Below, piece after piece: positions 1-64,000 of a stretch of DNA of 64,000 bases. Each line of letters begins with the position of its first letter. Positions within the stretch are counted from its first letter, which is position 1. The position numbers were made by a program, and so were the translations under genes. The stretch is from Nitrospira sp. (GTDB taxonomy: Bacteria; Nitrospirota; Nitrospiria; Nitrospirales; Nitrospiraceae): assembly GCA_019636875.1 (NCBI GenBank), contig JAHBWR010000006.1, positions 1-64,000 on the forward strand. Direction: 5' to 3'. Below the pieces are notes generated by a model. The model saw nothing but the letters and a program-made list of their open reading frames with translations, did no database searches and had not been told where the DNA came from.

Positions 1-141
1 CTTGGCCTCAGACTGCCGAGACTTCATCTGATACTGCAGGAAGTTGGGGATGGCGATGGCCGCCAGGATCCCGATGATCGCCACGACGATCATCAACTCG
101 ATGAGGGTAAAACCCTCTTGTTTGCGGAGCGACTTCAACAT
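1..141 (-). CDS. Type IV prepilin, N-terminal part (cut by window edge)
   Basis: Only the first 47 codons lie in the window. The protein begins [10 protein letters not shown] followed by [18 protein letters not shown], the class III signal of type IV pilins: a short basic leader, cleavage between Gly10 and Phe11 by the prepilin peptidase, Glu5 of the mature chain, and a long hydrophobic helix that forms the fibre core. The start is fixed by a strong AAGGAGG Shine-Dalgarno 7 nt upstream of the ATG. It is probably a major pilin (PilA-like), but minor pilins and type II pseudopilins share this N-terminus and the distinguishing C-terminal part is missing. The twitching motors pilT and pilU lie 12 kb away in the same window, so a functional type IV pilus is likely. 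Confidence 0.93.
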
Positions 142-468
142 CGTACTGCCTCCTTGTTGATGGTTCACTGACGGCCCGGTTAATCATCTGCGGCGCCTTG
201 TTGCCGCCTACCTGTGCCTATAGCAGGTTTGGTGCCGGTCAGTGCCAAGACCTAGCCTACCACTAGTCCCTTATGATGCAACAAGTTATGAAAAACCGGT
301 AAAGGTGAGGCTGATGCAGAGCACTCCTGTCTTCCACAAACTGCTCGAGATTGCCAAGAATTGGCACTAAGTTTCGGCTATCTGGCGAGAACCGCATCCT
401 CGATATTGGTGGATAAGAACGGTCTTTTAGGCAGGTAACGTGAGAGAGATTTCAGATAGGAAGAGGAT
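142..468. other. Intergenic region upstream of the pilin gene
   Basis: This 327-nt gap holds no credible gene on either strand. It contains the pilin leader and its Shine-Dalgarno at the left end, and a short inverted repeat, TGCCAA GAA TTGGCA, at 352-366. No clear hairpin plus T-tract terminator for the TPR gene on the right was found. Confidence 0.6.
217..225 (-). promoter_or_regulatory. Possible extended -10 promoter of the pilin gene
   Basis: Read on the minus strand this is TGC TATAGG, an extended -10 element (TGn plus a 4/6 match to TATAAT), about 75 nt before the pilin start codon. A TTGGCA hexamer lies 20 nt further upstream, too far for an ideal -35. Pilin genes are often sigma-54 dependent, but the two GG/GC pairs nearby are spaced 9 nt, not 10, so no sigma-54 site is called. 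Confidence 0.3.
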
Positions 469-2316
469 TTAGTCAGCGTGAGTTTGCGGAGTGGTCTGAG
501 AATTTTGGGCCTTCTCCGAAACACGGCGCTTGGCCTGTTGGATCCGGTCCTCATAGGCCGGGTTGGCCATGCCCTGCTCGCGGAAGCGCTGGAGCAATTT
601 TTCGTTGGAAGGATCGAGTTCCAAGGAGTGAAGCCACGCGTCGCGGGCGTCGGTCGTCTTCTGCTGCTTCATGTAAATCTCTCCGAGATGCTCGTAGATC
701 ACAGGGTCGTCGCCGACGAGTGAGACGGCTCGTTTGATTTCCGTGAGTGCCTCGGAGAGCTGCCCTGATTTGTAGAATGCCCAGCCAAGACTATCGACGT
801 AATATCCGTTTTCCGGTTTGAGCGCCACCGCTCGTTTCGTGAGGGACAGCGCCTGGTCGATCTTAATCCCTCGCTCAGCATAACTATATCCCAGGTAGTT
901 CAAGGCATCAGCATGATGGGGATCGAGGGACAACGCTGTTTCCATCGCGCGCTCCACGTCATCGAAACGATTCAGCTTATCGTAGGCCGTACCAAGATTG
1001 AAATGAAGGTCGGCATTTTTGGGATTATGACGAATCCCTTCCAAAAACGCTTGTGAAGCCTTTTCGAACTCCTCGCTTTGCAGATGAGCCAAGCCCAACA
1101 CGATGTGGGGTTCGGGCTGTTTTGGCATGAGACGAACGGCTTCGTCCAGATGTGTGACGGCCTCGGGAAATTGCTTGAGCCGATAGAGGAGCACCCCAAG
1201 ATGAATGTGGCTGTCGACAAACCGTGGATCTAAGTGAAGATTGTAACGATAGGTTTCCAGTGCTTTGGGAACGTCTTTGCTCTCCTCGTACAAATATCCT
1301 AGATAATCACGAACTTTTAATTCGGCCGGTTTGGCCTTCAAAATTTCGGTTAACTGGTCGATGGCCTTTGAAAACTCTTTCTGTTCTCCATGGATCAGCG
1401 CCATGCGTAATTGGGCATCCAGATCGCCGGGGTTTTCCTCCAGCATCGTTTCCAATTCCGCAAGACCACCGGCATAGTCTTTGGTAGCGATGTAAAGCTG
1501 GACCAAATGCTGACGAACTTCTCGGTTTCTGGGGTTCACCTGTACCAAGTATTTTTTCAAAACGGCGATGGCCTTGTCTTTCTCTTGGCGCGATTCATGG
1601 ACTGACGCTTGCGCCAGATACGCTGGTTCGAAAGATGGGTTGGCGGTGATCGCGCGGTCGAAGCTGGAGAGGGCCTGTTCAGAATTTCCGGCTTCAATAG
1701 AGATGCGACCTAAATAGTAATAGCCGACCGGTGAGTCTGGGGTGTATTGCAAACCTTTCTTCACCGCCTGTTCGGCTTCGACGACTCGTTTTTGATTGAG
1801 TAAGATAAGCCCTTTGGGAAAGTACGACTCTCCCCGCTCCGGATTGCGTGCAATCGCCTGATCCAATACGTCAAGTGCACGTTCAGGTTTTCCTGCGCTG
1901 GCGAGAATGCCCGCCATCTGCGTCAGGAGTTGAGGGTCTTGTTCGGACCCTTGTCCAACTTCCTCGGCGTATTGTACGGCCTTCGTCGTATCACCGAGTG
2001 CAAAATGCAGAGCGGCCAGTCTCGATTTGACTTCATAGGAGTGTGGATCGGCTTTGAGTGCAGCCTGGTACTCCTTCAAAGCTGTATCGAGATCTTGGGC
2101 GAGCTCCGCCTGATGCCCCATCATAAAATGATAGGTGGCGTCAGATTCTGGAGCGGTCTGTGGCGCTTGCTGCGTGGTCGTGGCAGAAAGCGGCTCCGTC
2201 ATGTGTGGCTGAGTTGCGGTCGCGCACGCGACTAGGACGCAGGGCAGAAAGAGGATGGTCAGTCTGATGCCCTGCACAGTGAGATGATGACCAGGCGATC
2301 GAAGGCTCGAGGCCAT
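469..2316 (-). CDS. Large TPR-repeat lipoprotein
   Basis: A 615-residue protein made almost entirely of tetratricopeptide repeats, roughly a dozen or more copies (motifs such as YLGRISIEAG and FNLGTAYDKL). These form a superhelical scaffold for protein-protein contacts. The ATG at 2316 is preferred because it gives an N-terminus with a hydrophobic stretch ending in a lipobox (LVAC), so the mature protein should be lipid-anchored at the envelope. A longer reading from a TTG at 2400 would bury this signal. An internal GTG just before the hydrophobic stretch is also possible. It follows dnaB at the end of the aminotransferase-serA-hisZ-dnaB operon. TPR lipoproteins of this size often assist secretion, pilus or polysaccharide assembly, but no specific partner is shown here. 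Confidence 0.85.
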   Translation of the reverse strand: MASSLRSPGHHLTVQGIRLTILFLPCVLVACATATQPHMTEPLSATTTQQAPQTAPESDATYHFMMGHQAELAQDLDTALKEYQAALKADPHSYEVKSRLAALHFALGDTTKAVQYAEEVGQGSEQDPQLLTQMAGILASAGKPERALDVLDQAIARNPERGESYFPKGLILLNQKRVVEAEQAVKKGLQYTPDSPVGYYYLGRISIEAGNSEQALSSFDRAITANPSFEPAYLAQASVHESRQEKDKAIAVLKKYLVQVNPRNREVRQHLVQLYIATKDYAGGLAELETMLEENPGDLDAQLRMALIHGEQKEFSKAIDQLTEILKAKPAELKVRDYLGYLYEESKDVPKALETYRYNLHLDPRFVDSHIHLGVLLYRLKQFPEAVTHLDEAVRLMPKQPEPHIVLGLAHLQSEEFEKASQAFLEGIRHNPKNADLHFNLGTAYDKLNRFDDVERAMETALSLDPHHADALNYLGYSYAERGIKIDQALSLTKRAVALKPENGYYVDSLGWAFYKSGQLSEALTEIKRAVSLVGDDPVIYEHLGEIYMKQQKTTDARDAWLHSLELDPSNEKLLQRFREQGMANPAYEDRIQQAKRRVSEKAQNSQTTPQTHAD

Positions 2317-2406
2317 GGGGGATGTCCCTACCGGTATTCGTTCGGATGTGGATATAGAAGGAACAAGGAAGATTATACCGAGTGTTCCAGTGTTGCGCAA
2401 ACCGGG

Positions 2407-3759
2407 TTAGGCTTCGCGCAGATCGAGACTTTCAAATTTGGCAAAACGGTCTTGGAAAAACAGTTCTCGCTTTCCGATGGGTCCGTTGCGATGTTTGCTC
2501 ACGATGATGTCGGCGATCCCCTTGCGTTCCGAATTCTGATCGTAAACATCTTCTCGGTAGATGAACATAACGACATCGGCATCCTGTTCAATCGCCCCGC
2601 TTTCACGTAAGTCTGCCAGCATGGGGATCGGAGGCTTGCGAGCCTCGACTGCACGGCTCAACTGCGAGAGGGCGACCACCGGGACATTCAGTTCCTTAGC
2701 TAAGGCTTTCAATGAGCGCGAGATATCGGAGATTTCCTGCTGACGAGATTCAGAATCGCTACGCCCTTGCATGAGTTGCAAGTAGTCCACGAGGAGCAAA
2801 TCCAGCCCCTTTTCAGCCTTGAGTCGTCGAGCCTTGCCGCGCATCTGTTGAACGGTGATGCCGCCGGTATCGTCGATAAAGATCGGTGCCTGCTCCAGTC
2901 GTCCCGCGGCTTCAGCCAGACGCCACCAATCTTCTTTTTGGAGCTTCCCGGTTCGCAGCGCGTGCGAATCGACTCGTGCCTCCGAGCTCAGCATGCGGAG
3001 TACGATCTGGGGCTTGGACATTTCCAGGCTAAAAATGCCGACGACGGCGTTGGCGTGGATGGCGGCATGCGTGGCAAACCCCAATGCCAGGCTTGTCTTC
3101 CCCATGCTGGGCCGTCCCGCCACCACCACTAAGTCGGAGGCTTGCAACCCTGCCGTGAGGTCGTCAAGGTCGTAGTAACCGGTTGGGACGCCCGTGACGT
3201 GTTCCTTTCGTTTTGAGAGCTGATCGATGACATCCAAGCTTTCCTTAATGACCTGGCTGATCGGACTAAATGCGCGTTCCAGCTTCCCTTGCGCAATGCT
3301 GAAGACCGATCGTTCGGCAAAATCGAGAAGGTCATCGATAGAAGCGGTCCCTTCATACCCCCTGGTCAACACTTCCGTGGAGGTGCTGATCAATTGCCTC
3401 GCGACAGCCTTGTCGCGCACGATCTTACAGTGGTACCGAATGTTGGCCGAGCTCGGGACCATCTGGACGAGTTCTGCGAGATAGGCGGCGCCTCCGATCG
3501 CCTCAAGGTCCCCACGAGACTTGAGCTGTTCGGTCAGTGTGATTTGGTCGATCACTTCGCCGGTGTCCGACAGTTCCAGCATGGCTTGGTAGATGCGTTT
3601 GTGAGCCGTCCGATAGAAATCTTCCTCGACGAGGAGTTCCATGGCTTTCGGCATGGCGGCGTTATCCAGGAGGATGGCCCCAAGCACCGACTGTTCTGCC
3701 TCAAGATTCTGTGGAGGGAGTTTCGGTTGAGAGAGATCGACGGCGCCAACGGATTTCAT
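2407..3759 (-). CDS. dnaB: Replicative DNA helicase DnaB
   Basis: A 450-residue hexameric helicase that unwinds DNA at the replication fork and recruits primase. The N-terminal DnaB domain begins PQNLEAEQSVLGAILLDN. The C-terminal RecA-like domain carries Walker A GRPSMGKTS, Walker B LLLVDYLQLM and the downstream SQLSRAVE and LADLRESGAIEQDADVV motifs. Length is normal, with no intein. Its ATG overlaps the hisZ stop codon by 4 nt (ATGA), so it is translationally coupled to hisZ. That is an unusual partner for a replication gene and means dnaB expression rides on an amino-acid biosynthesis operon. Confidence 0.98.
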   Translation of the reverse strand: MKSVGAVDLSQPKLPPQNLEAEQSVLGAILLDNAAMPKAMELLVEEDFYRTAHKRIYQAMLELSDTGEVIDQITLTEQLKSRGDLEAIGGAAYLAELVQMVPSSANIRYHCKIVRDKAVARQLISTSTEVLTRGYEGTASIDDLLDFAERSVFSIAQGKLERAFSPISQVIKESLDVIDQLSKRKEHVTGVPTGYYDLDDLTAGLQASDLVVVAGRPSMGKTSLALGFATHAAIHANAVVGIFSLEMSKPQIVLRMLSSEARVDSHALRTGKLQKEDWWRLAEAAGRLEQAPIFIDDTGGITVQQMRGKARRLKAEKGLDLLLVDYLQLMQGRSDSESRQQEISDISRSLKALAKELNVPVVALSQLSRAVEARKPPIPMLADLRESGAIEQDADVVMFIYREDVYDQNSERKGIADIIVSKHRNGPIGKRELFFQDRFAKFESLDLREA

Positions 3760-5144
3760 GCCACACCTTCGTGGTTCGAGCTGAGGCTTGTAAGAAGGTC
3801 ACGTAGCGACATCGCTTTTGTATGAGGTGGAGCGGCAGGTTTTCCATGACGGTCATGTCCGCGATGTTGGAGTACGGTCACGTGTCCATGGTGAATTGTC
3901 CCTGAACCGATGACGATCGTGGTGGGAACATCCGCGTCGAGCCCAGCTTCGGCGGCTACAGTGACAAGATCACGAGCCGATGCTGTTACGGCTCGTTGAA
4001 TGACTCGAGCACCCGTCTGACGTAGTTGTTGGGCCACCGACAGGATCTCTTTCGTCCGAGTCACCGGACCGACGACAAGGATTGTCGACGTCCTAGTCTT
4101 TGGGGGATGAACGAGGTTCAGTCCACGAAAGACCCGATCTACGTTGAGCGCGAATCCAGTAGATGGAATATCTCGACCAAAGCGGCCAATTAAACGATCG
4201 TATCGTCCGCCGCCGCCTAACTCGATTCCGATGCCGTCTGTGAAGACGTCAAACACGATGCCGTCATAATATTCAAACTCTCGAAATTCTCCAAGATCCA
4301 GGAGCACGTCATCCTGCAATCCCATCGCACCAAGCAAGTCATAGACCGTCGCCAATCGGTCTAAGGATCGGAGCAGCTGTTGTTCACCCCTAGCCAAGAC
4401 GCGTCCTTTTGCAAGGACGTCCGCTTTTCCGCAAAGCTCCAGCGCCTCCAAAATTGCTTGCGCGGATCGCTTGCCTACGCGTTCGTGTGAGAGAATTTCT
4501 CCGAGCCAGGGGAAATCCTTTCTCGCCGCGGCCTGCTCCGCCCGTTTCCGACCTTCCGGAGACAGTCCGGCGCGCACGAGCAGTCCTTTAAAAAACCCGA
4601 CGTGTCCGAGCGAAATCTTAAAGGAAGGCAATCCGATCTGGCGTAGGGATTCGATCATCAACATGATGATCTCGCAATCTGCGGACGGGTCATCAGCGCC
4701 AATCAGCTCAGCACCGACTTGAAAGAGTTCTCGATCACGTCCGGCATGTTCAGGCTCATAGCGAAACACCGTGGCTCGATATGACAAACGCAGCGGCATC
4801 CGAGTGCCGAGCATACCCATAGCCACCGTTCGTGCAATTTGTGCGGTGACATCTGGCCTCAGCAGCAGAATTCGGCCAGTCGTCCGATCGACGATCTTGT
4901 AGGACTGCTCCAGTAAGGCCGGCTCAAGGCCAGGCGCGAGGACATCGAAATACTCGAACGTCGGGAGGATAATTTCATCGTAGCCATACCGATGAAAGCT
5001 GGTGAGAAGATCCGACTCGAGTTGTCTCAGGTAACCCGCGGCCGCCGGAAGGATGGTGGCCATCCCCACAGGGACTAATGAGTGTTCATGGGCAGGAGAG
5101 AGCTTCTCCGATGAAGGACGACGAGTCGGAGGAGCAAAGGTCAT
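3756..5144 (-). CDS. hisZ: ATP phosphoribosyltransferase regulatory subunit HisZ
   Basis: A 462-residue class II aminoacyl-tRNA-synthetase-like protein. It is assigned to HisZ, the regulatory subunit of the short-form HisG in histidine synthesis, rather than to HisS. The motif LLLRPDVTAQIAR, the phrase VFRYEPEHAGRDRELFQVGAELIG-like (split here: VFRYEPEHAG then RDRELFQVGAE) and GGGRYDRLIGRFG fit HisZ, and the HisS signature around GTRD is replaced by GMATILP. The protein is longer than usual HisZ (about 390 residues). The extra C-terminus contains a histidine-rich stretch (HHGH, then HRGHDRHG, then PPHTK). Full HisS activity cannot be excluded from sequence alone, and a separate hisS should exist elsewhere. 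It lies between serA and dnaB and overlaps dnaB by 4 nt. Confidence 0.85.
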   Translation of the reverse strand: MTFAPPTRRPSSEKLSPAHEHSLVPVGMATILPAAAGYLRQLESDLLTSFHRYGYDEIILPTFEYFDVLAPGLEPALLEQSYKIVDRTTGRILLLRPDVTAQIARTVAMGMLGTRMPLRLSYRATVFRYEPEHAGRDRELFQVGAELIGADDPSADCEIIMLMIESLRQIGLPSFKISLGHVGFFKGLLVRAGLSPEGRKRAEQAAARKDFPWLGEILSHERVGKRSAQAILEALELCGKADVLAKGRVLARGEQQLLRSLDRLATVYDLLGAMGLQDDVLLDLGEFREFEYYDGIVFDVFTDGIGIELGGGGRYDRLIGRFGRDIPSTGFALNVDRVFRGLNLVHPPKTRTSTILVVGPVTRTKEILSVAQQLRQTGARVIQRAVTASARDLVTVAAEAGLDADVPTTIVIGSGTIHHGHVTVLQHRGHDRHGKPAAPPHTKAMSLRDLLTSLSSNHEGVA

Positions 5145-5166
5145 AACACCCTCATGACGAACACCG

Positions 5167-6765
5167 TTATGAGAGGTTTGCGATCTTGACAGAACGAATG
5201 TTCGAGCTCGATCGGATTTCGTCCAGAGCCGAGGCGGGAAACTCCGTGTCGGAACCGATGATCAGCAACGCGTCCCCTCCCCGCTTTTCCAACGCGCACT
5301 GCATCCGGAGGATGTTAATACCATGGTCACCCAAGACCTTCCCGACCATGCCGATCACGCCCGGTCGGTCAACATTGTGTATCAACAACATGTGTCCTTC
5401 CGGTACGACTTCGACTTTGAATTGGTCGATTTCCGTAATCCGTGATTCTTTCTTATGATAGAGCGTTCCGGCTACCTGGTGCGACATCTTGCCGGCTTCA
5501 ACGCGAACTCGGATGAGACTCGTAAAATCACCGGCATCCGTGCTCTTGATTTCTTTGACTTCGATACCACGCTCCTTCGCAACGATCGGTGCGTTGACGT
5601 AGTTGACTGGGTGCTCCAAGATCGGCGTCAGCAATCCTTTCAAGACAGCGATGGTCAGTGGGGCGACCGACAGCGTGGCGACTTCACCGCTGTATTCGAC
5701 GACGACTCGCTCAGTTCCTCCTTGAATCAGTTGCGTTTGAAGGGAACCGATCTTTTCGGCCAGTGTGAGAAAAGGTTGCAACCTGGGCAGTAGCTCCGGA
5801 GCGACAGACGGTATGTTCACGGCACCTCTCGCGACGCCTTTTGTAAAGTAGTCGACGATCTGTTCCGCGATCCCAATGGCGACATTCTCCTGAGCTTCGG
5901 TTGTTTGCGCTCCGATGTGTGGAGTGCAGATAAAGTTGTCTAGGGCCAGCAGAGGATTGTCCGGTTTTACGGGTTCCTCCTCAAAGACGTCAAAGGCGGC
6001 GGCAGCCACACGTTTGGTTTTCAAGGCTTCACAGAGGTCATGTTCATTGATGATCCCGCCGCGAGCACAGTTCACGATCAACACGCCTGGTTTCATTTTA
6101 GCGATTGCGTGCGTGTTAATGATCCCTCGGGTTTCTGGGGTCAATGGTGTGTGAACCGAAATAATATCGGCGCGTTGGAAGAGCTCATCGAGATCTACCA
6201 TCGTCACGCCCATCTGTTCGGCTCGCTCCGGCGCCAAGTAGGGATCAAACGCGACGACACTCATACCGATCCCCTGCGCCATCTTGGTCAGGTGACTTCC
6301 GATCTGTCCCGCACCGATGATGCCGAGCACCTTGTTATAGAGCTCCACCCCCATGAATTTATCTTTTTCCCATTTACCGGCTTTCACGGAGGCGGTCGCT
6401 TGGGGAATGCGTCGGCTCATGGCGCAGATCATCGACATCGTATGTTCGGCGGTCGTGACCGTGTTGCCGCCAGGCGTATTCATCACGACGATTCCTCGCC
6501 GTGTGGCGGCTGGTGTATCCACATTGTCCAAACCGGACCCGGCCCGTCCGACGACCTTGAGCTTTTCGGCTGCGGCAATGAGTTCGGCCGTGACCTTCGT
6601 GCCGGATCGGACGATCAACCCATCGGCATCCCTGATTTCCTTGAATAACTCGTCCTTCGGCATCTTGGATTTCACGATGACCGTGAATCCTGCCTTCTCG
6701 AGCGCGTCGACCCCTTGCTTCGAGAGGCTGTCGCTGATCAAAATTTTCATGCCCGCTGCAGCCAT
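5167..6765 (-). CDS. serA: D-3-phosphoglycerate dehydrogenase
   Basis: Catalyses the first step of serine synthesis, NAD-dependent oxidation of 3-phosphoglycerate. The 532-residue length is that of the long form: substrate-binding domain, NAD domain with GIIGAGQIGSH, the catalytic Arg in NCARGGIINE, the Glu/His relay ending in TPHIGAQTTEAQ, then the intervening domain and a C-terminal ACT domain (about 450-532, beginning HMLLIHNVDRPGVIG) that usually binds serine. The start could instead be the internal ATG at 6750 (MKILISDSLS), which matches the usual N-terminus better. It is 17 nt downstream of the aminotransferase gene, and the pair fits serine/glyoxylate metabolism. Confidence 0.97.
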   Translation of the reverse strand: MAAAGMKILISDSLSKQGVDALEKAGFTVIVKSKMPKDELFKEIRDADGLIVRSGTKVTAELIAAAEKLKVVGRAGSGLDNVDTPAATRRGIVVMNTPGGNTVTTAEHTMSMICAMSRRIPQATASVKAGKWEKDKFMGVELYNKVLGIIGAGQIGSHLTKMAQGIGMSVVAFDPYLAPERAEQMGVTMVDLDELFQRADIISVHTPLTPETRGIINTHAIAKMKPGVLIVNCARGGIINEHDLCEALKTKRVAAAAFDVFEEEPVKPDNPLLALDNFICTPHIGAQTTEAQENVAIGIAEQIVDYFTKGVARGAVNIPSVAPELLPRLQPFLTLAEKIGSLQTQLIQGGTERVVVEYSGEVATLSVAPLTIAVLKGLLTPILEHPVNYVNAPIVAKERGIEVKEIKSTDAGDFTSLIRVRVEAGKMSHQVAGTLYHKKESRITEIDQFKVEVVPEGHMLLIHNVDRPGVIGMVGKVLGDHGINILRMQCALEKRGGDALLIIGSDTEFPASALDEIRSSSNIRSVKIANLS

Positions 6766-6782
6766 GTTTTTCCTCGTCGTGG

Positions 6783-7925
6783 TTACTTCGCTAGTAAGAG
6801 TTCCTGGGCTTTCCCGACTCCGCTGCCTAACTTGACTGGATGCCCGAGTCCTTTTAAGACCATCTCGGTCGCAGCTAAGGCCGTGATGACATCGAAGGAA
6901 TCGGCATATCCCATGTGAGAGAGTCGGAAAATCTTTCCTTTTAGGTGATCTTGGCCTCCCGCCGCTGTCATCCCGTACTGAACGCGGAGGTTCTTATAGA
7001 TCGCCTGTCCGTCAACTCCATCCGGTGCGCACACTGCGGTGAGGGCATCGCTGGGAGATTCTTTAGGAAAGAGACTCATGCCGGCCGCCTTCACGCCTTC
7101 GCGCATGGCATGAGCCAACCGACCTTGTCGGGCAAACATCTTCTCGAGGCCTTCCGCTTTCATCATTCGAAAGACTTCTTGAAGGCCGATAATGAGCGAG
7201 ACGGTCGGAGTATAGGCGGTCTGGTTTTTTACCTGGCTTTCACGTTCTTTTTTGAAATTGAAATAGAATGCGGCGTTCTTGGCCTTGTCGGCCAATCCCC
7301 AGGCTTTGTCACTGACGCTGACGAAGGCCATTCCGGGAGGCAGCATCAAGGCTTTCTGGGATCCGGTAATCACGACATCGAGTCCCCATGCGTCGGTCTT
7401 GATATCAAACACGCCCAGTGCGGTAATGGCGTCAACCACCAAGATCGTATTGTCATAGCCTCGAACGATGTCCCCCAAGGCTTTCACGTCATGAGAGACT
7501 CCGGTCGATGTTTCGCTGGCCTGTACATAGACTGCCTTGATCGATGGATCTTTCTTGAGAGCATCGGCCACTTGTTGAGGGTTGACGGCCTGTCCCCATT
7601 CGACCTTGATTTCGGTCGCCTGTACGCCAAATGTCTTGCAGATCTTCCCCCAGCGCTCACCAAATTTTCCGCCGTTGACATACAGTGCCTTGTCGCCCGG
7701 CGAAAGGAAGTTTGAAACGGCGCCTTCCATGCCACCCGTTCCCGAAGCCGCCAACATGAGGACATCATTCTGTGTTTGAAACAGCCATTTCAGGCCCTCA
7801 CGCACTTCAGCGAACACCGGGTCGAATTCGGGAGCGCGATGATGAATCATCGGGCGGGCCATCGCCAGTAATACCTCGGGAGGGACGGGCGTGGGACCAG
7901 GGGCCAAGAGATAGCGCTTCAGCAT
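6783..7925 (-). CDS. Class V aminotransferase (alanine/serine-glyoxylate type)
   Basis: A 380-residue PLP enzyme of the AGXT family. The Schiff-base lysine is Lys191 in TGSQKALMLPPG, the cofactor-ring aspartate lies in VVDAITALG, and the N-terminal LLAPGPTPVPPEVL is typical. Family members transfer the amino group of alanine or serine to glyoxylate or pyruvate. Next to serA, the likely role is serine/glycine/glyoxylate interconversion, or possibly use as a phosphoserine aminotransferase substitute. The start is well supported by a GAGGAGG Shine-Dalgarno 8 nt upstream. It is the first gene of the operon that continues through serA, hisZ and dnaB. Confidence 0.92.
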   Translation of the reverse strand: MLKRYLLAPGPTPVPPEVLLAMARPMIHHRAPEFDPVFAEVREGLKWLFQTQNDVLMLAASGTGGMEGAVSNFLSPGDKALYVNGGKFGERWGKICKTFGVQATEIKVEWGQAVNPQQVADALKKDPSIKAVYVQASETSTGVSHDVKALGDIVRGYDNTILVVDAITALGVFDIKTDAWGLDVVITGSQKALMLPPGMAFVSVSDKAWGLADKAKNAAFYFNFKKERESQVKNQTAYTPTVSLIIGLQEVFRMMKAEGLEKMFARQGRLAHAMREGVKAAGMSLFPKESPSDALTAVCAPDGVDGQAIYKNLRVQYGMTAAGGQDHLKGKIFRLSHMGYADSFDVITALAATEMVLKGLGHPVKLGSGVGKAQELLLAK

Positions 7926-7989
7926 CGATCAAACCTCCTCACAAAATAACACTGTAAATCTGGTGGGATACCCGTTTGAAGAGGCCGTA

Positions 7990-8018
7990 CGCTATCATTT
8001 GGGGTGGGAGACTGTCAA
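7990..8018 (-). promoter_or_regulatory. Probable promoter of the aminotransferase-serA-hisZ-dnaB operon
   Basis: On the minus strand a perfect TTGACA occupies 8018-8013. About 16-18 nt further on lies an AT-containing hexamer (GATAGC/TAGCGT, 3/6 matches to TATAAT). It sits about 70 nt before the aminotransferase start. The strong -35 and the position favour a sigma-70-type promoter; the -10 is weak. Confidence 0.45.
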
Positions 8019-8174
8019 GAAAACGAATTACAGAACTAGCCGTGCTATCAGGACTTTCTCTCTTTACGACCACCAAGCATTGCCTACAAGACGTCGTCGC
8101 CCTAAACGACGGAGTTCCCTTCTGAATCATCAGGATCACATCGTTGAGTGGGAACATTTTACCCATGCGATTTC

Positions 8175-8203
8175 TTGACAAGTCCCCAGCAGATCGATAG
8201 GCT
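8175..8203 (+). promoter_or_regulatory. Possible promoter of the lytic transglycosylase gene
   Basis: A perfect TTGACA at 8175-8180 is followed after 17 nt by TAGGCT (3/6 match to the -10). If used, transcription would start near 8210 and favour the internal ATG at 8251 for translation. With the divergent TTGACA on the other strand, this 295-nt gap looks like a back-to-back promoter region. Confidence 0.4.
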
Positions 8204-8220
8204 CTCAACTGGTATTCTTC

Positions 8221-9633
8221 ATGATACGGACCTGGAAACAACTGTGGGGTATGGACGTGAGGCTGGCAGTAATCCTTACGATGACTGTTGCCCTATCAGC
8301 CTCTCCATCGCTCGCTACGGGTCTTCGTCCTATAGGTTTGGCCCAGGCGACAGCTCCCGTCGAACAGAACAGTCCCGCTCAGGAGACCTCCTCAGAGACT
8401 GATCCCCATTCCCAGGAGGCGAAAGCGTCACCGGAGAACGAGGATGTCGACACCGATGCAGTGTCACCGGAGAACGAGGATGTTGATGCGAATTTGGTTC
8501 CGTTGGAACCTGAGCTGGAACCTGAATTGACGGCCTCCCCATCCGAGGGCGATACACAGGATAAGGGAGAGGCGCCTAAGGAGGACGTCGCCGAAGCGGT
8601 GGAGGCAGAGCGCAAGGAGGATCTCGGCCCAGTCTATAACATTCCGGTTGTCTTTGATCAAAACGTCCAGAGCCATATTCGTTTCTTTAATACGTCAATC
8701 CGGGACCGATTTGAACAGTGGCTCTTGCGCCTCAACCGATATCGCCCCTTGGTCGAAGACATTTTCGCTGAGTTCAACCTTCCGAGCGACCTTGTCCATC
8801 TGTCTCTTGTCGAAAGTGGATTCAATCCCTATGCTTACTCTCGCGCGAAAGCGACGGGACCATGGCAGTTCATGAAAGGAACCGGAAAGATCTACGGGTT
8901 ACGCATCGATCACTATGTGGATGAGCGGCGAGATCCCATTAAGTCAACGATAGCGGCCGCGCGTTATCTCCGCGATTTGTACGATCTCTTCGGAACCTGG
9001 CCTCTCGCGATGGCGGCATATAACGCAGGTGAGGGAAAGGTCCAGCGTGCGCTCAATAAGGCTCGAGCGGAATCATTTTCTGAGATTTCGAGAACGAAAC
9101 ATATTCGGCGAGAGACAAAACAGTACGTCCCGCGCATCATGGCTGCCACGATCATTGCGCGGAACCCCGACCAATACGGATTTAACCAAGTTCCGGTGGC
9201 TCCGCATGAGTTTGAGGAAGTGATTGTGACTCGCCCGTTGCATTTCCGGGCGATCTCCAACGTCACCGGTATTCCGTACGACGAACTCAGGCTCCTGAAT
9301 CCTGAACTTCGACGAGATGCGACTCCTCCCGATGATACGGCCTATCATTTGAAAGTCCCGGTCGGGACGAGTGCCAAGGTACTCAAACTACTCGAGCGAG
9401 TTCCGACGCACACGTTCGCGAAGGTCTCTCCTTCCAAGCGGACTCAGATCCGGAAGACTCGACAAACTCGGCAGGGGAAGGTCAGTTCTTCTCAGTGGTA
9501 TCGGGTTCGGGGGGGAGATACGCTTGGGAAAATCTCCCGTCGGTTCGGTATTCCCATTCAGACACTCAAGACCCGCAATAACCTGTCCAGTAGCCTCATT
9601 CGTGCTGGGGATCTCCTCAATATCGCTCGGTAG
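8221..9633 (+). CDS. Membrane-bound lytic murein transglycosylase D-like protein
   Basis: A 470-residue exported enzyme that should cleave the glycan strands of peptidoglycan. It has a signal sequence (best cleavage after SPSLA, near residue 32), then an acidic Glu/Pro-rich linker (about 45-135). The SLT domain (about 155-320) has catalytic Glu198 in LVESGFNP and the conserved ATGPWQFM and AAYNAGEG motifs. A LysM peptidoglycan-binding domain lies at 426-468. MltD usually has two or more LysM modules; here one is clear, and a degenerate one may lie around 330-390. The acidic linker contains a tandem SPENEDVD repeat (70-77, 82-89). The start is uncertain: ATG 8221 or the internal ATG 8251, which gives a shorter, more typical signal peptide. 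Neither has a good Shine-Dalgarno. Confidence 0.9.
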   Translation: MIRTWKQLWGMDVRLAVILTMTVALSASPSLATGLRPIGLAQATAPVEQNSPAQETSSETDPHSQEAKASPENEDVDTDAVSPENEDVDANLVPLEPELEPELTASPSEGDTQDKGEAPKEDVAEAVEAERKEDLGPVYNIPVVFDQNVQSHIRFFNTSIRDRFEQWLLRLNRYRPLVEDIFAEFNLPSDLVHLSLVESGFNPYAYSRAKATGPWQFMKGTGKIYGLRIDHYVDERRDPIKSTIAAARYLRDLYDLFGTWPLAMAAYNAGEGKVQRALNKARAESFSEISRTKHIRRETKQYVPRIMAATIIARNPDQYGFNQVPVAPHEFEEVIVTRPLHFRAISNVTGIPYDELRLLNPELRRDATPPDDTAYHLKVPVGTSAKVLKLLERVPTHTFAKVSPSKRTQIRKTRQTRQGKVSSSQWYRVRGGDTLGKISRRFGIPIQTLKTRNNLSSSLIRAGDLLNIAR

Positions 9634-9698
9634 CAAAGTGCGACCTTGGAGAATCGGTCTGCCGGATGGTCAACGCTTGGCCAGAGGGAATGAATCTC

Positions 9699-10469
9699 CT
9701 ATGGCTTAGAGGGTGCTGGGGGAATAGTCACTTCTGTGGCGGTCGTAGCCGGTTCCGAAGTTTTCTTGGCCTCGAGGACCTTCACCCGCACGGCGGCCTC
9801 GCTGGTCAAGGGGGAGTCAGGGTACGTTTTGATCAGGTCTTGATAATGTTTGAGTGCAGCGTCAGGTTTTGACCGATTTTCTTCTAGCCGTGCCAGTTCA
9901 AACAGCGCATAGTCACGGTTCATTGCCCCAGGGATCTCAAGTATCGACGAGTACGTCTTCGCAGCTTGGTCGATGTCTCCTTTCAACAGGTAGGCGTACC
10001 CAAGTTTTTGCTGAACAAGCCCTAGAAGCGAGATGTTTGACCCGTACGTCGAAATAAATTGCTTGTATGAGTCGATGGCCGAGTCAAGGTTGTTTGCCTG
10101 AAGGAACGCATTACCCAGACTAAATTGCGCAAGTGGGGCGGTCGGTGTTCTCGGATATTCCTCTACCACCTTCTTGTAGAGGGCAATCGCTTCATTCACG
10201 TTTGCGGCCGCTTTCTGCGGATCGTTGCCTGGCCGTGTAAAGAGATGCAGGGTAGCCTCCCGCTCGATTTCTTGTGCCTTGCTGGCATTTTCTGCGTCAT
10301 ACCAAAAGACACCCCATATGCCACCGGCCGTGAGCAGCAGAAGAATGAATCCTACGATGATGGACCACCGATACCGTTGCAGTCCGAGCACCCAATGTTC
10401 TAATCCACTCACTAAGTGAGCTTCATCAACAGGTAATGTCCGAGGCGGAACTTTTATTCGATATGACAT
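9699..10469 (-). CDS. Membrane-anchored TPR protein, YfgM/BamD-like
   Basis: A 256-residue protein with a cytoplasmic N-terminus of about 35 residues, one transmembrane helix (about 36-56, IIVGFILLLLTAGGIWGVFW) and a periplasmic domain of four to five tetratricopeptide repeats (for example FSLGNAFLQANNLDSAIDSY). It ends in a Pro/Thr-rich tail. This layout resembles YfgM, which sits beside the Sec translocon and helps envelope proteins, and the TPR domains of YbgF/CpoB; which of these it resembles in function is not clear. It converges with the transglycosylase gene and diverges from bioF, so it is probably transcribed alone. Confidence 0.75.
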   Translation of the reverse strand: MSYRIKVPPRTLPVDEAHLVSGLEHWVLGLQRYRWSIIVGFILLLLTAGGIWGVFWYDAENASKAQEIEREATLHLFTRPGNDPQKAAANVNEAIALYKKVVEEYPRTPTAPLAQFSLGNAFLQANNLDSAIDSYKQFISTYGSNISLLGLVQQKLGYAYLLKGDIDQAAKTYSSILEIPGAMNRDYALFELARLEENRSKPDAALKHYQDLIKTYPDSPLTSEAAVRVKVLEAKKTSEPATTATEVTIPPAPSKP

Positions 10470-10490
10470 AAGGACCCATCACGTCAGTTA

Positions 10491-10525
10491 AACGGTTGTC
10501 ACCAGCTTTCTGCTGCAGAACCGTT
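10491..10525. repeat. Inverted repeat between the TPR gene and bioF
   Basis: AACGGTT (10491-10497) and its exact complement AACCGTT (10519-10525) flank a 21-nt spacer. A TATACT hexamer (10530-10535, 5/6 match to the -10) follows on the plus strand without a good -35. The position in the divergent promoter region fits an operator. It does not match the biotin-repressor box. Confidence 0.35.
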
Positions 10526-10606
10526 GTCTTATACTAGGGAATGAATTTCCTTGTCAATGCGATGAGGACTTGCAGACTCTGAAGGTAGAACGTAACAGAG
10601 CGGACC

Positions 10607-11791
10607 ATGAATGATGCTGGGGATCAGAAGATGTTTCAAGAAAAACTTCAACAACTCCGTGAACAGTCGTTGCTCCGCGCATTGAGACCGGTGGAATCGG
10701 CGACCGGGTCGAGCATCCACTATGGAGGACGCGAGGTGATTTTGCTGTCGTCCAACGACTATCTTGGACTGACCATGCATCCAGAAGTTGTGCAGGCTGC
10801 GAGCGTGGCCACGGAACGGTATGGAACGGGGTCCGGTGCTTCCCGTTTGGTCAGTGGAACATTGCCTCCACACGTGCAGCTCGAAACGGCACTGACGATG
10901 TTTAAGGGAGCGGAAGCTTCCCTGCTGTTTGGAGCTGGTTACCTTGCCAATCTTGGTGTCATTCCTACGCTTATTGGAAGCGGTGGTCTAATTTTGGCGG
11001 ATCGATTGTGTCATGCCAGTATGATCGATGCTTGTCGTTTAAGTCAGGCAGACTTTCGAATCTTTCGCCACGGTGATTGTGACCACCTTGAGTCTCTCCT
11101 TCGGAATCGCACCACAGATCGTCCCACCCTCATCATCACGGAGGGGGTATTTAGTATGGATGGTGATCTCGCTCCGCTGTCTGACTTGGTGTCGTTGGCC
11201 GAACGATATGGGGCGATGTTGTATGTCGACGATGCACACGGAACCGGTATTATGGGAAGGACTGGACGAGGTACTATTGAGCATTTTGACTTGGAGCACC
11301 GGATCCCGTTTCATATGGGCACGCTAAGTAAGGCGCTGGGCAGCTACGGGGGGTTCCTGGTCGGCACGCATGAGCTCGTTCAGTACGTAATCAATACCGC
11401 CCGCTCGTTTATGTTCACCACCGCGCTTCCCCCTGCCGTGGCCGCCGCCTCGTTAGCGGCATTGACGGTGATTGATCGTGAACCGGAACGTCGGGCGCGA
11501 CTCTGGTCGAATCGACAACGCTTCTTCGATGGGCTGAAGGTACTTGGGTGTACGCTTCCTCCGACTGGTAGTCCTATTTTACCGATTGTGCTCGGTGATG
11601 CCGCCTCTGCCTCGACATTTGCTGAACGCCTGCTCGCGCATGGGGTGTATGCGACGGCTATTCGCCCACCGACCGTTCCGGATGGGACCAGTCGGATCCG
11701 CTTCACCGTGACCTCGGAGCATACCACCGACCAGATCGACGAAGCCCTCCATGCGCTGCGGCTCGTGATTCGTGAAACAGGCCTTGCCTGA
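10607..11791 (+). CDS. bioF: 8-amino-7-oxononanoate synthase
   Basis: A PLP-dependent alpha-oxoamine synthase of 394 residues that condenses pimeloyl-ACP (or -CoA) with alanine in biotin synthesis. Motifs: SSNDYLGL, GTGSGASRLVSGT, the cofactor aspartate in YVDDAHGTG (near 208) and Schiff-base Lys242 in GTLSKALGSYGGF. Glycine C-acetyltransferase and serine palmitoyltransferase are close relatives, but length and motifs fit BioF best. Translation may begin at the ATG at 10607 or at 10631, where GGGGA lies just upstream. No other biotin gene is nearby, so bioF stands apart from the rest of the pathway here. Confidence 0.88.
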   Translation: MNDAGDQKMFQEKLQQLREQSLLRALRPVESATGSSIHYGGREVILLSSNDYLGLTMHPEVVQAASVATERYGTGSGASRLVSGTLPPHVQLETALTMFKGAEASLLFGAGYLANLGVIPTLIGSGGLILADRLCHASMIDACRLSQADFRIFRHGDCDHLESLLRNRTTDRPTLIITEGVFSMDGDLAPLSDLVSLAERYGAMLYVDDAHGTGIMGRTGRGTIEHFDLEHRIPFHMGTLSKALGSYGGFLVGTHELVQYVINTARSFMFTTALPPAVAAASLAALTVIDREPERRARLWSNRQRFFDGLKVLGCTLPPTGSPILPIVLGDAASASTFAERLLAHGVYATAIRPPTVPDGTSRIRFTVTSEHTTDQIDEALHALRLVIRETGLA

Positions 11792-11910
11792 TCCTCACTG
11801 CCTCGGTTCGCATCTTCCGCCTATTTTCTTGCTTTCCGGGTTTGCTGTGGCATGATGCACAGGAAATGTTCACCTCATCTCTAACCCAGACGCACTGAGG
11901 ATCACGGGCG

Positions 11911-12969
11911 ATGGATATTTCTAAGCTGCTCACGTTTTCAGTCAAGGAAGGTGCCTCGGATTGTCATATCAGTGCCGGTGAACCCCCGATGATTCGTATT
12001 CACGGGGATTTGAAAAAGCTGGACCACCCTCCCCTGACGCCTGATGAAACCCATGCTCTCATCTATGACATGATGAGTGATTCACAACGAAAAACTTTCG
12101 AAGAAAAACGAGAGTGTGATTTTTCCTTTGAGCTCGGGGATATCGCCCGCTTTCGAGTGAATGTGTTCGTGCAACAGCGGGGACTCGGAGCCGTGTTTCG
12201 GAACATTCCGACCACCATTCTTCCGTTAGAAAAGTTAGGGATGCCGCCGATCTTGCGACAACTTTGCGATAAGGAAAAAGGATTGATTCTGGTGACGGGG
12301 CCGACCGGCTCGGGAAAGTCCACCACCCTTGCCGCGATGGTAGATTATCTTAATAGTACGTTTGAGGGCCATATCATCACCATCGAAGATCCGATTGAGT
12401 TCGTCCATAAGTCCAAAAAGTGTTTGGTCAATCAACGGGAGCTGGGTGTCCATACGTTGTCTTTCGCCAACGCGCTGAAGTCCGCGCTTCGAGAAGATCC
12501 AGACATCGTGCTCGTGGGCGAAATGCGAGATCTCGAAACCATCCAACTGGCGTTGACTGCGGCGGAAACAGGACACCTAGTCTTCGGGACGCTCCATACG
12601 TCGAGCGCTCCGAAAACCATCGACCGTATCATCGATGCATTTCCGCCGGCACAACAAGCCCAAATTAGGACCCAGCTGTCTGAAGCTCTTGAAGCCGTGC
12701 TCACGCAAACGTTGCTCAAGAAAAAGACCGGCGGTCGTGTGGCGGCCCTGGAAATTATGGTAGCCACAACCGCTGTCCGAAACCTCATCCGCGAGGCCAA
12801 GCTTCATCAGATTCCGGGTATCATGCAAGCCAGCCAAAAAGACGGGATGCAAACCATGGACATGGCGTTGCTGGAGCTGGCGACCCGTGGAGTCGTCCAT
12901 AAAGCCGAGGCGCAGTCCCGGAGCATGAATCCCAATCTGTTCGGGGCCTCGGTTGCAGGAGCTGCGTAG
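11911..12969 (+). CDS. pilT: Type IV pilus retraction ATPase PilT
   Basis: A hexameric secretion-superfamily ATPase (352 residues) that depolymerises type IV pili and drives twitching motility and DNA uptake. It has an N-terminal PAS-like domain, then the RecA-like domain with Walker A GPTGSGKS (130-137), Asp box IITIEDPIEF, Walker B DIVLVGEMRD (198-207) and His box HLVFGTLHT (222-230). The retraction motif appears as AVRNLIRE (288-295; AIRNLIRE in most PilT). The ATG follows a GGATCACGGGCG leader with only a weak Shine-Dalgarno. It lies 26 nt before pilU, the usual gene pair. Confidence 0.96.
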   Translation: MDISKLLTFSVKEGASDCHISAGEPPMIRIHGDLKKLDHPPLTPDETHALIYDMMSDSQRKTFEEKRECDFSFELGDIARFRVNVFVQQRGLGAVFRNIPTTILPLEKLGMPPILRQLCDKEKGLILVTGPTGSGKSTTLAAMVDYLNSTFEGHIITIEDPIEFVHKSKKCLVNQRELGVHTLSFANALKSALREDPDIVLVGEMRDLETIQLALTAAETGHLVFGTLHTSSAPKTIDRIIDAFPPAQQAQIRTQLSEALEAVLTQTLLKKKTGGRVAALEIMVATTAVRNLIREAKLHQIPGIMQASQKDGMQTMDMALLELATRGVVHKAEAQSRSMNPNLFGASVAGAA

Positions 12970-12995
12970 AGTAGGCACAAAGGCGGAGTCTCATC

Positions 12996-14171
12996 ATGGA
13001 TGTTCGAAGTCTCTTGAAAGTCATGGTGGATCGCGAATCGTCGGATCTCTATTTAACCGTCGATGCTCCCCCGATCTACCGAATCCATGGAGTTACTCAA
13101 CAGACCGATGCTCCGCCGTTCACCAACGAACAACTTGAGGCGTTGGCACTGGCTCTCATGCGAGGTCAGCAACGGAGCGAGTTCGAAGAAAAGATGGAGA
13201 TGAACCTGGCGCTCTACTATAAAGAGTTGGGGCGTTTCCGCGTCAACATCTTTAGGCAAAAAGGAAATGTCGGGGTGGTCTTCCGTCACATCAAAGCCGA
13301 GATTCAAACGGTCGAGCAATTACAGCTCCCTCCGATCATCAAAGATATTGCGATGACCAAGCGCGGACTCGTGCTGGTGGTGGGCGCCACCGGCTCCGGT
13401 AAGTCGACCTCGCTGGCGGCCATGATCGACCATCGCAACACCGTGCACCAGGGCCATATCATTACCGTGGAAGACCCGATTGAGTTCGTCCATCAACATA
13501 AGAAGTCGATCATTACGCAACGCGAAGTCGGCTTCGATACCTTGACCTTCCAGAACGCGCTGAAGAATACGCTCCGTCAAGCGCCGGATGTGATCCTGAT
13601 CGGAGAAATACGTGATACGGAAACGATGGAAGCCGCCATCACATTTGCCGAAACCGGTCACCTCTGCATCGGGACCTTGCACTCGAATAATGCGAACCAG
13701 GCGATCGAACGGATCATGAATTTTTTCCCGGTCGAGCGCCATGCTCAAATCTATTTACAGCTGTCTCTCAATTTGCGAGCCATTATTTCTCAACGGTTGA
13801 TTCCATCAGTCGACGGCAAGCGTGTTCCCGCGTTGGAAATCATGCTGGATACCCCGCGTATCAAGGATCTCATCAAGAAAGCCGAGGTCGATATCCTCAA
13901 AGAAGCGATGGAACAGGGTGTAGATGAGGGTTGTCAGACTTTCGATCATGTGCTGTTTCAACTGTATAAAGAGAACAAGATCACGCTGGAGCAGGCGCTC
14001 ATCAATGCGGATAGCGCCAATAATCTGCGTCTCAAAATTAAGCTCGAAGGGCTCAAAGGCGACGAAGCGGTCAATGCGTTGCTCGATAAGCAGATGGGAG
14101 ATCACGGGACAGACGCATTCAAGATTCAAGGAGGTGCGTCCGGTAACGTGACACCGCTCCGGAAGCGATAA
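12996..14171 (+). CDS. pilU: PilT-dependent accessory retraction ATPase PilU
   Basis: A 391-residue paralogue of PilT. It carries Walker A GATGSGKS (130-137), Asp box IITVEDPIEF, Walker B DVILIGEIRD (near 198-207) and His box HLCIGTLHS. It is longer at the C-terminus than PilT and has IKDLIKK where PilT has the AIRNLIRE motif, both typical of PilU. PilU works together with PilT to increase retraction force. Spacing to pilT (26 nt) shows an operon. Downstream it meets the cytochrome gene head-on with only 12 nt between stops. Confidence 0.93.
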   Translation: MDVRSLLKVMVDRESSDLYLTVDAPPIYRIHGVTQQTDAPPFTNEQLEALALALMRGQQRSEFEEKMEMNLALYYKELGRFRVNIFRQKGNVGVVFRHIKAEIQTVEQLQLPPIIKDIAMTKRGLVLVVGATGSGKSTSLAAMIDHRNTVHQGHIITVEDPIEFVHQHKKSIITQREVGFDTLTFQNALKNTLRQAPDVILIGEIRDTETMEAAITFAETGHLCIGTLHSNNANQAIERIMNFFPVERHAQIYLQLSLNLRAIISQRLIPSVDGKRVPALEIMLDTPRIKDLIKKAEVDILKEAMEQGVDEGCQTFDHVLFQLYKENKITLEQALINADSANNLRLKIKLEGLKGDEAVNALLDKQMGDHGTDAFKIQGGASGNVTPLRKR

Positions 14172-14183
14172 GCCGACCTCCTC

Positions 14184-14735
14184 TCACTTCTCAGGGGATT
14201 CGATTCTCTTCTCTTCTTCCTGATGTTCCAGATAAGATGCCATCTTTTGCAGCGCCAGAGCGCTGAGCTTGGATCCATACCAAGCCGGCATCGTATGCTC
14301 TGGGTACCCGTGGACGATGAAGTGTTGCGGCTCCAGTACAGATTCAACGATGTACTCGTGCACGGTCGTGGCGCTTCCGTGATATGTGGGGTCTCTGAGT
14401 CGTTCTCTGCCTGTCGTGCCGAGCCATAAAGGTGGGCCGACTTGGCCGTTGGCGCCAGGGATTCCGGGAATGAGATGACAGACTGGACACCCCGATCGGG
14501 TGAAGATGTCAATGATAGATTCATCACCCGTGACCAACGGAATCGCTTCCGGCGTGAGGGTGGGAAATACTGCGTCCTCAGATATCGATCTAGAGGATGG
14601 CGGCTCACGCAGTGCCCAAAACGCCGACAGCGCGACCACCCCGATGACTATACAGACAACGAGCCGATCCCGTGTGCGCATCCTCGTGTTGTGAGCAGAT
14701 GGTGAACTGTGCGGTGTATGCCCTTCCTCAAGCAC
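14184..14735 (-). CDS. Membrane-anchored c-type cytochrome
   Basis: Up to 183 residues with one N-terminal transmembrane helix (DRLVVCIVIGVVALSAFWAL) that anchors a periplasmic mono-haem cytochrome c domain. The haem site is CPVCH, and the likely distal ligand is the Met in HTMPAWYG. The domain is class I-like, a single-electron carrier, and it resembles the small cytochrome domains attached to terminal oxidase modules. Two starts are possible. A GTG at 14735 overlaps the upstream gene by 8 nt and has AAGGGA 6 nt upstream, which suggests translational coupling. The ATG at 14681 gives a 165-residue protein starting MRTRDRLVV. The redox partner is not shown by the context. Confidence 0.85.
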   Translation of the reverse strand: MLEEGHTPHSSPSAHNTRMRTRDRLVVCIVIGVVALSAFWALREPPSSRSISEDAVFPTLTPEAIPLVTGDESIIDIFTRSGCPVCHLIPGIPGANGQVGPPLWLGTTGRERLRDPTYHGSATTVHEYIVESVLEPQHFIVHGYPEHTMPAWYGSKLSALALQKMASYLEHQEEEKRIESPEK

Positions 14736-15138
14736 CCATCTTCCCTTGAACCAATTTCATGAGCTGATCGAGTCCACCCGCTTCGACTTTCCCATTTGGT
14801 GTCAGCTTGTCAATCAGATCCGGCAGGAGAGCAGAGAGCTGCGAGCTCGCGGCGCCGGAGGACAGTCCTGCCTTACCGGCGAGCTGGTTCAATAGATCTC
14901 CTCCTAGCCCCTGTTCAATTTGGCTCGGTGTGGCCGGCATGTTTTGTCCGGTGCTCACCCATGAGTTGACAAGGTCACCGAGTCCATTCTTTTGAAATGC
15001 CTGAACGAGACCTGCCAGTCCCCCGATTCCACTGTCCTTTCCGAGAAGGCCTGCCACCGCTTGCAGAAGAGGATTCTGTCCGGCCTGGTTACCCATCATT
15101 CCACCAACGGCTTGTCCCAATTGATCCATTAATCCCAT
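14728..15138 (-). CDS. YidB-family (DUF937-like) protein
   Basis: A 136-residue Gly/Leu/Gln-rich protein: MGLMDQLGQAVGGMMG at the start, repeated short helices and a C-terminal DLIDKLTPNGKVEAGGL segment. These features match the YidB/DUF937 family, whose biochemical role is unknown. No signal peptide or membrane helix is visible. A good Shine-Dalgarno (AAGGAG) precedes the ATG. It is probably co-transcribed with the cytochrome gene it overlaps. The 253 nt between this start and the divergent beta-barrel gene hold no other clear gene. Confidence 0.8.
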   Translation of the reverse strand: MGLMDQLGQAVGGMMGNQAGQNPLLQAVAGLLGKDSGIGGLAGLVQAFQKNGLGDLVNSWVSTGQNMPATPSQIEQGLGGDLLNQLAGKAGLSSGAASSQLSALLPDLIDKLTPNGKVEAGGLDQLMKLVQGKMGA

Positions 15139-15391
15139 GCTCAGCTCCTTCCTTAAAAGTGAAGTGACATCGGAATCTTATCGTCTTGCTGTATTCCCTA
15201 GGGCTTACACCATATGTCTTGCGGGCAGTCGATCTGTCAACTCCAATTTTCTCACATCTCCGAACTCTAATGAAGCTATGAAGGAATGCGAATATATTCT
15301 TAGTGTGTTTCTTTGCGGCGTTCGATCATCTGTGATGAAGGCACTATGCACACACAAAACTTTTGGTATGATGTCTCGAAGGAGCAAGAAC

Positions 15392-16039
15392 ATGCATGCA
15401 CAGATCTCGGTAGTTGCTAGGCAGTTTCTTCTAGGAGCGACGCTCGTTACCGGCCTCATGAAGCCGATTTCTGCACCAGCAGAGATGTATGTCGCTGGAA
15501 CTGCGGGGGTAAACTTTGCGGATCGCATCAACAGTATCGCTGGAACAGGATCTCAGGCGGGAGTGCCTGGTCCTTTTGTAGACTTCGATCTTCAGAACTC
15601 GATCACCTACGGTGCCAAGGTCGGATATTTCCCAGGGCATAGTTGGTATGGGATCGAAGGAGAAGTCTTGCACACCACGCCGCACATTAAGCAGTTAGAT
15701 GCTGATCCTGGGATTCATATGAGAGTGACCACTGTGAGCGCCAACTTCATTGCTCGCTACCCAGGTCGGACGTTGCAGCCTTATGGTGGCGTCGGTGTAG
15801 GCGCTGCCATCGCCCACATCGGCGATACTGCAACAGTGCGGAGTGATACCGACTCAGCCGTGGTGTGGAATGTTCTGGCTGGATTGCGTGCGTTCCTCAC
15901 ACCTCAAATTGCCATCTTTGGAGAATATAAGTATATGGGTTCGACCTTCACATTTAATCAAGCATTCGGTGATCTTGGCGGGTTTAGGGGGAATTACCGG
16001 GCACAGCATATCCTTGGCGGACTGTCGTTTCACTTCTAA
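15392..16039 (+). CDS. Outer-membrane beta-barrel protein (OmpA/OmpW-like porin fold)
   Basis: A 215-residue protein with a Sec signal peptide (cleavage after SAPA, near residue 30) followed by alternating strands and ending in GGLSFHF. A C-terminal aromatic residue of that kind is recognised by the BAM complex. Motifs such as YGAKVGYFPGHSWYGIEGEV and YGGVGVGAAIAHIG fit an eight-stranded barrel of the outer-membrane-protein-beta-barrel group. The ATG at 15392 is chosen because AAGGAG stands 7 nt upstream and the signal peptide starts there; the open frame extends further upstream without signal-like sequence. It is followed after 13 nt by the Slp lipoprotein gene. Ligand or role is unknown. 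Confidence 0.83.
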   Translation: MHAQISVVARQFLLGATLVTGLMKPISAPAEMYVAGTAGVNFADRINSIAGTGSQAGVPGPFVDFDLQNSITYGAKVGYFPGHSWYGIEGEVLHTTPHIKQLDADPGIHMRVTTVSANFIARYPGRTLQPYGGVGVGAAIAHIGDTATVRSDTDSAVVWNVLAGLRAFLTPQIAIFGEYKYMGSTFTFNQAFGDLGGFRGNYRAQHILGGLSFHF

Positions 16040-16052
16040 GAGGAGAATGACT

Positions 16053-16778
16053 ATGTCTCGCGTGATGGTGATCGCTTCCCTGGTCGGTGTGGCACTCCTT
16101 GGCTCTGCATGTGCCGAATCGATCCATCAAGTACAACGCGACACGGAACTTCTCGGTGTTCCCCTGTGGTTAGAAAAAGAGATTGATACGAGCGTTCGGT
16201 TCGCGGATTTGAAGAGTGCTCCCAGTGAATACGTCGGACGAACGGTGATGATTGGTGGTACTGTCATTCGGGCAAAACGGAAAGATACGGGAACCGAACT
16301 CGAAGTCTTGCAGCTTCCGAGCGCAAAGGATGGGCCGTTGACGGAAGATCGTCTACATTCCGAGGGACGATTCCTGGCCGTTCGAGAAACATTTTTGGAT
16401 CCTGCTAGTCTCCCTGAGGGGACACCAATTACTATTATTGGGACTGTAACAGGTGAGACCACCAGGCCACTGGACGAAAGTGACTATACCTACCCGATGC
16501 TGGAGGTAAGACATATCATTGATTGGAACAGCATTGCGGCACAAAGACGCCGGGACCGGAGTCCGTACTATGGAGCCTACTATCCACCTTATGCGTATAG
16601 CGGTTTTTACCCCTATGGTGGATACGGCAGTTTATGGGGACCATACTGGGGGTATGGTGGCTACTACGGCGGGCGTGGGTTCTATGGCCCCTCTCGCTCT
16701 TTTTCACCGAGGTCCCCGTCATTTTCGCCTCCGCCGCCAGCGCCTTCGAGTGTCCACCCACGGCTCAGGAGAAGGTAG
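16053..16778 (+). CDS. Slp-family outer-membrane lipoprotein
   Basis: A 241-residue lipoprotein of the starvation-inducible Slp family. The signal peptide ends in LLGSAC, so Cys18 is the likely lipidated residue. The Slp core includes YVGRTVMIGGTVIRA, a central TELEVLQLP strand, GRFLAV and GTVTGETTRPLDESDYTYPML. The C-terminus adds a low-complexity Gly/Tyr/Pro tail (about 165-241, with repeated YGGYG-like units), which is not usual for Slp. The ATG at 16053 has AGGAG 7 nt upstream; a second ATG 6 nt earlier is less well placed. It is in operon with the barrel gene, and its stop codon overlaps the next start by one base. Confidence 0.85.
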   Translation: MSRVMVIASLVGVALLGSACAESIHQVQRDTELLGVPLWLEKEIDTSVRFADLKSAPSEYVGRTVMIGGTVIRAKRKDTGTELEVLQLPSAKDGPLTEDRLHSEGRFLAVRETFLDPASLPEGTPITIIGTVTGETTRPLDESDYTYPMLEVRHIIDWNSIAAQRRRDRSPYYGAYYPPYAYSGFYPYGGYGSLWGPYWGYGGYYGGRGFYGPSRSFSPRSPSFSPPPPAPSSVHPRLRRR

Positions 16779-17503
16779 TGACTGGCGCCTTTATAGGAGT
16801 TCTTTCTCGCCGTGAGGCACTGGTTTGGCTGGGAACCACGAGTCTCGCTTACCTTCTCGGACGGGGACGGGCCGAGGCTCATACTCTCACCAGCTTACCC
16901 CGCTCTCCCTGCATCGTCCGTCCGGAACAAACCGAGGGCCCCTATTTTGTCGATGAACGATTATATCGATCTGATATTCGGGTAGATCCGACCAATGGGC
17001 GACGCACCGCAGGGACACCTTTGATGCTGACCTTCCAGATGTCTCGCCTTCGTGCTGGTGAGTGCCACCCACTACCGGATGCCCAGGTGGATATTTGGCA
17101 CTGTGATGCGGCAGGGGTGTACTCCGATGTTCGGGACCCAGGTTTCAGCACACTCGGTCAGAAGTTTTTGCGAGGGTATCAGACAACGGACGCCCGAGGC
17201 GAGGCTCGGTTTCTGACGATCTATCCGGGCTGGTATCCCATCCGAACCGTGCATATCCACGTCAAGATTCGCACGGCGCCGACGGCTCGCCGGGGCCTGG
17301 AGTTCACCTCGCAAGTCTACTTTCCCGATGAAGTGACCGATCATGTACAGGCCAGTCAGCCGTATGCGGCAAGGGGTCCACGGAGAGTGCGAAATCACCA
17401 GGATTTCATCTTTCGTCATGGCGGTGACCAACTGATGCTGGATCCTGTGGCCACGAATGACGGCTATGCGGCTACTTTCCCCATTGCTCTGGAGTATTCC
17501 TGA
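16778..17503 (+). CDS. Exported intradiol ring-cleavage dioxygenase-like protein
   Basis: A 241-residue protein whose fold is that of protocatechuate/catechol dioxygenases, non-haem Fe(III) enzymes. The expected iron ligands are present: Tyr115 (WHCDAAGVYSD), Tyr153 (YPGWYPIRTV), and His159 and His161 (VHIHVKI). The N-terminus has a twin-arginine-like signal (SRREALVWLG, Arg11-Arg12, then a hydrophobic run ending near RAEAH), so export of the folded metalloprotein through Tat is likely. The GTG start overlaps the slp stop codon by one base (TAGTG), with AGGAG about 6 nt upstream. The substrate is unknown. Exported relatives are common in bacteria without aromatic degradation pathways, and no such pathway is visible here. 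Confidence 0.85.
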   Translation: MTGAFIGVLSRREALVWLGTTSLAYLLGRGRAEAHTLTSLPRSPCIVRPEQTEGPYFVDERLYRSDIRVDPTNGRRTAGTPLMLTFQMSRLRAGECHPLPDAQVDIWHCDAAGVYSDVRDPGFSTLGQKFLRGYQTTDARGEARFLTIYPGWYPIRTVHIHVKIRTAPTARRGLEFTSQVYFPDEVTDHVQASQPYAARGPRRVRNHQDFIFRHGGDQLMLDPVATNDGYAATFPIALEYS

Positions 17504-17528
17504 TGGTCAGCCTCATGGCTTCTGCTTA

Positions 17529-17558
17529 TTGACTGTCCCTTGCGAACCTCGATACGCT
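17529..17558 (+). promoter_or_regulatory. Possible promoter of the DUF4412-like gene
   Basis: TTGACT (5/6 match to -35) and TACGCT (3/6 match to -10) are separated by 18 nt and end about 37 nt before the start codon at 17596. The 92-nt gap to the dioxygenase gene would otherwise be longer than the other gaps in this gene run. Confidence 0.35.
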
Positions 17559-17595
17559 TCCCTGCCACCATAACCTTCTTGAGGAGGATGTGCCG

Positions 17596-18345
17596 ATGAG
17601 ATTATTGCGTGACGCCGGGTTGCTGAGTTGTCTGTTCCTGTTCCCTGTCATTGTAAGTGCGGCGCCTCCACCGGAAGTCCAGGTGGATTACTCGGCCGAC
17701 AGCACGATGGAGACAGAAGGCGGCGTGGCGATGAAGGCACGCGTCTATCATGCGGCCAACAAAGACCGGATGGAAATGGGTGGATCAGACGGGATGACCA
17801 CGATCATTCGGAAGGACAAGAAGGTGATCTGGCAGTTGATGGGGAACATGTATATGGAAATGCCGATGACCGATTCCAATACTTCCGGCACAGATGCATT
17901 CGAGATCGTCGAACAGACTGAGGTCGGCCAGGAGACGGTAAACGGTATGACAACCACAAAGTCCAAGATCGTCGCCGTGAAGAAGGATGGCTCGGGGAAG
18001 TTCGGAGGATTCTTCTGGACGACGAAAGAAGGCATTACCGTCAAGATGGATATGCTCTCCAAAGAGGGCGACAAGAAGATGCGCATGACCAGCGAGCTGA
18101 CCAACCTCAAGCTTGAAAAACAAAATCCCGCCCTCTTCGAAATCCCTGCTGGGTACACGAAGAATGACATGGGTGCGCTGATGGGAGGGGCTGGTATGCC
18201 GAACCTTGAGGAGCTTCGAAAGAATGCCGAACAACGGCGGGCGAATCGAAAACAATCTCGAGAACCTCCAGACGGTGGGAACGGAACCGGAGAGAATCTC
18301 CCTGTCGATGTCAACAAGATGATGAAAGGCCTCTTCGGCAAATGA
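17596..18345 (+). CDS. Secreted DUF4412-like protein
   Basis: A 249-residue exported protein. The Sec signal peptide ends near VSAAP. The body resembles the DUF4412 fold, a LolA/LppX-like half-barrel: a Met-rich region with MTTIIRKDKKVIWQLM and MYMEMPM, then paired strands ending in FEIPAGYTK. A charged C-terminal tail follows (Asn/Arg/Gln-rich, about 205-249). The ATG at 17596 has GAGGAGG 8 nt upstream; a GTG two codons earlier is less well placed. Proteins with this fold often handle lipids or lipoproteins in the periplasm, but no function is established. It is 16 nt before the next gene, so the two form a pair. Confidence 0.72.
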   Translation: MRLLRDAGLLSCLFLFPVIVSAAPPPEVQVDYSADSTMETEGGVAMKARVYHAANKDRMEMGGSDGMTTIIRKDKKVIWQLMGNMYMEMPMTDSNTSGTDAFEIVEQTEVGQETVNGMTTTKSKIVAVKKDGSGKFGGFFWTTKEGITVKMDMLSKEGDKKMRMTSELTNLKLEKQNPALFEIPAGYTKNDMGALMGGAGMPNLEELRKNAEQRRANRKQSREPPDGGNGTGENLPVDVNKMMKGLFGK

Positions 18346-18361
18346 ACGGAGGTCGTCACCG

Positions 18362-19339
18362 ATGCGCCTGACAAGACTAGCCGGACATTCCCTGATTATT
18401 GTGGCCCTCATGGCTCCTGCCGTACGTGCGGATGATCCGTGTTTAGGCGACGATGAAAAGAACGCGGCCTTGGCCCAGTCGGCTGCTCTGCAGAAGGCGG
18501 AACAAGCGGGGCAACCAACTACTCTCTTTGCCGCGTATGTGAGCGTGGCGGCAAGTGATTGCATCGATCGTTATGATCAACAGGCGATGCGGAAATCTAA
18601 AGCGAATATGCCGAAACTGGGCCGGGAGTTGGCCAAGTCAGCTGAGGCGAAAGGTCTGCTCTACTCCAGTGAACCGGTACGTATAGACGGCCAGACCTCC
18701 GCGTTCCGATACTACGAAGCCATCGGCGATCACCAAGAAGCCAACCGTGTCCTCCTTAAAGCGATTCAGGCTAAGACGGAAGACCTTCGCCTATTCGAGA
18801 CTGCCTGGAACATCGATAACGGTCGGTACGGTCCGATCGATCCCAACACCAGCTCACGACAGCCCTATAGTTCTCCACCGCCGTTCCGGCAAGAGCTGCT
18901 CAAGATTGCGACCGGCAACGCCGACCGATTGATGAAGGCTGAAGAAAAAGACGCTCAGGGGTTAACCGGCACTATTGCTGAGTTGGGCAAGGCGACGGCG
19001 CAGTCGATCGAGAAGCTCCGGGGTGCGTCGCTCTGGATGAAATATCTCCCTGGTGGAGACAAGCCTGCAAAGGATCGTGCGGAATCACGAGGCGACACCA
19101 TCATGAAGCGTCCTGATCCGACGTTCACGCAGGGGCAGGCCATGATGTACTACGAGTTCTCCGGTTCGCCCAAGGCGCAGGATGTCGCTGCCCGGATCAA
19201 GAAGAAAGGCGAGCAATCCCACCAGGCCCTGCAGAAGGCCGGCGAGAGTATGAAGAATGCGATTACTCAGAAAAGCGAAACCGAGCAGAAGCAATTTGAG
19301 AAGAAGAAAGCGGATCTAGAAAAAGAACTGGGATTCTGA
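18362..19339 (+). CDS. Exported protein of unknown function
   Basis: Not recognised. It is a 325-residue protein with a clear Sec signal peptide (cleavage near VRADDPC, about residue 22) and a soluble, strongly helical body rich in Ala, Lys, Glu and Gln. Two cysteines near the mature N-terminus (PCLG and SDCIDRY) could form a disulfide. The last 60 residues (KKGEQSHQALQKAGESMKNA onwards) look like a long amphipathic coiled coil ending in a Lys/Glu-rich segment. It follows the DUF4412-like gene by 16 nt with a GAGG-type ribosome site, so the two probably act together in the periplasm. It converges with the MinD-like gene. Confidence 0.75.
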   Translation: MRLTRLAGHSLIIVALMAPAVRADDPCLGDDEKNAALAQSAALQKAEQAGQPTTLFAAYVSVAASDCIDRYDQQAMRKSKANMPKLGRELAKSAEAKGLLYSSEPVRIDGQTSAFRYYEAIGDHQEANRVLLKAIQAKTEDLRLFETAWNIDNGRYGPIDPNTSSRQPYSSPPPFRQELLKIATGNADRLMKAEEKDAQGLTGTIAELGKATAQSIEKLRGASLWMKYLPGGDKPAKDRAESRGDTIMKRPDPTFTQGQAMMYYEFSGSPKAQDVAARIKKKGEQSHQALQKAGESMKNAITQKSETEQKQFEKKKADLEKELGF

Positions 19340-19367
19340 TTTCTGAGAGGGCCTGTCTGTTGCGACC

Positions 19368-19397
19368 GCATCCTACGTGTTCACCTGCGTAGGATGC
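19368..19397. terminator. Bidirectional hairpin between convergent genes
   Basis: GCATCCTACG (19368-19377) and CGTAGGATGC (19388-19397) form a perfect 10-bp stem with a 10-nt loop. It sits between the stops of the exported helical protein (plus) and the MinD-like gene (minus). There is no T-tract on either side, so termination efficiency is uncertain. Confidence 0.45.
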
Positions 19398-19400
19398 ACC

Positions 19401-20462
19401 TCATCCGATAGAGTGAACGGCGTCCGTTCCACCAGTGCCCCTCGATGGTTGGGAGGAACTCACCGCATCGCCGTCCCGAGGAGTCGAGGTCCGAAGCGAT
19501 TGCGTCACTTCTCTTCCCTGTGCGGGCCGGCCACGTTGCACGTCTGCTGGCTGCGTTGCCTCCTCCACGCGTGTTCTGTCGTGTTCCATGACGAGTTGTT
19601 CCACTGCGGCTGAAACGGTCAGCAGGCCTTTGGCGGCATCGGACGTTGGCGCGGCTTCGATCACGGGCAGAAACTTGCGGACCGCCTGCGTCACAGCCGA
19701 GTCCTCTGGGATTTCACCGAGCAACCTCACGTCACCGCCGACGTATTGATGGAGAATCTTGCGGAGGTAGAGCACGTTGACCTGAGAGTGACTTGATGTG
19801 CGATTGATGACGAGTCCCGGTTGGAATGACTTCAGCGCGGTGGTCGCGACTTCACGTCCGTCCTCATCGGTCGCACCGGCGACCTCCATGACCTCTTCCA
19901 CACTGGTGAAATCTCGATTGGCCAGCACTTCTGCCATGGGGCTTCGCGCGAGAAAGCACGATAAGACACGGCGTATCGCGGCTAACTTAATGAATCGGTA
20001 GAGGTCTAGGACAGACGTTGGGTCAGGCGTGGCCACGGCGACGTGAATATCGGCCATCAGGAAGAAGTCGAGGGCATGGTAACTGGTACCGGCCCCGATA
20101 TCGATGACCACGACGTCCGCACGGAGATCTTGAAAATGTTTCATCAGACGTTTCTTGCGGGAATGGGCCATATTCGCCGTTGCCAAGGTTTCACCGGTTC
20201 CGGCGATCAAGCGCAGATTCTGGTGGAAGGTGATCGGAATGGCTACGTCCTCCAGCCGTGCCACACGTTTTTCCAGGAAGTCCGTTAAGGTGACCGACGG
20301 ATTCAATTCACCAAGGAGGATATGGGCATCGGCTCCTCCCACATCGAGATCGGCCAGCAAAACCTGGCGTCCTGTTTTTGACAGTGCCAATGCGAGATTG
20401 GCCGCCACCACGCTTTTCCCCACACCACCTTTCCCGGATGCCACGGAAATGAGGATCGCCAT
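19401..20462 (-). CDS. MinD/ParA-superfamily ATPase (FlhG-like), orphan
   Basis: A 353-residue P-loop ATPase of the SIMIBI class. The deviant Walker A is KGGVGKS (11-17), the switch region is LLADLDVGGADAH and Walker B is VVVIDIGAGTSYHALDF. The invariant Lys11 marks the MinD/ParA group, which dimerises on ATP to place proteins or DNA in the cell. The central region around VATPDPTSVLDLYRFIKL resembles FlhG/MinD-like proteins. The last 60-70 residues are Ser/Thr/Arg-rich and probably disordered. The ATG at 20462 is chosen because MAILISVASGKGGVGK is the normal N-terminus and AAGG lies 8 nt upstream. No minC, minE, parB or flagellar gene is adjacent, so its cargo is unknown. Confidence 0.85.
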   Translation of the reverse strand: MAILISVASGKGGVGKSVVAANLALALSKTGRQVLLADLDVGGADAHILLGELNPSVTLTDFLEKRVARLEDVAIPITFHQNLRLIAGTGETLATANMAHSRKKRLMKHFQDLRADVVVIDIGAGTSYHALDFFLMADIHVAVATPDPTSVLDLYRFIKLAAIRRVLSCFLARSPMAEVLANRDFTSVEEVMEVAGATDEDGREVATTALKSFQPGLVINRTSSHSQVNVLYLRKILHQYVGGDVRLLGEIPEDSAVTQAVRKFLPVIEAAPTSDAAKGLLTVSAAVEQLVMEHDRTRVEEATQPADVQRGRPAQGREVTQSLRTSTPRDGDAVSSSQPSRGTGGTDAVHSIG

Positions 20463-20730
20463 CAGGTGTGCCTTTTCGTTACGGAGGAGACACGTAGCAC
20501 ATGGAGAACGCACCGAGCAATTGAGCCACGCCTTATGATGAAATCATTTTACCGGTCAATCGAGGAAAGGAAAGGAAAATGCAGGAAATCAAACCGTACA
20601 GTCGAAGGGCCCTGGCCTTGCCGAACGATCAGGTACACTCGTTTTCTCCCGCTGGCCCTGTGAGAGAGGGATCTGTGGTATCCTCCTCTTGTTATTGAAC
20701 CAACCCGCATCGGGAGATACCAATAGGACC
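20463..20730. other. Divergent promoter region, MinD-like gene and pyk
   Basis: This 268-nt gap separates two divergent genes. A TACACT hexamer lies at about 20633-20638 on the plus strand without a good -35. A purine-rich run, AGGAAAGGAAA, precedes an ATG at 20579 that opens a 39-codon frame ending at 20698. That frame has no recognisable features and may be chance. No riboswitch or terminator is evident. Confidence 0.45.
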
Positions 20731-22179
20731 ATGCGTAAAGCGAAGATCGTCTGCACGATCGGCCCCGCCAGTAGCTCACCAGCCATCCTAAGCCGACTGA
20801 TCGAGAGTGGAATGAACGCGGCTCGACTCAATTTCTCGCATGGTACCCATGAATCACACGCGGCCTCCATTATGGCCATTCGAGAGGCTGGTGCCAGGCA
20901 TGACAGAGCTGTAGCCATCATTCAGGATCTGCAAGGACCTCGAATTCGGGTGGGGTTGCTACCTCAGGAAGGAGTCCTCGTGACGACAGGCCAAATGGTA
21001 CGGTTGCGGCCATCGTCTGAACGTGGGGATCTGCCTGATGAGCCCCTCACTTCTCATGGTCAGGTTCCTGAACTCCCAGTCACGTATCCTGCACTTACCC
21101 GCGATCTCCGTGCGGGAGCAAGGGTCCTCATCAACGATGGGCGCATCGAACTCCGTGCTGACCAGGTCAGGGATAGCTGGGTTGACTGCACGGTCGTCAT
21201 CGGCGGCACGGTCACCTCACACAAAGGTATGAATCTGCCTGGTACCAACGTCAGTGCCCAGACGTTGACGGACAAAGACCGACAGGATCTTCGATTTGGC
21301 GTGGAACATGGTGTGGATTATGTAGCACTCTCATTCGTTCGAGGCGCACAGGATATTCAGCTTGCGCGCAGTCTGTTAGCCGAGTGCGGTCGTCCCGTTG
21401 CTATCATCGCTAAGATCGAACGGGCGGAAGCCGTTACGGCATTGGACGAGATCTTGGAACAGGCGGACGGCGTGATGATCGCGCGTGGAGATTTGGGCGT
21501 CGAGTTGGAGCCCGAGGCCGTGCCGGTGCTGCAAAAGCGAATCATCCTTGAGGCAAATCGTCGGCGTCGTTTGGTCATTACCGCGACGCAGATGCTAGAG
21601 TCCATGACACAGGCGACACGCCCGACGAGGGCAGAAGCGTCGGATGTGGCCAATGCTGTCTTTGACGGCACGGATGCCGTGATGCTCTCAGCCGAAACGG
21701 CAGTCGGGTCGTATCCGGTCGAAACCGTGCGGGTTATGGACCGCATCATTCGGGCGGCCGAGGAAGAAGTCGAACCTGGCATCATTCTCAAACGCCAAAC
21801 CGATTTGGAAAACCTGTCCTTCCCGGAAGCTATCTGTACTGCCGCTGCTTCCGCAGCCAAAGCGATCACCGCGAGCGCCATCGTCGCGTTCAGCGAGCGC
21901 GGGACCACCGCGCGATTGATTTCGAAACAACGCCCATCTGCCCCCATTATCGCGTTCACGCCGGTTGAGCCGGTCAGGCAGCAGATGACGCTCTATTGGG
22001 GCGTACTCCCGTATACCATGCCACCGATCGAGCAGACTGACGCGCGTGTAGAGGAAGCGGAACGACGCTTGAAATCAGAGAGGTTGGTAGTGCCTGGTGG
22101 AAAAATCGTGATCCTCTCAGGGACGCGCGTGGGACAACCGGGCGGGACCAATCTCATCAAACTCCACGAAGTCGGTTAA
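20731..22179 (+). CDS. pyk: Pyruvate kinase
   Basis: A 482-residue enzyme that transfers phosphate from phosphoenolpyruvate to ADP at the end of glycolysis. Motifs are complete: KIVCTIGPAS at the N-terminus, NFSHGTHESH, the catalytic IIAKIERAEAV, the metal and substrate loop VMIARGDLGVELE, and TATQMLESM with the following AEASDVANAVFDGTDAVMLS signature. A C-terminal allosteric domain follows (FSERGTTARLISKQRP). The ATG at 20731 is preferred because the family begins MRKAKIVCTIGP; codons further upstream are unlike the family. It is probably a single-gene transcript. Confidence 0.97.
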   Translation: MRKAKIVCTIGPASSSPAILSRLIESGMNAARLNFSHGTHESHAASIMAIREAGARHDRAVAIIQDLQGPRIRVGLLPQEGVLVTTGQMVRLRPSSERGDLPDEPLTSHGQVPELPVTYPALTRDLRAGARVLINDGRIELRADQVRDSWVDCTVVIGGTVTSHKGMNLPGTNVSAQTLTDKDRQDLRFGVEHGVDYVALSFVRGAQDIQLARSLLAECGRPVAIIAKIERAEAVTALDEILEQADGVMIARGDLGVELEPEAVPVLQKRIILEANRRRRLVITATQMLESMTQATRPTRAEASDVANAVFDGTDAVMLSAETAVGSYPVETVRVMDRIIRAAEEEVEPGIILKRQTDLENLSFPEAICTAAASAAKAITASAIVAFSERGTTARLISKQRPSAPIIAFTPVEPVRQQMTLYWGVLPYTMPPIEQTDARVEEAERRLKSERLVVPGGKIVILSGTRVGQPGGTNLIKLHEVG

Positions 22180-22279
22180 GTCATCCTCCGTCACGATTCT
22201 CACCACCGTTGCCTCTTGACCCTTGATTCTCCTTGCTTGAAGAAGCTAATGTTGAGATCAATTGTCTATGTGATGCACG

Positions 22280-22459
22280 ATGGGATTCTTACTCGCGGGC
22301 ATCCTTATGTTCATTCCTTTGGGCGTTCACGCATCGGTTCTTGGCAATGCGGATGACTTTGTCCGTGCTCTCCCTGCCCTAACGAGTCTTTTTGCTCACG
22401 ATGAAGCGTATTCATTTTTCGACGATGGAGGACTGTCTCGTCACTGTCAGCTGGACTAG
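22280..22459 (+). CDS. Possible small secreted protein, 59 residues
   Basis: In the 343-nt gap between pyk and the radical SAM gene an ATG at 22280 opens a 59-codon frame ending in TAG at 22457-22459. The product starts MGFLLAGILMFIPLGVHASV, a good Sec-signal look-alike with a possible cleavage after VHA, followed by a short acidic mature part (NADDFVRALP, then FFDDGGLSRHC). No strong Shine-Dalgarno precedes the ATG, and I do not recognise the sequence. It may be a real small exported protein or chance. The rest of the gap holds no other feature except the leader of the radical SAM gene. Confidence 0.3.
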   Translation: MGFLLAGILMFIPLGVHASVLGNADDFVRALPALTSLFAHDEAYSFFDDGGLSRHCQLD

Positions 22460-22522
22460 GGATATGTCTAGTAGGCACGATCCGAGCAAACGCTAATCTC
22501 ATTCAACAAAGGAGGACGCGCT

Positions 22523-23998
22523 ATGGGGCACCACAAGATCGGTCTCATCATTCCTCATCCTGAAGATCAGAAATGGGACTCGGTCTGGAAGCTGTTCCGT
22601 ACGCCCAACCTTAACCTGCCTACCCTCGCCGCCCTGATCCCGGAGGATGAATGGGACATCGAGATCCAAGACGAAATCGTCGGACCGCTCAACTTCGAGG
22701 CTGACTACGATTTAGTGTTCATTACCGTAACGACGGTGGTGGCTATACGGGCCTATGAGGTCGCGCGTCTCTTCCGCGAGCGCGGCGCGAAGGTGGTGCT
22801 CGGTGGCATCCATCCTTCGACCATGCCCGACGAAGCGATCCAACACGCTGATGCGATCGTCATTGGCGAGGGCGAGCTGACCGTGCCTCGGCTCCTAGAA
22901 GACTTCAAAAAAGGCAAAATGCAGCAGCAGTACCGCATGCCACACATGGTGGAGAAATGGGATGAGAAGCCGCCTCGCTGGGATCTCTTGCCGCAGGGCT
23001 ATATGTTCCGAGACGCGCTGACGGCGACAAGAGGGTGTAACTACCGTTGCACGTTCTGTTCGATTCACTTGGCCTTGGGAGGCGGTCAGTACGGATTTCG
23101 GAAAAAACCACCGGCCGATGTCGTGAAGCTCGTCGAGAAAATGAATGGACCGATGGTGATGTTTTGGGACGATGATTTGCTCTCCGACCCCGCATACACT
23201 CGTGAACTGTGCGCGGCCATGAAACCGCTCGGCAAAAAGTGGATGAGCCAGATGAGCGCCACCTATGTCGCCCACCACCCTGAATTGCTCAAGACGTTGA
23301 AAGAAGCAGGTTGCTCGGCGATGTTCTTGGGAATCGAATCCATCAACCAGGATTCGCTCAAGTCGGTCGACAAGCAAAACTCAGCCAAACTCTATGAGGA
23401 GATGATCAAGCGCATCCATGACCAGGGCATCGACATCCATGCCGGGTTTATTTGTGGACTAGACCATGAAGACGTCTTCGACTTTGAACGGACTGCAGAA
23501 TGGGCAACGAAGATGGGATTAGCCGGCGCGCTCTGGCGGATCATGACACCCTATCCTGGCACGAAACAGTTTGCTGAGCTGAAAGCGGCCGGCCGGATTC
23601 TGACGGAGAACTGGACGGCCTACACCGGGGAACATGTGGTCTACAAGCCAGCAAAGATGACGGTCGAGCAATTGTACTGGGGCCACAAGTGGGCGAAGGG
23701 GCAATTTTATTCGTTTAAGTCTATTGGACAACGAGCGATTCAACGGGCTTCTCAGAACGGATTCGGAGAGTTGCTCAATATTACCGGCTGCGGATTGGGT
23801 TACCGCTCCATGTTCCACTTGGCCGCAGATTCGGCTCCGGTCAATGTCTACCGCGACATGAACCATTTGCCACCGCAGGAGGAGCCGATCGCCTATCGGT
23901 TTCCTTATCCGCCGAAGAAACGGTTCAGCTTCGTCACCGATCGATTGGATCAACTACGCTCCAAGGTGCAGCCGAGACCTAGAATCAATAAGTGCTAG
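22523..23998 (+). CDS. B12-binding-domain radical SAM protein
   Basis: A 491-residue enzyme of the BchE/MiaB-like radical SAM group. The N-terminal Rossmann domain (about 1-130, with VVLGGIHPSTMPDEA and VIGEGE) corresponds to the cobalamin-binding domain, but the DxHxxG motif for B12 base-off binding is not evident. The radical SAM core carries CxxxCxxC at Cys172, Cys176 and Cys179 (GCNYRCTFC) for the 4Fe-4S cluster, followed by ATYVAHHPELLK and FLGIES motifs. A C-terminal region of about 120 residues is specific to a subfamily. AAAGGAGG lies upstream of the ATG. Relatives act on lipids, hopanoids or tetrapyrroles; the substrate here cannot be told. It stands alone, with a terminator-like hairpin behind it. 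Confidence 0.85.
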   Translation: MGHHKIGLIIPHPEDQKWDSVWKLFRTPNLNLPTLAALIPEDEWDIEIQDEIVGPLNFEADYDLVFITVTTVVAIRAYEVARLFRERGAKVVLGGIHPSTMPDEAIQHADAIVIGEGELTVPRLLEDFKKGKMQQQYRMPHMVEKWDEKPPRWDLLPQGYMFRDALTATRGCNYRCTFCSIHLALGGGQYGFRKKPPADVVKLVEKMNGPMVMFWDDDLLSDPAYTRELCAAMKPLGKKWMSQMSATYVAHHPELLKTLKEAGCSAMFLGIESINQDSLKSVDKQNSAKLYEEMIKRIHDQGIDIHAGFICGLDHEDVFDFERTAEWATKMGLAGALWRIMTPYPGTKQFAELKAAGRILTENWTAYTGEHVVYKPAKMTVEQLYWGHKWAKGQFYSFKSIGQRAIQRASQNGFGELLNITGCGLGYRSMFHLAADSAPVNVYRDMNHLPPQEEPIAYRFPYPPKKRFSFVTDRLDQLRSKVQPRPRINKC

Positions 23999-24026
23999 CT
24001 CACCACCGCACCTGCTTGCCACGCAT

Positions 24027-24053
24027 GGGCTCTCTGGAAACACCGGAGGGCCC
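24027..24053 (+). terminator. Terminator-like hairpin after the radical SAM gene
   Basis: GGGCTCTCTGG (24027-24037) and CCGGAGGGCCC (24043-24053) form an 11-bp stem with two G-U pairs around the loop AAACA. A pyrimidine-rich GTTCCTCTATCC follows in place of a full T-tract. It lies 29 nt after the stop codon. Confidence 0.5.
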
Positions 24054-24104
24054 GTTCCTCTATCCAAAGACGGTTGGTAAGATGGTCTCCATAGGGAGGT
24101 GGCC

Positions 24105-24527
24105 ATGCCAGGATATAGGGTTGGTTTTTGCCTACTGGTCGTGTCATTGTTGATGTTGCCTGAAGTGGGATGGGCTGAATGGGTAGCCCTTGATGCACGG
24201 TATCAATCACACCCGTTGCAAACGGCCTATATCGATTCCCGTATCATCCGCCGAGACGGGCAACTTTCCACGCTTTCTATGTTGATCGACTGGAAAGCGA
24301 TGCAGGGCGGACGAACTCCTACCAGGTTCTATTCCACTAGAATGACCAAACAATTCGATTGTGCCGAAAAGCTGGTTCGAACTCTAGCGGCCACGGATTA
24401 CGACCATCACATGGGGACGGGTGAGGTCATCGGCGGCGGCGTTCCGGCCAGTGAGGGGCATTGGGTGGCCGTAGAGATGGGAACGATCAATCAAGGCTTG
24501 TGGGAGGCGGCGTGTGCCATTCACTGA
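24105..24527 (+). CDS. Small exported protein, surface-adhesin-E-like
   Basis: A 140-residue protein with a Sec signal peptide (cleavage near GWAEW, about residue 24). The mature domain of about 115 residues contains VALDARYQ, IDSRIIRRDGQ and LIDWKAMQ, two cysteines (FDCAEKLV and EAACAIH) that probably pair, and a C-terminal acidic strand. The pattern recalls the surface-adhesin protein E family found as small periplasmic or surface proteins in many Gram-negative bacteria; the assignment is tentative. The ATG at 24105 has GGGAGG about 6 nt upstream. It converges with mtnA, and a weak hairpin at 24554-24569 (ATGTGC/GCACAT) separates the two. Confidence 0.7.
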   Translation: MPGYRVGFCLLVVSLLMLPEVGWAEWVALDARYQSHPLQTAYIDSRIIRRDGQLSTLSMLIDWKAMQGGRTPTRFYSTRMTKQFDCAEKLVRTLAATDYDHHMGTGEVIGGGVPASEGHWVAVEMGTINQGLWEAACAIH

Positions 24528-24553
24528 ATGCGATGCAAGAAATGCTGTTATCT

Positions 24554-24569
24554 ATGTGCTGGAGCACAT
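24554..24569. terminator. Weak hairpin between convergent genes
   Basis: ATGTGC (24554-24559), loop TGGA, then GCACAT (24564-24569), followed on the plus strand by TTTGAGATTT. It could act as a weak terminator for the adhesin-like gene. Confidence 0.3.
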
Positions 24570-24587
24570 TTGAGATTTACGGCTGAG

Positions 24588-25619
24588 TTATCCTAGAAAC
24601 TGTTCCAAAATTTCTTGAGGTTTGAAGATCCCTCGCTCTGTGATGATGCCCGTAATGAGTTCAGCGGGAGTCACGTCGAAAGCGGGATTGTAGACTGACA
24701 CGCCTGTTGGTGCAACGGGATGGCTGCCGTGGATGGTCGTCACCTCGATGGGATTGCGTTGTTCGATCGGAATCGCGTCTCCCGATTTTGTGTTGAGGTC
24801 GATGGTGGAGTATGGAGCTGCAACGTAAAAGGGAATGTTGTGGGCCTTTGCGAGGACTGCTACTGAATAGGTTCCAATCTTATTCGCGACATCGCCATTT
24901 GCGGCGATGCGATCGGCTCCGACAACGCAGAGATGAATCTTCCCCTGTCGCATGAGCGAACCGGCCATGTTGTCTGTAATCAGTGTGACGGGAATCTGAT
25001 CTTGCATCAGCTCCCATACGGTGAGGCGAGCACCTTGAAGCACAGGGCGAGTTTCATCGGCAATCACATTGATTTTCTTGCCTTGCTCCCATGCCGCGCG
25101 AATGACTCCGAGTGCGGTGCCATAGCCGGCCGTCGCAAGTGAACCGGCATTGCAATGGGTCAACACGGTGTCTCCGTCGCGGATCAATTCTGCACCATGC
25201 CGCCCCATGGTTCTACAGAGTGCAATGTCTTCTTCAAGGATCGCTTGAGATTCTGAAAGTAGAGCACGCTTGATCGCTAAAACGGGTTCTCCCCTCAGCG
25301 ACTCGAGTTTCTGTTTCATCCGTTCAATGGCCCAGAAGAGGTTCACGGCAGTCGGCCTGGTGTTTGCCAGTTCATCACAGATTTTCAAGGCTGCCCGTGA
25401 AAAAGTCGGATAGTCCGTTGAGCTGATGCTCTGTGCGCCCAATGCGACTCCCATCGCCGCGGTGACTCCGATCGCTGGGGCTCCACGAACCTTCAGCGTG
25501 CGGATGGCATCAGCAACGGTGTGATAGTCAGGGCAATCGAGAAACTCGACCGCTCCTGGCAGTTTGCTTTGATCGAGGAGGCGGACCGCACCCTGTTTCC
25601 ATTCAACAGTGGGAACCAT
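24588..25619 (-). CDS. mtnA: S-methyl-5-thioribose-1-phosphate isomerase
   Basis: A 343-residue enzyme of the methionine salvage pathway that converts methylthioribose-1-phosphate to the ribulose form. Catalytic residues are visible: Cys156 in [13 protein letters not shown] and Asp236 in [12 protein letters not shown]. The family motifs [12 protein letters not shown] and [13 protein letters not shown] are intact, and the length is normal. eIF2B-like proteins share the fold but lack this Cys/Asp pair. It lies 40 nt beyond the last polysaccharide gene on the same strand, so it may be the tail of that operon. No other salvage gene (mtnK, mtnB, mtnP) is in the window. Confidence 0.95.
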
Positions 25620-25659
25620 AGGGAGATCTTCTAGTGGGAATGAAATGGAAATGCAAGCC

Positions 25660-26826
25660 CTACCTGCGGCGACCGCTGATCTCCAGTACGGTGAGCATGG
25701 CGGCGACTAAGCCGGCCTGAATGAGGAGAAGAATCGCTTCCGTCGTACCGGCATGGCGGAGTGCCAGTGCGGAAAGTCCCAAGCAAATCGTAAAGAGAAG
25801 GATCATGGCGACACTCGACTGACGGGACCCAAGCGCGCGTTCGAGACGGTGGTGGAGATGGTCTTTCCCTACATAATCCAACCATTCCTTTAGGGACCGC
25901 ACCTTTCCCGTCAGGATGCGTTCGACCGTAATGTGGATCATGTCGTAGATGAGTACTCCAAAAATCAGCAAAGGATTGCTGAACGACACGATGGGGTCCG
26001 AATCAGCCCAATTGCCCCTCACGGCCAAACAGGCCAGCGTGAAACCGATAAAGGTCGATCCTCCATCTCCGAGAAAAATGACCGCAGGTTTCGTTCCTCG
26101 AAAATTATACGGCAGAAAGCCCAGGCCCGCGCCGATCATGGCGATGGCGAGCCACCCCAACGCCGGTTGTTTCGTTTCAAATGCGATGACACCCATGAAG
26201 CCGGCCAACAGAATCGCCAGACCTGCGGCTAATCCGTCCATCCCATCAAAGAAATTGAACGCATTCGTGATTCCGACGATCCAGAGAATGGTCAAGAGCA
26301 TATTGGCCATCTCTCCGAGCGGACCAGGCGGAAAAAGTGTGAGGACTTTGCCGGATGCCGTGACGATGCCGGCTGCCAGCAACTGTCCGAGAAGCTTCGC
26401 CCAGGCCGGTAGTTCGCAAATGTCGTCGAGGACACCGATGATCAACAGTAAAGAACCGGCGACGAGAACGGCGACCATCCAGTCCGGGACAATCGAGTTT
26501 AAGAGCAGAGAACCGATAAACCCGGCATACAGCGCGATCCCTCCAAGCCGTGGCGTGGGGACGACATGGATCTTACGGTCGGCTGGAATATCGACGAGAT
26601 CCCATCGATGTCCTATCCAGACCATTAACGGAGTTAAGGCTCCTGTTCCGAGAAATGCGAAGAGAAAGATGTACAGCCATCGCAACCCTTCGAGTTGAAA
26701 AAGTTCCCGAACCGGAGGAATGGCCAACGCGATTGCCCCGAGTGCCGCACCGCAGACCACCGGCGTAATCCAGCGCCAAGTCGTCGTTGAAAAGGGAATG
26801 GCCAGGTCTGTTTCAGCTGTCTTCAT
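25660..26826 (-). CDS. Undecaprenyl-phosphate HexNAc-1-phosphate transferase (WecA/MraY family)
   Basis: An integral membrane enzyme of about 388 residues with roughly ten transmembrane helices. It loads the first sugar phosphate onto polyprenyl phosphate. Signature motifs: [36 protein letters not shown] and the cytoplasmic HLHHRLER loop typical of the WecA/TagO branch rather than MraY (which uses UDP-MurNAc-pentapeptide). It therefore probably initiates synthesis of the polysaccharide made by this cluster. The ATG at 26826 overlaps the upstream aminotransferase stop (ATGA) and is preferred over a GTG two codons earlier. Confidence 0.92.
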
Positions 26827-27902
26827 GACCACTCCGCACGTAGCGCCAGGAGGATCTGTGCCACCTCTTCATCCGTTAGCGCCGGGTACAATGGAATGGA
26901 GAGTGCGGTTCGTTCGGCCTCCTCGGCGGCAGGAAAGCCTTCCATCTCCAAGTAGCGATGCAGTGAACGGAAGACCGGTTTGCGGCAGTGAAGCCCTTGA
27001 GTCTCAAAGCGCCCGATGAGGTCTTGAAGTTCATCAGGATGGTCGGCAAGATCCGGGAGGCGTACGACAAATCGATAATAGGTATGTGTATAGCCTGATG
27101 GGACCAGCGGTTGGATGGGGGTGGCGCCGCTCAGTGCTGATCGATACTCATCGGCTAGGGCACTCCGGCGTTCCAGGAACGACCCAAAACGGTTCAGCTG
27201 GGCCAAGCCGATTGCGGCATGGAGGTCCGTCATTTTCAGGTTGGTCGCCGAGGGATAGAGTGATGGCGTTTCGTCATATTCTCTGAGTCGGCGGGCTCGT
27301 TCCAGGAGGCTTTCATCACGTGAGAGCACCATGCCTCCTTCGCCGGCGCAGAGCGGCTTGGTGGCGTAAAAGGAACAGACCGTGATCACGCCGGCTGATC
27401 CCACTGATCTCCCCTGTCCTACTGCGCCCAACGTTTGCGCGCAGTCTTCAATGATCGGAACGCCTAATGCGTGGAGATCTGAGAGCGCGGCGGAAAGTCC
27501 GAAGAGATGCGGAACGATGATCGCCTTGGTCTTGGATGTGACAGCCTGGCGGGCGGCTGATGGATCGATGTTGAAGGTATCGAGGTCGATATCGACCACT
27601 CGCGGCATGGCACCGACGCGCTGGACTGCCAGCAGCGGGGCGGCGCACACGTAGCTTGGTAGGAGCACCTCATCCTGTGTGCCGATTCCCAATACTCGGA
27701 GGGCGACCTCCAACGCAACCGTTCCTGACGTGACTGCCACCCCACCGGGTAAGCCGAAATAGGCGGCCATGCCTCGCTCAAACTGGTCGACGATCCCTCC
27801 CTGTGCGAGCTGGCGAGACGTAAGCACGTCCGTGGCTGCTCGAATGTCGGCTGCTTCGATAGAGGGTCGTGAGTGTGGAATCATTCGCGCCGTGCCAATC
27901 AT
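26823..27902 (-). CDS. DegT/DnrJ/EryC1-family sugar aminotransferase
   Basis: A 359-residue PLP enzyme that installs an amino group on a nucleotide-activated keto sugar. Motifs: SRPSIEAADI at the N-terminus, GTVALEVALRVLGIG, the cofactor-stacking and aspartate region PIIEDCAQTLGA, and the lysine in FYATKPLCAGEGGMV (a Lys in the ATKP segment replaces the more common S-x-H-x-x-K arrangement). The C-terminal CRKPVF region fits. The product sugar cannot be read from sequence. It is coupled by 4-nt overlaps both to the upstream PIG-L gene and to the downstream transferase. With WbqC and PIG-L it suggests an amino sugar whose nitrogen is modified. Confidence 0.9.
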   Translation of the reverse strand: MIGTARMIPHSRPSIEAADIRAATDVLTSRQLAQGGIVDQFERGMAAYFGLPGGVAVTSGTVALEVALRVLGIGTQDEVLLPSYVCAAPLLAVQRVGAMPRVVDIDLDTFNIDPSAARQAVTSKTKAIIVPHLFGLSAALSDLHALGVPIIEDCAQTLGAVGQGRSVGSAGVITVCSFYATKPLCAGEGGMVLSRDESLLERARRLREYDETPSLYPSATNLKMTDLHAAIGLAQLNRFGSFLERRSALADEYRSALSGATPIQPLVPSGYTHTYYRFVVRLPDLADHPDELQDLIGRFETQGLHCRKPVFRSLHRYLEMEGFPAAEEAERTALSIPLYPALTDEEVAQILLALRAEWS

Positions 27903-28546
27903 ATTCCGATGTTGATGAACAAACGCAGCGGGAGAAACCCCTCGGCCGTCCGAACTCGACCTTGGATGCCTCGGAAATGAGCCGATGATTTCACCAGATC
28001 AGCGATGCTAAGCCCTTCGATATTGGTTTTCTTCACCTGTGACGCGTGAGCTTCCAGTGATTGAATCTTTCGATCCAATACTTGTTGGATATCGACGAAG
28101 ACCGTCGGCGCAAAGTTTTGGGTGGTCGGTCCTTCATAAAACAACACGTTCTTGGTGTATCGCGTGGCGGTAATCGTGCTCATGGCCAAATGTCGATGAT
28201 CTTGATGAGTGTCGTCGTGGTAGTGGACAAAGATGAAATGTGGTTCAATTTTTCTGACGATGCCCTCAACGGTTTGAATCAGATCACGTCCGAGCGGGAC
28301 TTCGGTGTCTTCATACCCACCCCAGAAGACCTCCTCGGCTTGGAGTAGCTTAGCCGAACGTTCCTGCTCCTGCTTGCGAAGCACCGTGTTCCCACCAGCT
28401 CCTCCCTGGGTCATCACCATGAGAAAAATGCGGTGGCCGTTATCCGCATACTTGATCAATGTCCCCCCGCATCCCACTTCGATGTCGTCCGGATGAGCCC
28501 CGAGCGCGAGGATGCGCATCGGTTCCTTGGTGTTGATGACCATCAT
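27899..28546 (-). CDS. PIG-L/LmbE-family N-deacetylase
   Basis: A 215-residue zinc enzyme. The metal-binding motif AHPDDIEVGCGG near the N-terminus and the second site HYHDDTHQDHRHLA (about 100-113) are intact. Family members remove acetyl groups from GlcNAc-linked substrates such as GlcNAc-PI, mycothiol or bacillithiol precursors, and sugars of antibiotics or glycans. Here, in a polysaccharide cluster, it probably de-N-acetylates a lipid- or nucleotide-linked HexNAc. Start at 28546 is supported by AGGAGG 7 nt upstream. It overlaps the DegT gene by 4 nt. Confidence 0.9.
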   Translation of the reverse strand: MMVINTKEPMRILALGAHPDDIEVGCGGTLIKYADNGHRIFLMVMTQGGAGGNTVLRKQEQERSAKLLQAEEVFWGGYEDTEVPLGRDLIQTVEGIVRKIEPHFIFVHYHDDTHQDHRHLAMSTITATRYTKNVLFYEGPTTQNFAPTVFVDIQQVLDRKIQSLEAHASQVKKTNIEGLSIADLVKSSAHFRGIQGRVRTAEGFLPLRLFINIGI

Positions 28547-28557
28547 GTGTCTTCCTC

Positions 28558-29265
28558 CTAGGCAGTGGTCACACCATGTCTGACAAGTCTGGCATGGCGC
28601 AGAGTCTCCAGCGCCTCAGGTCCTTGCAGCAACAAGAGATCGAGCGCGGAAAGGTTTGCTTCGAACGGTTCATAGATCTGTCGATAGGATGGATGCTGAA
28701 ACGTCTGTCTTTCGAGCCGTATGCCGGAGGCCTCAAAGCGTGGTTTGTCCATGTAGCGCTCTGCCCCTGCCCCCGCGAGATACTCCGCGGCGCCGACTGC
28801 TCGGCAGAGGTCGATCAACCGGTCCGTCGGTTCCTCGCGAGCGTTAAATTCCGATGCGCAACGAACCGGGGTGAGAATCCCGTAGGCCTTCAGCAACCAC
28901 TGCACCGTCACCTTATTGAGGTCGCTGAGTTTTGTCCATGGCCTGGTGTAGAGCTCACGCAGCTGCGGAAGATAATGATCAAGATAGGGTGCACGAGCAT
29001 AGTGCATTTCCAATGCGCGGAGATGCTGAACCTTCCAGATGGCGGTGGGGTTAATCAACACATCGTCAATGCGTTGGCCGAACTGCTGCAGCACCGGGAC
29101 TGTCAGCCATTGCCAGCCTTGAGACGTTCGAATGCGATTGCGGTTTTGCCACTCATTCTTCTTGAACTGGACGGTATCAAGAATAAGAAAGAGGTCAGCT
29201 TGATCCACTTTGTCCAGATACCCCAGCCAGGGCATAAATTGCGGTTGGTGAATGGTCACACGCAT
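28558..29265 (-). CDS. WbqC-family protein
   Basis: A 235-residue cytosolic protein of the WbqC family (PF08889), recognised from MRVTIHQPQFMPWLGYLDK at the start, DTVQFKKNEWQNRNRI, and the IDDVLINP and WTKLSDLN segments that follow. WbqC genes sit in O-antigen and other glycan clusters. The biochemical activity is not firmly established, and a role in attaching an amino acid or acyl group to an amino sugar has been proposed from context. Here it precedes PIG-L and DegT, which supports that idea. The ATG has GAGGAG 5 nt upstream. It is separated from PIG-L by 11 nt. Confidence 0.88.
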   Translation of the reverse strand: MRVTIHQPQFMPWLGYLDKVDQADLFLILDTVQFKKNEWQNRNRIRTSQGWQWLTVPVLQQFGQRIDDVLINPTAIWKVQHLRALEMHYARAPYLDHYLPQLRELYTRPWTKLSDLNKVTVQWLLKAYGILTPVRCASEFNAREEPTDRLIDLCRAVGAAEYLAGAGAERYMDKPRFEASGIRLERQTFQHPSYRQIYEPFEANLSALDLLLLQGPEALETLRHARLVRHGVTTA

Positions 29266-29293
29266 GATGGCTCCTCACTATGAACGCACAGCG

Positions 29294-30862
29294 TCACGTC
29301 TTGATCGTATTGCCAGAATCAGGGCCCGGTCGTTGAGCAGATTCCGTGTGTGCCTCAGGACGTGGAGCGACATAAATTGGATTGGTCAGCAGCTCGCCGC
29401 TTGGCCCCACCAACTCCAATCGATATGATTGCCATCCACTCCGGTTGGTCTCATGGTCGACGAAGTCGATTCGCACCGGCGTGGCACTCTCAAACTGCTT
29501 GATCACATGGCCTGAGCGGATGATCCGAAGTTTGGTCAGGTGGCGTGCTCTATCGCTGGTTGAGACACCGACGTGGATTCGGAGCTCTCCGCTTGCGGTG
29601 GCTTCCAGCGTGTCTCCCATTCCTGCTACGTGATTGGCAGTCGACACCGTAAACTCGTCAAGTTGAAGGAGCGTTGTCTGCTCGCCTCGTGCGACTGCGT
29701 AGGCGTGACCGGCACGGAGGGCCGCGAGAACACTCTCTGCCGTTCGTTCAGAAGCGTTGATTACGGTGTAGACTCGGTCTAGGTCCTTCCCGGCATCAGT
29801 TGTTCCATGAAATGCGACTTCTCCGATCAGGGTGGGAAAGTCTTTGTGGTCTGCCGTGAATCTCGATGCCACAAGTTGATCCCATATTCCACCAGGAGTC
29901 ACCGCTCGTCTAGCTTCTTGATACAAGCCGCCAAAACCAGTGTAGTGCTCCGTCAAGACTAAGGCTTCCGGATGGGGCTCGGTCTTCACCGTGACTGTCC
30001 CAAGTGGGCCAAACGCGTGTTGACTGAAATCTCGCGCCTCCGTCATGGACCAGAAGACCAGCGCACCCCGGTCAATTGCGTGGTCGATCAAGGCTTGATA
30101 CGGCTGATATCCCAGCCCACCGTCGTGAGAACTATAACGAGGCGTTTTGATCGGCCATGCATGGACCAGAAGCCCACTGCATATCAGTAATAACATGGCC
30201 GAAAGAACCCATCGGAAACGAGGAGTGGACGTGGTGTGTGTTGAAAATGTGTGACGTAGAGGGTTCAAGAGTCCGACAAGGGGAATGAGCAGGAGCAGTG
30301 GAAGTCCATTGGCCAGGCTCTGCCAGCTCCACACAAAAGAATCGGCGTTCCCTCGTGATGGGAGGCCTTCATAATCTTCGGCCTTCTCAAGACCGATGAC
30401 CAGGAGATTTCGCTGCGCATTGTGCATGGTGAGATTCCCCTGTAGGAGTGAACCGGTCCAGTAATAGTGGGGGGCGACCTCCACACCTGGAATAATGATG
30501 AGATTGGGGTGACGCTGTTGGACCGCGCGAACTTCATCGAGAAACTGCTGAACGCCGAATTCCATGACTGAAGGAAAATTGACTCGGTATGCCAAGAATC
30601 CGTCGAACGGATGAACACCATAATCATAGCGAAGCGTAAAGTTTTCAGAGAGAATGAGCACGTCCAATTGTTGCTGCTCAGCTCGTTTGGCGAGCGATTC
30701 AAGACTGAGCGTTCCGGTGCTCATTACGCTATGGACATGAACGGCGGCTCGAAGCGATACGGGAGATGTTCCTGTGGTTGCAGCGGAGACCGGTGCGACT
30801 GCGGTGAAGCCCATCACCGCCAGGCAGAGCATGCTTGTGATGAGTGCCATGGTTCTATGCAT
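29294..30862 (-). CDS. Membrane-embedded PHP-domain protein
   Basis: A 522-residue protein. An N-terminal signal or anchor helix (about 5-27) is followed by a PHP-type metal-binding domain: HxH motif at His42/His44 (AAVHVHSVMSTG), Glu73 (ILSEN), then Glu128 and His132 (GVEVAPH) and His147. Two transmembrane helices (about 185-200 and 217-236) interrupt the domain. The second half resumes with SSHDGGLGYQPYQALIDHA and FWSMTEARDFSQ, and a C-terminal beta-rich region (about 380-500) follows. PHP proteins are phosphoesterases, polymerase-linked nucleases or CpsB-type tyrosine phosphatases. The hydrophobic layout would place the catalytic half outside the cytosol. Function in this cluster is unknown. 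It overlaps the upstream GT4 gene by 8 nt if the first ATG is used. Confidence 0.8.
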   Translation of the reverse strand: MHRTMALITSMLCLAVMGFTAVAPVSAATTGTSPVSLRAAVHVHSVMSTGTLSLESLAKRAEQQQLDVLILSENFTLRYDYGVHPFDGFLAYRVNFPSVMEFGVQQFLDEVRAVQQRHPNLIIIPGVEVAPHYYWTGSLLQGNLTMHNAQRNLLVIGLEKAEDYEGLPSRGNADSFVWSWQSLANGLPLLLLIPLVGLLNPLRHTFSTHTTSTPRFRWVLSAMLLLICSGLLVHAWPIKTPRYSSHDGGLGYQPYQALIDHAIDRGALVFWSMTEARDFSQHAFGPLGTVTVKTEPHPEALVLTEHYTGFGGLYQEARRAVTPGGIWDQLVASRFTADHKDFPTLIGEVAFHGTTDAGKDLDRVYTVINASERTAESVLAALRAGHAYAVARGEQTTLLQLDEFTVSTANHVAGMGDTLEATASGELRIHVGVSTSDRARHLTKLRIIRSGHVIKQFESATPVRIDFVDHETNRSGWQSYRLELVGPSGELLTNPIYVAPRPEAHTESAQRPGPDSGNTIKT

Positions 30863-32042
30863 ATCCGGTTAGTGCTTTCCTGTACGTGGACTCAATGGAT
30901 TGGACCATCGCCGGAATTCCATAGCTCGCATCAATGGAATCCCTTGCCTGCGTGCCCAATTCGACGGCCCAAGCCGCATCCTCTAGGACTTTCCGTATGG
31001 CATCGGCCAGTGCCGAACTGTCTCCGGCCGGAATCAGAATCCCGTTCTTCCCATCTTCAATGAGGGCTGGAATGCCACCGACCCGGCTGGCGATAACGGG
31101 AAGCCCAGCTGCCATAGCCTCTACCAGGGCTCGTCCCATCCCTTCGTTGAGCGACGGCAGGACAAAACAATCAAAGCCAGCCAGGCACACCTCGATATCC
31201 TCCCGATGTCTAAGCAGGTGTATGACTTGGCTGATTCCCGCTTGTTCGGCCCGGCGCAGGAGTGCGTCATGCTGATCTCCTGTTCCGATAATAACCAGGT
31301 GGAGGTTCTGTTGCTCGTTGTTCAGGTGAGCCAAGGCATCCACCAAAAACCGATGCCCCTTAATCTCGGTGAGCCACCCGACGGAGCCAATGATTCGTGC
31401 GGTCGATGGGCAGCCGAACCACTCAGGGATGATCTTTCCATTTGCCCGGGCCTTTCGAAATCGATCACGATCGATGCCGCTTGGAACGACGGCGAAGCGA
31501 TCGGCCTTCCCGACACCGCGCTCAAGGTGTTCCAGTGTCTCGGCGGGCGTGAGCCCGATGAACCAGTCCGTGATCCCTGCTAATGCGCGTTCGATATGCA
31601 GGAACACCCATGAGGGCAACGCGCCGAAATGTCCATAAAACACGTGCCCATGTGGAGTATGGATCACTACCGGGACTCCGGTGATCCATGCAGCCAGCCT
31701 CCCCAATACTCCGGCTTTGGATGTGTGGGTATGGACGATGTGAGGGCGCGCCTGTCTCAATAGTCGAACAAGATGCCAGAGTGCTCTCAGATCGGAGATT
31801 GGATCGATATGACGAACCAGCGATCTCACGATGTAGTACGGGATCGACTCTTTCTCTAACAGCCGGAGGTTGTGGATGGTGGCGGGGTATCCTCCTTGTG
31901 TGTCACAGCTACTCGCCTCACCCGTGATCACTACCGGCTCAAAGTACGCACGATCATGTCCGAGCACCGTGAGCATGGTATTCTGGGCGGATCCTCCACG
32001 ATCAAGCCGAGTAATAATATGGACGACTTTCTGAATTGCCAT
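30855..32042 (-). CDS. GT4-family glycosyltransferase
   Basis: A 395-residue GT-B enzyme (GT4 family, retaining). The N-terminal domain begins VVHIITRLDRGGSAQNTML with the glycine-rich GGS acceptor loop, and the nucleotide-binding C-terminal domain has PSLNEGMGRALVEAMAAGLPVIAS (an E-x7-E motif). It probably adds one sugar to the lipid-linked repeat unit on the cytoplasmic face. The family does not reveal the sugar. It follows the next upstream glycosyltransferase by 5 nt and overlaps the PHP gene by 8 nt. Confidence 0.93.
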   Translation of the reverse strand: MAIQKVVHIITRLDRGGSAQNTMLTVLGHDRAYFEPVVITGEASSCDTQGGYPATIHNLRLLEKESIPYYIVRSLVRHIDPISDLRALWHLVRLLRQARPHIVHTHTSKAGVLGRLAAWITGVPVVIHTPHGHVFYGHFGALPSWVFLHIERALAGITDWFIGLTPAETLEHLERGVGKADRFAVVPSGIDRDRFRKARANGKIIPEWFGCPSTARIIGSVGWLTEIKGHRFLVDALAHLNNEQQNLHLVIIGTGDQHDALLRRAEQAGISQVIHLLRHREDIEVCLAGFDCFVLPSLNEGMGRALVEAMAAGLPVIASRVGGIPALIEDGKNGILIPAGDSSALADAIRKVLEDAAWAVELGTQARDSIDASYGIPAMVQSIESTYRKALTGYA

Positions 32043-32047
32043 GGTTC

Positions 32048-33271
32048 TTAGGCTGCGAGCTGAGCCGGCATTGCGCTGTCCAGTATCCTGGCGAGCTCGC
32101 TACAATGTTGCGTCCAGTTGTAGCGTCGCTCAACGAGTAGGCGCCCTTTGTTCGCCAGTCGGGCTACTTCCCCCGCGTTCTTCAACCGTGCTAACACCCG
32201 TTCGAGAGCTCGAGCGAGTGATCGTCCATCAACCCCTTCGGCAACCAGGATCGGGTCGACCTGGTTTAAGATTTCAGGAATCGCTCCAACCGGTGTGCCA
32301 AGCACAGGTGTCCCGCAGGCGAGGGCTTCAACCATCACGAGCCCGAAACCTTCCAGTTGGAGACTTGGCATCAAAACCAGATCGGATGCTTGATAGTAGT
32401 GGCTGAGTTGTGATTCAGGTATGAAGCCTACGAGGCGTACGACGTCCTGCAATTTCTTGTGTTGGATCTCTTCTTGAAGTCGCGCCCGTAACGGCCCCTC
32501 TCCACCGATGACGAGCGTCAGTCGCGGTTGCGTGGCGACCAGTAGTTCAATGGCGCCGAGTAAGTTGTCCAACCCCATCCTTGGGACAAGGTTGCGAACG
32601 GTGAAGAGGATTGTCTTGTCGGTCGGGAGCTTGAGTGTTGCTCGTGCAGTCTGGCGCTGCAGTGATGGTTTGAAGAGCTCCGCGTCGACCGCTCCAGGCA
32701 CCAGCCCGATCCGGGCGGCTGAAATTCCATGTGCCGCCATCACTCGTTGACGCATGAATTGACTCAGGACCACCACGCGGTGACATCGTGACATGACCAC
32801 GCCTTCAACCGACTGCCTGGCTCGAAGATTGGTGTGTCGGCGTAGGCTTGCCAAGGTCGATTGTGCCGGGGCCTGTCTTGTTTCGTATTCCTCGTGGGCA
32901 AGTGAGTGGCAAACATAGATCCACCGAGAGGCGGCCTGTCGGCGCGAGAGAATCGGCCCAAGTCCTGCCAGTGATTGATGGATGACAACGGCATCGATGG
33001 GTCTCGTCACGCTAAGCTGGTCGAATCGTTCGACCGATCGGCGGATGGATGACCACAGGAAGGCGGCTTCATGTTTGCGGCTCACGGGATACCGCCATTC
33101 TTGAATCCCATGCATCTCAATCACACCTTCGAATCTTGGCTCGGGCGCCCGAGTCAGGATCCTCACATGATGACCCAATGCGGCTAATCCGATCGCCTGG
33201 TTCCGAAGGACCCGTTCCGCCCCGCCGATCACTCGTGCCGAGGAGACTTCAGCCAGTACAAGGATATTCAT
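32048..33271 (-). CDS. GT4-family glycosyltransferase
   Basis: A 407-residue GT-B glycosyltransferase. N-terminal: VLAEVSSARVIGGAERVLRNQA, the GGAE glycine motif. C-terminal: PSLQLEGFGLVMVEALACGTPVLGT, the E-x7-E motif with the conserved GTPV. It adds a sugar to the growing polysaccharide unit; donor unknown. Its ATG overlaps the stop of the amidotransferase gene (ATGA). Confidence 0.93.
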   Translation of the reverse strand: MNILVLAEVSSARVIGGAERVLRNQAIGLAALGHHVRILTRAPEPRFEGVIEMHGIQEWRYPVSRKHEAAFLWSSIRRSVERFDQLSVTRPIDAVVIHQSLAGLGPILSRRQAASRWIYVCHSLAHEEYETRQAPAQSTLASLRRHTNLRARQSVEGVVMSRCHRVVVLSQFMRQRVMAAHGISAARIGLVPGAVDAELFKPSLQRQTARATLKLPTDKTILFTVRNLVPRMGLDNLLGAIELLVATQPRLTLVIGGEGPLRARLQEEIQHKKLQDVVRLVGFIPESQLSHYYQASDLVLMPSLQLEGFGLVMVEALACGTPVLGTPVGAIPEILNQVDPILVAEGVDGRSLARALERVLARLKNAGEVARLANKGRLLVERRYNWTQHCSELARILDSAMPAQLAA

Positions 33272-35199
33272 GCGACAAGCCCTACGGTCGTTTGATCAGT
33301 GGAACGAGTGCTCAACCCTCGATGCCACAATTCCAATACGATGAGTGCGTACAGCTGGTCGGAAAAGTTTCGGCGCCCACTGTCGTGCTCGTTGAGCAAC
33401 CACTGAACATACGCCGGTTTGACGTAACCGCGTTGTTTCATCCGATCACTCAACAGGAGATCATGAGCCATCTCACGAAGGTCTTCTCGGAGCCATCGAG
33501 CCATGGGGACCATAAATCCTTGTTTCGGTGCCTTAAGAATCTGATCCGGCAAGAGACTGCCCAGCATTCGTCGCATAAACCCCTTTAACTGCCATCCGGA
33601 AAAACGAAGTTTAGAATTGACAGCAAGGGCCGCATCAATGAGGAGATGATCGCAGAATGGCACGCGCAGTTCGAGAGAGTGCACCATACTCATACGATCG
33701 GCCATGCGTAGGAGGTCGTCTGGCAAATAACTCTGGAGGTCGACGCCCATGGCACGATTTGAAGGATCTTCAGATGGCCACTGATTGAAGAGCATGTCCG
33801 CCGGGCCCAATGGTCGATCATTGACGAACGTGGCCTCTAGTGCGTCTCCCCACAGAGTGCCCTCCCATTCATGAGGAATAAAGGTCGTCCAACGCCGGTA
33901 CTGCTCATGAAGCGGGAGGTGCCCATCTCGAAGAAATCGTTTCAGACGCCCGCTATAGTCCCGACTCGTTCCGTGTTCGTTGAGGCATGCACTCCAATGT
34001 GCCAGTTGTCGGCGTAGCGCGCTGGGCACATACTGATAGTGGGCCGCCCCACGAAGGCCGAGATAGCGAGGGTAGCCACCGAAGAGTTCGTCACCACCGA
34101 TTCCGGAAAGGGCCACCGTGACAGATTGCCGTGCAACCTGTGATACCAAGTACGTCGGAAGCGCGGATAGGTCAGCGAAGGGCTCGCCCATTCCTGCAGT
34201 CACTTGTTCAATCAGAGATACGACATCCGGTTGTAAAATGGTCTCTGAGTGAATGGTCTTGAAGTGAGTCGCCAAAAGTCGGGCGGCCGCCAGTTCGTTG
34301 AACGATTGATCGGAAGGATGCTCATACCCGATCGTGAAGGTGCGAATAGGATCAGGCTGCACCTTAGCCATGATCGCTAAGAGAGATGCGGAGTCCAGGC
34401 CACCGGAAAGAAATAACCCGAGGGGCACATCACTGACAAGATGAGCGCGGACAGCGTCCTCCAGCGCGGGAAGCACCTCGTGAGCCGCTTGCTTGTAGTT
34501 CCAGGTGGTCGTGTCGGCAACTTGGTTTTCTAATCGGTAGTACTGGATGAACTCAATACGACCACCTGACACTTTCATCGCCTGGCCTGGCCGCAGTTGA
34601 TGCACTCCTCCGATGATCGTGTCAGGTCCCGGCACGTAGAGATGCGTGAGATATTCGGCAATGCCTTCCACGCGAAGACGCCAATCCGGCACGGCTTCGA
34701 GCAATGAGGGAATCTCCGAAGAGAAGACAACCGATGCACTCCGGCCAGGCATATGTTGTCGAATTGTGTAATACAGTGGCTTGATGCCGAGGCGATCACG
34801 GACGAGCCAGGCAATCCGCCGTTCACGATCCCACAGGGCGACGGCGAACATGCCTCGCAACCGCTGGAATGCATCGATTCCCTCGTCTTCATATAAATGG
34901 ACGAGGACTTCCGTATCACAATGGGTGGAGAGACGGTGCCCTTTGCGCACCAGTGCGTTTCGCAACTCACGATAGTTGTAGATCTCACCGTTCATCACCG
35001 CCCACACCGTTCCGGTCTCATTGCCGATCGGTTGGTGACCGCCATCCGGATCAATGACCCGGAGCCTCCGAGCGCCAAGCGTGATCTCGGGTTCACGATA
35101 GATGCCCTCGTCGTCCGGTCCACGATGAATCAATCGACGGAGCATCGGCTCGATCACCCCACCCTCATGTTCACCTATGACTCCGCAGATTCCGCACAT
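33268..35199 (-). CDS. Asparagine-synthase-like glutamine amidotransferase
   Basis: A 643-residue two-domain protein. The N-terminal class II glutaminase begins MCGICGVIGE, with Cys2 as the nucleophile after Met removal, and continues with LIHRGPDDEG, VMNGEIYNYRELR and the RDRLGIKPLYY junction. The C-terminal synthase domain has the PPi-loop LFLSGGLDSASLLAIM. True asparagine synthesis is possible, but copies inside polysaccharide clusters usually amidate a sugar acid or an attached amino acid. Translation starts at the ATG 35199 because the glutaminase needs Cys at position 2. AAGGGGA lies about 9 nt upstream, and the longer open frame upstream encodes no known domain. It overlaps the next GT gene by 4 nt. 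Confidence 0.92.
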   Translation of the reverse strand: MCGICGVIGEHEGGVIEPMLRRLIHRGPDDEGIYREPEITLGARRLRVIDPDGGHQPIGNETGTVWAVMNGEIYNYRELRNALVRKGHRLSTHCDTEVLVHLYEDEGIDAFQRLRGMFAVALWDRERRIAWLVRDRLGIKPLYYTIRQHMPGRSASVVFSSEIPSLLEAVPDWRLRVEGIAEYLTHLYVPGPDTIIGGVHQLRPGQAMKVSGGRIEFIQYYRLENQVADTTTWNYKQAAHEVLPALEDAVRAHLVSDVPLGLFLSGGLDSASLLAIMAKVQPDPIRTFTIGYEHPSDQSFNELAAARLLATHFKTIHSETILQPDVVSLIEQVTAGMGEPFADLSALPTYLVSQVARQSVTVALSGIGGDELFGGYPRYLGLRGAAHYQYVPSALRRQLAHWSACLNEHGTSRDYSGRLKRFLRDGHLPLHEQYRRWTTFIPHEWEGTLWGDALEATFVNDRPLGPADMLFNQWPSEDPSNRAMGVDLQSYLPDDLLRMADRMSMVHSLELRVPFCDHLLIDAALAVNSKLRFSGWQLKGFMRRMLGSLLPDQILKAPKQGFMVPMARWLREDLREMAHDLLLSDRMKQRGYVKPAYVQWLLNEHDSGRRNFSDQLYALIVLELWHRGLSTRSTDQTTVGLVA

Positions 35200-35203
35200 G
35201 GAG

Positions 35204-35455
35204 CTATTTCCCCTTTTCAAGCACGAGCCGGTCACGGCGTTCCAACTCTTGTCGCTCACGTTCGTGTTGCGGTGACACGGAGTGTGGAGGGACGTCAACC
35301 GGTTCATAGCGCGTATGTTTCGCTGTGCCGACCGATTCAAGCAAGGTACGTATGCCCAGCGCTGCCAGTGCCCCCGCCAGGCAAAGGAACAGTATCGCAC
35401 CCCATCTGCGGGCGGTCCGTTTCCACGATCGTTGATGAGTGAGATAGGAGCTCAT
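35204..35455 (-). CDS. Small single-pass membrane protein, function unknown
   Basis: An 83-residue protein coded between the methyltransferase and the amidotransferase. Its ATG overlaps the methyltransferase stop by 4 nt (ATGA) and its stop is 4 nt before the next start, which argues strongly for a real gene. A basic N-terminus (about 1-18) is followed by a transmembrane helix (about 19-37, WGAILFLCLAGALAALGI) and a charged C-terminal half rich in Arg, Glu and His that may be periplasmic. I do not recognise the family. It could anchor or regulate the amidotransferase or an export component. Confidence 0.8.
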   Translation of the reverse strand: MSSYLTHQRSWKRTARRWGAILFLCLAGALAALGIRTLLESVGTAKHTRYEPVDVPPHSVSPQHERERQELERRDRLVLEKGK

Positions 35456-36339
35456 CGGGATCCCCTTCGTTGCGCGATGATTTCAAACGAAGGCGCCCAT
35501 ACGAGATGACCGCTCGTCACGAAATAAAGAGTCTGAGAAAGTAGCCACAACACAGATCGGCTGAGAGTCCATTTCAATCGACTGAACCACGGATGTGCCG
35601 GTGAGAGAGGGCCTCGACTCGGTACCGAGTTGCGGACACTCAGTACCGTGAGCCCGGCGCCTTCCATCAAGACCGAAATTGCCCTGGGGCTGTAGAGGTA
35701 CCAATGAAATGCTTGGTCATATTGGGACCCAATCCAGCGTGCAGGAGTTCTCATGGACACATGAAAGGAGCCGTTGGTCGCTCGTACGATGACAAGTCCA
35801 CCAGGCGCCAGGAGAGTCCTAGTGTGCTGCAACATGATCGCCGGATCAGCAACAGTCTCGAGTACATTGATCAATGTCACGACGTCAAAATGCTGGGCCC
35901 ATTCACCACCCTCCATCGCGTGTGGCGAAAGAATCGGTACACCTTTGTGCGTCGCGCGCAGTGCCGCCTGTTTGGACAACTCGATCCCTGAGCAGTGCCA
36001 CCCCGCCTCGCGACAGAGCATCAGGAACTCTCCATCTCCGCACCCAATATCTAACAAGGTACCTGGAGGAGAGCGATAGGAAGAAAGATGACGTAAAACA
36101 CTTTGGAAAACCGGTTGCCGGTCATCTGAAGCCTCGACTTCTCCATAATCACGGTCATAGTCTTCTCGGAAATACTCTTCCAAGGTTTCGTGAGTTGGAC
36201 GAGGATCGCGAAAGACAAGATCGCAAGCAGGACAGCGCACGTATCGTCTCGTCGGGGTATGAAACGCTTCAGCCAGTGGCTTACCGGCTCCACAAGGGCA
36301 CCTGATGCCGACGGCGTGCTGATCGATTACGGTAGTCAT
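35452..36339 (-). CDS. Class I SAM-dependent methyltransferase with zinc ribbon
   Basis: A 295-residue enzyme. An N-terminal zinc ribbon has Cys14, Cys16, Cys36 and Cys39 (CPCG, then RCPACDLVF). The methyltransferase motif I LLDIGCGDGEFLMLC follows, then FDVVTLINVLETVADP (motif with acidic and hydrophobic residues) and LLAPGGLVIVRATNG. The zinc ribbon plus class I fold occurs in sugar C- and O-methyltransferases of glycan clusters. The C-terminal 60 residues are hydrophobic (VLWLLSQTLYFV), a possible membrane-associated segment. It is coupled by 4-nt overlaps to both neighbours. Confidence 0.9.
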   Translation of the reverse strand: MTTVIDQHAVGIRCPCGAGKPLAEAFHTPTRRYVRCPACDLVFRDPRPTHETLEEYFREDYDRDYGEVEASDDRQPVFQSVLRHLSSYRSPPGTLLDIGCGDGEFLMLCREAGWHCSGIELSKQAALRATHKGVPILSPHAMEGGEWAQHFDVVTLINVLETVADPAIMLQHTRTLLAPGGLVIVRATNGSFHVSMRTPARWIGSQYDQAFHWYLYSPRAISVLMEGAGLTVLSVRNSVPSRGPLSPAHPWFSRLKWTLSRSVLWLLSQTLYFVTSGHLVWAPSFEIIAQRRGSR

Positions 36340-37511
36340 GCCGCTTCCCGTTGTGTTGCTGGAGGAGCTCCGACGGATGCCTCGCGTAAACCGGGCATCG
36401 CTTCTTCGAACACTCTGACAGTATCGTGAATCATTTTGTCGACCGTAAAAGCAGTGGCCATCTTGTGTCGCCCGGCTTTGCCCATACGCGCTGCTCGTAT
36501 GGGGTCGCGAAGCAAACTCCGAATGGCACGCTCTAATGCGTGGGGATTCCGAGGCGGGACGAGTAGTCCATTGACACCGTCTTGAATAATTTCAGGTACG
36601 CCGTTGACGCTGGAAGCGATCACTGGACGGGCCATGGCCATGGCTTCCAGGATAGCGAACGGTAGTCCCTCCGAAATCGATGGCAGGACGACCACATCTG
36701 CCGCTGCATACCAATCATCGACATTCTTCTGAGCTCCAATAAATAGACAGGCTTCCGTAATTCCAAGTGTTCTGGCTAATACCTGAAGTGTCTCTTTCGA
36801 TTCACCTTCTCCGACGAATAAGCAGGTAAGCGACGGCCACTCTGCCAACAGCCCCGGCAGTGCTTCGATGAGGAAGCGATGGCCTTTTTGATCCGTCAGC
36901 CTCGCCACGACAAGGAGTGTGGGACCGTCGCCGACACACCACTCTTTCCTGATCTTATGAGGATCGGTATTTCGAGAGAACCATCGTTGATCGAGGCCGT
37001 TTCGTATCGTTGTTGTCTTAGCCTCGATACCGGGGCAATCCGCGAGGACATCACGCTTGATCGCGTCCGATACACAAATAAGTCGGTTGGTCAGCGGTAG
37101 TACGACTCGCAGGATTGTGAGGTAGAGGTAGCGCCTGATGCAGCTCACCTCATAATCTCTGATGGAATTGTGTATTGTTGCGACAACACACGGGACTCCA
37201 GCCAGCCATGCCGCGAGACATCCGTAGACATTGGCACGTGCTCCATGGGTTTGAAGGATCGTGACGGAATTCCGTTTCAGGAGATGTGCCAGCCGTATGA
37301 CCGCGAGCGGGTTGAAGAGCGGTGTCAGATGAACAATATGAGTCGGGACGTGCTGCGAGACCATTTTGTCCACAAATGGGCCTGGTTCAGGGCAAATGAG
37401 TATCGGGTGAAAACGGGATCGGTCGATGTGACCGAGGAGCAGCTCTAAGTAGCGTTCCCCTCCTCCATACCCAGCCGAACCGGCCAATTCGGCAAGAACA
37501 TAGGGCTTCAT
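36336..37511 (-). CDS. GT4-family glycosyltransferase
   Basis: A 391-residue GT-B transferase. N-terminal AGSAGYGGGERYLELLLG carries the glycine-rich loop. The C-terminal domain has PSISEGLPFAILEAMAMARPVIAS with its E-x7-E motif, and ends in a Glu/Ala-rich tail. The sugar is unknown. The start ATG overlaps the upstream methyltransferase stop by 4 nt. Confidence 0.93.
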   Translation of the reverse strand: MKPYVLAELAGSAGYGGGERYLELLLGHIDRSRFHPILICPEPGPFVDKMVSQHVPTHIVHLTPLFNPLAVIRLAHLLKRNSVTILQTHGARANVYGCLAAWLAGVPCVVATIHNSIRDYEVSCIRRYLYLTILRVVLPLTNRLICVSDAIKRDVLADCPGIEAKTTTIRNGLDQRWFSRNTDPHKIRKEWCVGDGPTLLVVARLTDQKGHRFLIEALPGLLAEWPSLTCLFVGEGESKETLQVLARTLGITEACLFIGAQKNVDDWYAAADVVVLPSISEGLPFAILEAMAMARPVIASSVNGVPEIIQDGVNGLLVPPRNPHALERAIRSLLRDPIRAARMGKAGRHKMATAFTVDKMIHDTVRVFEEAMPGLREASVGAPPATQREAA

Positions 37512-38353
37512 GGTTTTCTTCCCACGATCAAAAGACTTCCGCGTAAATGAGGCACGATGTAAAAGGGCAATTTGGCTAAATTGATACCCTGTTGACTGGC
37601 CCCTTGACGACAGTCTTGCGTGTCTTCACCAAGGAAGTATCGTGATTCTACGATCGCAAAGCCCGTTTGACGAAGCATGTCGGCTAATTCGTGCATAGCG
37701 TACTCACGTGCATGCGGACGCCATTCATCATCGGGGTTCTGATAGCCTGGTGGTGCTAATCGGTCGTTTGGAGAGCGGCCGATCAGAAGTTTAAAGACAT
37801 TTCCGATTCGCGTCACATTTGGTGTGGTCAGGACCAGATGTCCTCCGGATTGAAGTATTCGAAAGGCTTCAGTCAGGAGATGGAATGGTGAGGTCAGATG
37901 CTCAATGATTTCCAGAGCGAATACCAACTGCGCCGACTGATTCGGAAGCGGGATGTTTTTGGAATAGCCCTTCGCTTGAAAGTGACCTCCTATCGGGTCG
38001 AGGTCGACCGTCAGAATATTGGCCTGAATGTCTTTCTGCATGAAGCTCATGAACTCGTCGGAGATCATGAGCCCGGCACCATACAACTGTGCAGACTTGG
38101 TATAGTCGATTCGGCGAAGGAGCCGTAATAGACTGCCAGGGAAAGGGCCCAAGTCGACGATGGTTTGTCCGCCCGATGGGAGGGTGCGTAATCCGCTCCT
38201 CAATGCAACGTGCAAGCGGTCGCGACATTTTTTTGCATGGTGCATGGAAGTGGTAAAACGCTCATCCTTCTGGCCGAAAGATTCGTACATAGACGGTTGG
38301 TACGATTTCAGTACGTTGAGAAAGTGGCTTTTTGTCAGCTCGTAGGTCATCAT
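37508..38353 (-). CDS. SAM-dependent methyltransferase with atypical motif I
   Basis: A 281-residue class I-like methyltransferase. Where most relatives have GxGxG, it has TIVDLGPFPGSLLRLL, which lacks the usual central residues, yet VFALEIIEHLTSPF and QSGGHLVLTTPNVTRIGN, the typical motifs for the acidic loop and the strand before the substrate region, are intact. It probably still binds SAM, but this is less certain than for the other methyltransferases. The start is MM at 38353 or 38350. It follows the membrane glycosyltransferase gene by 7-10 nt and precedes the GT4 gene with a 4-nt overlap. Confidence 0.82.
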   Translation of the reverse strand: MMTYELTKSHFLNVLKSYQPSMYESFGQKDERFTTSMHHAKKCRDRLHVALRSGLRTLPSGGQTIVDLGPFPGSLLRLLRRIDYTKSAQLYGAGLMISDEFMSFMQKDIQANILTVDLDPIGGHFQAKGYSKNIPLPNQSAQLVFALEIIEHLTSPFHLLTEAFRILQSGGHLVLTTPNVTRIGNVFKLLIGRSPNDRLAPPGYQNPDDEWRPHAREYAMHELADMLRQTGFAIVESRYFLGEDTQDCRQGASQQGINLAKLPFYIVPHLRGSLLIVGRKP

Positions 38354-38360
38354 GCAGCCG

Positions 38361-39680
38361 TCATACGGGTGGAACCTGGTCTTTGGGAAAACACATCTGT
38401 AGACTCTTTAGATAAAAGACTGCAGCCACAGATAACAGCATCAGACAAGGTAATACAGGTAATGCGTAGCGACCTGCCTCTACAGTAAACGGGACATATC
38501 CTGCCGTGAGGCCAACAGGAAATAGATAGAGTGGCAAGAGAGTTTCCCATCGTTCTCGTTGCATCCATGCACTGATGCACGCGAGGACGATGAGTCCTGG
38601 GATCAGCAGTAATCGCTTGACTAGACTGTACACAGCCACTACCCATCCTCTCTCATGGGCATCCGTCCATAACCCAAATCCGTCCTCGTGCTGCTCATCA
38701 AATAAATAGTACGAGTTGCCGATCCAGAAGTCCCAGATTCTCCCAAGTGTTAGCCTCAGATAGTTCATCGGATCTGCTAAGATCCGTTCGATGCCCTTTT
38801 GGCGCAAGCGCTGGTCTGTCCCCACGTCATACATCGCATAGGCGTGTGGAAGTGGTGTGATGTTGGCACTTTCCCAAATGGTATGTTCTTGTTCCAGTGG
38901 CATTGGCCAGCTGCCTCGTGAAACGGGGTCACTTCCCATCCAGAATCCGACGCCGACTCCAGCCGACACAGGAATGAACTGATGGAATTCGACATAGTTC
39001 CTCACCGACCAGGGTGCTACCAGTGTGAGGCAGGCTGTTGTATACATGGCTCCGCGTGCAAGCCTTTGCGAAATCCGGTCGGAGTTCATCCCTGCAAGTG
39101 TGGCGAGCAGGATGGCCAATACTAAAACGACCGGTTTACATAAGACGGTCAGTCCGGCAACCAGCCCCATGAGGACAAATCGAAGCAGAGAAGGTTTCTT
39201 CATCGCTAAGACAGTCGTCCACAACCACAGACTAATAAGAAGCGTCAAGAGTGCCTCGCTCCGTATTCTTGGGTCATAGGTCCAGTACGCGGGATAGAGA
39301 AAAAATAGAGCAGCCGTCCAAGCTCCCACTCGGTCGTTCCACAAGACAACTCCAACTCGATAGATTCCCCATGCGGCACCGAGATCGAACAGGACGTGCA
39401 GCATCGGCACCCACTCTGGTCGGTGGCCCATCAGGAAATAAAAACATGCAAGTACTCCTGGATAAAGAGGCCCTACATGCGCAGCGGGGTTTACTCCATC
39501 CAGGGTAAACCGTCGTAGCGACACAAGATTCCATGCCAGTGTATCGAACAACTGATCAACCGCGAACGACTCAGTGGGAGCTTTTGAGATGACCCATGCC
39601 CGAGCAAGCAGTCCAAGACCAACGGCGGGCAGCAGAATCATGGCAGCCTGGGTATATGGCAAATCCTGACGTCTGATCAT
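38361..39680 (-). CDS. Membrane glycosyltransferase of the PMT/ArnT (GT39-like) type
   Basis: A 439-residue integral membrane protein with about ten predicted transmembrane helices (for example AAMILLPAVGLGLLARAWV and FVLMGLVAGLTVLCKPVVLVLAILL). Conserved acidic residues sit in the first periplasmic loop (FAVDQLFDTLAWN), where PMT-2/ArnT enzymes place their catalytic acid. RIRSEALLTLLI is also typical. Such enzymes transfer a sugar from a polyprenyl-phosphate carrier to a glycan or lipid on the outer side of the membrane. It is coupled by ATGA overlap to the upstream methyltransferase. Confidence 0.85.
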   Translation of the reverse strand: MIRRQDLPYTQAAMILLPAVGLGLLARAWVISKAPTESFAVDQLFDTLAWNLVSLRRFTLDGVNPAAHVGPLYPGVLACFYFLMGHRPEWVPMLHVLFDLGAAWGIYRVGVVLWNDRVGAWTAALFFLYPAYWTYDPRIRSEALLTLLISLWLWTTVLAMKKPSLLRFVLMGLVAGLTVLCKPVVLVLAILLATLAGMNSDRISQRLARGAMYTTACLTLVAPWSVRNYVEFHQFIPVSAGVGVGFWMGSDPVSRGSWPMPLEQEHTIWESANITPLPHAYAMYDVGTDQRLRQKGIERILADPMNYLRLTLGRIWDFWIGNSYYLFDEQHEDGFGLWTDAHERGWVVAVYSLVKRLLLIPGLIVLACISAWMQRERWETLLPLYLFPVGLTAGYVPFTVEAGRYALPVLPCLMLLSVAAVFYLKSLQMCFPKDQVPPV

Positions 39681-40417
39681 TTCACGCAGACCCCGATCAA
39701 ATTCGTGTCCTCGGCAATTCCTTCCGCATACTCAATATCGGTAGGCACAAGGTCCTGTAGCTGAGGTCCCCCGTGTAGTCGACTCATCACGCTACCGAGC
39801 CAATGGCGCACCGGACGCGGAATACAGGTTCGTAATCCGAGCGGGTCTAACGCGCGGATGCTGTCCATCGACCGTTCTGCGGTCTTGAGGCGCTCGCCTT
39901 GGCGACGGCCATACCAGCGGATGGAGGTGAAGTGAGGTGCGAGCAACGCTCGGAATTCCTGTGCCGTATATTCTCGAATGTGGTACGGGTCGTTGGGCAC
40001 GATCTCTTTGCCTTTTCCATGAGGGGTGAAGATGATGAGTGTGCCTCGAGGTTTGAGCACTCGGGTCAGCTCGGTCACGAAACGACCATCGTCATGGATA
40101 TGTTCGATAGTATCTTGTGACACGATGCAGTCGAACGATTCATCGCGGAACCCAAGCGAACATCCGTCCATCGTGAGGAAATGCACATTAGTTCGTGGGT
40201 AATCGGCTCGACTTTTGGCCACGACCTCCGGTACACAATCGATGGCTACGATCTGGTCTGCACAGGTTCCAAGGTAGTCCGCTCCATATCCGGTCCCGCA
40301 CGATAAGTCTAAGATCCTCTGCCGGTGGAGGCTGCCGAATTGGCCAGCTGCCCATACATAACCAGACAAATTCACGATATGCTGTGTGTCTGTAGGATAG
40401 GCGGCTCGACGTTCCAT
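39677..40417 (-). CDS. SAM-dependent methyltransferase
   Basis: A 246-residue class I methyltransferase. Motif I is RILDLSCGTGYGADYL, followed by SFDCIVSQDTIEHIHDDGRF and VLKPRGTLIIFTPH. In this context it is probably a sugar O- or N-methyltransferase of the polysaccharide unit. It lies 11 nt after the GT2 gene and overlaps the membrane glycosyltransferase gene by 4 nt. Confidence 0.9.
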   Translation of the reverse strand: MERRAAYPTDTQHIVNLSGYVWAAGQFGSLHRQRILDLSCGTGYGADYLGTCADQIVAIDCVPEVVAKSRADYPRTNVHFLTMDGCSLGFRDESFDCIVSQDTIEHIHDDGRFVTELTRVLKPRGTLIIFTPHGKGKEIVPNDPYHIREYTAQEFRALLAPHFTSIRWYGRRQGERLKTAERSMDSIRALDPLGLRTCIPRPVRHWLGSVMSRLHGGPQLQDLVPTDIEYAEGIAEDTNLIGVCVK

Positions 40418-40428
40418 GGAGGTGCTCG

Positions 40429-41403
40429 TTATCTTCGACCGTGTCCAGCACAGACATATTCAGAACCTGCTCGTCGATCTCCGATCACAATTCGAGAGAT
40501 GATCGACAGGTAGATGCCGAATGGTGTGTTCTGTGTGATGGACTGCGGTTTGGCGGTGGCGCTAATCAATTTCACAAATGTGCCGGCTGCGATCCAGCTT
40601 TTCATGACCCAACGCTTCCACCAGGGGAAATGTTTTTCTACGTATCGGATACGACTGAATTCCCAGACGAGGTTTAACTGAGCCCGATTGCCCTCTCCAC
40701 TACGACCGATCAGGTGTATGACGTCTCCGTCAACCAGGTGTCGAATCCGATAGCCCCGCTTTCGGATTGCTTTACAGAGGTCGATATCTTCAAAATACAT
40801 GAAGTACTCCTCATCCAATCCTCCACAGGCGTTCATGACGTCGCGGCGTACCATCAGGCATGCCCCATTGATCCAATCGACATCCTGCGAACGTGAACAG
40901 TCGATGACCCGCTTTGAAGCCACGGCAGCCTGCACGGTGGGGACCCATCGTCGAAAAGGTGCTGCGTAAAGAAGGTGATCTCGAACGGATGGAAACGGAA
41001 AACATGATTGATACATTCGCCCGTCTTCCGTCCGCTGCATGCACCCGACGGCTCCAATGTCCGGATTTCGATCGAGGCTGGCGACCATGTGTTCCAATGC
41101 TTGGGATTGAAGACGCGTATCACTGTTCAACATGAGAAAATAGCGCCCTCCACTGATCTTGAGTGCCTGATTGACTGCTTTGGAAAAGCCTCGATTCTGC
41201 CGATTCACGATGAGGTGTACCGTCGGGTAGTCGTCTCTCACGGCGTCAGCTGTCCCATCGTGAGAGTTATTGTCCACAAGGATCATTTCGAATGTGACGT
41301 TCCCAGCAGTCTCAAACACTGATCGGAGACAATCCAACGATAGCGTTCTCGTGTTGTAGCTGACAATCGCGATAGAGAGGTTGAGCGTATCTGTGGAGCT
41401 CAT
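40429..41403 (-). CDS. GT2-family glycosyltransferase
   Basis: A 324-residue inverting GT-A enzyme. The nucleotide-sugar domain begins SIAIVSYNTRTLSLDCLRSV and contains LVDNNSHDG, the DxD-like metal site YFLMLNSDTR and the acceptor-side DWINGACLMVRRDV and FMYFEDIDLC. These are characteristic of rhamnosyltransferase-like GT2 proteins. A C-terminal hydrophobic helix (WWKRWVMKSWIAAGTFVKLI) may attach it to the membrane. The ATG at 41403 is chosen because it overlaps the flippase stop (ATGA), although ten in-frame codons lie upstream. Confidence 0.93.
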   Translation of the reverse strand: MSSTDTLNLSIAIVSYNTRTLSLDCLRSVFETAGNVTFEMILVDNNSHDGTADAVRDDYPTVHLIVNRQNRGFSKAVNQALKISGGRYFLMLNSDTRLQSQALEHMVASLDRNPDIGAVGCMQRTEDGRMYQSCFPFPSVRDHLLYAAPFRRWVPTVQAAVASKRVIDCSRSQDVDWINGACLMVRRDVMNACGGLDEEYFMYFEDIDLCKAIRKRGYRIRHLVDGDVIHLIGRSGEGNRAQLNLVWEFSRIRYVEKHFPWWKRWVMKSWIAAGTFVKLISATAKPQSITQNTPFGIYLSIISRIVIGDRRAGSEYVCAGHGRR

Positions 41404-42875
41404 GCGTGTACACCATATGATTGATAGTTCCATAAGGCATTCAGCCGCGGTCGCTCAATCCACCAGAGATAGCCGATGAATAATACTGCGAGCACAAGAC
41501 CAAGAATGTCCGCTGCCCAGGAGGTCAGGACTCGATGCTGGAAAGGGAGCGTCGTGAGCACAATCCCTACTATGAGGCCAAGCGCTCCGATGCGGCTCAG
41601 TGACAAAAATGTGTCCTGCGATGATGACCCAAGGAGATGGCCAGATATCCATGCTTGTAAAGCAGTTCCGAACAGGTAGCTGATTGAGAGAGAGAGAGCA
41701 GCCCCAACTATTCCGAACGAAATGGTCAGTGGAACGATCACGGCGAGATAGACAAGGCATTGTCCAGCCCAGCTTCGCATCTGTAGATCAGGACGTCTCA
41801 TCCCGTAATGCAAGGAGGCCATGACACTGGCGTAGCCACTGCACACGGCATAGAGGCAGAGGACTCTGAGTGGGTCGACGATGCCGATCCATTGCGAACC
41901 AAACGTGAGAGGAACAATGATCGGTGACAGCATGCCGATGATCATGCCGAGTGGTATATAGATGATTCCGACGAGGCCGACTTGAAGATTAAACACACGA
42001 GCGATCCCGAGCTCGTCCTGTTGCAACGAGGCATAGGTCGGCACACTGATCTGCTGCATAAGGGACGTGGCTCGTGCCCCGATGAGGAGAGGAATGGCCA
42101 GCGCCACCTGATACATGCCCAGGGCCTCGGCTCCAAGAACACGACCGACGACGAGTTCTCCGCCGGTCATCACCACGAAGGTGCAGATCGTCGTGAGATT
42201 CAGACGGCTTCCGTAACGAAAGAGGTAGGACAGAGCCGACCTCTTCAGTGACCAACGAGGAATAAAGCGTGAGATCCAGAAGGACAGAAGACAGCCAACC
42301 ATCAGACCGACCAATTGGCCGATGACGAGTGCCCAGACTGTTCGGTAGGTAATGGCGATGGTTACGGTGACGCTTGCCTCAATGCTGCGCCGGACCGCGT
42401 CCATCGTCACGCGACCTTTGAGGTCGAGCGTCTTCATCAACATCGCCATCGCCGGACTGTAAAGGCCTTGAATGATCAATGCCCAGGCGTGGACCCGCAG
42501 CAGCGGTTCGAGTAGTGGCATACGCATCAGATCACTGATCAGTCCTGCCAATAGCCAGACCCCGCTTGCCATCACAATGCCTCGAAGAGCCGATAGGGTC
42601 CAGGCTGTCGCAAGATCATCTTCGGTGACATGCTCTTTTGCAATCAGAGCCGACTCGAGTCCTAACTCGCCGAGCGTGAGAATCGCGAGCAACACGGCTG
42701 CAGATGCAGCCATGATTCCGAAATCTGCCGGGGTCAGGATTCTCGCAAGTACGACCAGTTGGATTGCAGCGACGACCTTGTCAAAAAGAAATCCTCCCCC
42801 CACCCAGCCACCGGCGTGGAGGATTCGGTCGCGAAGGCGTGGGGTGGTTGAGGTTTCGTTGTAAGTACTCATCAC
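41400..42875 (-). CDS. Polysaccharide flippase (Wzx/MOP superfamily)
   Basis: A 491-residue membrane protein with about 14 transmembrane helices, typical of the Wzx and MurJ-like MOP exporters. Family marks include LARILTPADFGIMAASAAVL near the N-terminus and FRYGSRLNLTTICTFVVMTGGELVVGRVLG around the middle. It moves the lipid-linked repeat unit to the outer face of the inner membrane for polymerisation. The start is MM at 42875/42872. It precedes the GT2 gene with a 4-nt overlap and follows the GT4 gene after 39 nt. Confidence 0.92.
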   Translation of the reverse strand: MMSTYNETSTTPRLRDRILHAGGWVGGGFLFDKVVAAIQLVVLARILTPADFGIMAASAAVLLAILTLGELGLESALIAKEHVTEDDLATAWTLSALRGIVMASGVWLLAGLISDLMRMPLLEPLLRVHAWALIIQGLYSPAMAMLMKTLDLKGRVTMDAVRRSIEASVTVTIAITYRTVWALVIGQLVGLMVGCLLSFWISRFIPRWSLKRSALSYLFRYGSRLNLTTICTFVVMTGGELVVGRVLGAEALGMYQVALAIPLLIGARATSLMQQISVPTYASLQQDELGIARVFNLQVGLVGIIYIPLGMIIGMLSPIIVPLTFGSQWIGIVDPLRVLCLYAVCSGYASVMASLHYGMRRPDLQMRSWAGQCLVYLAVIVPLTISFGIVGAALSLSISYLFGTALQAWISGHLLGSSSQDTFLSLSRIGALGLIVGIVLTTLPFQHRVLTSWAADILGLVLAVLFIGYLWWIERPRLNALWNYQSYGVHA

Positions 42876-42914
42876 GTTCGTGCTTCGATGGTGTCGTCAG
42901 CCCCTAGGATCTAT

Positions 42915-44102
42915 TCATGCGGCCAGCGCTGTTTGTTCGATGGCCTGCTGGCAGACCTGTTCGAGTTGAGCGGCTCGGGCAGACCAGGTGTGAGCTTGCA
43001 CGACGGCCGATCGTCCTCGTTGTCCCATGTTCTCCCGAAGTTCGGCGTGGTCCAATAACGCGATGATCTGACGAGCTAGATCGCCAGGGTCATCAGCTTG
43101 AGCCGAGAGCCCGCACCCGAGGGCATTTACGGTATCGCCATATCCCGGTCCTGCTGTTGCCACAACAGGACGCCCGCAGGCGAGATATTCCCACAGTTTC
43201 ATCGAATCACCAGGATAGGATCGGGTCTGTCTATGTAACACGACACAGATATCAAAGGCGGCAATCCACCGAGGGACTTCAGTGAAATCGGCTCGCCCAA
43301 CGAAAGAGATCGAGTGGGACAGGTGTAAGCGCCGTACCTGTGCTTCGAGTATCGGTTTCATGACGCCATCGCCGACGAGAAGACAGCACACCGTGGGGTA
43401 AGACGTCGCGACAATGGCGATGGCATCAACGAGCGTATCGAGGCCGTGCCATGGGAAAAACCCACCCACAAAGCCAATGTATGGCCCTTGCTCAGGCAGA
43501 CCCAACTCACGTCTGGCCAATTTCTGTGGCAACGGGGAGAAATGTATCGGATCGACACCATTCCTGATAACCCTGAGTTTGGATGAATCTACCGATTCAC
43601 GAGACTGGAGACTGTCTAAGAGCTCGGGACAAACACTGACGATCGCAGCAGCGCTCTTCACGGCAAGATGGAGACAGTAGACTAAGAGCGCGAGAAGCGG
43701 TGGAATACGCCATATACCCCGGACCTCCTCGTTCGGAAGTCCGTTCACAAAGTACACGACTGGGCATGAAGTTTCTCGCAGCGCCCAGAGAGGGGCAATT
43801 TGGCCTGGTGAATCAAACCACAACACCACATCTGGGCATTGTTCATGTATGAGTGTTGTCAATGTTTGTGTGGAGTTCATGAGAAATGATAGTGGGCGGA
43901 ACCCTCCCCACCTCATAACGTGCACGAAATGCATCTGTACCCGTGGACTCATGCTGATACCTGGGATGGTTCGTTCAGACTGAGGGGCAACGACGCATAC
44001 ATCGTGGCCACGCGAAGCCAAGGCTTTGGTGAATTCCAGTACCTGCCGTGACCCACCGGCTGCAACCCCTAAGTCTTCATCACAGTACGTGAGAATGCGC
44101 AT
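42915..44102 (-). CDS. GT4-family glycosyltransferase
   Basis: A 395-residue GT-B transferase that starts MRILTYCDEDLGVAAGGSRQ, with the acceptor glycine loop. The C-terminal nucleotide domain has YIGFVGGFFPWHGLDTLVDA, CLLVGDG and PGDSMKLWEYLACGRPVVAT; a Lys-Leu-Trp-Glu stands where many GT4 proteins have the E-x7-E pair. It overlaps the next upstream GT4 gene by 23 nt. The two neighbours are the same length and clearly related (see findings). Confidence 0.92.
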   Translation of the reverse strand: MRILTYCDEDLGVAAGGSRQVLEFTKALASRGHDVCVVAPQSERTIPGISMSPRVQMHFVHVMRWGGFRPLSFLMNSTQTLTTLIHEQCPDVVLWFDSPGQIAPLWALRETSCPVVYFVNGLPNEEVRGIWRIPPLLALLVYCLHLAVKSAAAIVSVCPELLDSLQSRESVDSSKLRVIRNGVDPIHFSPLPQKLARRELGLPEQGPYIGFVGGFFPWHGLDTLVDAIAIVATSYPTVCCLLVGDGVMKPILEAQVRRLHLSHSISFVGRADFTEVPRWIAAFDICVVLHRQTRSYPGDSMKLWEYLACGRPVVATAGPGYGDTVNALGCGLSAQADDPGDLARQIIALLDHAELRENMGQRGRSAVVQAHTWSARAAQLEQVCQQAIEQTALAA

Positions 44103-45267
44103 GAGTCTTCACCCTAGTATCCGCATGAATCCATTGCCGAAGTTGTTGTGCGATCACTGCCCATGAAAAGGTCTTCTCGACAAAGCGCCGACCGTCCTCC
44201 CCCATCGCCCGGCAACGGTCGGGGTCTTGTACGAGAGCAATGATGGCATTCGCCAGCAGACGTGGCTGATCAGGGGGTATAAGGTGAACGCCGCATTCAG
44301 CCGTGAACGTCGACACCACCGAAGGGATAGCGCTGGCCACCACAGGCCGACGACAGGCCAGATAATCGAAGAGTTTCACCGGTGATGTCTCACCACGATC
44401 TCCCCGAAACGGAGCCACGCAGAGGCTCATCGCCCCAATCCACACAGGAACGTCGACATAGGGGACACGTCCGGTCCAGGTAATGCAGTTTTCCAACTCC
44501 AGCCGCTTGGCTTGTTGTCTGAGTTCTTCCCGTACTTCCCCATCGCCAACCAGGAGAAGGTGCAAAGCCGGGCAGACCTTTTTAACCAACACCATGGCGT
44601 CAAGAAGACAGGAGAGTCCTTGATATCTATAAAAACTACCTATAAAACCAATATATAAGAGTGATTGGTGTAGTCCTAGTTGAAGTCTTGACGACACGGT
44701 GTCTTGGGGTACAAACCGTTGCACATCCGTGCCGCTAGGGAAGACCTCGATGCGTTCGAGGGGGACGTGATAACGCTCGTGAAGCAATGATCGCAAACCG
44801 CTCGTCAGTACGACCACATGTTCACAATGTCTCAATGCGAATCCGGCTAGAAAATGTTTCACACCCAGACTGAACCGTGATTTTTCTGTGAACCAGTCAG
44901 GAACTGGTTCGCCGTTCACTTCACAGACGCACGGCACTCGGAGCAATTTGGCAAGGATCAATGCATGCGGGCTATCCATCCATCGGTAGTACACGACATC
45001 TGGTCGTGTCTGGACTGCACGAATAAGTCCATGAACAAACGAGAACAGCGCGTATGACAGCGGCCGAATCAGGGGTAAGAATATGAGACGGATTGGTACG
45101 ACCTTGAAGGCAAAGCTATTTGAGGCTGAGCGATATCGAGGAGGAAACAGAACTACCGCATCTCCGGCTTGAGTGAGGGCATCCGCCAAACTCCACACGC
45201 GAACCAGTCCCACTGGATCCTGTGGGGCGTCCGGTTCGTACCAATAACAGAAAATAAACCAGGTCAC
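44080..45267 (-). CDS. GT4-family glycosyltransferase
   Basis: A 395-residue GT-B transferase. It begins FIFCYWYEPDAPQDPVGLVRVWSLADAL and has YIGFIGSFYRYQGLSCLLDAM, LLVGDGEVREEL and GETSPVKLFDYLACRRPVVAS, close to its downstream neighbour. The start ATG overlaps the ligase stop (ATGA), and its end overlaps the next gene by 23 nt. Donor and acceptor are not known. Confidence 0.93.
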   Translation of the reverse strand: MTWFIFCYWYEPDAPQDPVGLVRVWSLADALTQAGDAVVLFPPRYRSASNSFAFKVVPIRLIFLPLIRPLSYALFSFVHGLIRAVQTRPDVVYYRWMDSPHALILAKLLRVPCVCEVNGEPVPDWFTEKSRFSLGVKHFLAGFALRHCEHVVVLTSGLRSLLHERYHVPLERIEVFPSGTDVQRFVPQDTVSSRLQLGLHQSLLYIGFIGSFYRYQGLSCLLDAMVLVKKVCPALHLLLVGDGEVREELRQQAKRLELENCITWTGRVPYVDVPVWIGAMSLCVAPFRGDRGETSPVKLFDYLACRRPVVASAIPSVVSTFTAECGVHLIPPDQPRLLANAIIALVQDPDRCRAMGEDGRRFVEKTFSWAVIAQQLRQWIHADTRVKTHAHSHVL

Positions 45268-46646
45268 GTGGCCATCTCCGTCCTGTTCGCTGGCTCAGCT
45301 GAGGGAGACAGCGTGGGCAATAACATGACAAGACCTGCACAAAGCCAAAATGGCTCCATGATCCGTATGATGATAAAGGTATTCGCGCCAACACCATGAG
45401 CCAGCATGGCGACCAATCCTAAGAGGAAGCCATGCGCCAGTCCTTTGGCGAACGGATCGGTTTGTGACAGAAACGATTCTCTGGCACATCGCCAGAGGCG
45501 ATAGATGATGAATCCAAAGGCCACTAAACCGGTAAGGCCCGTCTCACCGAGGATTTTCACGTACTGGGCGTCGGCCCACGCGTACCCGGTAATGCCTCGC
45601 CCGAGGAGCGGATCATGAACCCAGTCGTCCAGAACATACGCCCATGATTTCAGTCGTTCGGTTGTGGACAGATCCAGTCCGACTCGGCCCACCTTGATCT
45701 CTCCTCCATATTGCCGTCCGAAGAAGGTCTCACTGACTCGTTCCTTCACATTGGCAGGCGCCAGGAGTGGAATGAGAGCCATGATGACCAAGAGAAAGGT
45801 GAGGACCCGAGGCCGTCTCCATTGGGTGACACCCACTGTCAGGAGCAGTACAAAAGCCGAAAGATAGGATGAGCGTGATAAGGTGGCCATCAACGCTAAG
45901 ATGGCAAATCCACTTAGGACTAAGAGGGCGACACGAATTGGACTGATCTGAATATGTAGCAAAAGGCCGGTCATAATCGCCAACAGAAATACGAGATACC
46001 CCCCGAGCGTATTCGGTTCGCCGCTTTCGCCTTCAAACGGGGCCGACGCACGTTGCCCGCTCGGTATTTGGTAGATGGCGTAGAGACTGACGATCAGGCC
46101 AACAACGAGCAGAGCCATCACGAGCCCCACCACATGCTGTTCTGAACGCACGTGATTCACGACCATGAAAAACACAAAGAAATACTCAAAGTATTTCAGG
46201 ACAAAGAAAAATCCGGCGATCGGTCTGACATGGCCGTTCAAGACGCCGATGAGTGTTGAGATGACGCAGATGACCATGTAGACCGCGATCGGTCGGTTCA
46301 GTGGGGTCTCGCGAAACAACGCCAATTCTCGGTAGAGGATATTCTTGACCAACCAGCTGACGCCGATGATGACTAACAGAATATCGTCCATACGGAATGA
46401 CAATTCTCGCCCACCGACACCGCGACCTTCGATCCGTCCAATCGCAATCTCAGGCGATAACAGCATCGAGGCAATCAGCAGGTAGAGTGCTGCGGACACA
46501 GAGGTGAACGCGGTGAGCAGGATTAAGAATCCAAAGGCCGCTTGCATGCCGGTCGTCGGTGTTGTCAGGGTCAGACCTAAGGCGAGGATGAGCGCAAGCA
46601 CCGAGACGACGAGGCTATCGTGTGTGGTAATGGCAACCGGTTGCAT
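45264..46646 (-). CDS. O-antigen ligase/polymerase family protein (WzyC)
   Basis: A 460-residue membrane protein with about 11-12 transmembrane segments and the WzyC signature in a large periplasmic loop: ERLKSWAYVLDDWVHDPLLGRGITGYAWADAQYVKILGETG-like region (split: WVHDPLLGRG, then ILGETGLTGLVAFG). This group includes O-antigen ligases and polymerases that join oligosaccharide units outside the inner membrane. Here it is the only candidate for the polymerase. It overlaps the GT4 gene by 4 nt and follows the co-polymerase gene by 24 nt. Confidence 0.9.
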   Translation of the reverse strand: MQPVAITTHDSLVVSVLALILALGLTLTTPTTGMQAAFGFLILLTAFTSVSAALYLLIASMLLSPEIAIGRIEGRGVGGRELSFRMDDILLVIIGVSWLVKNILYRELALFRETPLNRPIAVYMVICVISTLIGVLNGHVRPIAGFFFVLKYFEYFFVFFMVVNHVRSEQHVVGLVMALLVVGLIVSLYAIYQIPSGQRASAPFEGESGEPNTLGGYLVFLLAIMTGLLLHIQISPIRVALLVLSGFAILALMATLSRSSYLSAFVLLLTVGVTQWRRPRVLTFLLVIMALIPLLAPANVKERVSETFFGRQYGGEIKVGRVGLDLSTTERLKSWAYVLDDWVHDPLLGRGITGYAWADAQYVKILGETGLTGLVAFGFIIYRLWRCARESFLSQTDPFAKGLAHGFLLGLVAMLAHGVGANTFIIIRIMEPFWLCAGLVMLLPTLSPSAEPANRTEMAT

Positions 46647-46670
46647 GGCGCAAAAGCTCCGCGGGTCACG

Positions 46671-48809
46671 TCACCGATACTCGTAGCGATAGAGTCCGTA
46701 CTCAGGCGTCACTTCTGACTTGACGTTGGTGAGCACGACACCAAGAACATTAGCCTGAGCATGATCGAGTAGGAACTTGGCACGCTTCAGTGCATTGCGA
46801 CCGATCCGACCCACCTGGTACACCAAGATGGTCCCGTCGACACGAGAGCTAAAGGCGACCGCGTCCGTGACGGGAAGGATGGGGGGGGTATCGATCAGCA
46901 CAATATCGTAGTCTTCCTGCATTTCTGCGATGAGCGCTTTGATCTTCGTAATATTCAGAAACTCGTTGGGATTTCCCGATTCTGAACCACTCGTGATCAC
47001 ATGGAGATTATCCAGACCGGGAGTGCTGAGGAACCGATCGACACCGACTGTTCCAAGCATGAGGTCCGTTGCAGACCGCACGTATGACCGCCATGACGTC
47101 GTCCCCAACAAGGCATCCACCAACCCCGGTTCTCGCTCGATCCCCAATCGTTGGTGGACAATCGGTTTCCGAAGATCGGCATCGACCAGCAACACCTTTA
47201 TGCCCTCTTGAGCCATGGTGATAGCCAAATTGATCACGCAGGTGCTTTTGCCCTCCCCAAGCGCGGCGCTGGTAAAGATGATCGACTTCACTCTACGATC
47301 CAGACTGGCGAACTGAATATTGGTTCTGAGCGAGCGAAGGCTTTCCGATAAGACGGATTTCGGATCAAGCAGACAAATCAATTTCGAGAGGCTTTCCGCT
47401 GCCGACGGTGGTGTGTCCGGCGGCAATGTCTCCAGCGCCATCTCCTTGAGTACCTTATGGTCGAGCTGTGGAATAATTCCTAAGACGGGTACGTTGAGAA
47501 ACTCCTCGACTCCTTCGATCGTACCAATCGATGTATCGAAGGACTCTCGACCGAAGGCGAGCACGATGCCGAGAAAACACCCCATCAACCCTCCGATCAT
47601 CAAATTCATGGTGATGTTGGAGCCGTTGATAGGCGTTGAGGGCGTGATGGCCGGAGCGATGATGGAGACCTCTTCAATCCGTTCAGCCCCCTTTATCAGC
47701 AACTCCTGATGCTTCGCCTTCAGCGTTGCGAGGAGGTCGGTGTTCACCTTTACTTCCCGCTCCAAGCGGCTCATTTGAATAGCTGCTCGAGGGTATCCCA
47801 AATAGCGTTGTCGATAATGTCGTCGTTGCTCTTGAAGCGCCTCTTCACGATCCATTAATGTCGTGACCTTGGACTTCAGCTCTTGGATCATTTCAGATTT
47901 AACGTTGTCGACCTTCTTCTGTTGCTCGACGACCTGAGGGTGATCCGGTGTGTAATTGATGAGCAAAGTATCGCGCTCCTGGATCAGGTCCAATAACCGT
48001 TGGTTCAGGATCGTGAGAAGTGCGTTCTGTTCTTCGGTAAAAATCCGGCCGGTCTGATTGCCGATCACGGCGTCTGAGTGTTTCAGTACTTCGATCTGAC
48101 GTTCGCCCTCCGTGCGTTTTCGCAGCACGTCGTTGTACTGTTCTTCCAACTTGGTGAAGGTATCCAGCGCAGCTCGGGCTTCATCGGCAAGAAAGACCCG
48201 GCCTTCATTCTCTTTGAAAGTCCGAAGAGCGTCCTCGGAATCGTTCAGTTGCTGTTCTAGACTTGCCAATTGTTCTTCCACAAACCGTTTGGATTCGGTG
48301 ACCAGACGGTTACGGGCAGCGATGTTTTCCACGCGGTACGCTGAGGCTGCCGAGTTCGCCATCCGTTCGGCGAGTTCAGGCTCATCGGAGGTAGCGGAAA
48401 TACGAATTATGTTCGTATCTCCTTCTCGCTGGGCGGTGATCTCCTGACCAAGGTTATAAATACTGTTCAGGTAGGTCGCGGACTTTTTGTCATCCGGCGC
48501 CGCATTTTCATCCACCCGTCCAAGGTCCACCGCTACACGTTCCATGACGGGAAAACTACGAATAAATTCAATCTGGGTCCCGAGATCATTCATGCTCGAG
48601 TAGGATAGAGATTCCAGCAGTTGCTGGGCTATCGTAGTGCTCCGCTCAAACTTGACTCGTGCTGAGGCTTCATAGAGAGGGTCGGGACGAAGAAATTCTG
48701 AAAAGATCACGGTAAAGACCACCACGAGGATGGTCGAGAGAAGGATGAGATACTTACGTTTTTTAAGAATCAACCAGTAGTCGATGACATTGAGTTCGTA
48801 CTGTGCCAT
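46671..48809 (-). CDS. Fused chain-length determinant and BY-kinase (Wzc-like)
   Basis: A 712-residue polysaccharide co-polymerase. Cytoplasmic N-terminus, TM1 (about 18-38), large periplasmic Wzz domain with long coiled coils (about 40-390), TM2 (about 402-420), then a cytoplasmic tyrosine kinase. The kinase shows Walker A SAALGEGKS (514-522), Walker A' LVDADLRKP (541-549) and Walker B IVLIDTPPIL (636-645). The C-terminal cluster has Tyr704, Tyr707, Tyr709 and Tyr711. BY-kinases autophosphorylate that tail to cycle the export complex. It stands between the Wza-type gene and the ligase. No cognate low-molecular-weight phosphatase gene is visible in the cluster. Confidence 0.95.
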   Translation of the reverse strand: MAQYELNVIDYWLILKKRKYLILLSTILVVVFTVIFSEFLRPDPLYEASARVKFERSTTIAQQLLESLSYSSMNDLGTQIEFIRSFPVMERVAVDLGRVDENAAPDDKKSATYLNSIYNLGQEITAQREGDTNIIRISATSDEPELAERMANSAASAYRVENIAARNRLVTESKRFVEEQLASLEQQLNDSEDALRTFKENEGRVFLADEARAALDTFTKLEEQYNDVLRKRTEGERQIEVLKHSDAVIGNQTGRIFTEEQNALLTILNQRLLDLIQERDTLLINYTPDHPQVVEQQKKVDNVKSEMIQELKSKVTTLMDREEALQEQRRHYRQRYLGYPRAAIQMSRLEREVKVNTDLLATLKAKHQELLIKGAERIEEVSIIAPAITPSTPINGSNITMNLMIGGLMGCFLGIVLAFGRESFDTSIGTIEGVEEFLNVPVLGIIPQLDHKVLKEMALETLPPDTPPSAAESLSKLICLLDPKSVLSESLRSLRTNIQFASLDRRVKSIIFTSAALGEGKSTCVINLAITMAQEGIKVLLVDADLRKPIVHQRLGIEREPGLVDALLGTTSWRSYVRSATDLMLGTVGVDRFLSTPGLDNLHVITSGSESGNPNEFLNITKIKALIAEMQEDYDIVLIDTPPILPVTDAVAFSSRVDGTILVYQVGRIGRNALKRAKFLLDHAQANVLGVVLTNVKSEVTPEYGLYRYEYR

Positions 48810-48834
48810 GGAAGTCCTATATCAGCTCATCGCG

Positions 48835-49629
48835 CTACGGTTTGAATGATGTAAATGCCGGGATCAGATATGCCGGGTACAGTGGCATGATCGCGGCCTG
48901 CACGACCGGCATGATCTTCTTTGCTGCTTCTGAAGCGTCTCCCAACTGTTCGCGTGGTACGAAGATGACATCATTTTCCTCGAGCGCGATATTCCGAGAA
49001 AGGTCTCCATAGGTGAAGACACGAGCAAGGTCCGCCGTTAAGACCTGAGGGCGTGAGAAATCTCCACCTCGGACAATCCGAATTTCCTCGAGCAGCGCCG
49101 TTTCATAGAAGTTATCTGCTGCCGCTACCGCTTGGAGCACCGTCATATCCCTCGCCATCGGAATCATGCCAGGCTTTTTCACGTCTCCGAACACAAAGAC
49201 CCGTTTGATTTTAAGCAGTTTCTTTTTGAGCGTCACTTGGGCGCGGGGCTCTCTCATAAAGGGCTTGGCTGCATCCTCGACTCGGCGTTCCGCCTCGGCG
49301 ACTGTTACACCCCCTACCGGTACTTCCATGAACCCAACGGAAACCGTTCCGGTTTCGCGCACCAACCCACTGTACTTTTCTTCACCTGCACCTCGTCGGA
49401 TGACGACTTCCAGCGTGTCGCCTGTTTCAATCGGCGTCTCTGTCGTGGGAACCGTTTCGTCAGCATACACATCGCCCTTGGGAAGCGGTGGAAGTGAGAC
49501 GGGATGTGTGCTCACTGCCGAAGGGGGCAAGGTGGATTGTCCAGGATTGCGACACCCTACCATGTGAAGCAGGGTCATCTGAGCTATGCACAGGACAATG
49601 ACGATCGGCACGTTACGAATTGGCTTCAT
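48835..49629 (-). CDS. Polysaccharide export outer-membrane lipoprotein (Wza-like)
   Basis: A 264-residue protein. Lipoprotein signal ending at HMVGC (Cys26), then the polysaccharide-export domain: DTLEVVIRRGAGEEKYSG, VSVGFMEVPVGG and VAEAERRVEDA, followed by one SLBB domain (VFGDVKKPGMIPM onwards to about 190). The C-terminus has a hydrophobic, possibly amphipathic helix of the kind that crosses the outer membrane in Wza (PVVQAAIMPLYPAYLIPAF). It forms the exit channel of Wzy-dependent capsule and EPS systems. It lies 11 nt after the HD-GYP gene and 25 nt before the co-polymerase gene. Confidence 0.93.
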   Translation of the reverse strand: MKPIRNVPIVIVLCIAQMTLLHMVGCRNPGQSTLPPSAVSTHPVSLPPLPKGDVYADETVPTTETPIETGDTLEVVIRRGAGEEKYSGLVRETGTVSVGFMEVPVGGVTVAEAERRVEDAAKPFMREPRAQVTLKKKLLKIKRVFVFGDVKKPGMIPMARDMTVLQAVAAADNFYETALLEEIRIVRGGDFSRPQVLTADLARVFTYGDLSRNIALEENDVIFVPREQLGDASEAAKKIMPVVQAAIMPLYPAYLIPAFTSFKP

Positions 49630-49640
49630 CGAGTCGTCTC

Positions 49641-50594
49641 CTATGATGCCATTCTGGCGTGCACGACACCCACGATATGCGCCGACAGGCTTTGCGATAG
49701 ATCCAAATCGCTCGGTTCACCAAATTTGGAGATCTCCACCACAGGACGAAGCGGGTGTCGGGGATTGGTTTGTTTCACAGTCCCGCTCTCTCCAGTGTTC
49801 AAGCGCACCTCCGTTCCGACCGGATAGAGGGTAATTTGATCGCCGATTGCTTTGAGTACCGGAAGGGAAAATAGAGTCTTGCCGTGAAGTAGGAGATCGC
49901 GCATGACGTCATGAGGTGAATTATTCATGCGATAGGGTCTCGTCGTGACCATGGCATCGAATGAATCGACAATTCCAATGACCTGTGCCGGCTCGGCAAT
50001 CTGTTTGTGCTTTAATCGGCATGGATAGCCGCTGCCGTCCCATCGTTCATGTTCCTGCGCGCAGATACTGGCTACCCACTCAAAGACGCTTCCCTGTCCC
50101 GCGAGAATCCGTCGACCTCGCTCCGGGTGAGCGCGAATGAGATCCCGCTCCTCTTCAGTGAGCGCACCTCGTTTCGTGATGAGTAACTCTGGAACCGTCC
50201 ACATACCGAGGTCATGGAGTAAACCGGCCAATGCCAGCCGCTCTAGATCTTGCTCTCGGTATTGCAGACCGATTCCTACCTTTGTTGCGAGGATGGCAAC
50301 ATGCAACGCATTATCAACCAGATAGTCATCAGTCTGCCCGTTTAATGCCCATCCGATAAGGTCATCACTCTGTCGCAGGAGGTTGACTAATTGCTCAGCC
50401 GGACCGGCGCACCGTGTCACGTCCGGGATCTTACTGGCATGGACTACTTCTTTGATCCGATAGAGCTCTTGCCTTGTTGAGGCAATCCATGAGCGACAGC
50501 TATTCATCGCCGATGCTCCCGTGCGAGAAGTCTGTGTGACACCGCTCTTTGGATGAGAGGCCTGTTCCCGGATCAAATCAGATAACCGTGCCAC
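49641..50594 (-). CDS. HD-GYP-domain protein (c-di-GMP phosphodiesterase-like)
   Basis: A 317-residue cytosolic protein. The HD-GYP domain (about 90-225) has His98, the HD pair at 127-128 (GLLHDLGMW), His156, and HERWDGSGYPCRLKHK (182-197). The residue before His182 is Glu (EHERWDGSGYP) where the family usually has HH, so one metal ligand differs. The domain is followed by GIVDSFDAMVTTRPYR. An N-terminal region of about 80 residues and a C-terminal beta-rich segment (about 265-317, GTVKQTNPRHPLRPVVEI) are unassigned; the latter resembles an HD-GYP accessory domain. It precedes the Wza gene by 11 nt, so it may set c-di-GMP level or act as a receptor controlling export. Confidence 0.87.
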   Translation of the reverse strand: MARLSDLIREQASHPKSGVTQTSRTGASAMNSCRSWIASTRQELYRIKEVVHASKIPDVTRCAGPAEQLVNLLRQSDDLIGWALNGQTDDYLVDNALHVAILATKVGIGLQYREQDLERLALAGLLHDLGMWTVPELLITKRGALTEEERDLIRAHPERGRRILAGQGSVFEWVASICAQEHERWDGSGYPCRLKHKQIAEPAQVIGIVDSFDAMVTTRPYRMNNSPHDVMRDLLLHGKTLFSLPVLKAIGDQITLYPVGTEVRLNTGESGTVKQTNPRHPLRPVVEISKFGEPSDLDLSQSLSAHIVGVVHARMAS

Positions 50595-50623
50595 TGGTTG
50601 GTGCTCCCTCTTGAACTATCTCG

Positions 50624-50800
50624 TCATTTGCTCACCGGTTTGCGAAGTCCAGATTCCTGCCTGAGATCAAGCTTGCTCAGCTCCCGTTCCAATGTGGCGC
50701 GGATAAAGCCGCTTGTTGTGTATCCCTGCTGTTTCAGGACATCGAGTTTTTCCTTGAGCTCGACTGGAAGCTGAATGACGATGCGAACAAGCTTAGCCAT
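50624..50800 (-). CDS. Ribbon-helix-helix (CopG/Arc-type) regulator, 58 residues
   Basis: A short gene. The product starts MAKLVRIVIQLPVELKEKL, the DNA-binding ribbon strand with basic and hydrophobic alternation, followed by two helices (DVLKQQGYTTSGFIRATLER and ELSKLDLRQESG) with the GxxxSxFIR-like loop of CopG/Arc proteins. AAGGGAG stands about 9 nt before the ATG. These dimeric proteins bind palindromic operators and usually repress their own operon. It is 29 nt upstream of the HD-GYP gene and heads the polysaccharide gene run; palindromes lie just upstream of it. Confidence 0.85.
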   Translation of the reverse strand: MAKLVRIVIQLPVELKEKLDVLKQQGYTTSGFIRATLERELSKLDLRQESGLRKPVSK

Positions 50801-50847
50801 GATCAGGACTCCCTTGAGACAGAGCAGGTTTCATGGACAAGTAGCCT

Positions 50848-50900
50848 GCACATGCTGTGCCTTGCTAGCAATTAGCTAAGCATGTGAAAGTATTGATACT
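50848..50900. promoter_or_regulatory. Nested palindromes upstream of the polysaccharide operon
   Basis: Several symmetric elements are packed in 53 nt, 48-100 nt before the regulator start. GCACA TGC TGTGC (50848-50860), TTGCTAGCAA (50862-50871), TTAGCTAA (50872-50879), CACATGC (50849-50855) paired with GCATGTG (50880-50886), and AGTATTGATACT (50889-50900). Such clusters are typical of operator regions bound by RHH or other dimeric repressors. A weak minus-strand sigma-70 pair (TTGGCT, 17 nt, TAATAG) lies just upstream of this block, nearer comEC. Confidence 0.5.
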
Positions 50901-51021
50901 CTTGTAGTGATCTATTAGCGTCTAGGCCAAGAAGAGCCAAAAACTGTCCTTCCTAACCGGTCTTGTACGGTGGAGAGGATCGAGATGAGGAAGTCCTAAC
51001 TGCTGAAAAGGAGTGGGTTCT

Positions 51022-53538
51022 TCAGTTAAATGACGCAACCAGTCGGTTCCAGTTGCGGTATTCACAACGCCAGGGACAGTTCACTAGGTCAACGGGTTTC
51101 AGGATGAGATCACGCATGCGTCCCACGGTGAGCTCAGATGTCGATAGTCGACCCGTGACCCAGACGGCTCCGTCAAGATCCGTGCGATAGATGCTCGCCT
51201 CCTGATCCATATAGGCTTGAAGCACCGACTCTACGGGATGTCCATATGGGTTCCCCGCTCCAACCGATATGACGGCATACCGCGGGTGAACTTGTCGGAT
51301 CCAATCATGATCAACAGAGCTGCGTGCTCCATGGTGTGGTACTTTCAATACCGTCACAGGATGTCGACCGTCGGCCGTTAGGCGGCTCAAGCCTCCGGCT
51401 TCAATATCGGCTGCAAACAAAATCGAGGACGCACCGCAGTGTAGTTTTGATACGATGGACTGGTTGTTCAATGAGGTTCCGCCTTGGAATGTGATCACAT
51501 TAAGCGCTGGGGAGCGTTCGGGTGGGTTGAGAATGGTCAAACGACAGGGGCCGGAAGGCAACAGGTCTTGCCCGAGCGTTGCGATGTGTTCATCGATTCC
51601 TCGAACACGAAGAGCGGATCGTAGCTCCTGGGAGAATTGCTCGGATCGTACAATGCCACTTCCCCAAAACTGACCGATGGAGAAATGACGAAGTATCCAA
51701 ATGAGGCCGCCCACATGATCGACTTGATCATGCGTGGCAATAATCAAATCAAGATGGGAAATCCCGCGGTTCCACAAGAAGGGTGCGAGGACCATTTTCC
51801 CTACATCAAACTTCTCGTGACGCGTCCCCCCGTCGATCAGCACAATCCTTCCGTCGGGGAGCTCGACGACGGCACTATCTCCTTGGCCAACGTCGAGAAA
51901 GGTGACTCGCCACCGGTCTCCATCTCCACGCAAACCGGGATGCATCAACCACCAAATGAGCAGGAAGACCAATGTGCCGGCACCTACTAGCCGAGCACGA
52001 TGCGGCAGCGTTCGAATAACAAGAAAGAGACCGCCACAGTAAAAGAGGACCATCATGGGTATCGAAGGTGCCGGTACATACCACTCCCCTCCGGGAATAC
52101 CAGCGCACCACCGTAGGCCCGTTACCATATAGTGGAAGAAAGGTGCGAGCCAATCTCCCATGATCAAGAAATTGTTCCCGGTGACAATAGTCCATACCGC
52201 GGCCAGTAAACCAAGAGGGACAAGGACCAGACCTGTAAAGGGGACAGCCAGGAGGTTCGTGATGACTCCCATCCATGGAACTTGGTTGAAATAGAATGCG
52301 ACCAAGGGAAGGGTTGCCAATGTGACTGTTCCACTGATCATGAGGGTGCTGAGGATAGCGCTCGTGATACGAGAGTGAGGATGCCGATGGGGAGCTGTTT
52401 CGTCCTTATTCTCAACTTGTATGTGAGCAAGCAAACTGATTATCGCTAGAACGGAGAGAAAGGAGAGTTGAAAAGAGATGTCAAAGACTGCTCGAGGATC
52501 ATGCAACACAATGATCAGAAGAGCCGCTGCCATCGCATGTCCGAGATGACGTTGGTGCCCAAGCCAGACCGTCGCCATTCCTAAGGTAATCATGATAAGC
52601 GAACGGATCGTTGCCAATTCGGCTCCCGCCAATACTGCATACAGGGCAACCGCTGGCCAGGTGAGAAGAATGGCAATCTGAGATGGCGTGATTTTCCGAG
52701 ATATCGTTAACAAGAGCGCAGACGGAAGCCATAGGATGGATCGTTTCACCAATCCAAATAATACGACGGCGACTAGCCCGAGATGGGAACCGGAGATCGA
52801 GAGGAGGTGAACGGTACCTGTGATCATGAACCATTCCTGAATCTCCTGCTCAAGATAGCCACGCTCACCGATGATCATGCCGAGATAGACTCCCAATGCA
52901 GGCTGACTCAAGGTGTGGATGGCCGCCTGTCGTACGATGTTCCTCCACTGATCAATTTGGCTCCAAATGTGCCATCGACCTGTGAGTGGCCGTTCGATGA
53001 GTGCTACTGCGTCAGGACCACTCAGTGCAGCGACAAAATCGATGCCCTGATGCACCATATATGTGGCATAGTCGAATCCAGATGGGTTCCAAGATCCTTT
53101 GGGGCGGTGAATAGTTCCCTGGAACCTAACGCGATCACCCTGATGTAGTGTCAGGCTAGGATTGCGCCATATCACGCGTATGCGGTTGCACATTTCTGAC
53201 GTGTCATCGGTATCGACGATCACGGTCTGACGTCCTACTCCATGCTGAACTGGTAGAACCACTCGTCCGGAGATGCTAGCCCTACGGCTCTCTTGAAAAT
53301 CCAAGGAAGTTGGATGAAAAGTTGGTGCGGGAATGAGGAGACTCCAATACACCACCCCTGACAAAAGACTCAGATACAGAGGGAGTGTTCGCTGTATGTC
53401 CAGGTGGCCGCCCCGTTCAAGGAGAGTGAACCCAAAGGCGGTGGCAGCCAATAGTGTGATTGAAGAAATCGGGAAAAGGGGAAGCTGAGATCCAACCAGA
53501 AGACCAACGAGAAATGCTACCGTGAGGAATGGGAGCAT
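51022..53538 (-). CDS. comEC: DNA internalisation/competence protein ComEC/Rec2
   Basis: An 838-residue inner-membrane protein that carries single-stranded DNA into the cytosol during natural transformation. N-terminal short membrane and OB-fold region, a central competence domain with about ten transmembrane helices (including GTVHLLSISGSHLGLVAVVL), then a C-terminal metallo-beta-lactamase-like domain with THDQVDHVGGLIW and LKVPHHGARSSVD. The histidine-rich site is mostly intact, with THDQVDH for the more common THxHxDH. With type IV pili and PilT/PilU present, the cell could take up DNA. It is the last gene of the haem-folate-glmM operon. Confidence 0.95.
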   Translation of the reverse strand: MLPFLTVAFLVGLLVGSQLPLFPISSITLLAATAFGFTLLERGGHLDIQRTLPLYLSLLSGVVYWSLLIPAPTFHPTSLDFQESRRASISGRVVLPVQHGVGRQTVIVDTDDTSEMCNRIRVIWRNPSLTLHQGDRVRFQGTIHRPKGSWNPSGFDYATYMVHQGIDFVAALSGPDAVALIERPLTGRWHIWSQIDQWRNIVRQAAIHTLSQPALGVYLGMIIGERGYLEQEIQEWFMITGTVHLLSISGSHLGLVAVVLFGLVKRSILWLPSALLLTISRKITPSQIAILLTWPAVALYAVLAGAELATIRSLIMITLGMATVWLGHQRHLGHAMAAALLIIVLHDPRAVFDISFQLSFLSVLAIISLLAHIQVENKDETAPHRHPHSRITSAILSTLMISGTVTLATLPLVAFYFNQVPWMGVITNLLAVPFTGLVLVPLGLLAAVWTIVTGNNFLIMGDWLAPFFHYMVTGLRWCAGIPGGEWYVPAPSIPMMVLFYCGGLFLVIRTLPHRARLVGAGTLVFLLIWWLMHPGLRGDGDRWRVTFLDVGQGDSAVVELPDGRIVLIDGGTRHEKFDVGKMVLAPFLWNRGISHLDLIIATHDQVDHVGGLIWILRHFSIGQFWGSGIVRSEQFSQELRSALRVRGIDEHIATLGQDLLPSGPCRLTILNPPERSPALNVITFQGGTSLNNQSIVSKLHCGASSILFAADIEAGGLSRLTADGRHPVTVLKVPHHGARSSVDHDWIRQVHPRYAVISVGAGNPYGHPVESVLQAYMDQEASIYRTDLDGAVWVTGRLSTSELTVGRMRDLILKPVDLVNCPWRCEYRNWNRLVASFN

Positions 53539-53567
53539 GAGCGGCTCTCGTGCTCAAGAAGGAACGA

Positions 53568-54917
53568 TCAGCAGAGATGATCACGTATGATACTGGCGAG
53601 GTCGTCAGCAATCTCTTTTACGATCGTAGAATGTTCCCCCTCTACCATGATTCGGAGTAAGGGCTCAGTGCCGGAATATCGAATCACGACACGCCCGCTT
53701 CCGTTCAATCGTCGACTACTTTCTTGGATCGCTCGATCAATGGCAGGAATAGTCTCCAAGACTGGTTTCTGTTTGACATGGATGTTGACCAAGATCTGAG
53801 GAACGGCTGCCATGGCTTTCGCCAACTCTGACAAGGGTTTCTTGGTTCGTTTCAGTAAGGACAACAGCTGGAGTGCTGAGATGAGGCCGTCTCCCGTCGT
53901 GTTATGGTCGAGAAAAATAAAATGTCCGGATTGCTCTCCGCCGAAGTTATACCCTTCAGCCAACATGCGTTCGAGCAAGTAACGATCTCCGACAGGTGTT
54001 CGTACCAGCTTAATCCCTGCTTTGGCCATCGAGAGCTCTAACCCAAAATTACTCATCACGGTTCCAACTAGCGTCTGTTTGGTCAGGAGCCCATTCTGGT
54101 GAAGATCGAGCCCCAGCGCAGCCATCACATGGTCTCCGTCAATGATCGCCCCTTGCTCACAAACAAATACGGCCCGATCGGCATCCCCATCGAGCGCAAT
54201 ACCAATGTCTGCCTTCTGACGCAGCACGGTCTCTTGTAGAAGCTCTGGATGAACTGCGCCGCAACCAGCATTGATGTTCATTCCATTTGGCTTACTCCCG
54301 ATGACTTCCACGGATGCTCCCAATTCTCTGAGGACGGTCGGAGCGACTTTGTATGCGGCGCCGTTCGCGCAATCAACAACAAGCTTGAGTCCTTGAAAGT
54401 CCAAGTCTTTCGGCAAGGATCGCTTCGTGAATTCGATATACCGTCCTTCAGCATCATCTATGCGGTATGCTTTGCCGATCAGATCTGCCGTCGGACGGAG
54501 ATGACGAATTTCGTCGGATACGATCAACTCCTCGATCCGAGCTTCAACGTCGTCCGGAAGCTTGAACCCATTGCTGGAAAAGAACTTAATGCCGTTGTCT
54601 TGGTAGGGATTGTGTGAGGCAGAAATCACCACACCGGCATCCGCACGGAGGCTCCTGGTTAAAAATGCAATCGCAGGAGTCGGCATGGGGCCTACCACCA
54701 ATACATCGACACCCATGGAGCAGATCCCAGCCATAAGAGCGGATTCCAACATGTAACCAGAAATCCTGGTATCCTTTCCGATCACGATCTGATGACGCCC
54801 AGCACGTCGCATGAAGATGTGCGCCGCCGCTCGACCAAGTTGCATTGCCATTTCGCTGGTCATGGGATCAAGATTTGCGACCCCTCGTACCCCATCCGTA
54901 CCAAATAATTTACGCAT
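53568..54917 (-). CDS. glmM: Phosphoglucosamine mutase
   Basis: A 449-residue enzyme that converts glucosamine-6-phosphate to glucosamine-1-phosphate for UDP-GlcNAc, peptidoglycan and LPS synthesis. It has [13 protein letters not shown] at the N-terminus, catalytic Ser101 in [18 protein letters not shown], the metal loop [20 protein letters not shown] and the phosphate-binding [11 protein letters not shown]. The ATG at 54917 is used because AGGAG precedes it and the family starts MRKLFGTDG; it overlaps folP by 8 nt. The conserved order folP-glmM supports the identification. Confidence 0.97.
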
Positions 54918-55824
54918 TGTACTCCTGTCCAATAGCGGTCCAGTGAGGGCTTAACGCAGCCGCCATTTTAACGACGTCGATGGTCATTGCAACGTCATGA
55001 ACACGGATAATGTGAGCGCCACGATCAACAGCGAGAGCAACAGCTGCTGCCGTTCCCCACTCCCGGTGTTCCACAGATTTCCCGACAACATTTCCGATGA
55101 AACCTTTCCGTGATAGTCCAACGAGTACAGGACAATTCAACACCAAGAAAGCGGATAGTTGTTTTAGTAGATCGAGGTTATGGGATACGAGCTTACCAAA
55201 ACCAAATCCTGGATCAAGGATGATGTTGGTTCGGGCAATCCCCGCCCGAATAGCGGTTTGGACACGTTCGTCAAGGAATTGCAACACGTCTGCGCCAACG
55301 TTGAAGTAGTGGGGAGACTGCTGCATGGTCTGCGGGGTCCCCTGCATGTGCATCAAGACGACGGCAGCGTGTGAGCGCGCGATGACAGAGGCCATGGCCG
55401 GGTCCTCTCGCAGGGCACTTACATCGTTGATGATGGAGGCGCCACTCTCTAACGCGCGTGCGGCCACGTGCGATTTGGTGGTGTCAACCGAGATAGGAGT
55501 TGTCACTTGGCGAGCCAACCCTTCAACGACCGGGATGACGCGGGCCAGTTCCTCTTGCTCAGTGACCGGGCTTGCACCAGGCCTGGTTGATTCCCCTCCA
55601 ATGTCGATAATATCTGCCCCGTGTTGGATAAGTTCCAGGGCATGCGCAATGGCGAGCTCCGGTGATGCATATCGTCCACCATCATAGAACGAGTCGGGAG
55701 TGACATTCACGACTCCCATGATCAATGGACGTGTCGCACAGTGTATCTTGCTTCCTTTGGCAAGAAACCAATGCCCTGGTTGCAATGGATGTTGATGGCG
55801 TGAGACCTGATCCAACTCTTTCAC
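54910..55824 (-). CDS. folP: Dihydropteroate synthase
   Basis: A 304-residue TIM-barrel enzyme that joins p-aminobenzoate to dihydropterin pyrophosphate in folate synthesis; it is the sulfonamide target. Motifs: [33 protein letters not shown], and [15 protein letters not shown] near the end. An N-terminal extension of about 30 residues precedes the first strand, common in this branch. It follows ftsH after 140 nt that hold a hairpin, and overlaps glmM. Confidence 0.96.
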
Positions 55825-55917
55825 CTAGCGAAGAAAAATCCAGCATAACGGTTGGCTGATGCGAGACGGCCTCTCATGGATCGATTAGAGCATCCGTGTA
55901 CGTTGCTGTCTGAATAG

Positions 55918-55945
55918 GACGGCTCCCACATCAGTGGGAGCCGTC
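55918..55945 (-). terminator. Strong hairpin between ftsH and folP
   Basis: GACGGCTCCCAC (55918-55929), loop ATCA, GTGGGAGCCGTC (55934-55945): a perfect 12-bp stem. Read on the minus strand it comes 19 nt after the ftsH stop. No T-tract follows, so it may be a weak terminator, an attenuator or an RNA-stability element rather than a full intrinsic terminator. Confidence 0.5.
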
Positions 55946-55964
55946 GCTGAATGTCTCTGTCAAT

Positions 55965-57776
55965 CTAGGCAGGAACGGTTTCAGAGGAGGATTGCAACAG
56001 AATCTGGTCGATTTCTGGGGCGTCCAATACTTCTTTTTCAAGGAGCGCCTCTGCCAAAGCTTTGAGGCTTGTCATCTGCTCTGTCAGCACGCGCTTTGCG
56101 CGATCATAATTCTCAGTCACAAACCGCTTGACCTCAAGGTCTATTTCAAGTGCCACCTGATCACTGACATCTCGTTTGGCGGTAAAGTCTCGACCGAGAA
56201 ATACTGAATCTTCTTTTTGCCCAAATGTCAGAGGCCCCAACTTTTCGCTCATACCCCATTCACAGACCATTTTTCGAGCAAGTTCGGTTGCACGCTCAAG
56301 GTCGTTGCCGGCTCCGGTCGTGACATGCTTAAACACGAGCTCCTCTGCAACCCGTCCACCCATGAGAATGGCCAGTGTGTTGTAGAGAAACTCTTTGGAA
56401 TAGTTATGCCGGTCATCGGTTGGTAGCTGCATTGTGACACCGAGTGCCCGACCCCTTGGAATAATCGTGACTTTATGCACCGGATCGGTACCAGGCAAGA
56501 GTTTTGCCATCAGTGCGTGGCCCGCTTCGTGGTAGGCCGTGACTCTCTTCTCCTCGTCAGTGAGAATCATGCTCTTGCGCTCGGCCCCCATCATGACCTT
56601 GTCCTTGGCCATTTCAAAGTCGATGTTTTCAACTTCTTTTTTGTTTTGCCGAGCCGCCCACAGGGCGGCTTCATTGACCAAGTTTTCGAGGTCAGCTCCT
56701 GAAAACCCAGGTGTTCCTCTGGCAATCTTGTCAATTTCCACATTCGCTGCGACGGGCACTTTCTTGGTATGAACTTTCAAGATTTCAGAGCGTCCGCGGA
56801 GGTCGGGGCGATTGACGACGACCTGTCGATCAAAACGGCCAGGTCTGAGCAACGCCGGGTCGAGTACGTCCGGTCGGTTCGTCGCAGCGACCAAAATAAC
56901 ACCCTCGGTCGTATCGAATCCGTCCATTTCCACGAGTAGCTGGTTGAGCGTTTGTTCCCGCTCATCGTGACCACCACCAAGACCCGCTCCTCGCAACCGG
57001 CCAACTGCATCGATTTCATCGATAAAAATAATGCATGGGGCATGTTTCTTCCCCTGCTCAAACAGATCACGAACACGAGAGGCTCCTACTCCGACGAACA
57101 TCTCAACGAAATCTGAGCCGCTGATACTGAAGAAGGGTACACCCGCTTCGCCGGCGATGGCTTTCGCCAGTAACGTCTTTCCGGTTCCGGGAGGCCCGAC
57201 GACCAAGACACCCTTTGGAATACGTCCTCCGAGCTTCTGAAACTTCCTCGGATCTTTCAGGAACTCGATGATTTCGAGAACTTCTTCCTTAGCCTCATCG
57301 ACACCGGCGACGTCCGAGAAGGTAACCTTTTTTCTTTCTTCCGTGAGCATGCGTGCACGGCTCTTCCCGAACGACAGCGCTTTATTCCCACCAATCTGCA
57401 TCTGCCGCATCAGGAAAAACCACAAGCCCAGAAAGAGAATGAACGGACCCCATGTCACTAGAAAGGTGATGTACCATGGACTTTCATCTGGTGGCTTCAC
57501 TTCGATCTGAACGTCCCGTTCCCGGAGGATTTTGACAAAGTCAGGATAATCGGCTGAGTAGGTTCGAATGCGTGTCTTGTCCTTCAGGACACCACTCATG
57601 TTGTTGCCCTTGATGATGACTTTTTCAAAATCTCCCTTATCGAGCTTCGCCATGAAATCACTGAATATGACTTCTTCTTCCGGCGCGTGAGTCGGTACAC
57701 TAAACAGATTGAAGAGGAGAATCATGAACAAGCCGACAACTACCCAAAAGAGCAAGTTCTTGACCCGGGAATTCAT
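55965..57776 (-). CDS. ftsH: ATP-dependent zinc metalloprotease FtsH
   Basis: A 603-residue membrane AAA protease that degrades unassembled membrane proteins and regulators. Two transmembrane helices flank a short periplasmic domain (about 8-25 and 105-120). The AAA module has Walker A GPPGTGKT, Walker [12 protein letters not shown] and the arginine-finger region [18 protein letters not shown]. The protease domain carries the zinc motif HEAGHAL. Length is normal. A 113-nt gap with an AT-rich stretch separates it from hpt, and a promoter may lie there (TTGTGA with TTAACA 17 nt on), so ftsH may also be expressed separately. Confidence 0.97.
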
Positions 57777-57889
57777 CCAGTTCTCCTTGGCCGGGATGTT
57801 GGAAGCAACGTGTTGAAAAGTCGTAGTGATGTTAACATAGCCTTGCGCAAATTCACAACAGCTCGTGAAAAAACGAACGTGCGAAACAG

Positions 57890-58432
57890 TTATGTCTCGT
57901 GCTCGTTCAACTGATCGAGGACGGCGAGATAAGGAAGGTTGCGATACTTCTGCTGGTAATCAAGTCCGTACCCCACGATATACTCGTTCTGCACTCTGAA
58001 GCCAACATAATCCACCTGCACGTTGACCACTCGGCGTTCCGGCTTGCTCAGTAACGTGCAGATCTTGATGCTGTTCGGTTTCCGCTTTGCCAACGTTTTC
58101 ATCAGATACTGGACCGTCAACCCTGAATCGACAATGTCCTCGACAAGGAGCACATCCTTGCCTTTGATCTTTTCGGTCAGTTCCGTGACCAACTTCACCT
58201 TCCCGGAGGTCTTTGCCCGAGTCCCGTAGCTGGTCACGATGATAAAATCGACACGGACCGGAATTCGGATGGCGCGGGCGAGGTCGGCAAAAAAAGCGTA
58301 GGCGCCTTTCAATACCCCGACAAGTACCAGGTCTGTACCAGCATAATCGGTGCTGATCTGCCGTCCTAGTTCTCTGATACGACTCCGCATTTGTTCCTGG
58401 GTGACGATTGGGCGTCCGAACATCCGTTCCAT
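57890..58432 (-). CDS. hpt: Hypoxanthine phosphoribosyltransferase
   Basis: A 180-residue type I PRTase that salvages hypoxanthine and guanine using PRPP. The PRPP loop is [17 protein letters not shown], with the catalytic acidic pair. [18 protein letters not shown] and [20 protein letters not shown] are the other family regions. Start ATG 58432 is one base from the tilS stop codon (1-nt gap) with AAGGA about 10 nt upstream. tilS-hpt-ftsH is a widely conserved gene order. Confidence 0.95.
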
Positions 58433-58433
58433 C

Positions 58434-59897
58434 TCACACAGTTCCTTCCCTTAAAGGTGGATCCTCAACGGTGAATACAAGGCAGCGTTCCGTCGCGGCG
58501 GTGGGGAGCCAGCGCTGATCTTGCCGATAGCCCACGACCCACACGATTCCTTCCGGTGCCACGACCAGTGGAATACAAGAACGGACGGACTTGGGAATTT
58601 TGAGATCAGTAAAAAAATCCTGGAGCTTCTTTGAATGCCCATCCATACCGCATGGTTGAAATCGGTCACCGGGTACCCAATTTCGCACCATGAGGGGTTG
58701 AGAGATGCGAGCAGCGTCTACCACGATCCGATTCCGTTCCGGTTGTGCCGGAGCGTCCCTGCATGCTTGGGGTTGTACATGAAGTCGCTGACCCGTTCCG
58801 GGCCACATGAGAGAACCAGGTACACCCATGTCGTGTCGGAGGCAGAAGGACTGATCACGATCAGGAGCGATCAAAGGCTTGTCATGGGGGACAAACCGGA
58901 GATGGTGGTCAGTGACGATCACATGGCCACCCCGAACGTCAATGCGAGAGCCAACCCTCCCACTTGCTGCGATCTGGAGAACTTGATCCACGGTTCGGAG
59001 TCCGAAGGCGTACGGTTGATTGAGGCTCTGTCGAATGACATTGCGGATCCCGCGCCGTTGAAGAGAGCGGGGAAATGTCAGGAGATGGGTTCGATCGACG
59101 GTCCAGCCTCCTTCTGATTCCCATGTCAGAGAGCCTGAGAACAGAGCAGCAGCCTGTTGATCTAGGTAGCGATCATCTTCACGGCAAACGTTCGCGAATC
59201 GGCGGAGTGCTCCAAGGCTTGTCGGCGCCAACTGATTGAAGACCGGAACCAGCTCATGTCTAATTCGATTTCGCAGGTAGAGGGGTTTCGTGTTGCTGGA
59301 ATCCTCACGGAATGGTAACCCGGAATGCAGGAGATAGCTGAGAATGTCTTGACGTCCGGTTTCGTACAGAGGTCGGATGATCCAGCCATCTCGATCAGCC
59401 GGCATACCAGCGAGTCCGGTGAGCCCGGTTCCGCGAAGTAACCACAGCAAGATCGTTTCAGCCTGGTCATCTGCTGTATGGCCGAGCACGATACGGTGCG
59501 CTCCACACTGTTTGGCAATTTCCGAAAACGTCTGATAGCGAAGGTGACGAGCCATGGCTTGGAGTGAGGATTGCTTGGACTGCTCATGCAGATGGAGCCG
59601 TCGGACATGGAGGGGAATGTTCAATTCTCTGCAGCGGGCTGTGACGAACGCTTGGTCACCCTCCGACTCGGATCCGCGCAGTCCATAGTTACAGTGAACG
59701 GCCGTCAGGGTCAGCGACCATTCCGGACGGAGGCTGTCCAGCAGCGACAACAACGCCATGGAATCGGGCCCACCGGAAACGGCAACCAAGAGGTGGTGCC
59801 GATGGTGAAACAGATCTGAGGCCCGAACGGTGCGGACCATGCGATGAAGTAAGGGCGGCCAAGATTTACGGGGAGAATTCATGACGGCTGGAGGCAA
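58434..59897 (-). CDS. tilS: tRNA(Ile)-lysidine synthetase
   Basis: A 487-residue enzyme that attaches lysine to C34 of tRNA-Ile(CAU), so that AUA is read as isoleucine. The PP-loop is VAVSGGPDSMALLSLL. HRIVLGHTADDQAETILLWLLRGTG and the second conserved block LRNRIRHELVPVFN are intact, with the C-terminal tRNA-binding domain (about 400-487). The start may be the ATG at 59882 (MNSPRKSWPP). It lies 7 nt after the ribF stop. Confidence 0.95.
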   Translation of the reverse strand: MPPAVMNSPRKSWPPLLHRMVRTVRASDLFHHRHHLLVAVSGGPDSMALLSLLDSLRPEWSLTLTAVHCNYGLRGSESEGDQAFVTARCRELNIPLHVRRLHLHEQSKQSSLQAMARHLRYQTFSEIAKQCGAHRIVLGHTADDQAETILLWLLRGTGLTGLAGMPADRDGWIIRPLYETGRQDILSYLLHSGLPFREDSSNTKPLYLRNRIRHELVPVFNQLAPTSLGALRRFANVCREDDRYLDQQAAALFSGSLTWESEGGWTVDRTHLLTFPRSLQRRGIRNVIRQSLNQPYAFGLRTVDQVLQIAASGRVGSRIDVRGGHVIVTDHHLRFVPHDKPLIAPDRDQSFCLRHDMGVPGSLMWPGTGQRLHVQPQACRDAPAQPERNRIVVDAARISQPLMVRNWVPGDRFQPCGMDGHSKKLQDFFTDLKIPKSVRSCIPLVVAPEGIVWVVGYRQDQRWLPTAATERCLVFTVEDPPLREGTV

Positions 59898-59904
59898 TGA
59901 TTCG

Positions 59905-60849
59905 CTACCCTCGGATGGCTTGGTGATGTCGACGAAGAATCGTCTTGGCAGACTCTACATCAGATGCGATCTGACGACTCAGTGCCGTTTCCTCGTCGAA
60001 CTGTGCGTCTCCCCGAATACGTTCAAGAAATTGAACCGTCAGGGTTTGTCCATACAAATCATGGGGTCCATCTAGAAGGCTCACTTCCAACAGTCGTTCT
60101 CTCCCGGCAAAGGTCGGTCTCGTTCCAATGTACGCGACAGAATCGTGCCGTTTATGATCGACGTTCGTGATGGAGGCATAGATCCCGTCGGCTGGCGTGA
60201 CACGGTGGGAAGGCAATTGAATGTTTGCGGTTGGCCATCCTAGAGCCCGGCCCCTCCCCTGGCCTGGGCTGACGATGCCACGAAGTGTGTAGGGGCGTCC
60301 GAGAAGATCAGCCGCCAGATCAACCTGCCCGGACAGAATGAGTTGCCTGATTCGGGTGGAACTGACCACTCCTCCGGCCATGATGACGGGTGAAGTTGGG
60401 TGAACGGTGAAGCCGAATCGTTTTCCGAGGTCGGTCAAATCGTTGATTTTCCCAGCTCGTTTATGTCCAAAAGCAAAATGTTCCCCGACGAACACCTGTT
60501 TTAGTCCCAAGCATTTGGCGAGAATTTGGTCAGCAAATGATTCTGGAGAAAGGGAAGCAAACGCCGGGGTGAATTCCAAGAAGACAACTTCATCGATGCC
60601 TGCCCGTTCAAACAGATCAAGCTTCTCCTCCTCATCGGTCAAGAATCGTAAGTCAGCGTGAGGCGCCAGAATTTTTACCGGGTGAGGATCAAAGGTCAAC
60701 ACCACGGCAGTTCCTTGCGCCTGGCGTGCCGTCTCGACAACCAGCTTCAAGAGTGCCTGATGCCCTCGGTGGTGCCCATCGAAGTTGCCGATCGTACCCA
60801 CCGGATACGGTCGGACAGCCTCGGTACGATATCCTCGTGTTACCTGCAT
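59905..60849 (-). CDS. ribF: Bifunctional riboflavin kinase/FAD synthetase
   Basis: A 314-residue protein that makes FMN and FAD from riboflavin. The N-terminal adenylyltransferase module has GTIGNFDGHHRGHQALL and the C-terminal kinase has GRGRALGWPTANIQLPS with the GIYA strand. Both are normal. It lies 6 nt downstream of hemB, an uncommon but known pairing in this kind of operon. Confidence 0.96.
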   Translation of the reverse strand: MQVTRGYRTEAVRPYPVGTIGNFDGHHRGHQALLKLVVETARQAQGTAVVLTFDPHPVKILAPHADLRFLTDEEEKLDLFERAGIDEVVFLEFTPAFASLSPESFADQILAKCLGLKQVFVGEHFAFGHKRAGKINDLTDLGKRFGFTVHPTSPVIMAGGVVSSTRIRQLILSGQVDLAADLLGRPYTLRGIVSPGQGRGRALGWPTANIQLPSHRVTPADGIYASITNVDHKRHDSVAYIGTRPTFAGRERLLEVSLLDGPHDLYGQTLTVQFLERIRGDAQFDEETALSRQIASDVESAKTILRRHHQAIRG

Positions 60850-60855
60850 GGTCGA

Positions 60856-61827
60856 TCAATGGAGCAGTTTAGCTGCGTCTTTTGAGAAGTACGAGAGGAT
60901 CAGGTCCGCCCCTGCTCGCTTGATCGCCAAGAGCGATTCCATCATCGCACGTGATTCATCGAGCCATCCCGCTTGTGCCGCAGCCTTGATCATACTGTAC
61001 TCGCCACTGACCTGATAGGCCGCTAGAGGAAGCAATGTGCGACTGCGAGCAGCCGTGATGATATCCAGATAAGGCAGGGCCGGCTTGACCATCACGATAT
61101 CAGCTCCTTCCTCAATATCCAGCTCGATTTCTCGGAGGGCTTCACGTGCGTTCGCCGGGTCCATCTGATAGGACTGGCGATCGCCGAATTGTGGACTCGA
61201 GAACGCCGCATCACGAAAAGGTGCGTAGAAACATGAAGAAAATTTGGCGGCGTACGCCAGGATTGGTAGATCTGAGAACCCGGATCGATCCAACTCACTC
61301 CGAATGGCAGCCACTCGCCCATCCATCATGTCTGATGGTGCGACCATGTCGGCTCCAGCTTCGGCATGCGTCCGAGCCATGACCATGAGGCACTCCAGCG
61401 TTTCATCGTTGAGGATCTTGCCGTTCTTCACAATGCCGCAGTGCCCGTGACTGGTATATTCGTCGATGCATACATCGGTGATGACCAGCAACTCTGGCAC
61501 TTGTTGCTTCACGGCGCGGATGGCCCGTTGCACGATCCCATTGGGGTCCCATCCTGAGCTCCCACGCTCATCCTTGTGGTCGGGAATGCCGAATAACATG
61601 ATGGCAGGAATACCGAGCGCCAATATGTCTCCAGCTTCTTTGATAAGCAGATCGACCGACAGCCGGTACTGACCCGGCATCGATGCGATTTCTTCACGAC
61701 GAGCGGTCCCCTCGACGACAAAGAGTGGGTAGATAAAATCTGCCGGGGACAACGTGGTCTCACGGACCATTCTTCGCAAAGATTCATGCTGTCTAAGCCG
61801 TCGGAGACGGTGAATGGGAAATGCCAT
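60856..61827 (-). CDS. hemB: Delta-aminolevulinic acid dehydratase (porphobilinogen synthase)
   Basis: A 323-residue enzyme that condenses two 5-aminolevulinate molecules to porphobilinogen in haem and B12 synthesis. The Schiff-base lysines are Lys195 ([10 protein letters not shown]) and Lys248 ([11 protein letters not shown]). In the metal site ([15 protein letters not shown]) Cys120 and Cys130 are present, but position 122 is Asp instead of the Cys of typical zinc enzymes. It therefore sits between the zinc type (three Cys) and the magnesium type. Located after a CBS-domain gene and before ribF. Confidence 0.97.
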
Positions 61828-61835
61828 TGCCCGCC

Positions 61836-62228
61836 CTACTTTCTCGGAAGGTTGGTCAAAAAGACGACGAGGTCTCGAACAGAGATGATTCCGACCAACT
61901 CACCCTCGCGCGTCACGCCTAAATGCCGAAGGTGGGACTGTGCCATCAGATCATTGGCATCCAAGAGCGTTTTGCTTTCTTCGATCGTCATGATCGGGGC
62001 CGACATAATTTGCTCGACTGTTGTTCTTGTCGCGTCGGCTCCGGCGGCAACGACCCGGCGCATCATGTCGGTATCCGTGATGATTCCGATGATCTCACGA
62101 TCATTGGTCACAAATAAGCTACCAATTCCACGATCTCGCATGATGCGAGCAGCAGTTTGTGAGTCGGTGTCTCGCGGAACCGTCACGAACTTCTCTCGAG
62201 GTATCATAAAGGACTTTACAGGGACCAT
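61836..62228 (-). CDS. Two-CBS-domain protein
   Basis: A 130-residue protein consisting only of a Bateman pair of CBS domains (about 8-65 and 72-128). Strands such as [27 protein letters not shown] and [30 protein letters not shown]-like segments (split here) match the family. Such pairs bind adenosine nucleotides or other ligands and regulate enzymes or transporters. A strong GAGGAGGG Shine-Dalgarno precedes the ATG at 62228. In the haem operon it sits between cobA/hemD and hemB; the partner is not known. Confidence 0.88.
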
Positions 62229-62280
62229 CTCACCCTCCTCTTCGTAAACTAGAGATGTATGACATGTCTATCAGTTGGCA

Positions 62281-63849
62281 TTAGACCATGGTTCCCGTTG
62301 CCACCGCTTTGCGGTGTTCGAAATGACGGGCGATCGAATCCACCAGTGCGGGAATCGTGTTCTCTCTTGGCATGATCGAAACCGTCAAACCATACTCCGC
62401 GGCAGTCCTTGCCGTGATGGGTCCAATACACGCGACCGTGACGGAGTGTAGAAGCGGCCTGACTCTATCGATCCCACCAAGCATTGCCATAAAATTCTTG
62501 ACCGTCGATGAACTGGTAAACGTGACCACATGGATTTGATGGTCCATGAGTTGCTGCCGCCATTCCGCGTCGTCTTGAGTGGGTGTGACTGTTCGGTACA
62601 CCGGAACGACGTCGACATGCGCACCATGAGCGCGAAGCTCGTCCGGCAAGATCTCCCGAGCCACCTCGGCACGAGGGATTAAGAAACGGACTGTCCTGAT
62701 ATCCTGCTGCGCAAATGCCTCCAGTACTCCTTCCGCCTGATACTCGGCCGGTATCAGATCTGTTTTGACCCCAAATTTTTCCAGCTCCTGTGCGGTGCGG
62801 GGTCCGATGCAGCAGAGTCGTCGTCCTGCCAGGCAGCGGGAGTCAAGTCCCTTGGCCCATAATCGAGTCATGAAACGATCTACACCGTTCACGCTTGTGA
62901 AAATGACCCAGTTGTAGGTTCCGATCTCTGCGATGGCGCGATCGACAGGTGCCCAATCGACAGGGGGAACAATCTTAATGGTCGGGGCTTCGACAGCCTC
63001 AGCCCCATAGCCCGCCAGAAGAGTAGCTAATTCGCCGGCCTGTTCCTTTGCGCGAGTCATCAACACCCGCTTGCCGAAGAGCGGACGGCGTTCGAACCAG
63101 TTGAGCGTTGGCCTGAGTCGCACAACTTCACCAACGACGATCACCGTTGGAGGTTCAAGTCGTGCTGCGTCAGCCTTGTGCACAATATCGGCTAAGGTGC
63201 CGACGACGGTGTGTTGGGAGACTCTTGTGCCCCAACGAGTGATTGCCACGGGAGTTGATGGTGCCAGTCCTTCAGACATGAGGCGTGTGGTGATCATGGA
63301 GAGATTCTTCATGCCCATGAGAAAGACTAACGTACCGTGGCTGCCAGCGAGGCGTGCCCAGTCCAACGACGTGGAAGGTTTTTCTGGATCTTCATGTCCG
63401 GTAACAATCGTCAGTGTCGAGGCTAAGGTTCGGTGTGTGACAGGGATCCCAGCATAAGCGGGTACTGCCACGGCTGCCGTGATTCCAGGAACGACCTCAA
63501 ACTCTATCCCCGCTGCTGCCAATGCTTCGGCTTCTTCACCACCTCGTCCGAACACGAACGGATCCCCTCCTTTGAGGCGGACAACTACTTTCTGAGCTCG
63601 TGCACGTTCAATGAGGAGCCGATTGATCGATTCTTGCTCAGGGTAGGTTCCCTTTCCACGCCGTCCGACGTATAGTCGTTCCGCTTGGTGTGGAGCGTAG
63701 GAGAGTAATGCGGGATTGGCAAGATAATCGTAAAGAACCACGTCAGCCTGCTCAAGGCACTCCTTCCCCCGAACCGTCAAGAGACCAGGGTCGCCAGGAC
63801 CAGCCCCGACCAGGTACACTTTGCCATTGGTCTGCTTGACCTTTGTCAT
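62281..63849 (-). CDS. Fused uroporphyrinogen-III methyltransferase and synthase (CobA-HemD)
   Basis: A 522-residue two-domain protein. The N-terminal SUMT domain (about 10-255) starts VYLVGAGPGDPGLLTVRG and contains VVVRLKGGDPFVFGRGGEEAEAL and VFLMGMKNLSMI. It methylates uroporphyrinogen III to precorrin-2. The C-terminal HemD domain (about 260-515) cyclises hydroxymethylbilane to uroporphyrinogen III, with VIFTSVNGVDRF and RTAQELEKFGVKTDLIP. The fusion puts the branch to sirohaem/B12 beside haem synthesis. It overlaps hemC by 4 nt (ATGA). Confidence 0.95.
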   Translation of the reverse strand: MTKVKQTNGKVYLVGAGPGDPGLLTVRGKECLEQADVVLYDYLANPALLSYAPHQAERLYVGRRGKGTYPEQESINRLLIERARAQKVVVRLKGGDPFVFGRGGEEAEALAAAGIEFEVVPGITAAVAVPAYAGIPVTHRTLASTLTIVTGHEDPEKPSTSLDWARLAGSHGTLVFLMGMKNLSMITTRLMSEGLAPSTPVAITRWGTRVSQHTVVGTLADIVHKADAARLEPPTVIVVGEVVRLRPTLNWFERRPLFGKRVLMTRAKEQAGELATLLAGYGAEAVEAPTIKIVPPVDWAPVDRAIAEIGTYNWVIFTSVNGVDRFMTRLWAKGLDSRCLAGRRLCCIGPRTAQELEKFGVKTDLIPAEYQAEGVLEAFAQQDIRTVRFLIPRAEVAREILPDELRAHGAHVDVVPVYRTVTPTQDDAEWRQQLMDHQIHVVTFTSSSTVKNFMAMLGGIDRVRPLLHSVTVACIGPITARTAAEYGLTVSIMPRENTIPALVDSIARHFEHRKAVATGTMV

Positions 63850-64000
63850 ATTGATCCGTAAATCTCCCTCAGGATCGTATCTCCTCCTCGCGAAAGCAAC
63901 CGTTCGGCCAGTCGAACACCAAGCGAGTGAGCCTCCTGATGCGTTCCTATGATCTGATCGCGAATCACCGTTTTTCCATCGACGCTTGCGATAAGGCCAT
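63846..64000 (-). CDS. hemC: Hydroxymethylbilane synthase, C-terminal end (cut by window edge)
   Basis: Only the last 50 codons are in the window. They read GLIASVDGKTVIRD, then RLAERLLSRGGDTILREIYGSI before TGA, which matches the C-terminal domain of HemC (porphobilinogen deaminase). The stop overlaps the cobA/hemD start (ATGA), so the operon continues beyond the right edge. Confidence 0.9.
   Translation of the reverse strand, partial: GLIASVDGKTVIRDQIIGTHQEAHSLGVRLAERLLSRGGDTILREIYGSI

Follow-up and report, generated by a model that had tools for sequence, protein, structure and literature searches.

What does a PHP-family protein do when two membrane helices split it and its gene lies inside a polysaccharide cluster? 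The case comes from Nitrospira sp. (assembly GCA_019636875.1), at positions 1-64,000 of contig JAHBWR010000006.1. We call this whole stretch of DNA, 64,000 nucleotides long, the window. The original prediction was an extracytoplasmic phosphoesterase whose target would be a lipid-linked or exported phosphate. Our answer, a tentative one, is a variant PHP hydrolase of the CehA/McbA branch. It would be anchored in the inner membrane, face the periplasm, and use a reduced metal site on an exported or lipid-linked glycan. From the sequence comparisons described below, we give this reading a probability of about 0.42. The gene and the parts of its product are the following:

29294-30862, minus strand: gene of the variant PHP protein, 522 amino acids, ATG start (open reading frame and profile evidence)
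30782-30862, minus strand: signal-peptide-like N-terminus ending in VSA, residues 1 to about 27 (judged by composition only)
30365-30757, minus strand: first part of the PHP barrel, residues 36-166, with H42, H44 and E128
30266-30316, minus strand: membrane helix 1, residues 183-199 (hydropathy; 40/40 homologues)
30209-30265, minus strand: hairpin loop, residues 200-218, predicted cytosolic and K/R-rich across the family
30158-30208, minus strand: membrane helix 2, residues 219-235 (hydropathy)
29678-30127, minus strand: second part of the PHP barrel, residues 246-395, with W271, M273, E275, E348, A350 and H352
29363-29665, minus strand: C-terminal domain typical of CehA/McbA, residues about 400-500, ending in NPIYV

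The gene is real and under purifying selection. It shares its first 8 nt with the end of the GT4 gene upstream, and a gap of 28 nt follows before the next gene. Homologues are present in 48 of the 396 Nitrospirota genomes covered by our genome search. The closest one (L031, 90% identity) belongs to a Nitrospira MAG and was the single close relative in one scan of GTDB contigs. Compared with L031, the gene as a whole has a dN/dS of about 0.25; when the two PHP parts alone are taken, the value is about 0.09. Searches of viral contigs and of plasmids found no relatives of the protein. Two assemblies carry a homologue that is broken across frames or stops: G020 (on contig C262) and G303 (on contig C1). 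This reflects either decay or sequencing error.

We compared the protein with two family profiles. The Pfam PHP model (PF02811) gives it 23.1 bits, with a cut-off of 26.4, and covers residues 41-130 only. The NCBIfam CehA/McbA model (NF038032) gives 64.9 bits, with the best stretch at residues 347-498. This value is under the curated cut-off of 80 bits and counts against the CehA/McbA assignment; no protein among 59 relatives reached that cut-off. The original prediction had proposed a profile-HMM search for homologues as a check. Both models match 27/27 homologues at E <= 0.1, weakly. Likewise, profiles of the family match solved PHP structures (2anu with E 9.9e-6 and 3e38 with E 0.003). An AlphaFold2 model made from two sequences, the window protein and L031, had a pLDDT of 33 and a pTM of 0.26, values too low for it to bear on the fold or on whether the retained residues cluster.

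The comparison with eight CehA-like proteins from sister families (L081-L088), which have no hairpin, concerns the split itself. The full family profile aligned with them through the C-terminal domain only. Once the hairpin columns were removed from the profile, the alignment ran end to end over 312 columns. In global mode, which forces an end-to-end alignment, the probability was 99.2%; local mode, the fairer of the two for this reason, gave 98.0%. This match points to a single PHP domain that carries a large insertion and precedes a C-terminal domain of the CehA/McbA type. The window protein is best read, by profile comparison, as a distant CehA/McbA-type PHP protein. It has the PHP domain and then the same C-terminal domain with its NPIYV end, both in one chain, as CehA/McbA proteins do. 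It differs from that family in its score, in the membrane hairpin that splits the PHP domain, and in the substitution of five of the nine metal ligands.

The hairpin interrupts the barrel after PHP strand 4, ahead of the helix that precedes strand 5. We counted residue conservation, signal, helices and loop composition over 40 homologues, and predicted the topology from composition (hydropathy and the positive-inside rule). A signal-like hydrophobic N-terminus and both hydrophobic helices are present in 40/40. The signal or anchor helix noticed earlier at the start of the protein is thus a trait of the family. So are the two membrane helices, which had been placed at about 185-200 and 217-236 and lie at 183-199 and 219-235. 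On average, the hairpin loop contains 30% K/R and 7% D/E, against 9.6% K/R and 11% D/E in the two PHP halves. In the loop of the window protein itself, there are just 3 K/R and D/E are absent; hence the topology argument draws mainly on the family.

By the positive-inside rule, a K/R-rich loop would be cytosolic and both barrel halves periplasmic. Since signal-like N-termini, hairpin and K/R-rich loop recur in all 40 homologues, the variant PHP protein is very probably exported, with both PHP halves facing the periplasm. The extracytoplasmic location of the original prediction is backed by the same signals. The topology check that it proposed also places both halves outside rather than in the cytosol, as far as composition predicts. 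It had started from the rule that PHP proteins are usually cytosolic, and this rule is not reliable in this branch. Sb-PDE of Sphingobium TCM1 is a secreted PHP phosphodiesterase (PMC5460133), and the sister-family relatives of the window protein look exported too. The N-termini of the latter (L081-L088), read by eye, show RR (twin-arginine) and lipobox-like motifs. These CehA-type PHP proteins are probably exported lipoproteins.

The nine canonical PHP ligands are H, H, D/H, H, E, H, C/H, D/N and H (PMC3666897). At these positions, the window protein presents H42, H44, T49, N74, E128, N152, M273, A350 and H352. Four of the nine are kept (H42, H44, E128 and H352), and T49, N74, N152, M273 and A350 are substitutions. 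The same letter occurs in 40 of the 40 homologues at H42 and E128, in 38 at H44, T49, N74, N152 and H352, in 37 at A350, and in 36 at M273. The PHP metal site that had been predicted survives in part. Its HxH motif at 42/44 and its E128 are real and conserved, and H352 is kept beside them; however, five of the nine ligand positions are substituted. The other residue named for the site, H132, is histidine in just 25/40 homologues and otherwise Y, F, L or A. We rejected it as a metal ligand for this variability.

The equivalence of M273, A350 and H352 comes from the hairpin-free HMM alignment, from 3e38, and from two distant homologues, L062 (8927-10417) and L063 (6640-8205), which present WAHP and GELDY there. 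For N152, the standard of comparison was the published list of nine ligands together with L062/L063. The sister-family set cannot test this residue because it has itself no histidine at the sixth ligand position.

L062 and L063 belong to other Nitrospirota classes and retain the hairpin. They keep histidine at ligand positions 4, 6 and 7 and aspartate at position 8, and they are without positions 2 and 9. More precisely, the motifs TDH, the strand-4 histidine, WAHP and GELDY are kept, and the HxH and the last histidine are lost. On a midpoint-rooted tree, with a long-branch warning for L061-L063, the two form a separate, well-supported group. They share with the other homologues only ligand positions 1 and 5, so each lineage lost a different subset, and the ligands kept in the two groups are largely complementary. 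Three more residues are specific to the family: W271 and E348 (each 40/40) and E275 (glutamate in 39/40, with one aspartate). These positions occur in L062/L063 too. We rejected E348 and E275 as a late compensation for the lost ligands; L062/L063 have an acid at both positions beside the canonical aspartate and histidine.

With five of nine ligands substituted, catalysis itself is not assured. The PHP domain of E. coli DNA polymerase III alpha is a conserved domain in which five of nine ligands are also replaced, and it binds no metal (PMC3666897). Unlike the window protein, it is part of a cytosolic polymerase, keeps a different ligand set, and has no hairpin. Because metal-free variant PHP domains are known, the loss of ligands bears more on the status as an enzyme than on the fold.

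The neighbours of the gene were used as a further guide to its role. They are listed in the order of transcription around the PHP gene:

33268-35400, minus strand: AsnB-type amidotransferase, conserved upstream partner
32048-33271, minus strand: second GT4-like glycosyltransferase, conserved upstream partner (read from the translation)
30855-32042, minus strand: GT4 glycosyltransferase, conserved upstream partner
28558-29265, minus strand: WbqC-family gene, conserved downstream partner
27899-28546, minus strand: PIG-L/LmbE-type de-N-acetylase, conserved partner
26823-27902, minus strand: DegT-family aminotransferase, conserved partner
25660-26832, minus strand: WecA-like polyprenyl-phosphate sugar-1-phosphate transferase (Glycos_transf_4), conserved partner

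The order AsnB-GT4-GT4-PHP-WbqC-PIG-L-DegT-WecA-like is conserved, with small losses, in 20 neighbourhoods that span the family. Some of the losses probably come from the ORF filter: the WbqC gene of G053 was found by a separate search and had been dropped in the neighbourhood listing. The neighbours are named by their best BLASTP hits to window proteins, and paralogues may be mislabelled. Two genomes of other classes (G119 and G334) retain a reduced operon, PHP-WbqC-PIG-L-WecA-like. In the neighbourhood of G397, the WbqC side of the operon was not seen.

Among 99 relatives, the PHP gene and a close WbqC gene (E < 1e-70) occur in the identical 30 genomes, which are related and hence not independent events. 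The set with a close PIG-L gene differs from these only for G065 and G075, where fragments of the gene sit close to, or at, the end of a contig. The conserved operon favours a role of the PHP protein on an exported glycan. A literature search, with subscription journals largely outside its coverage, found no paper on the PHP protein or the PHP-WbqC pairing and no biochemical data for any member of the family. The search for the function of the WbqC neighbour found no assignment.

The cluster also encodes a BY-kinase (46671-48809) with a tyrosine-rich tail, YGLYRYEYR. CpsB phosphatases are themselves PHP proteins, and the CpsB/CapC/Wzb tyrosine phosphatases, whose genes lie in polysaccharide clusters, are cytosolic and act on BY-kinase tails. 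The window protein could be the CpsB-like phosphatase of this kinase if its PHP part were cytosolic. We find this scarcely credible and rejected it on the predicted topology, which puts both PHP halves outside. A periplasmic PHP protein could not act on the tail; the same point in the original prediction stands on that topology. The CpsB/CapC profile (PF19567) matches neither the window protein nor any other in the assembly, which is about 84% complete. A single low-molecular-weight phosphatase homologue is encoded elsewhere in the genome (it could be of the arsenate reductase type), and the constant partners of the PHP gene are WbqC and PIG-L.

The phosphoesterase of the original prediction would work in the periplasm and attack either the undecaprenyl-(pyro)phosphate link or a phosphate that the exported glycan carries. 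The hairpin would seat the barrel at the membrane surface, and the constant partners in the operon include a WecA-like lipid-phosphate transferase. Sb-PDE offers a precedent: it has a signal peptide and a PHP domain and acts outside the cytosol, as is predicted for the window protein. Nevertheless, Sb-PDE is described as a soluble homodimer, with all nine ligands in place and with bound zinc (PMC5460133), whereas the family of the window protein keeps four of the nine and has a membrane hairpin. Moreover, the closest curated family includes carbamate-ester hydrolases, as its named members are (PMC8292978), and the operon points to no phosphorylated substrate. We judge the phosphoesterase improbable.

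A non-catalytic role is the main rival to the hydrolase, and a serious one. A metal-free PHP barrel would then be a periplasmic glycan-binding or scaffold subunit, which anchors or coordinates the proteins of the module or the exported chain. The substitutions speak for it, and they count against the hydrolase because they are as many as in the metal-free domain of E. coli Pol III. Pol III PHP domains lose ligands yet stay structurally conserved (PMC3666897). Likewise, L062/L063 and the rest of the family have each lost ligands of their own. However, the HxH, E128 and H352 survive in 38-40 of the 40 homologues, and H42, H44 and E128 could make a 2-His-1-carboxylate set. E275 and E348 are kept throughout. 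This is more than expected of a binding-only barrel, and we hold the pseudo-enzyme possible, if on balance unlikely.

We prefer the hydrolase of the CehA/McbA branch. The hairpin inserted in the barrel would keep the protein near the membrane. Its action would come at a late stage: it would hydrolyse a substituent or a linkage of the glycan that the AsnB-GT4-GT4-WbqC-PIG-L-DegT-WecA module builds, when this glycan is undecaprenyl-linked or has just been exported. Its metal site would be reduced and probably mononuclear, made of H42, H44, E128 and H352, with the family-specific acids E275 and E348 nearby. The comparisons show the fold family, the place of the hairpin, the ligand substitutions, their conservation across the family and the operon linkage, and they strongly favour the predicted topology; metal binding, catalysis, the bond cleaved and the substrate are inferences only. 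With about half of the usual ligands lost and an interruption by two helices, the product probably belongs among unusual sugar-processing proteins of the envelope and not among the classical PHP phosphatases.

A bolder form of the idea seems distinctly doubtful to us. The barrel would be a membrane-seated enzyme or receptor for an undecaprenyl-linked glycan. Its trinuclear site would have been rebuilt into a pocket that holds one metal or is lined with acids (H42/H44/E128/H352 with E275/E348). The sugar of WbqC, PIG-L and DegT would have in this protein a step of its own, with no counterpart in known Wzx/Wzy systems.

If the preferred reading is true, a PHP barrel tolerates a membrane hairpin in its middle and, although its metal centre is partly dismantled, is active on the periplasmic side of the inner membrane. 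In that case, PHP-WbqC-PIG-L-DegT-WecA-like would also be a compact module, inherited together, by which Nitrospira and its relatives carry out envelope polysaccharide chemistry.

Two observations concern the borders of this series of genes. Its last member in most neighbourhoods from Nitrospiraceae is MtnA, a methylthioribose-1-phosphate isomerase (24588-25619 in the window) with no obvious link to polysaccharide synthesis. On the other side, the AsnB-type protein (33268-35400) scores 494 bits against TIGR03108, the XrtA/PEP-CTERM amidotransferase model with a cut-off of 817, and a nearby GT4 (36336-37511) matches TIGR03088. These two matches suggest a kinship with exosortase-linked polysaccharide loci.
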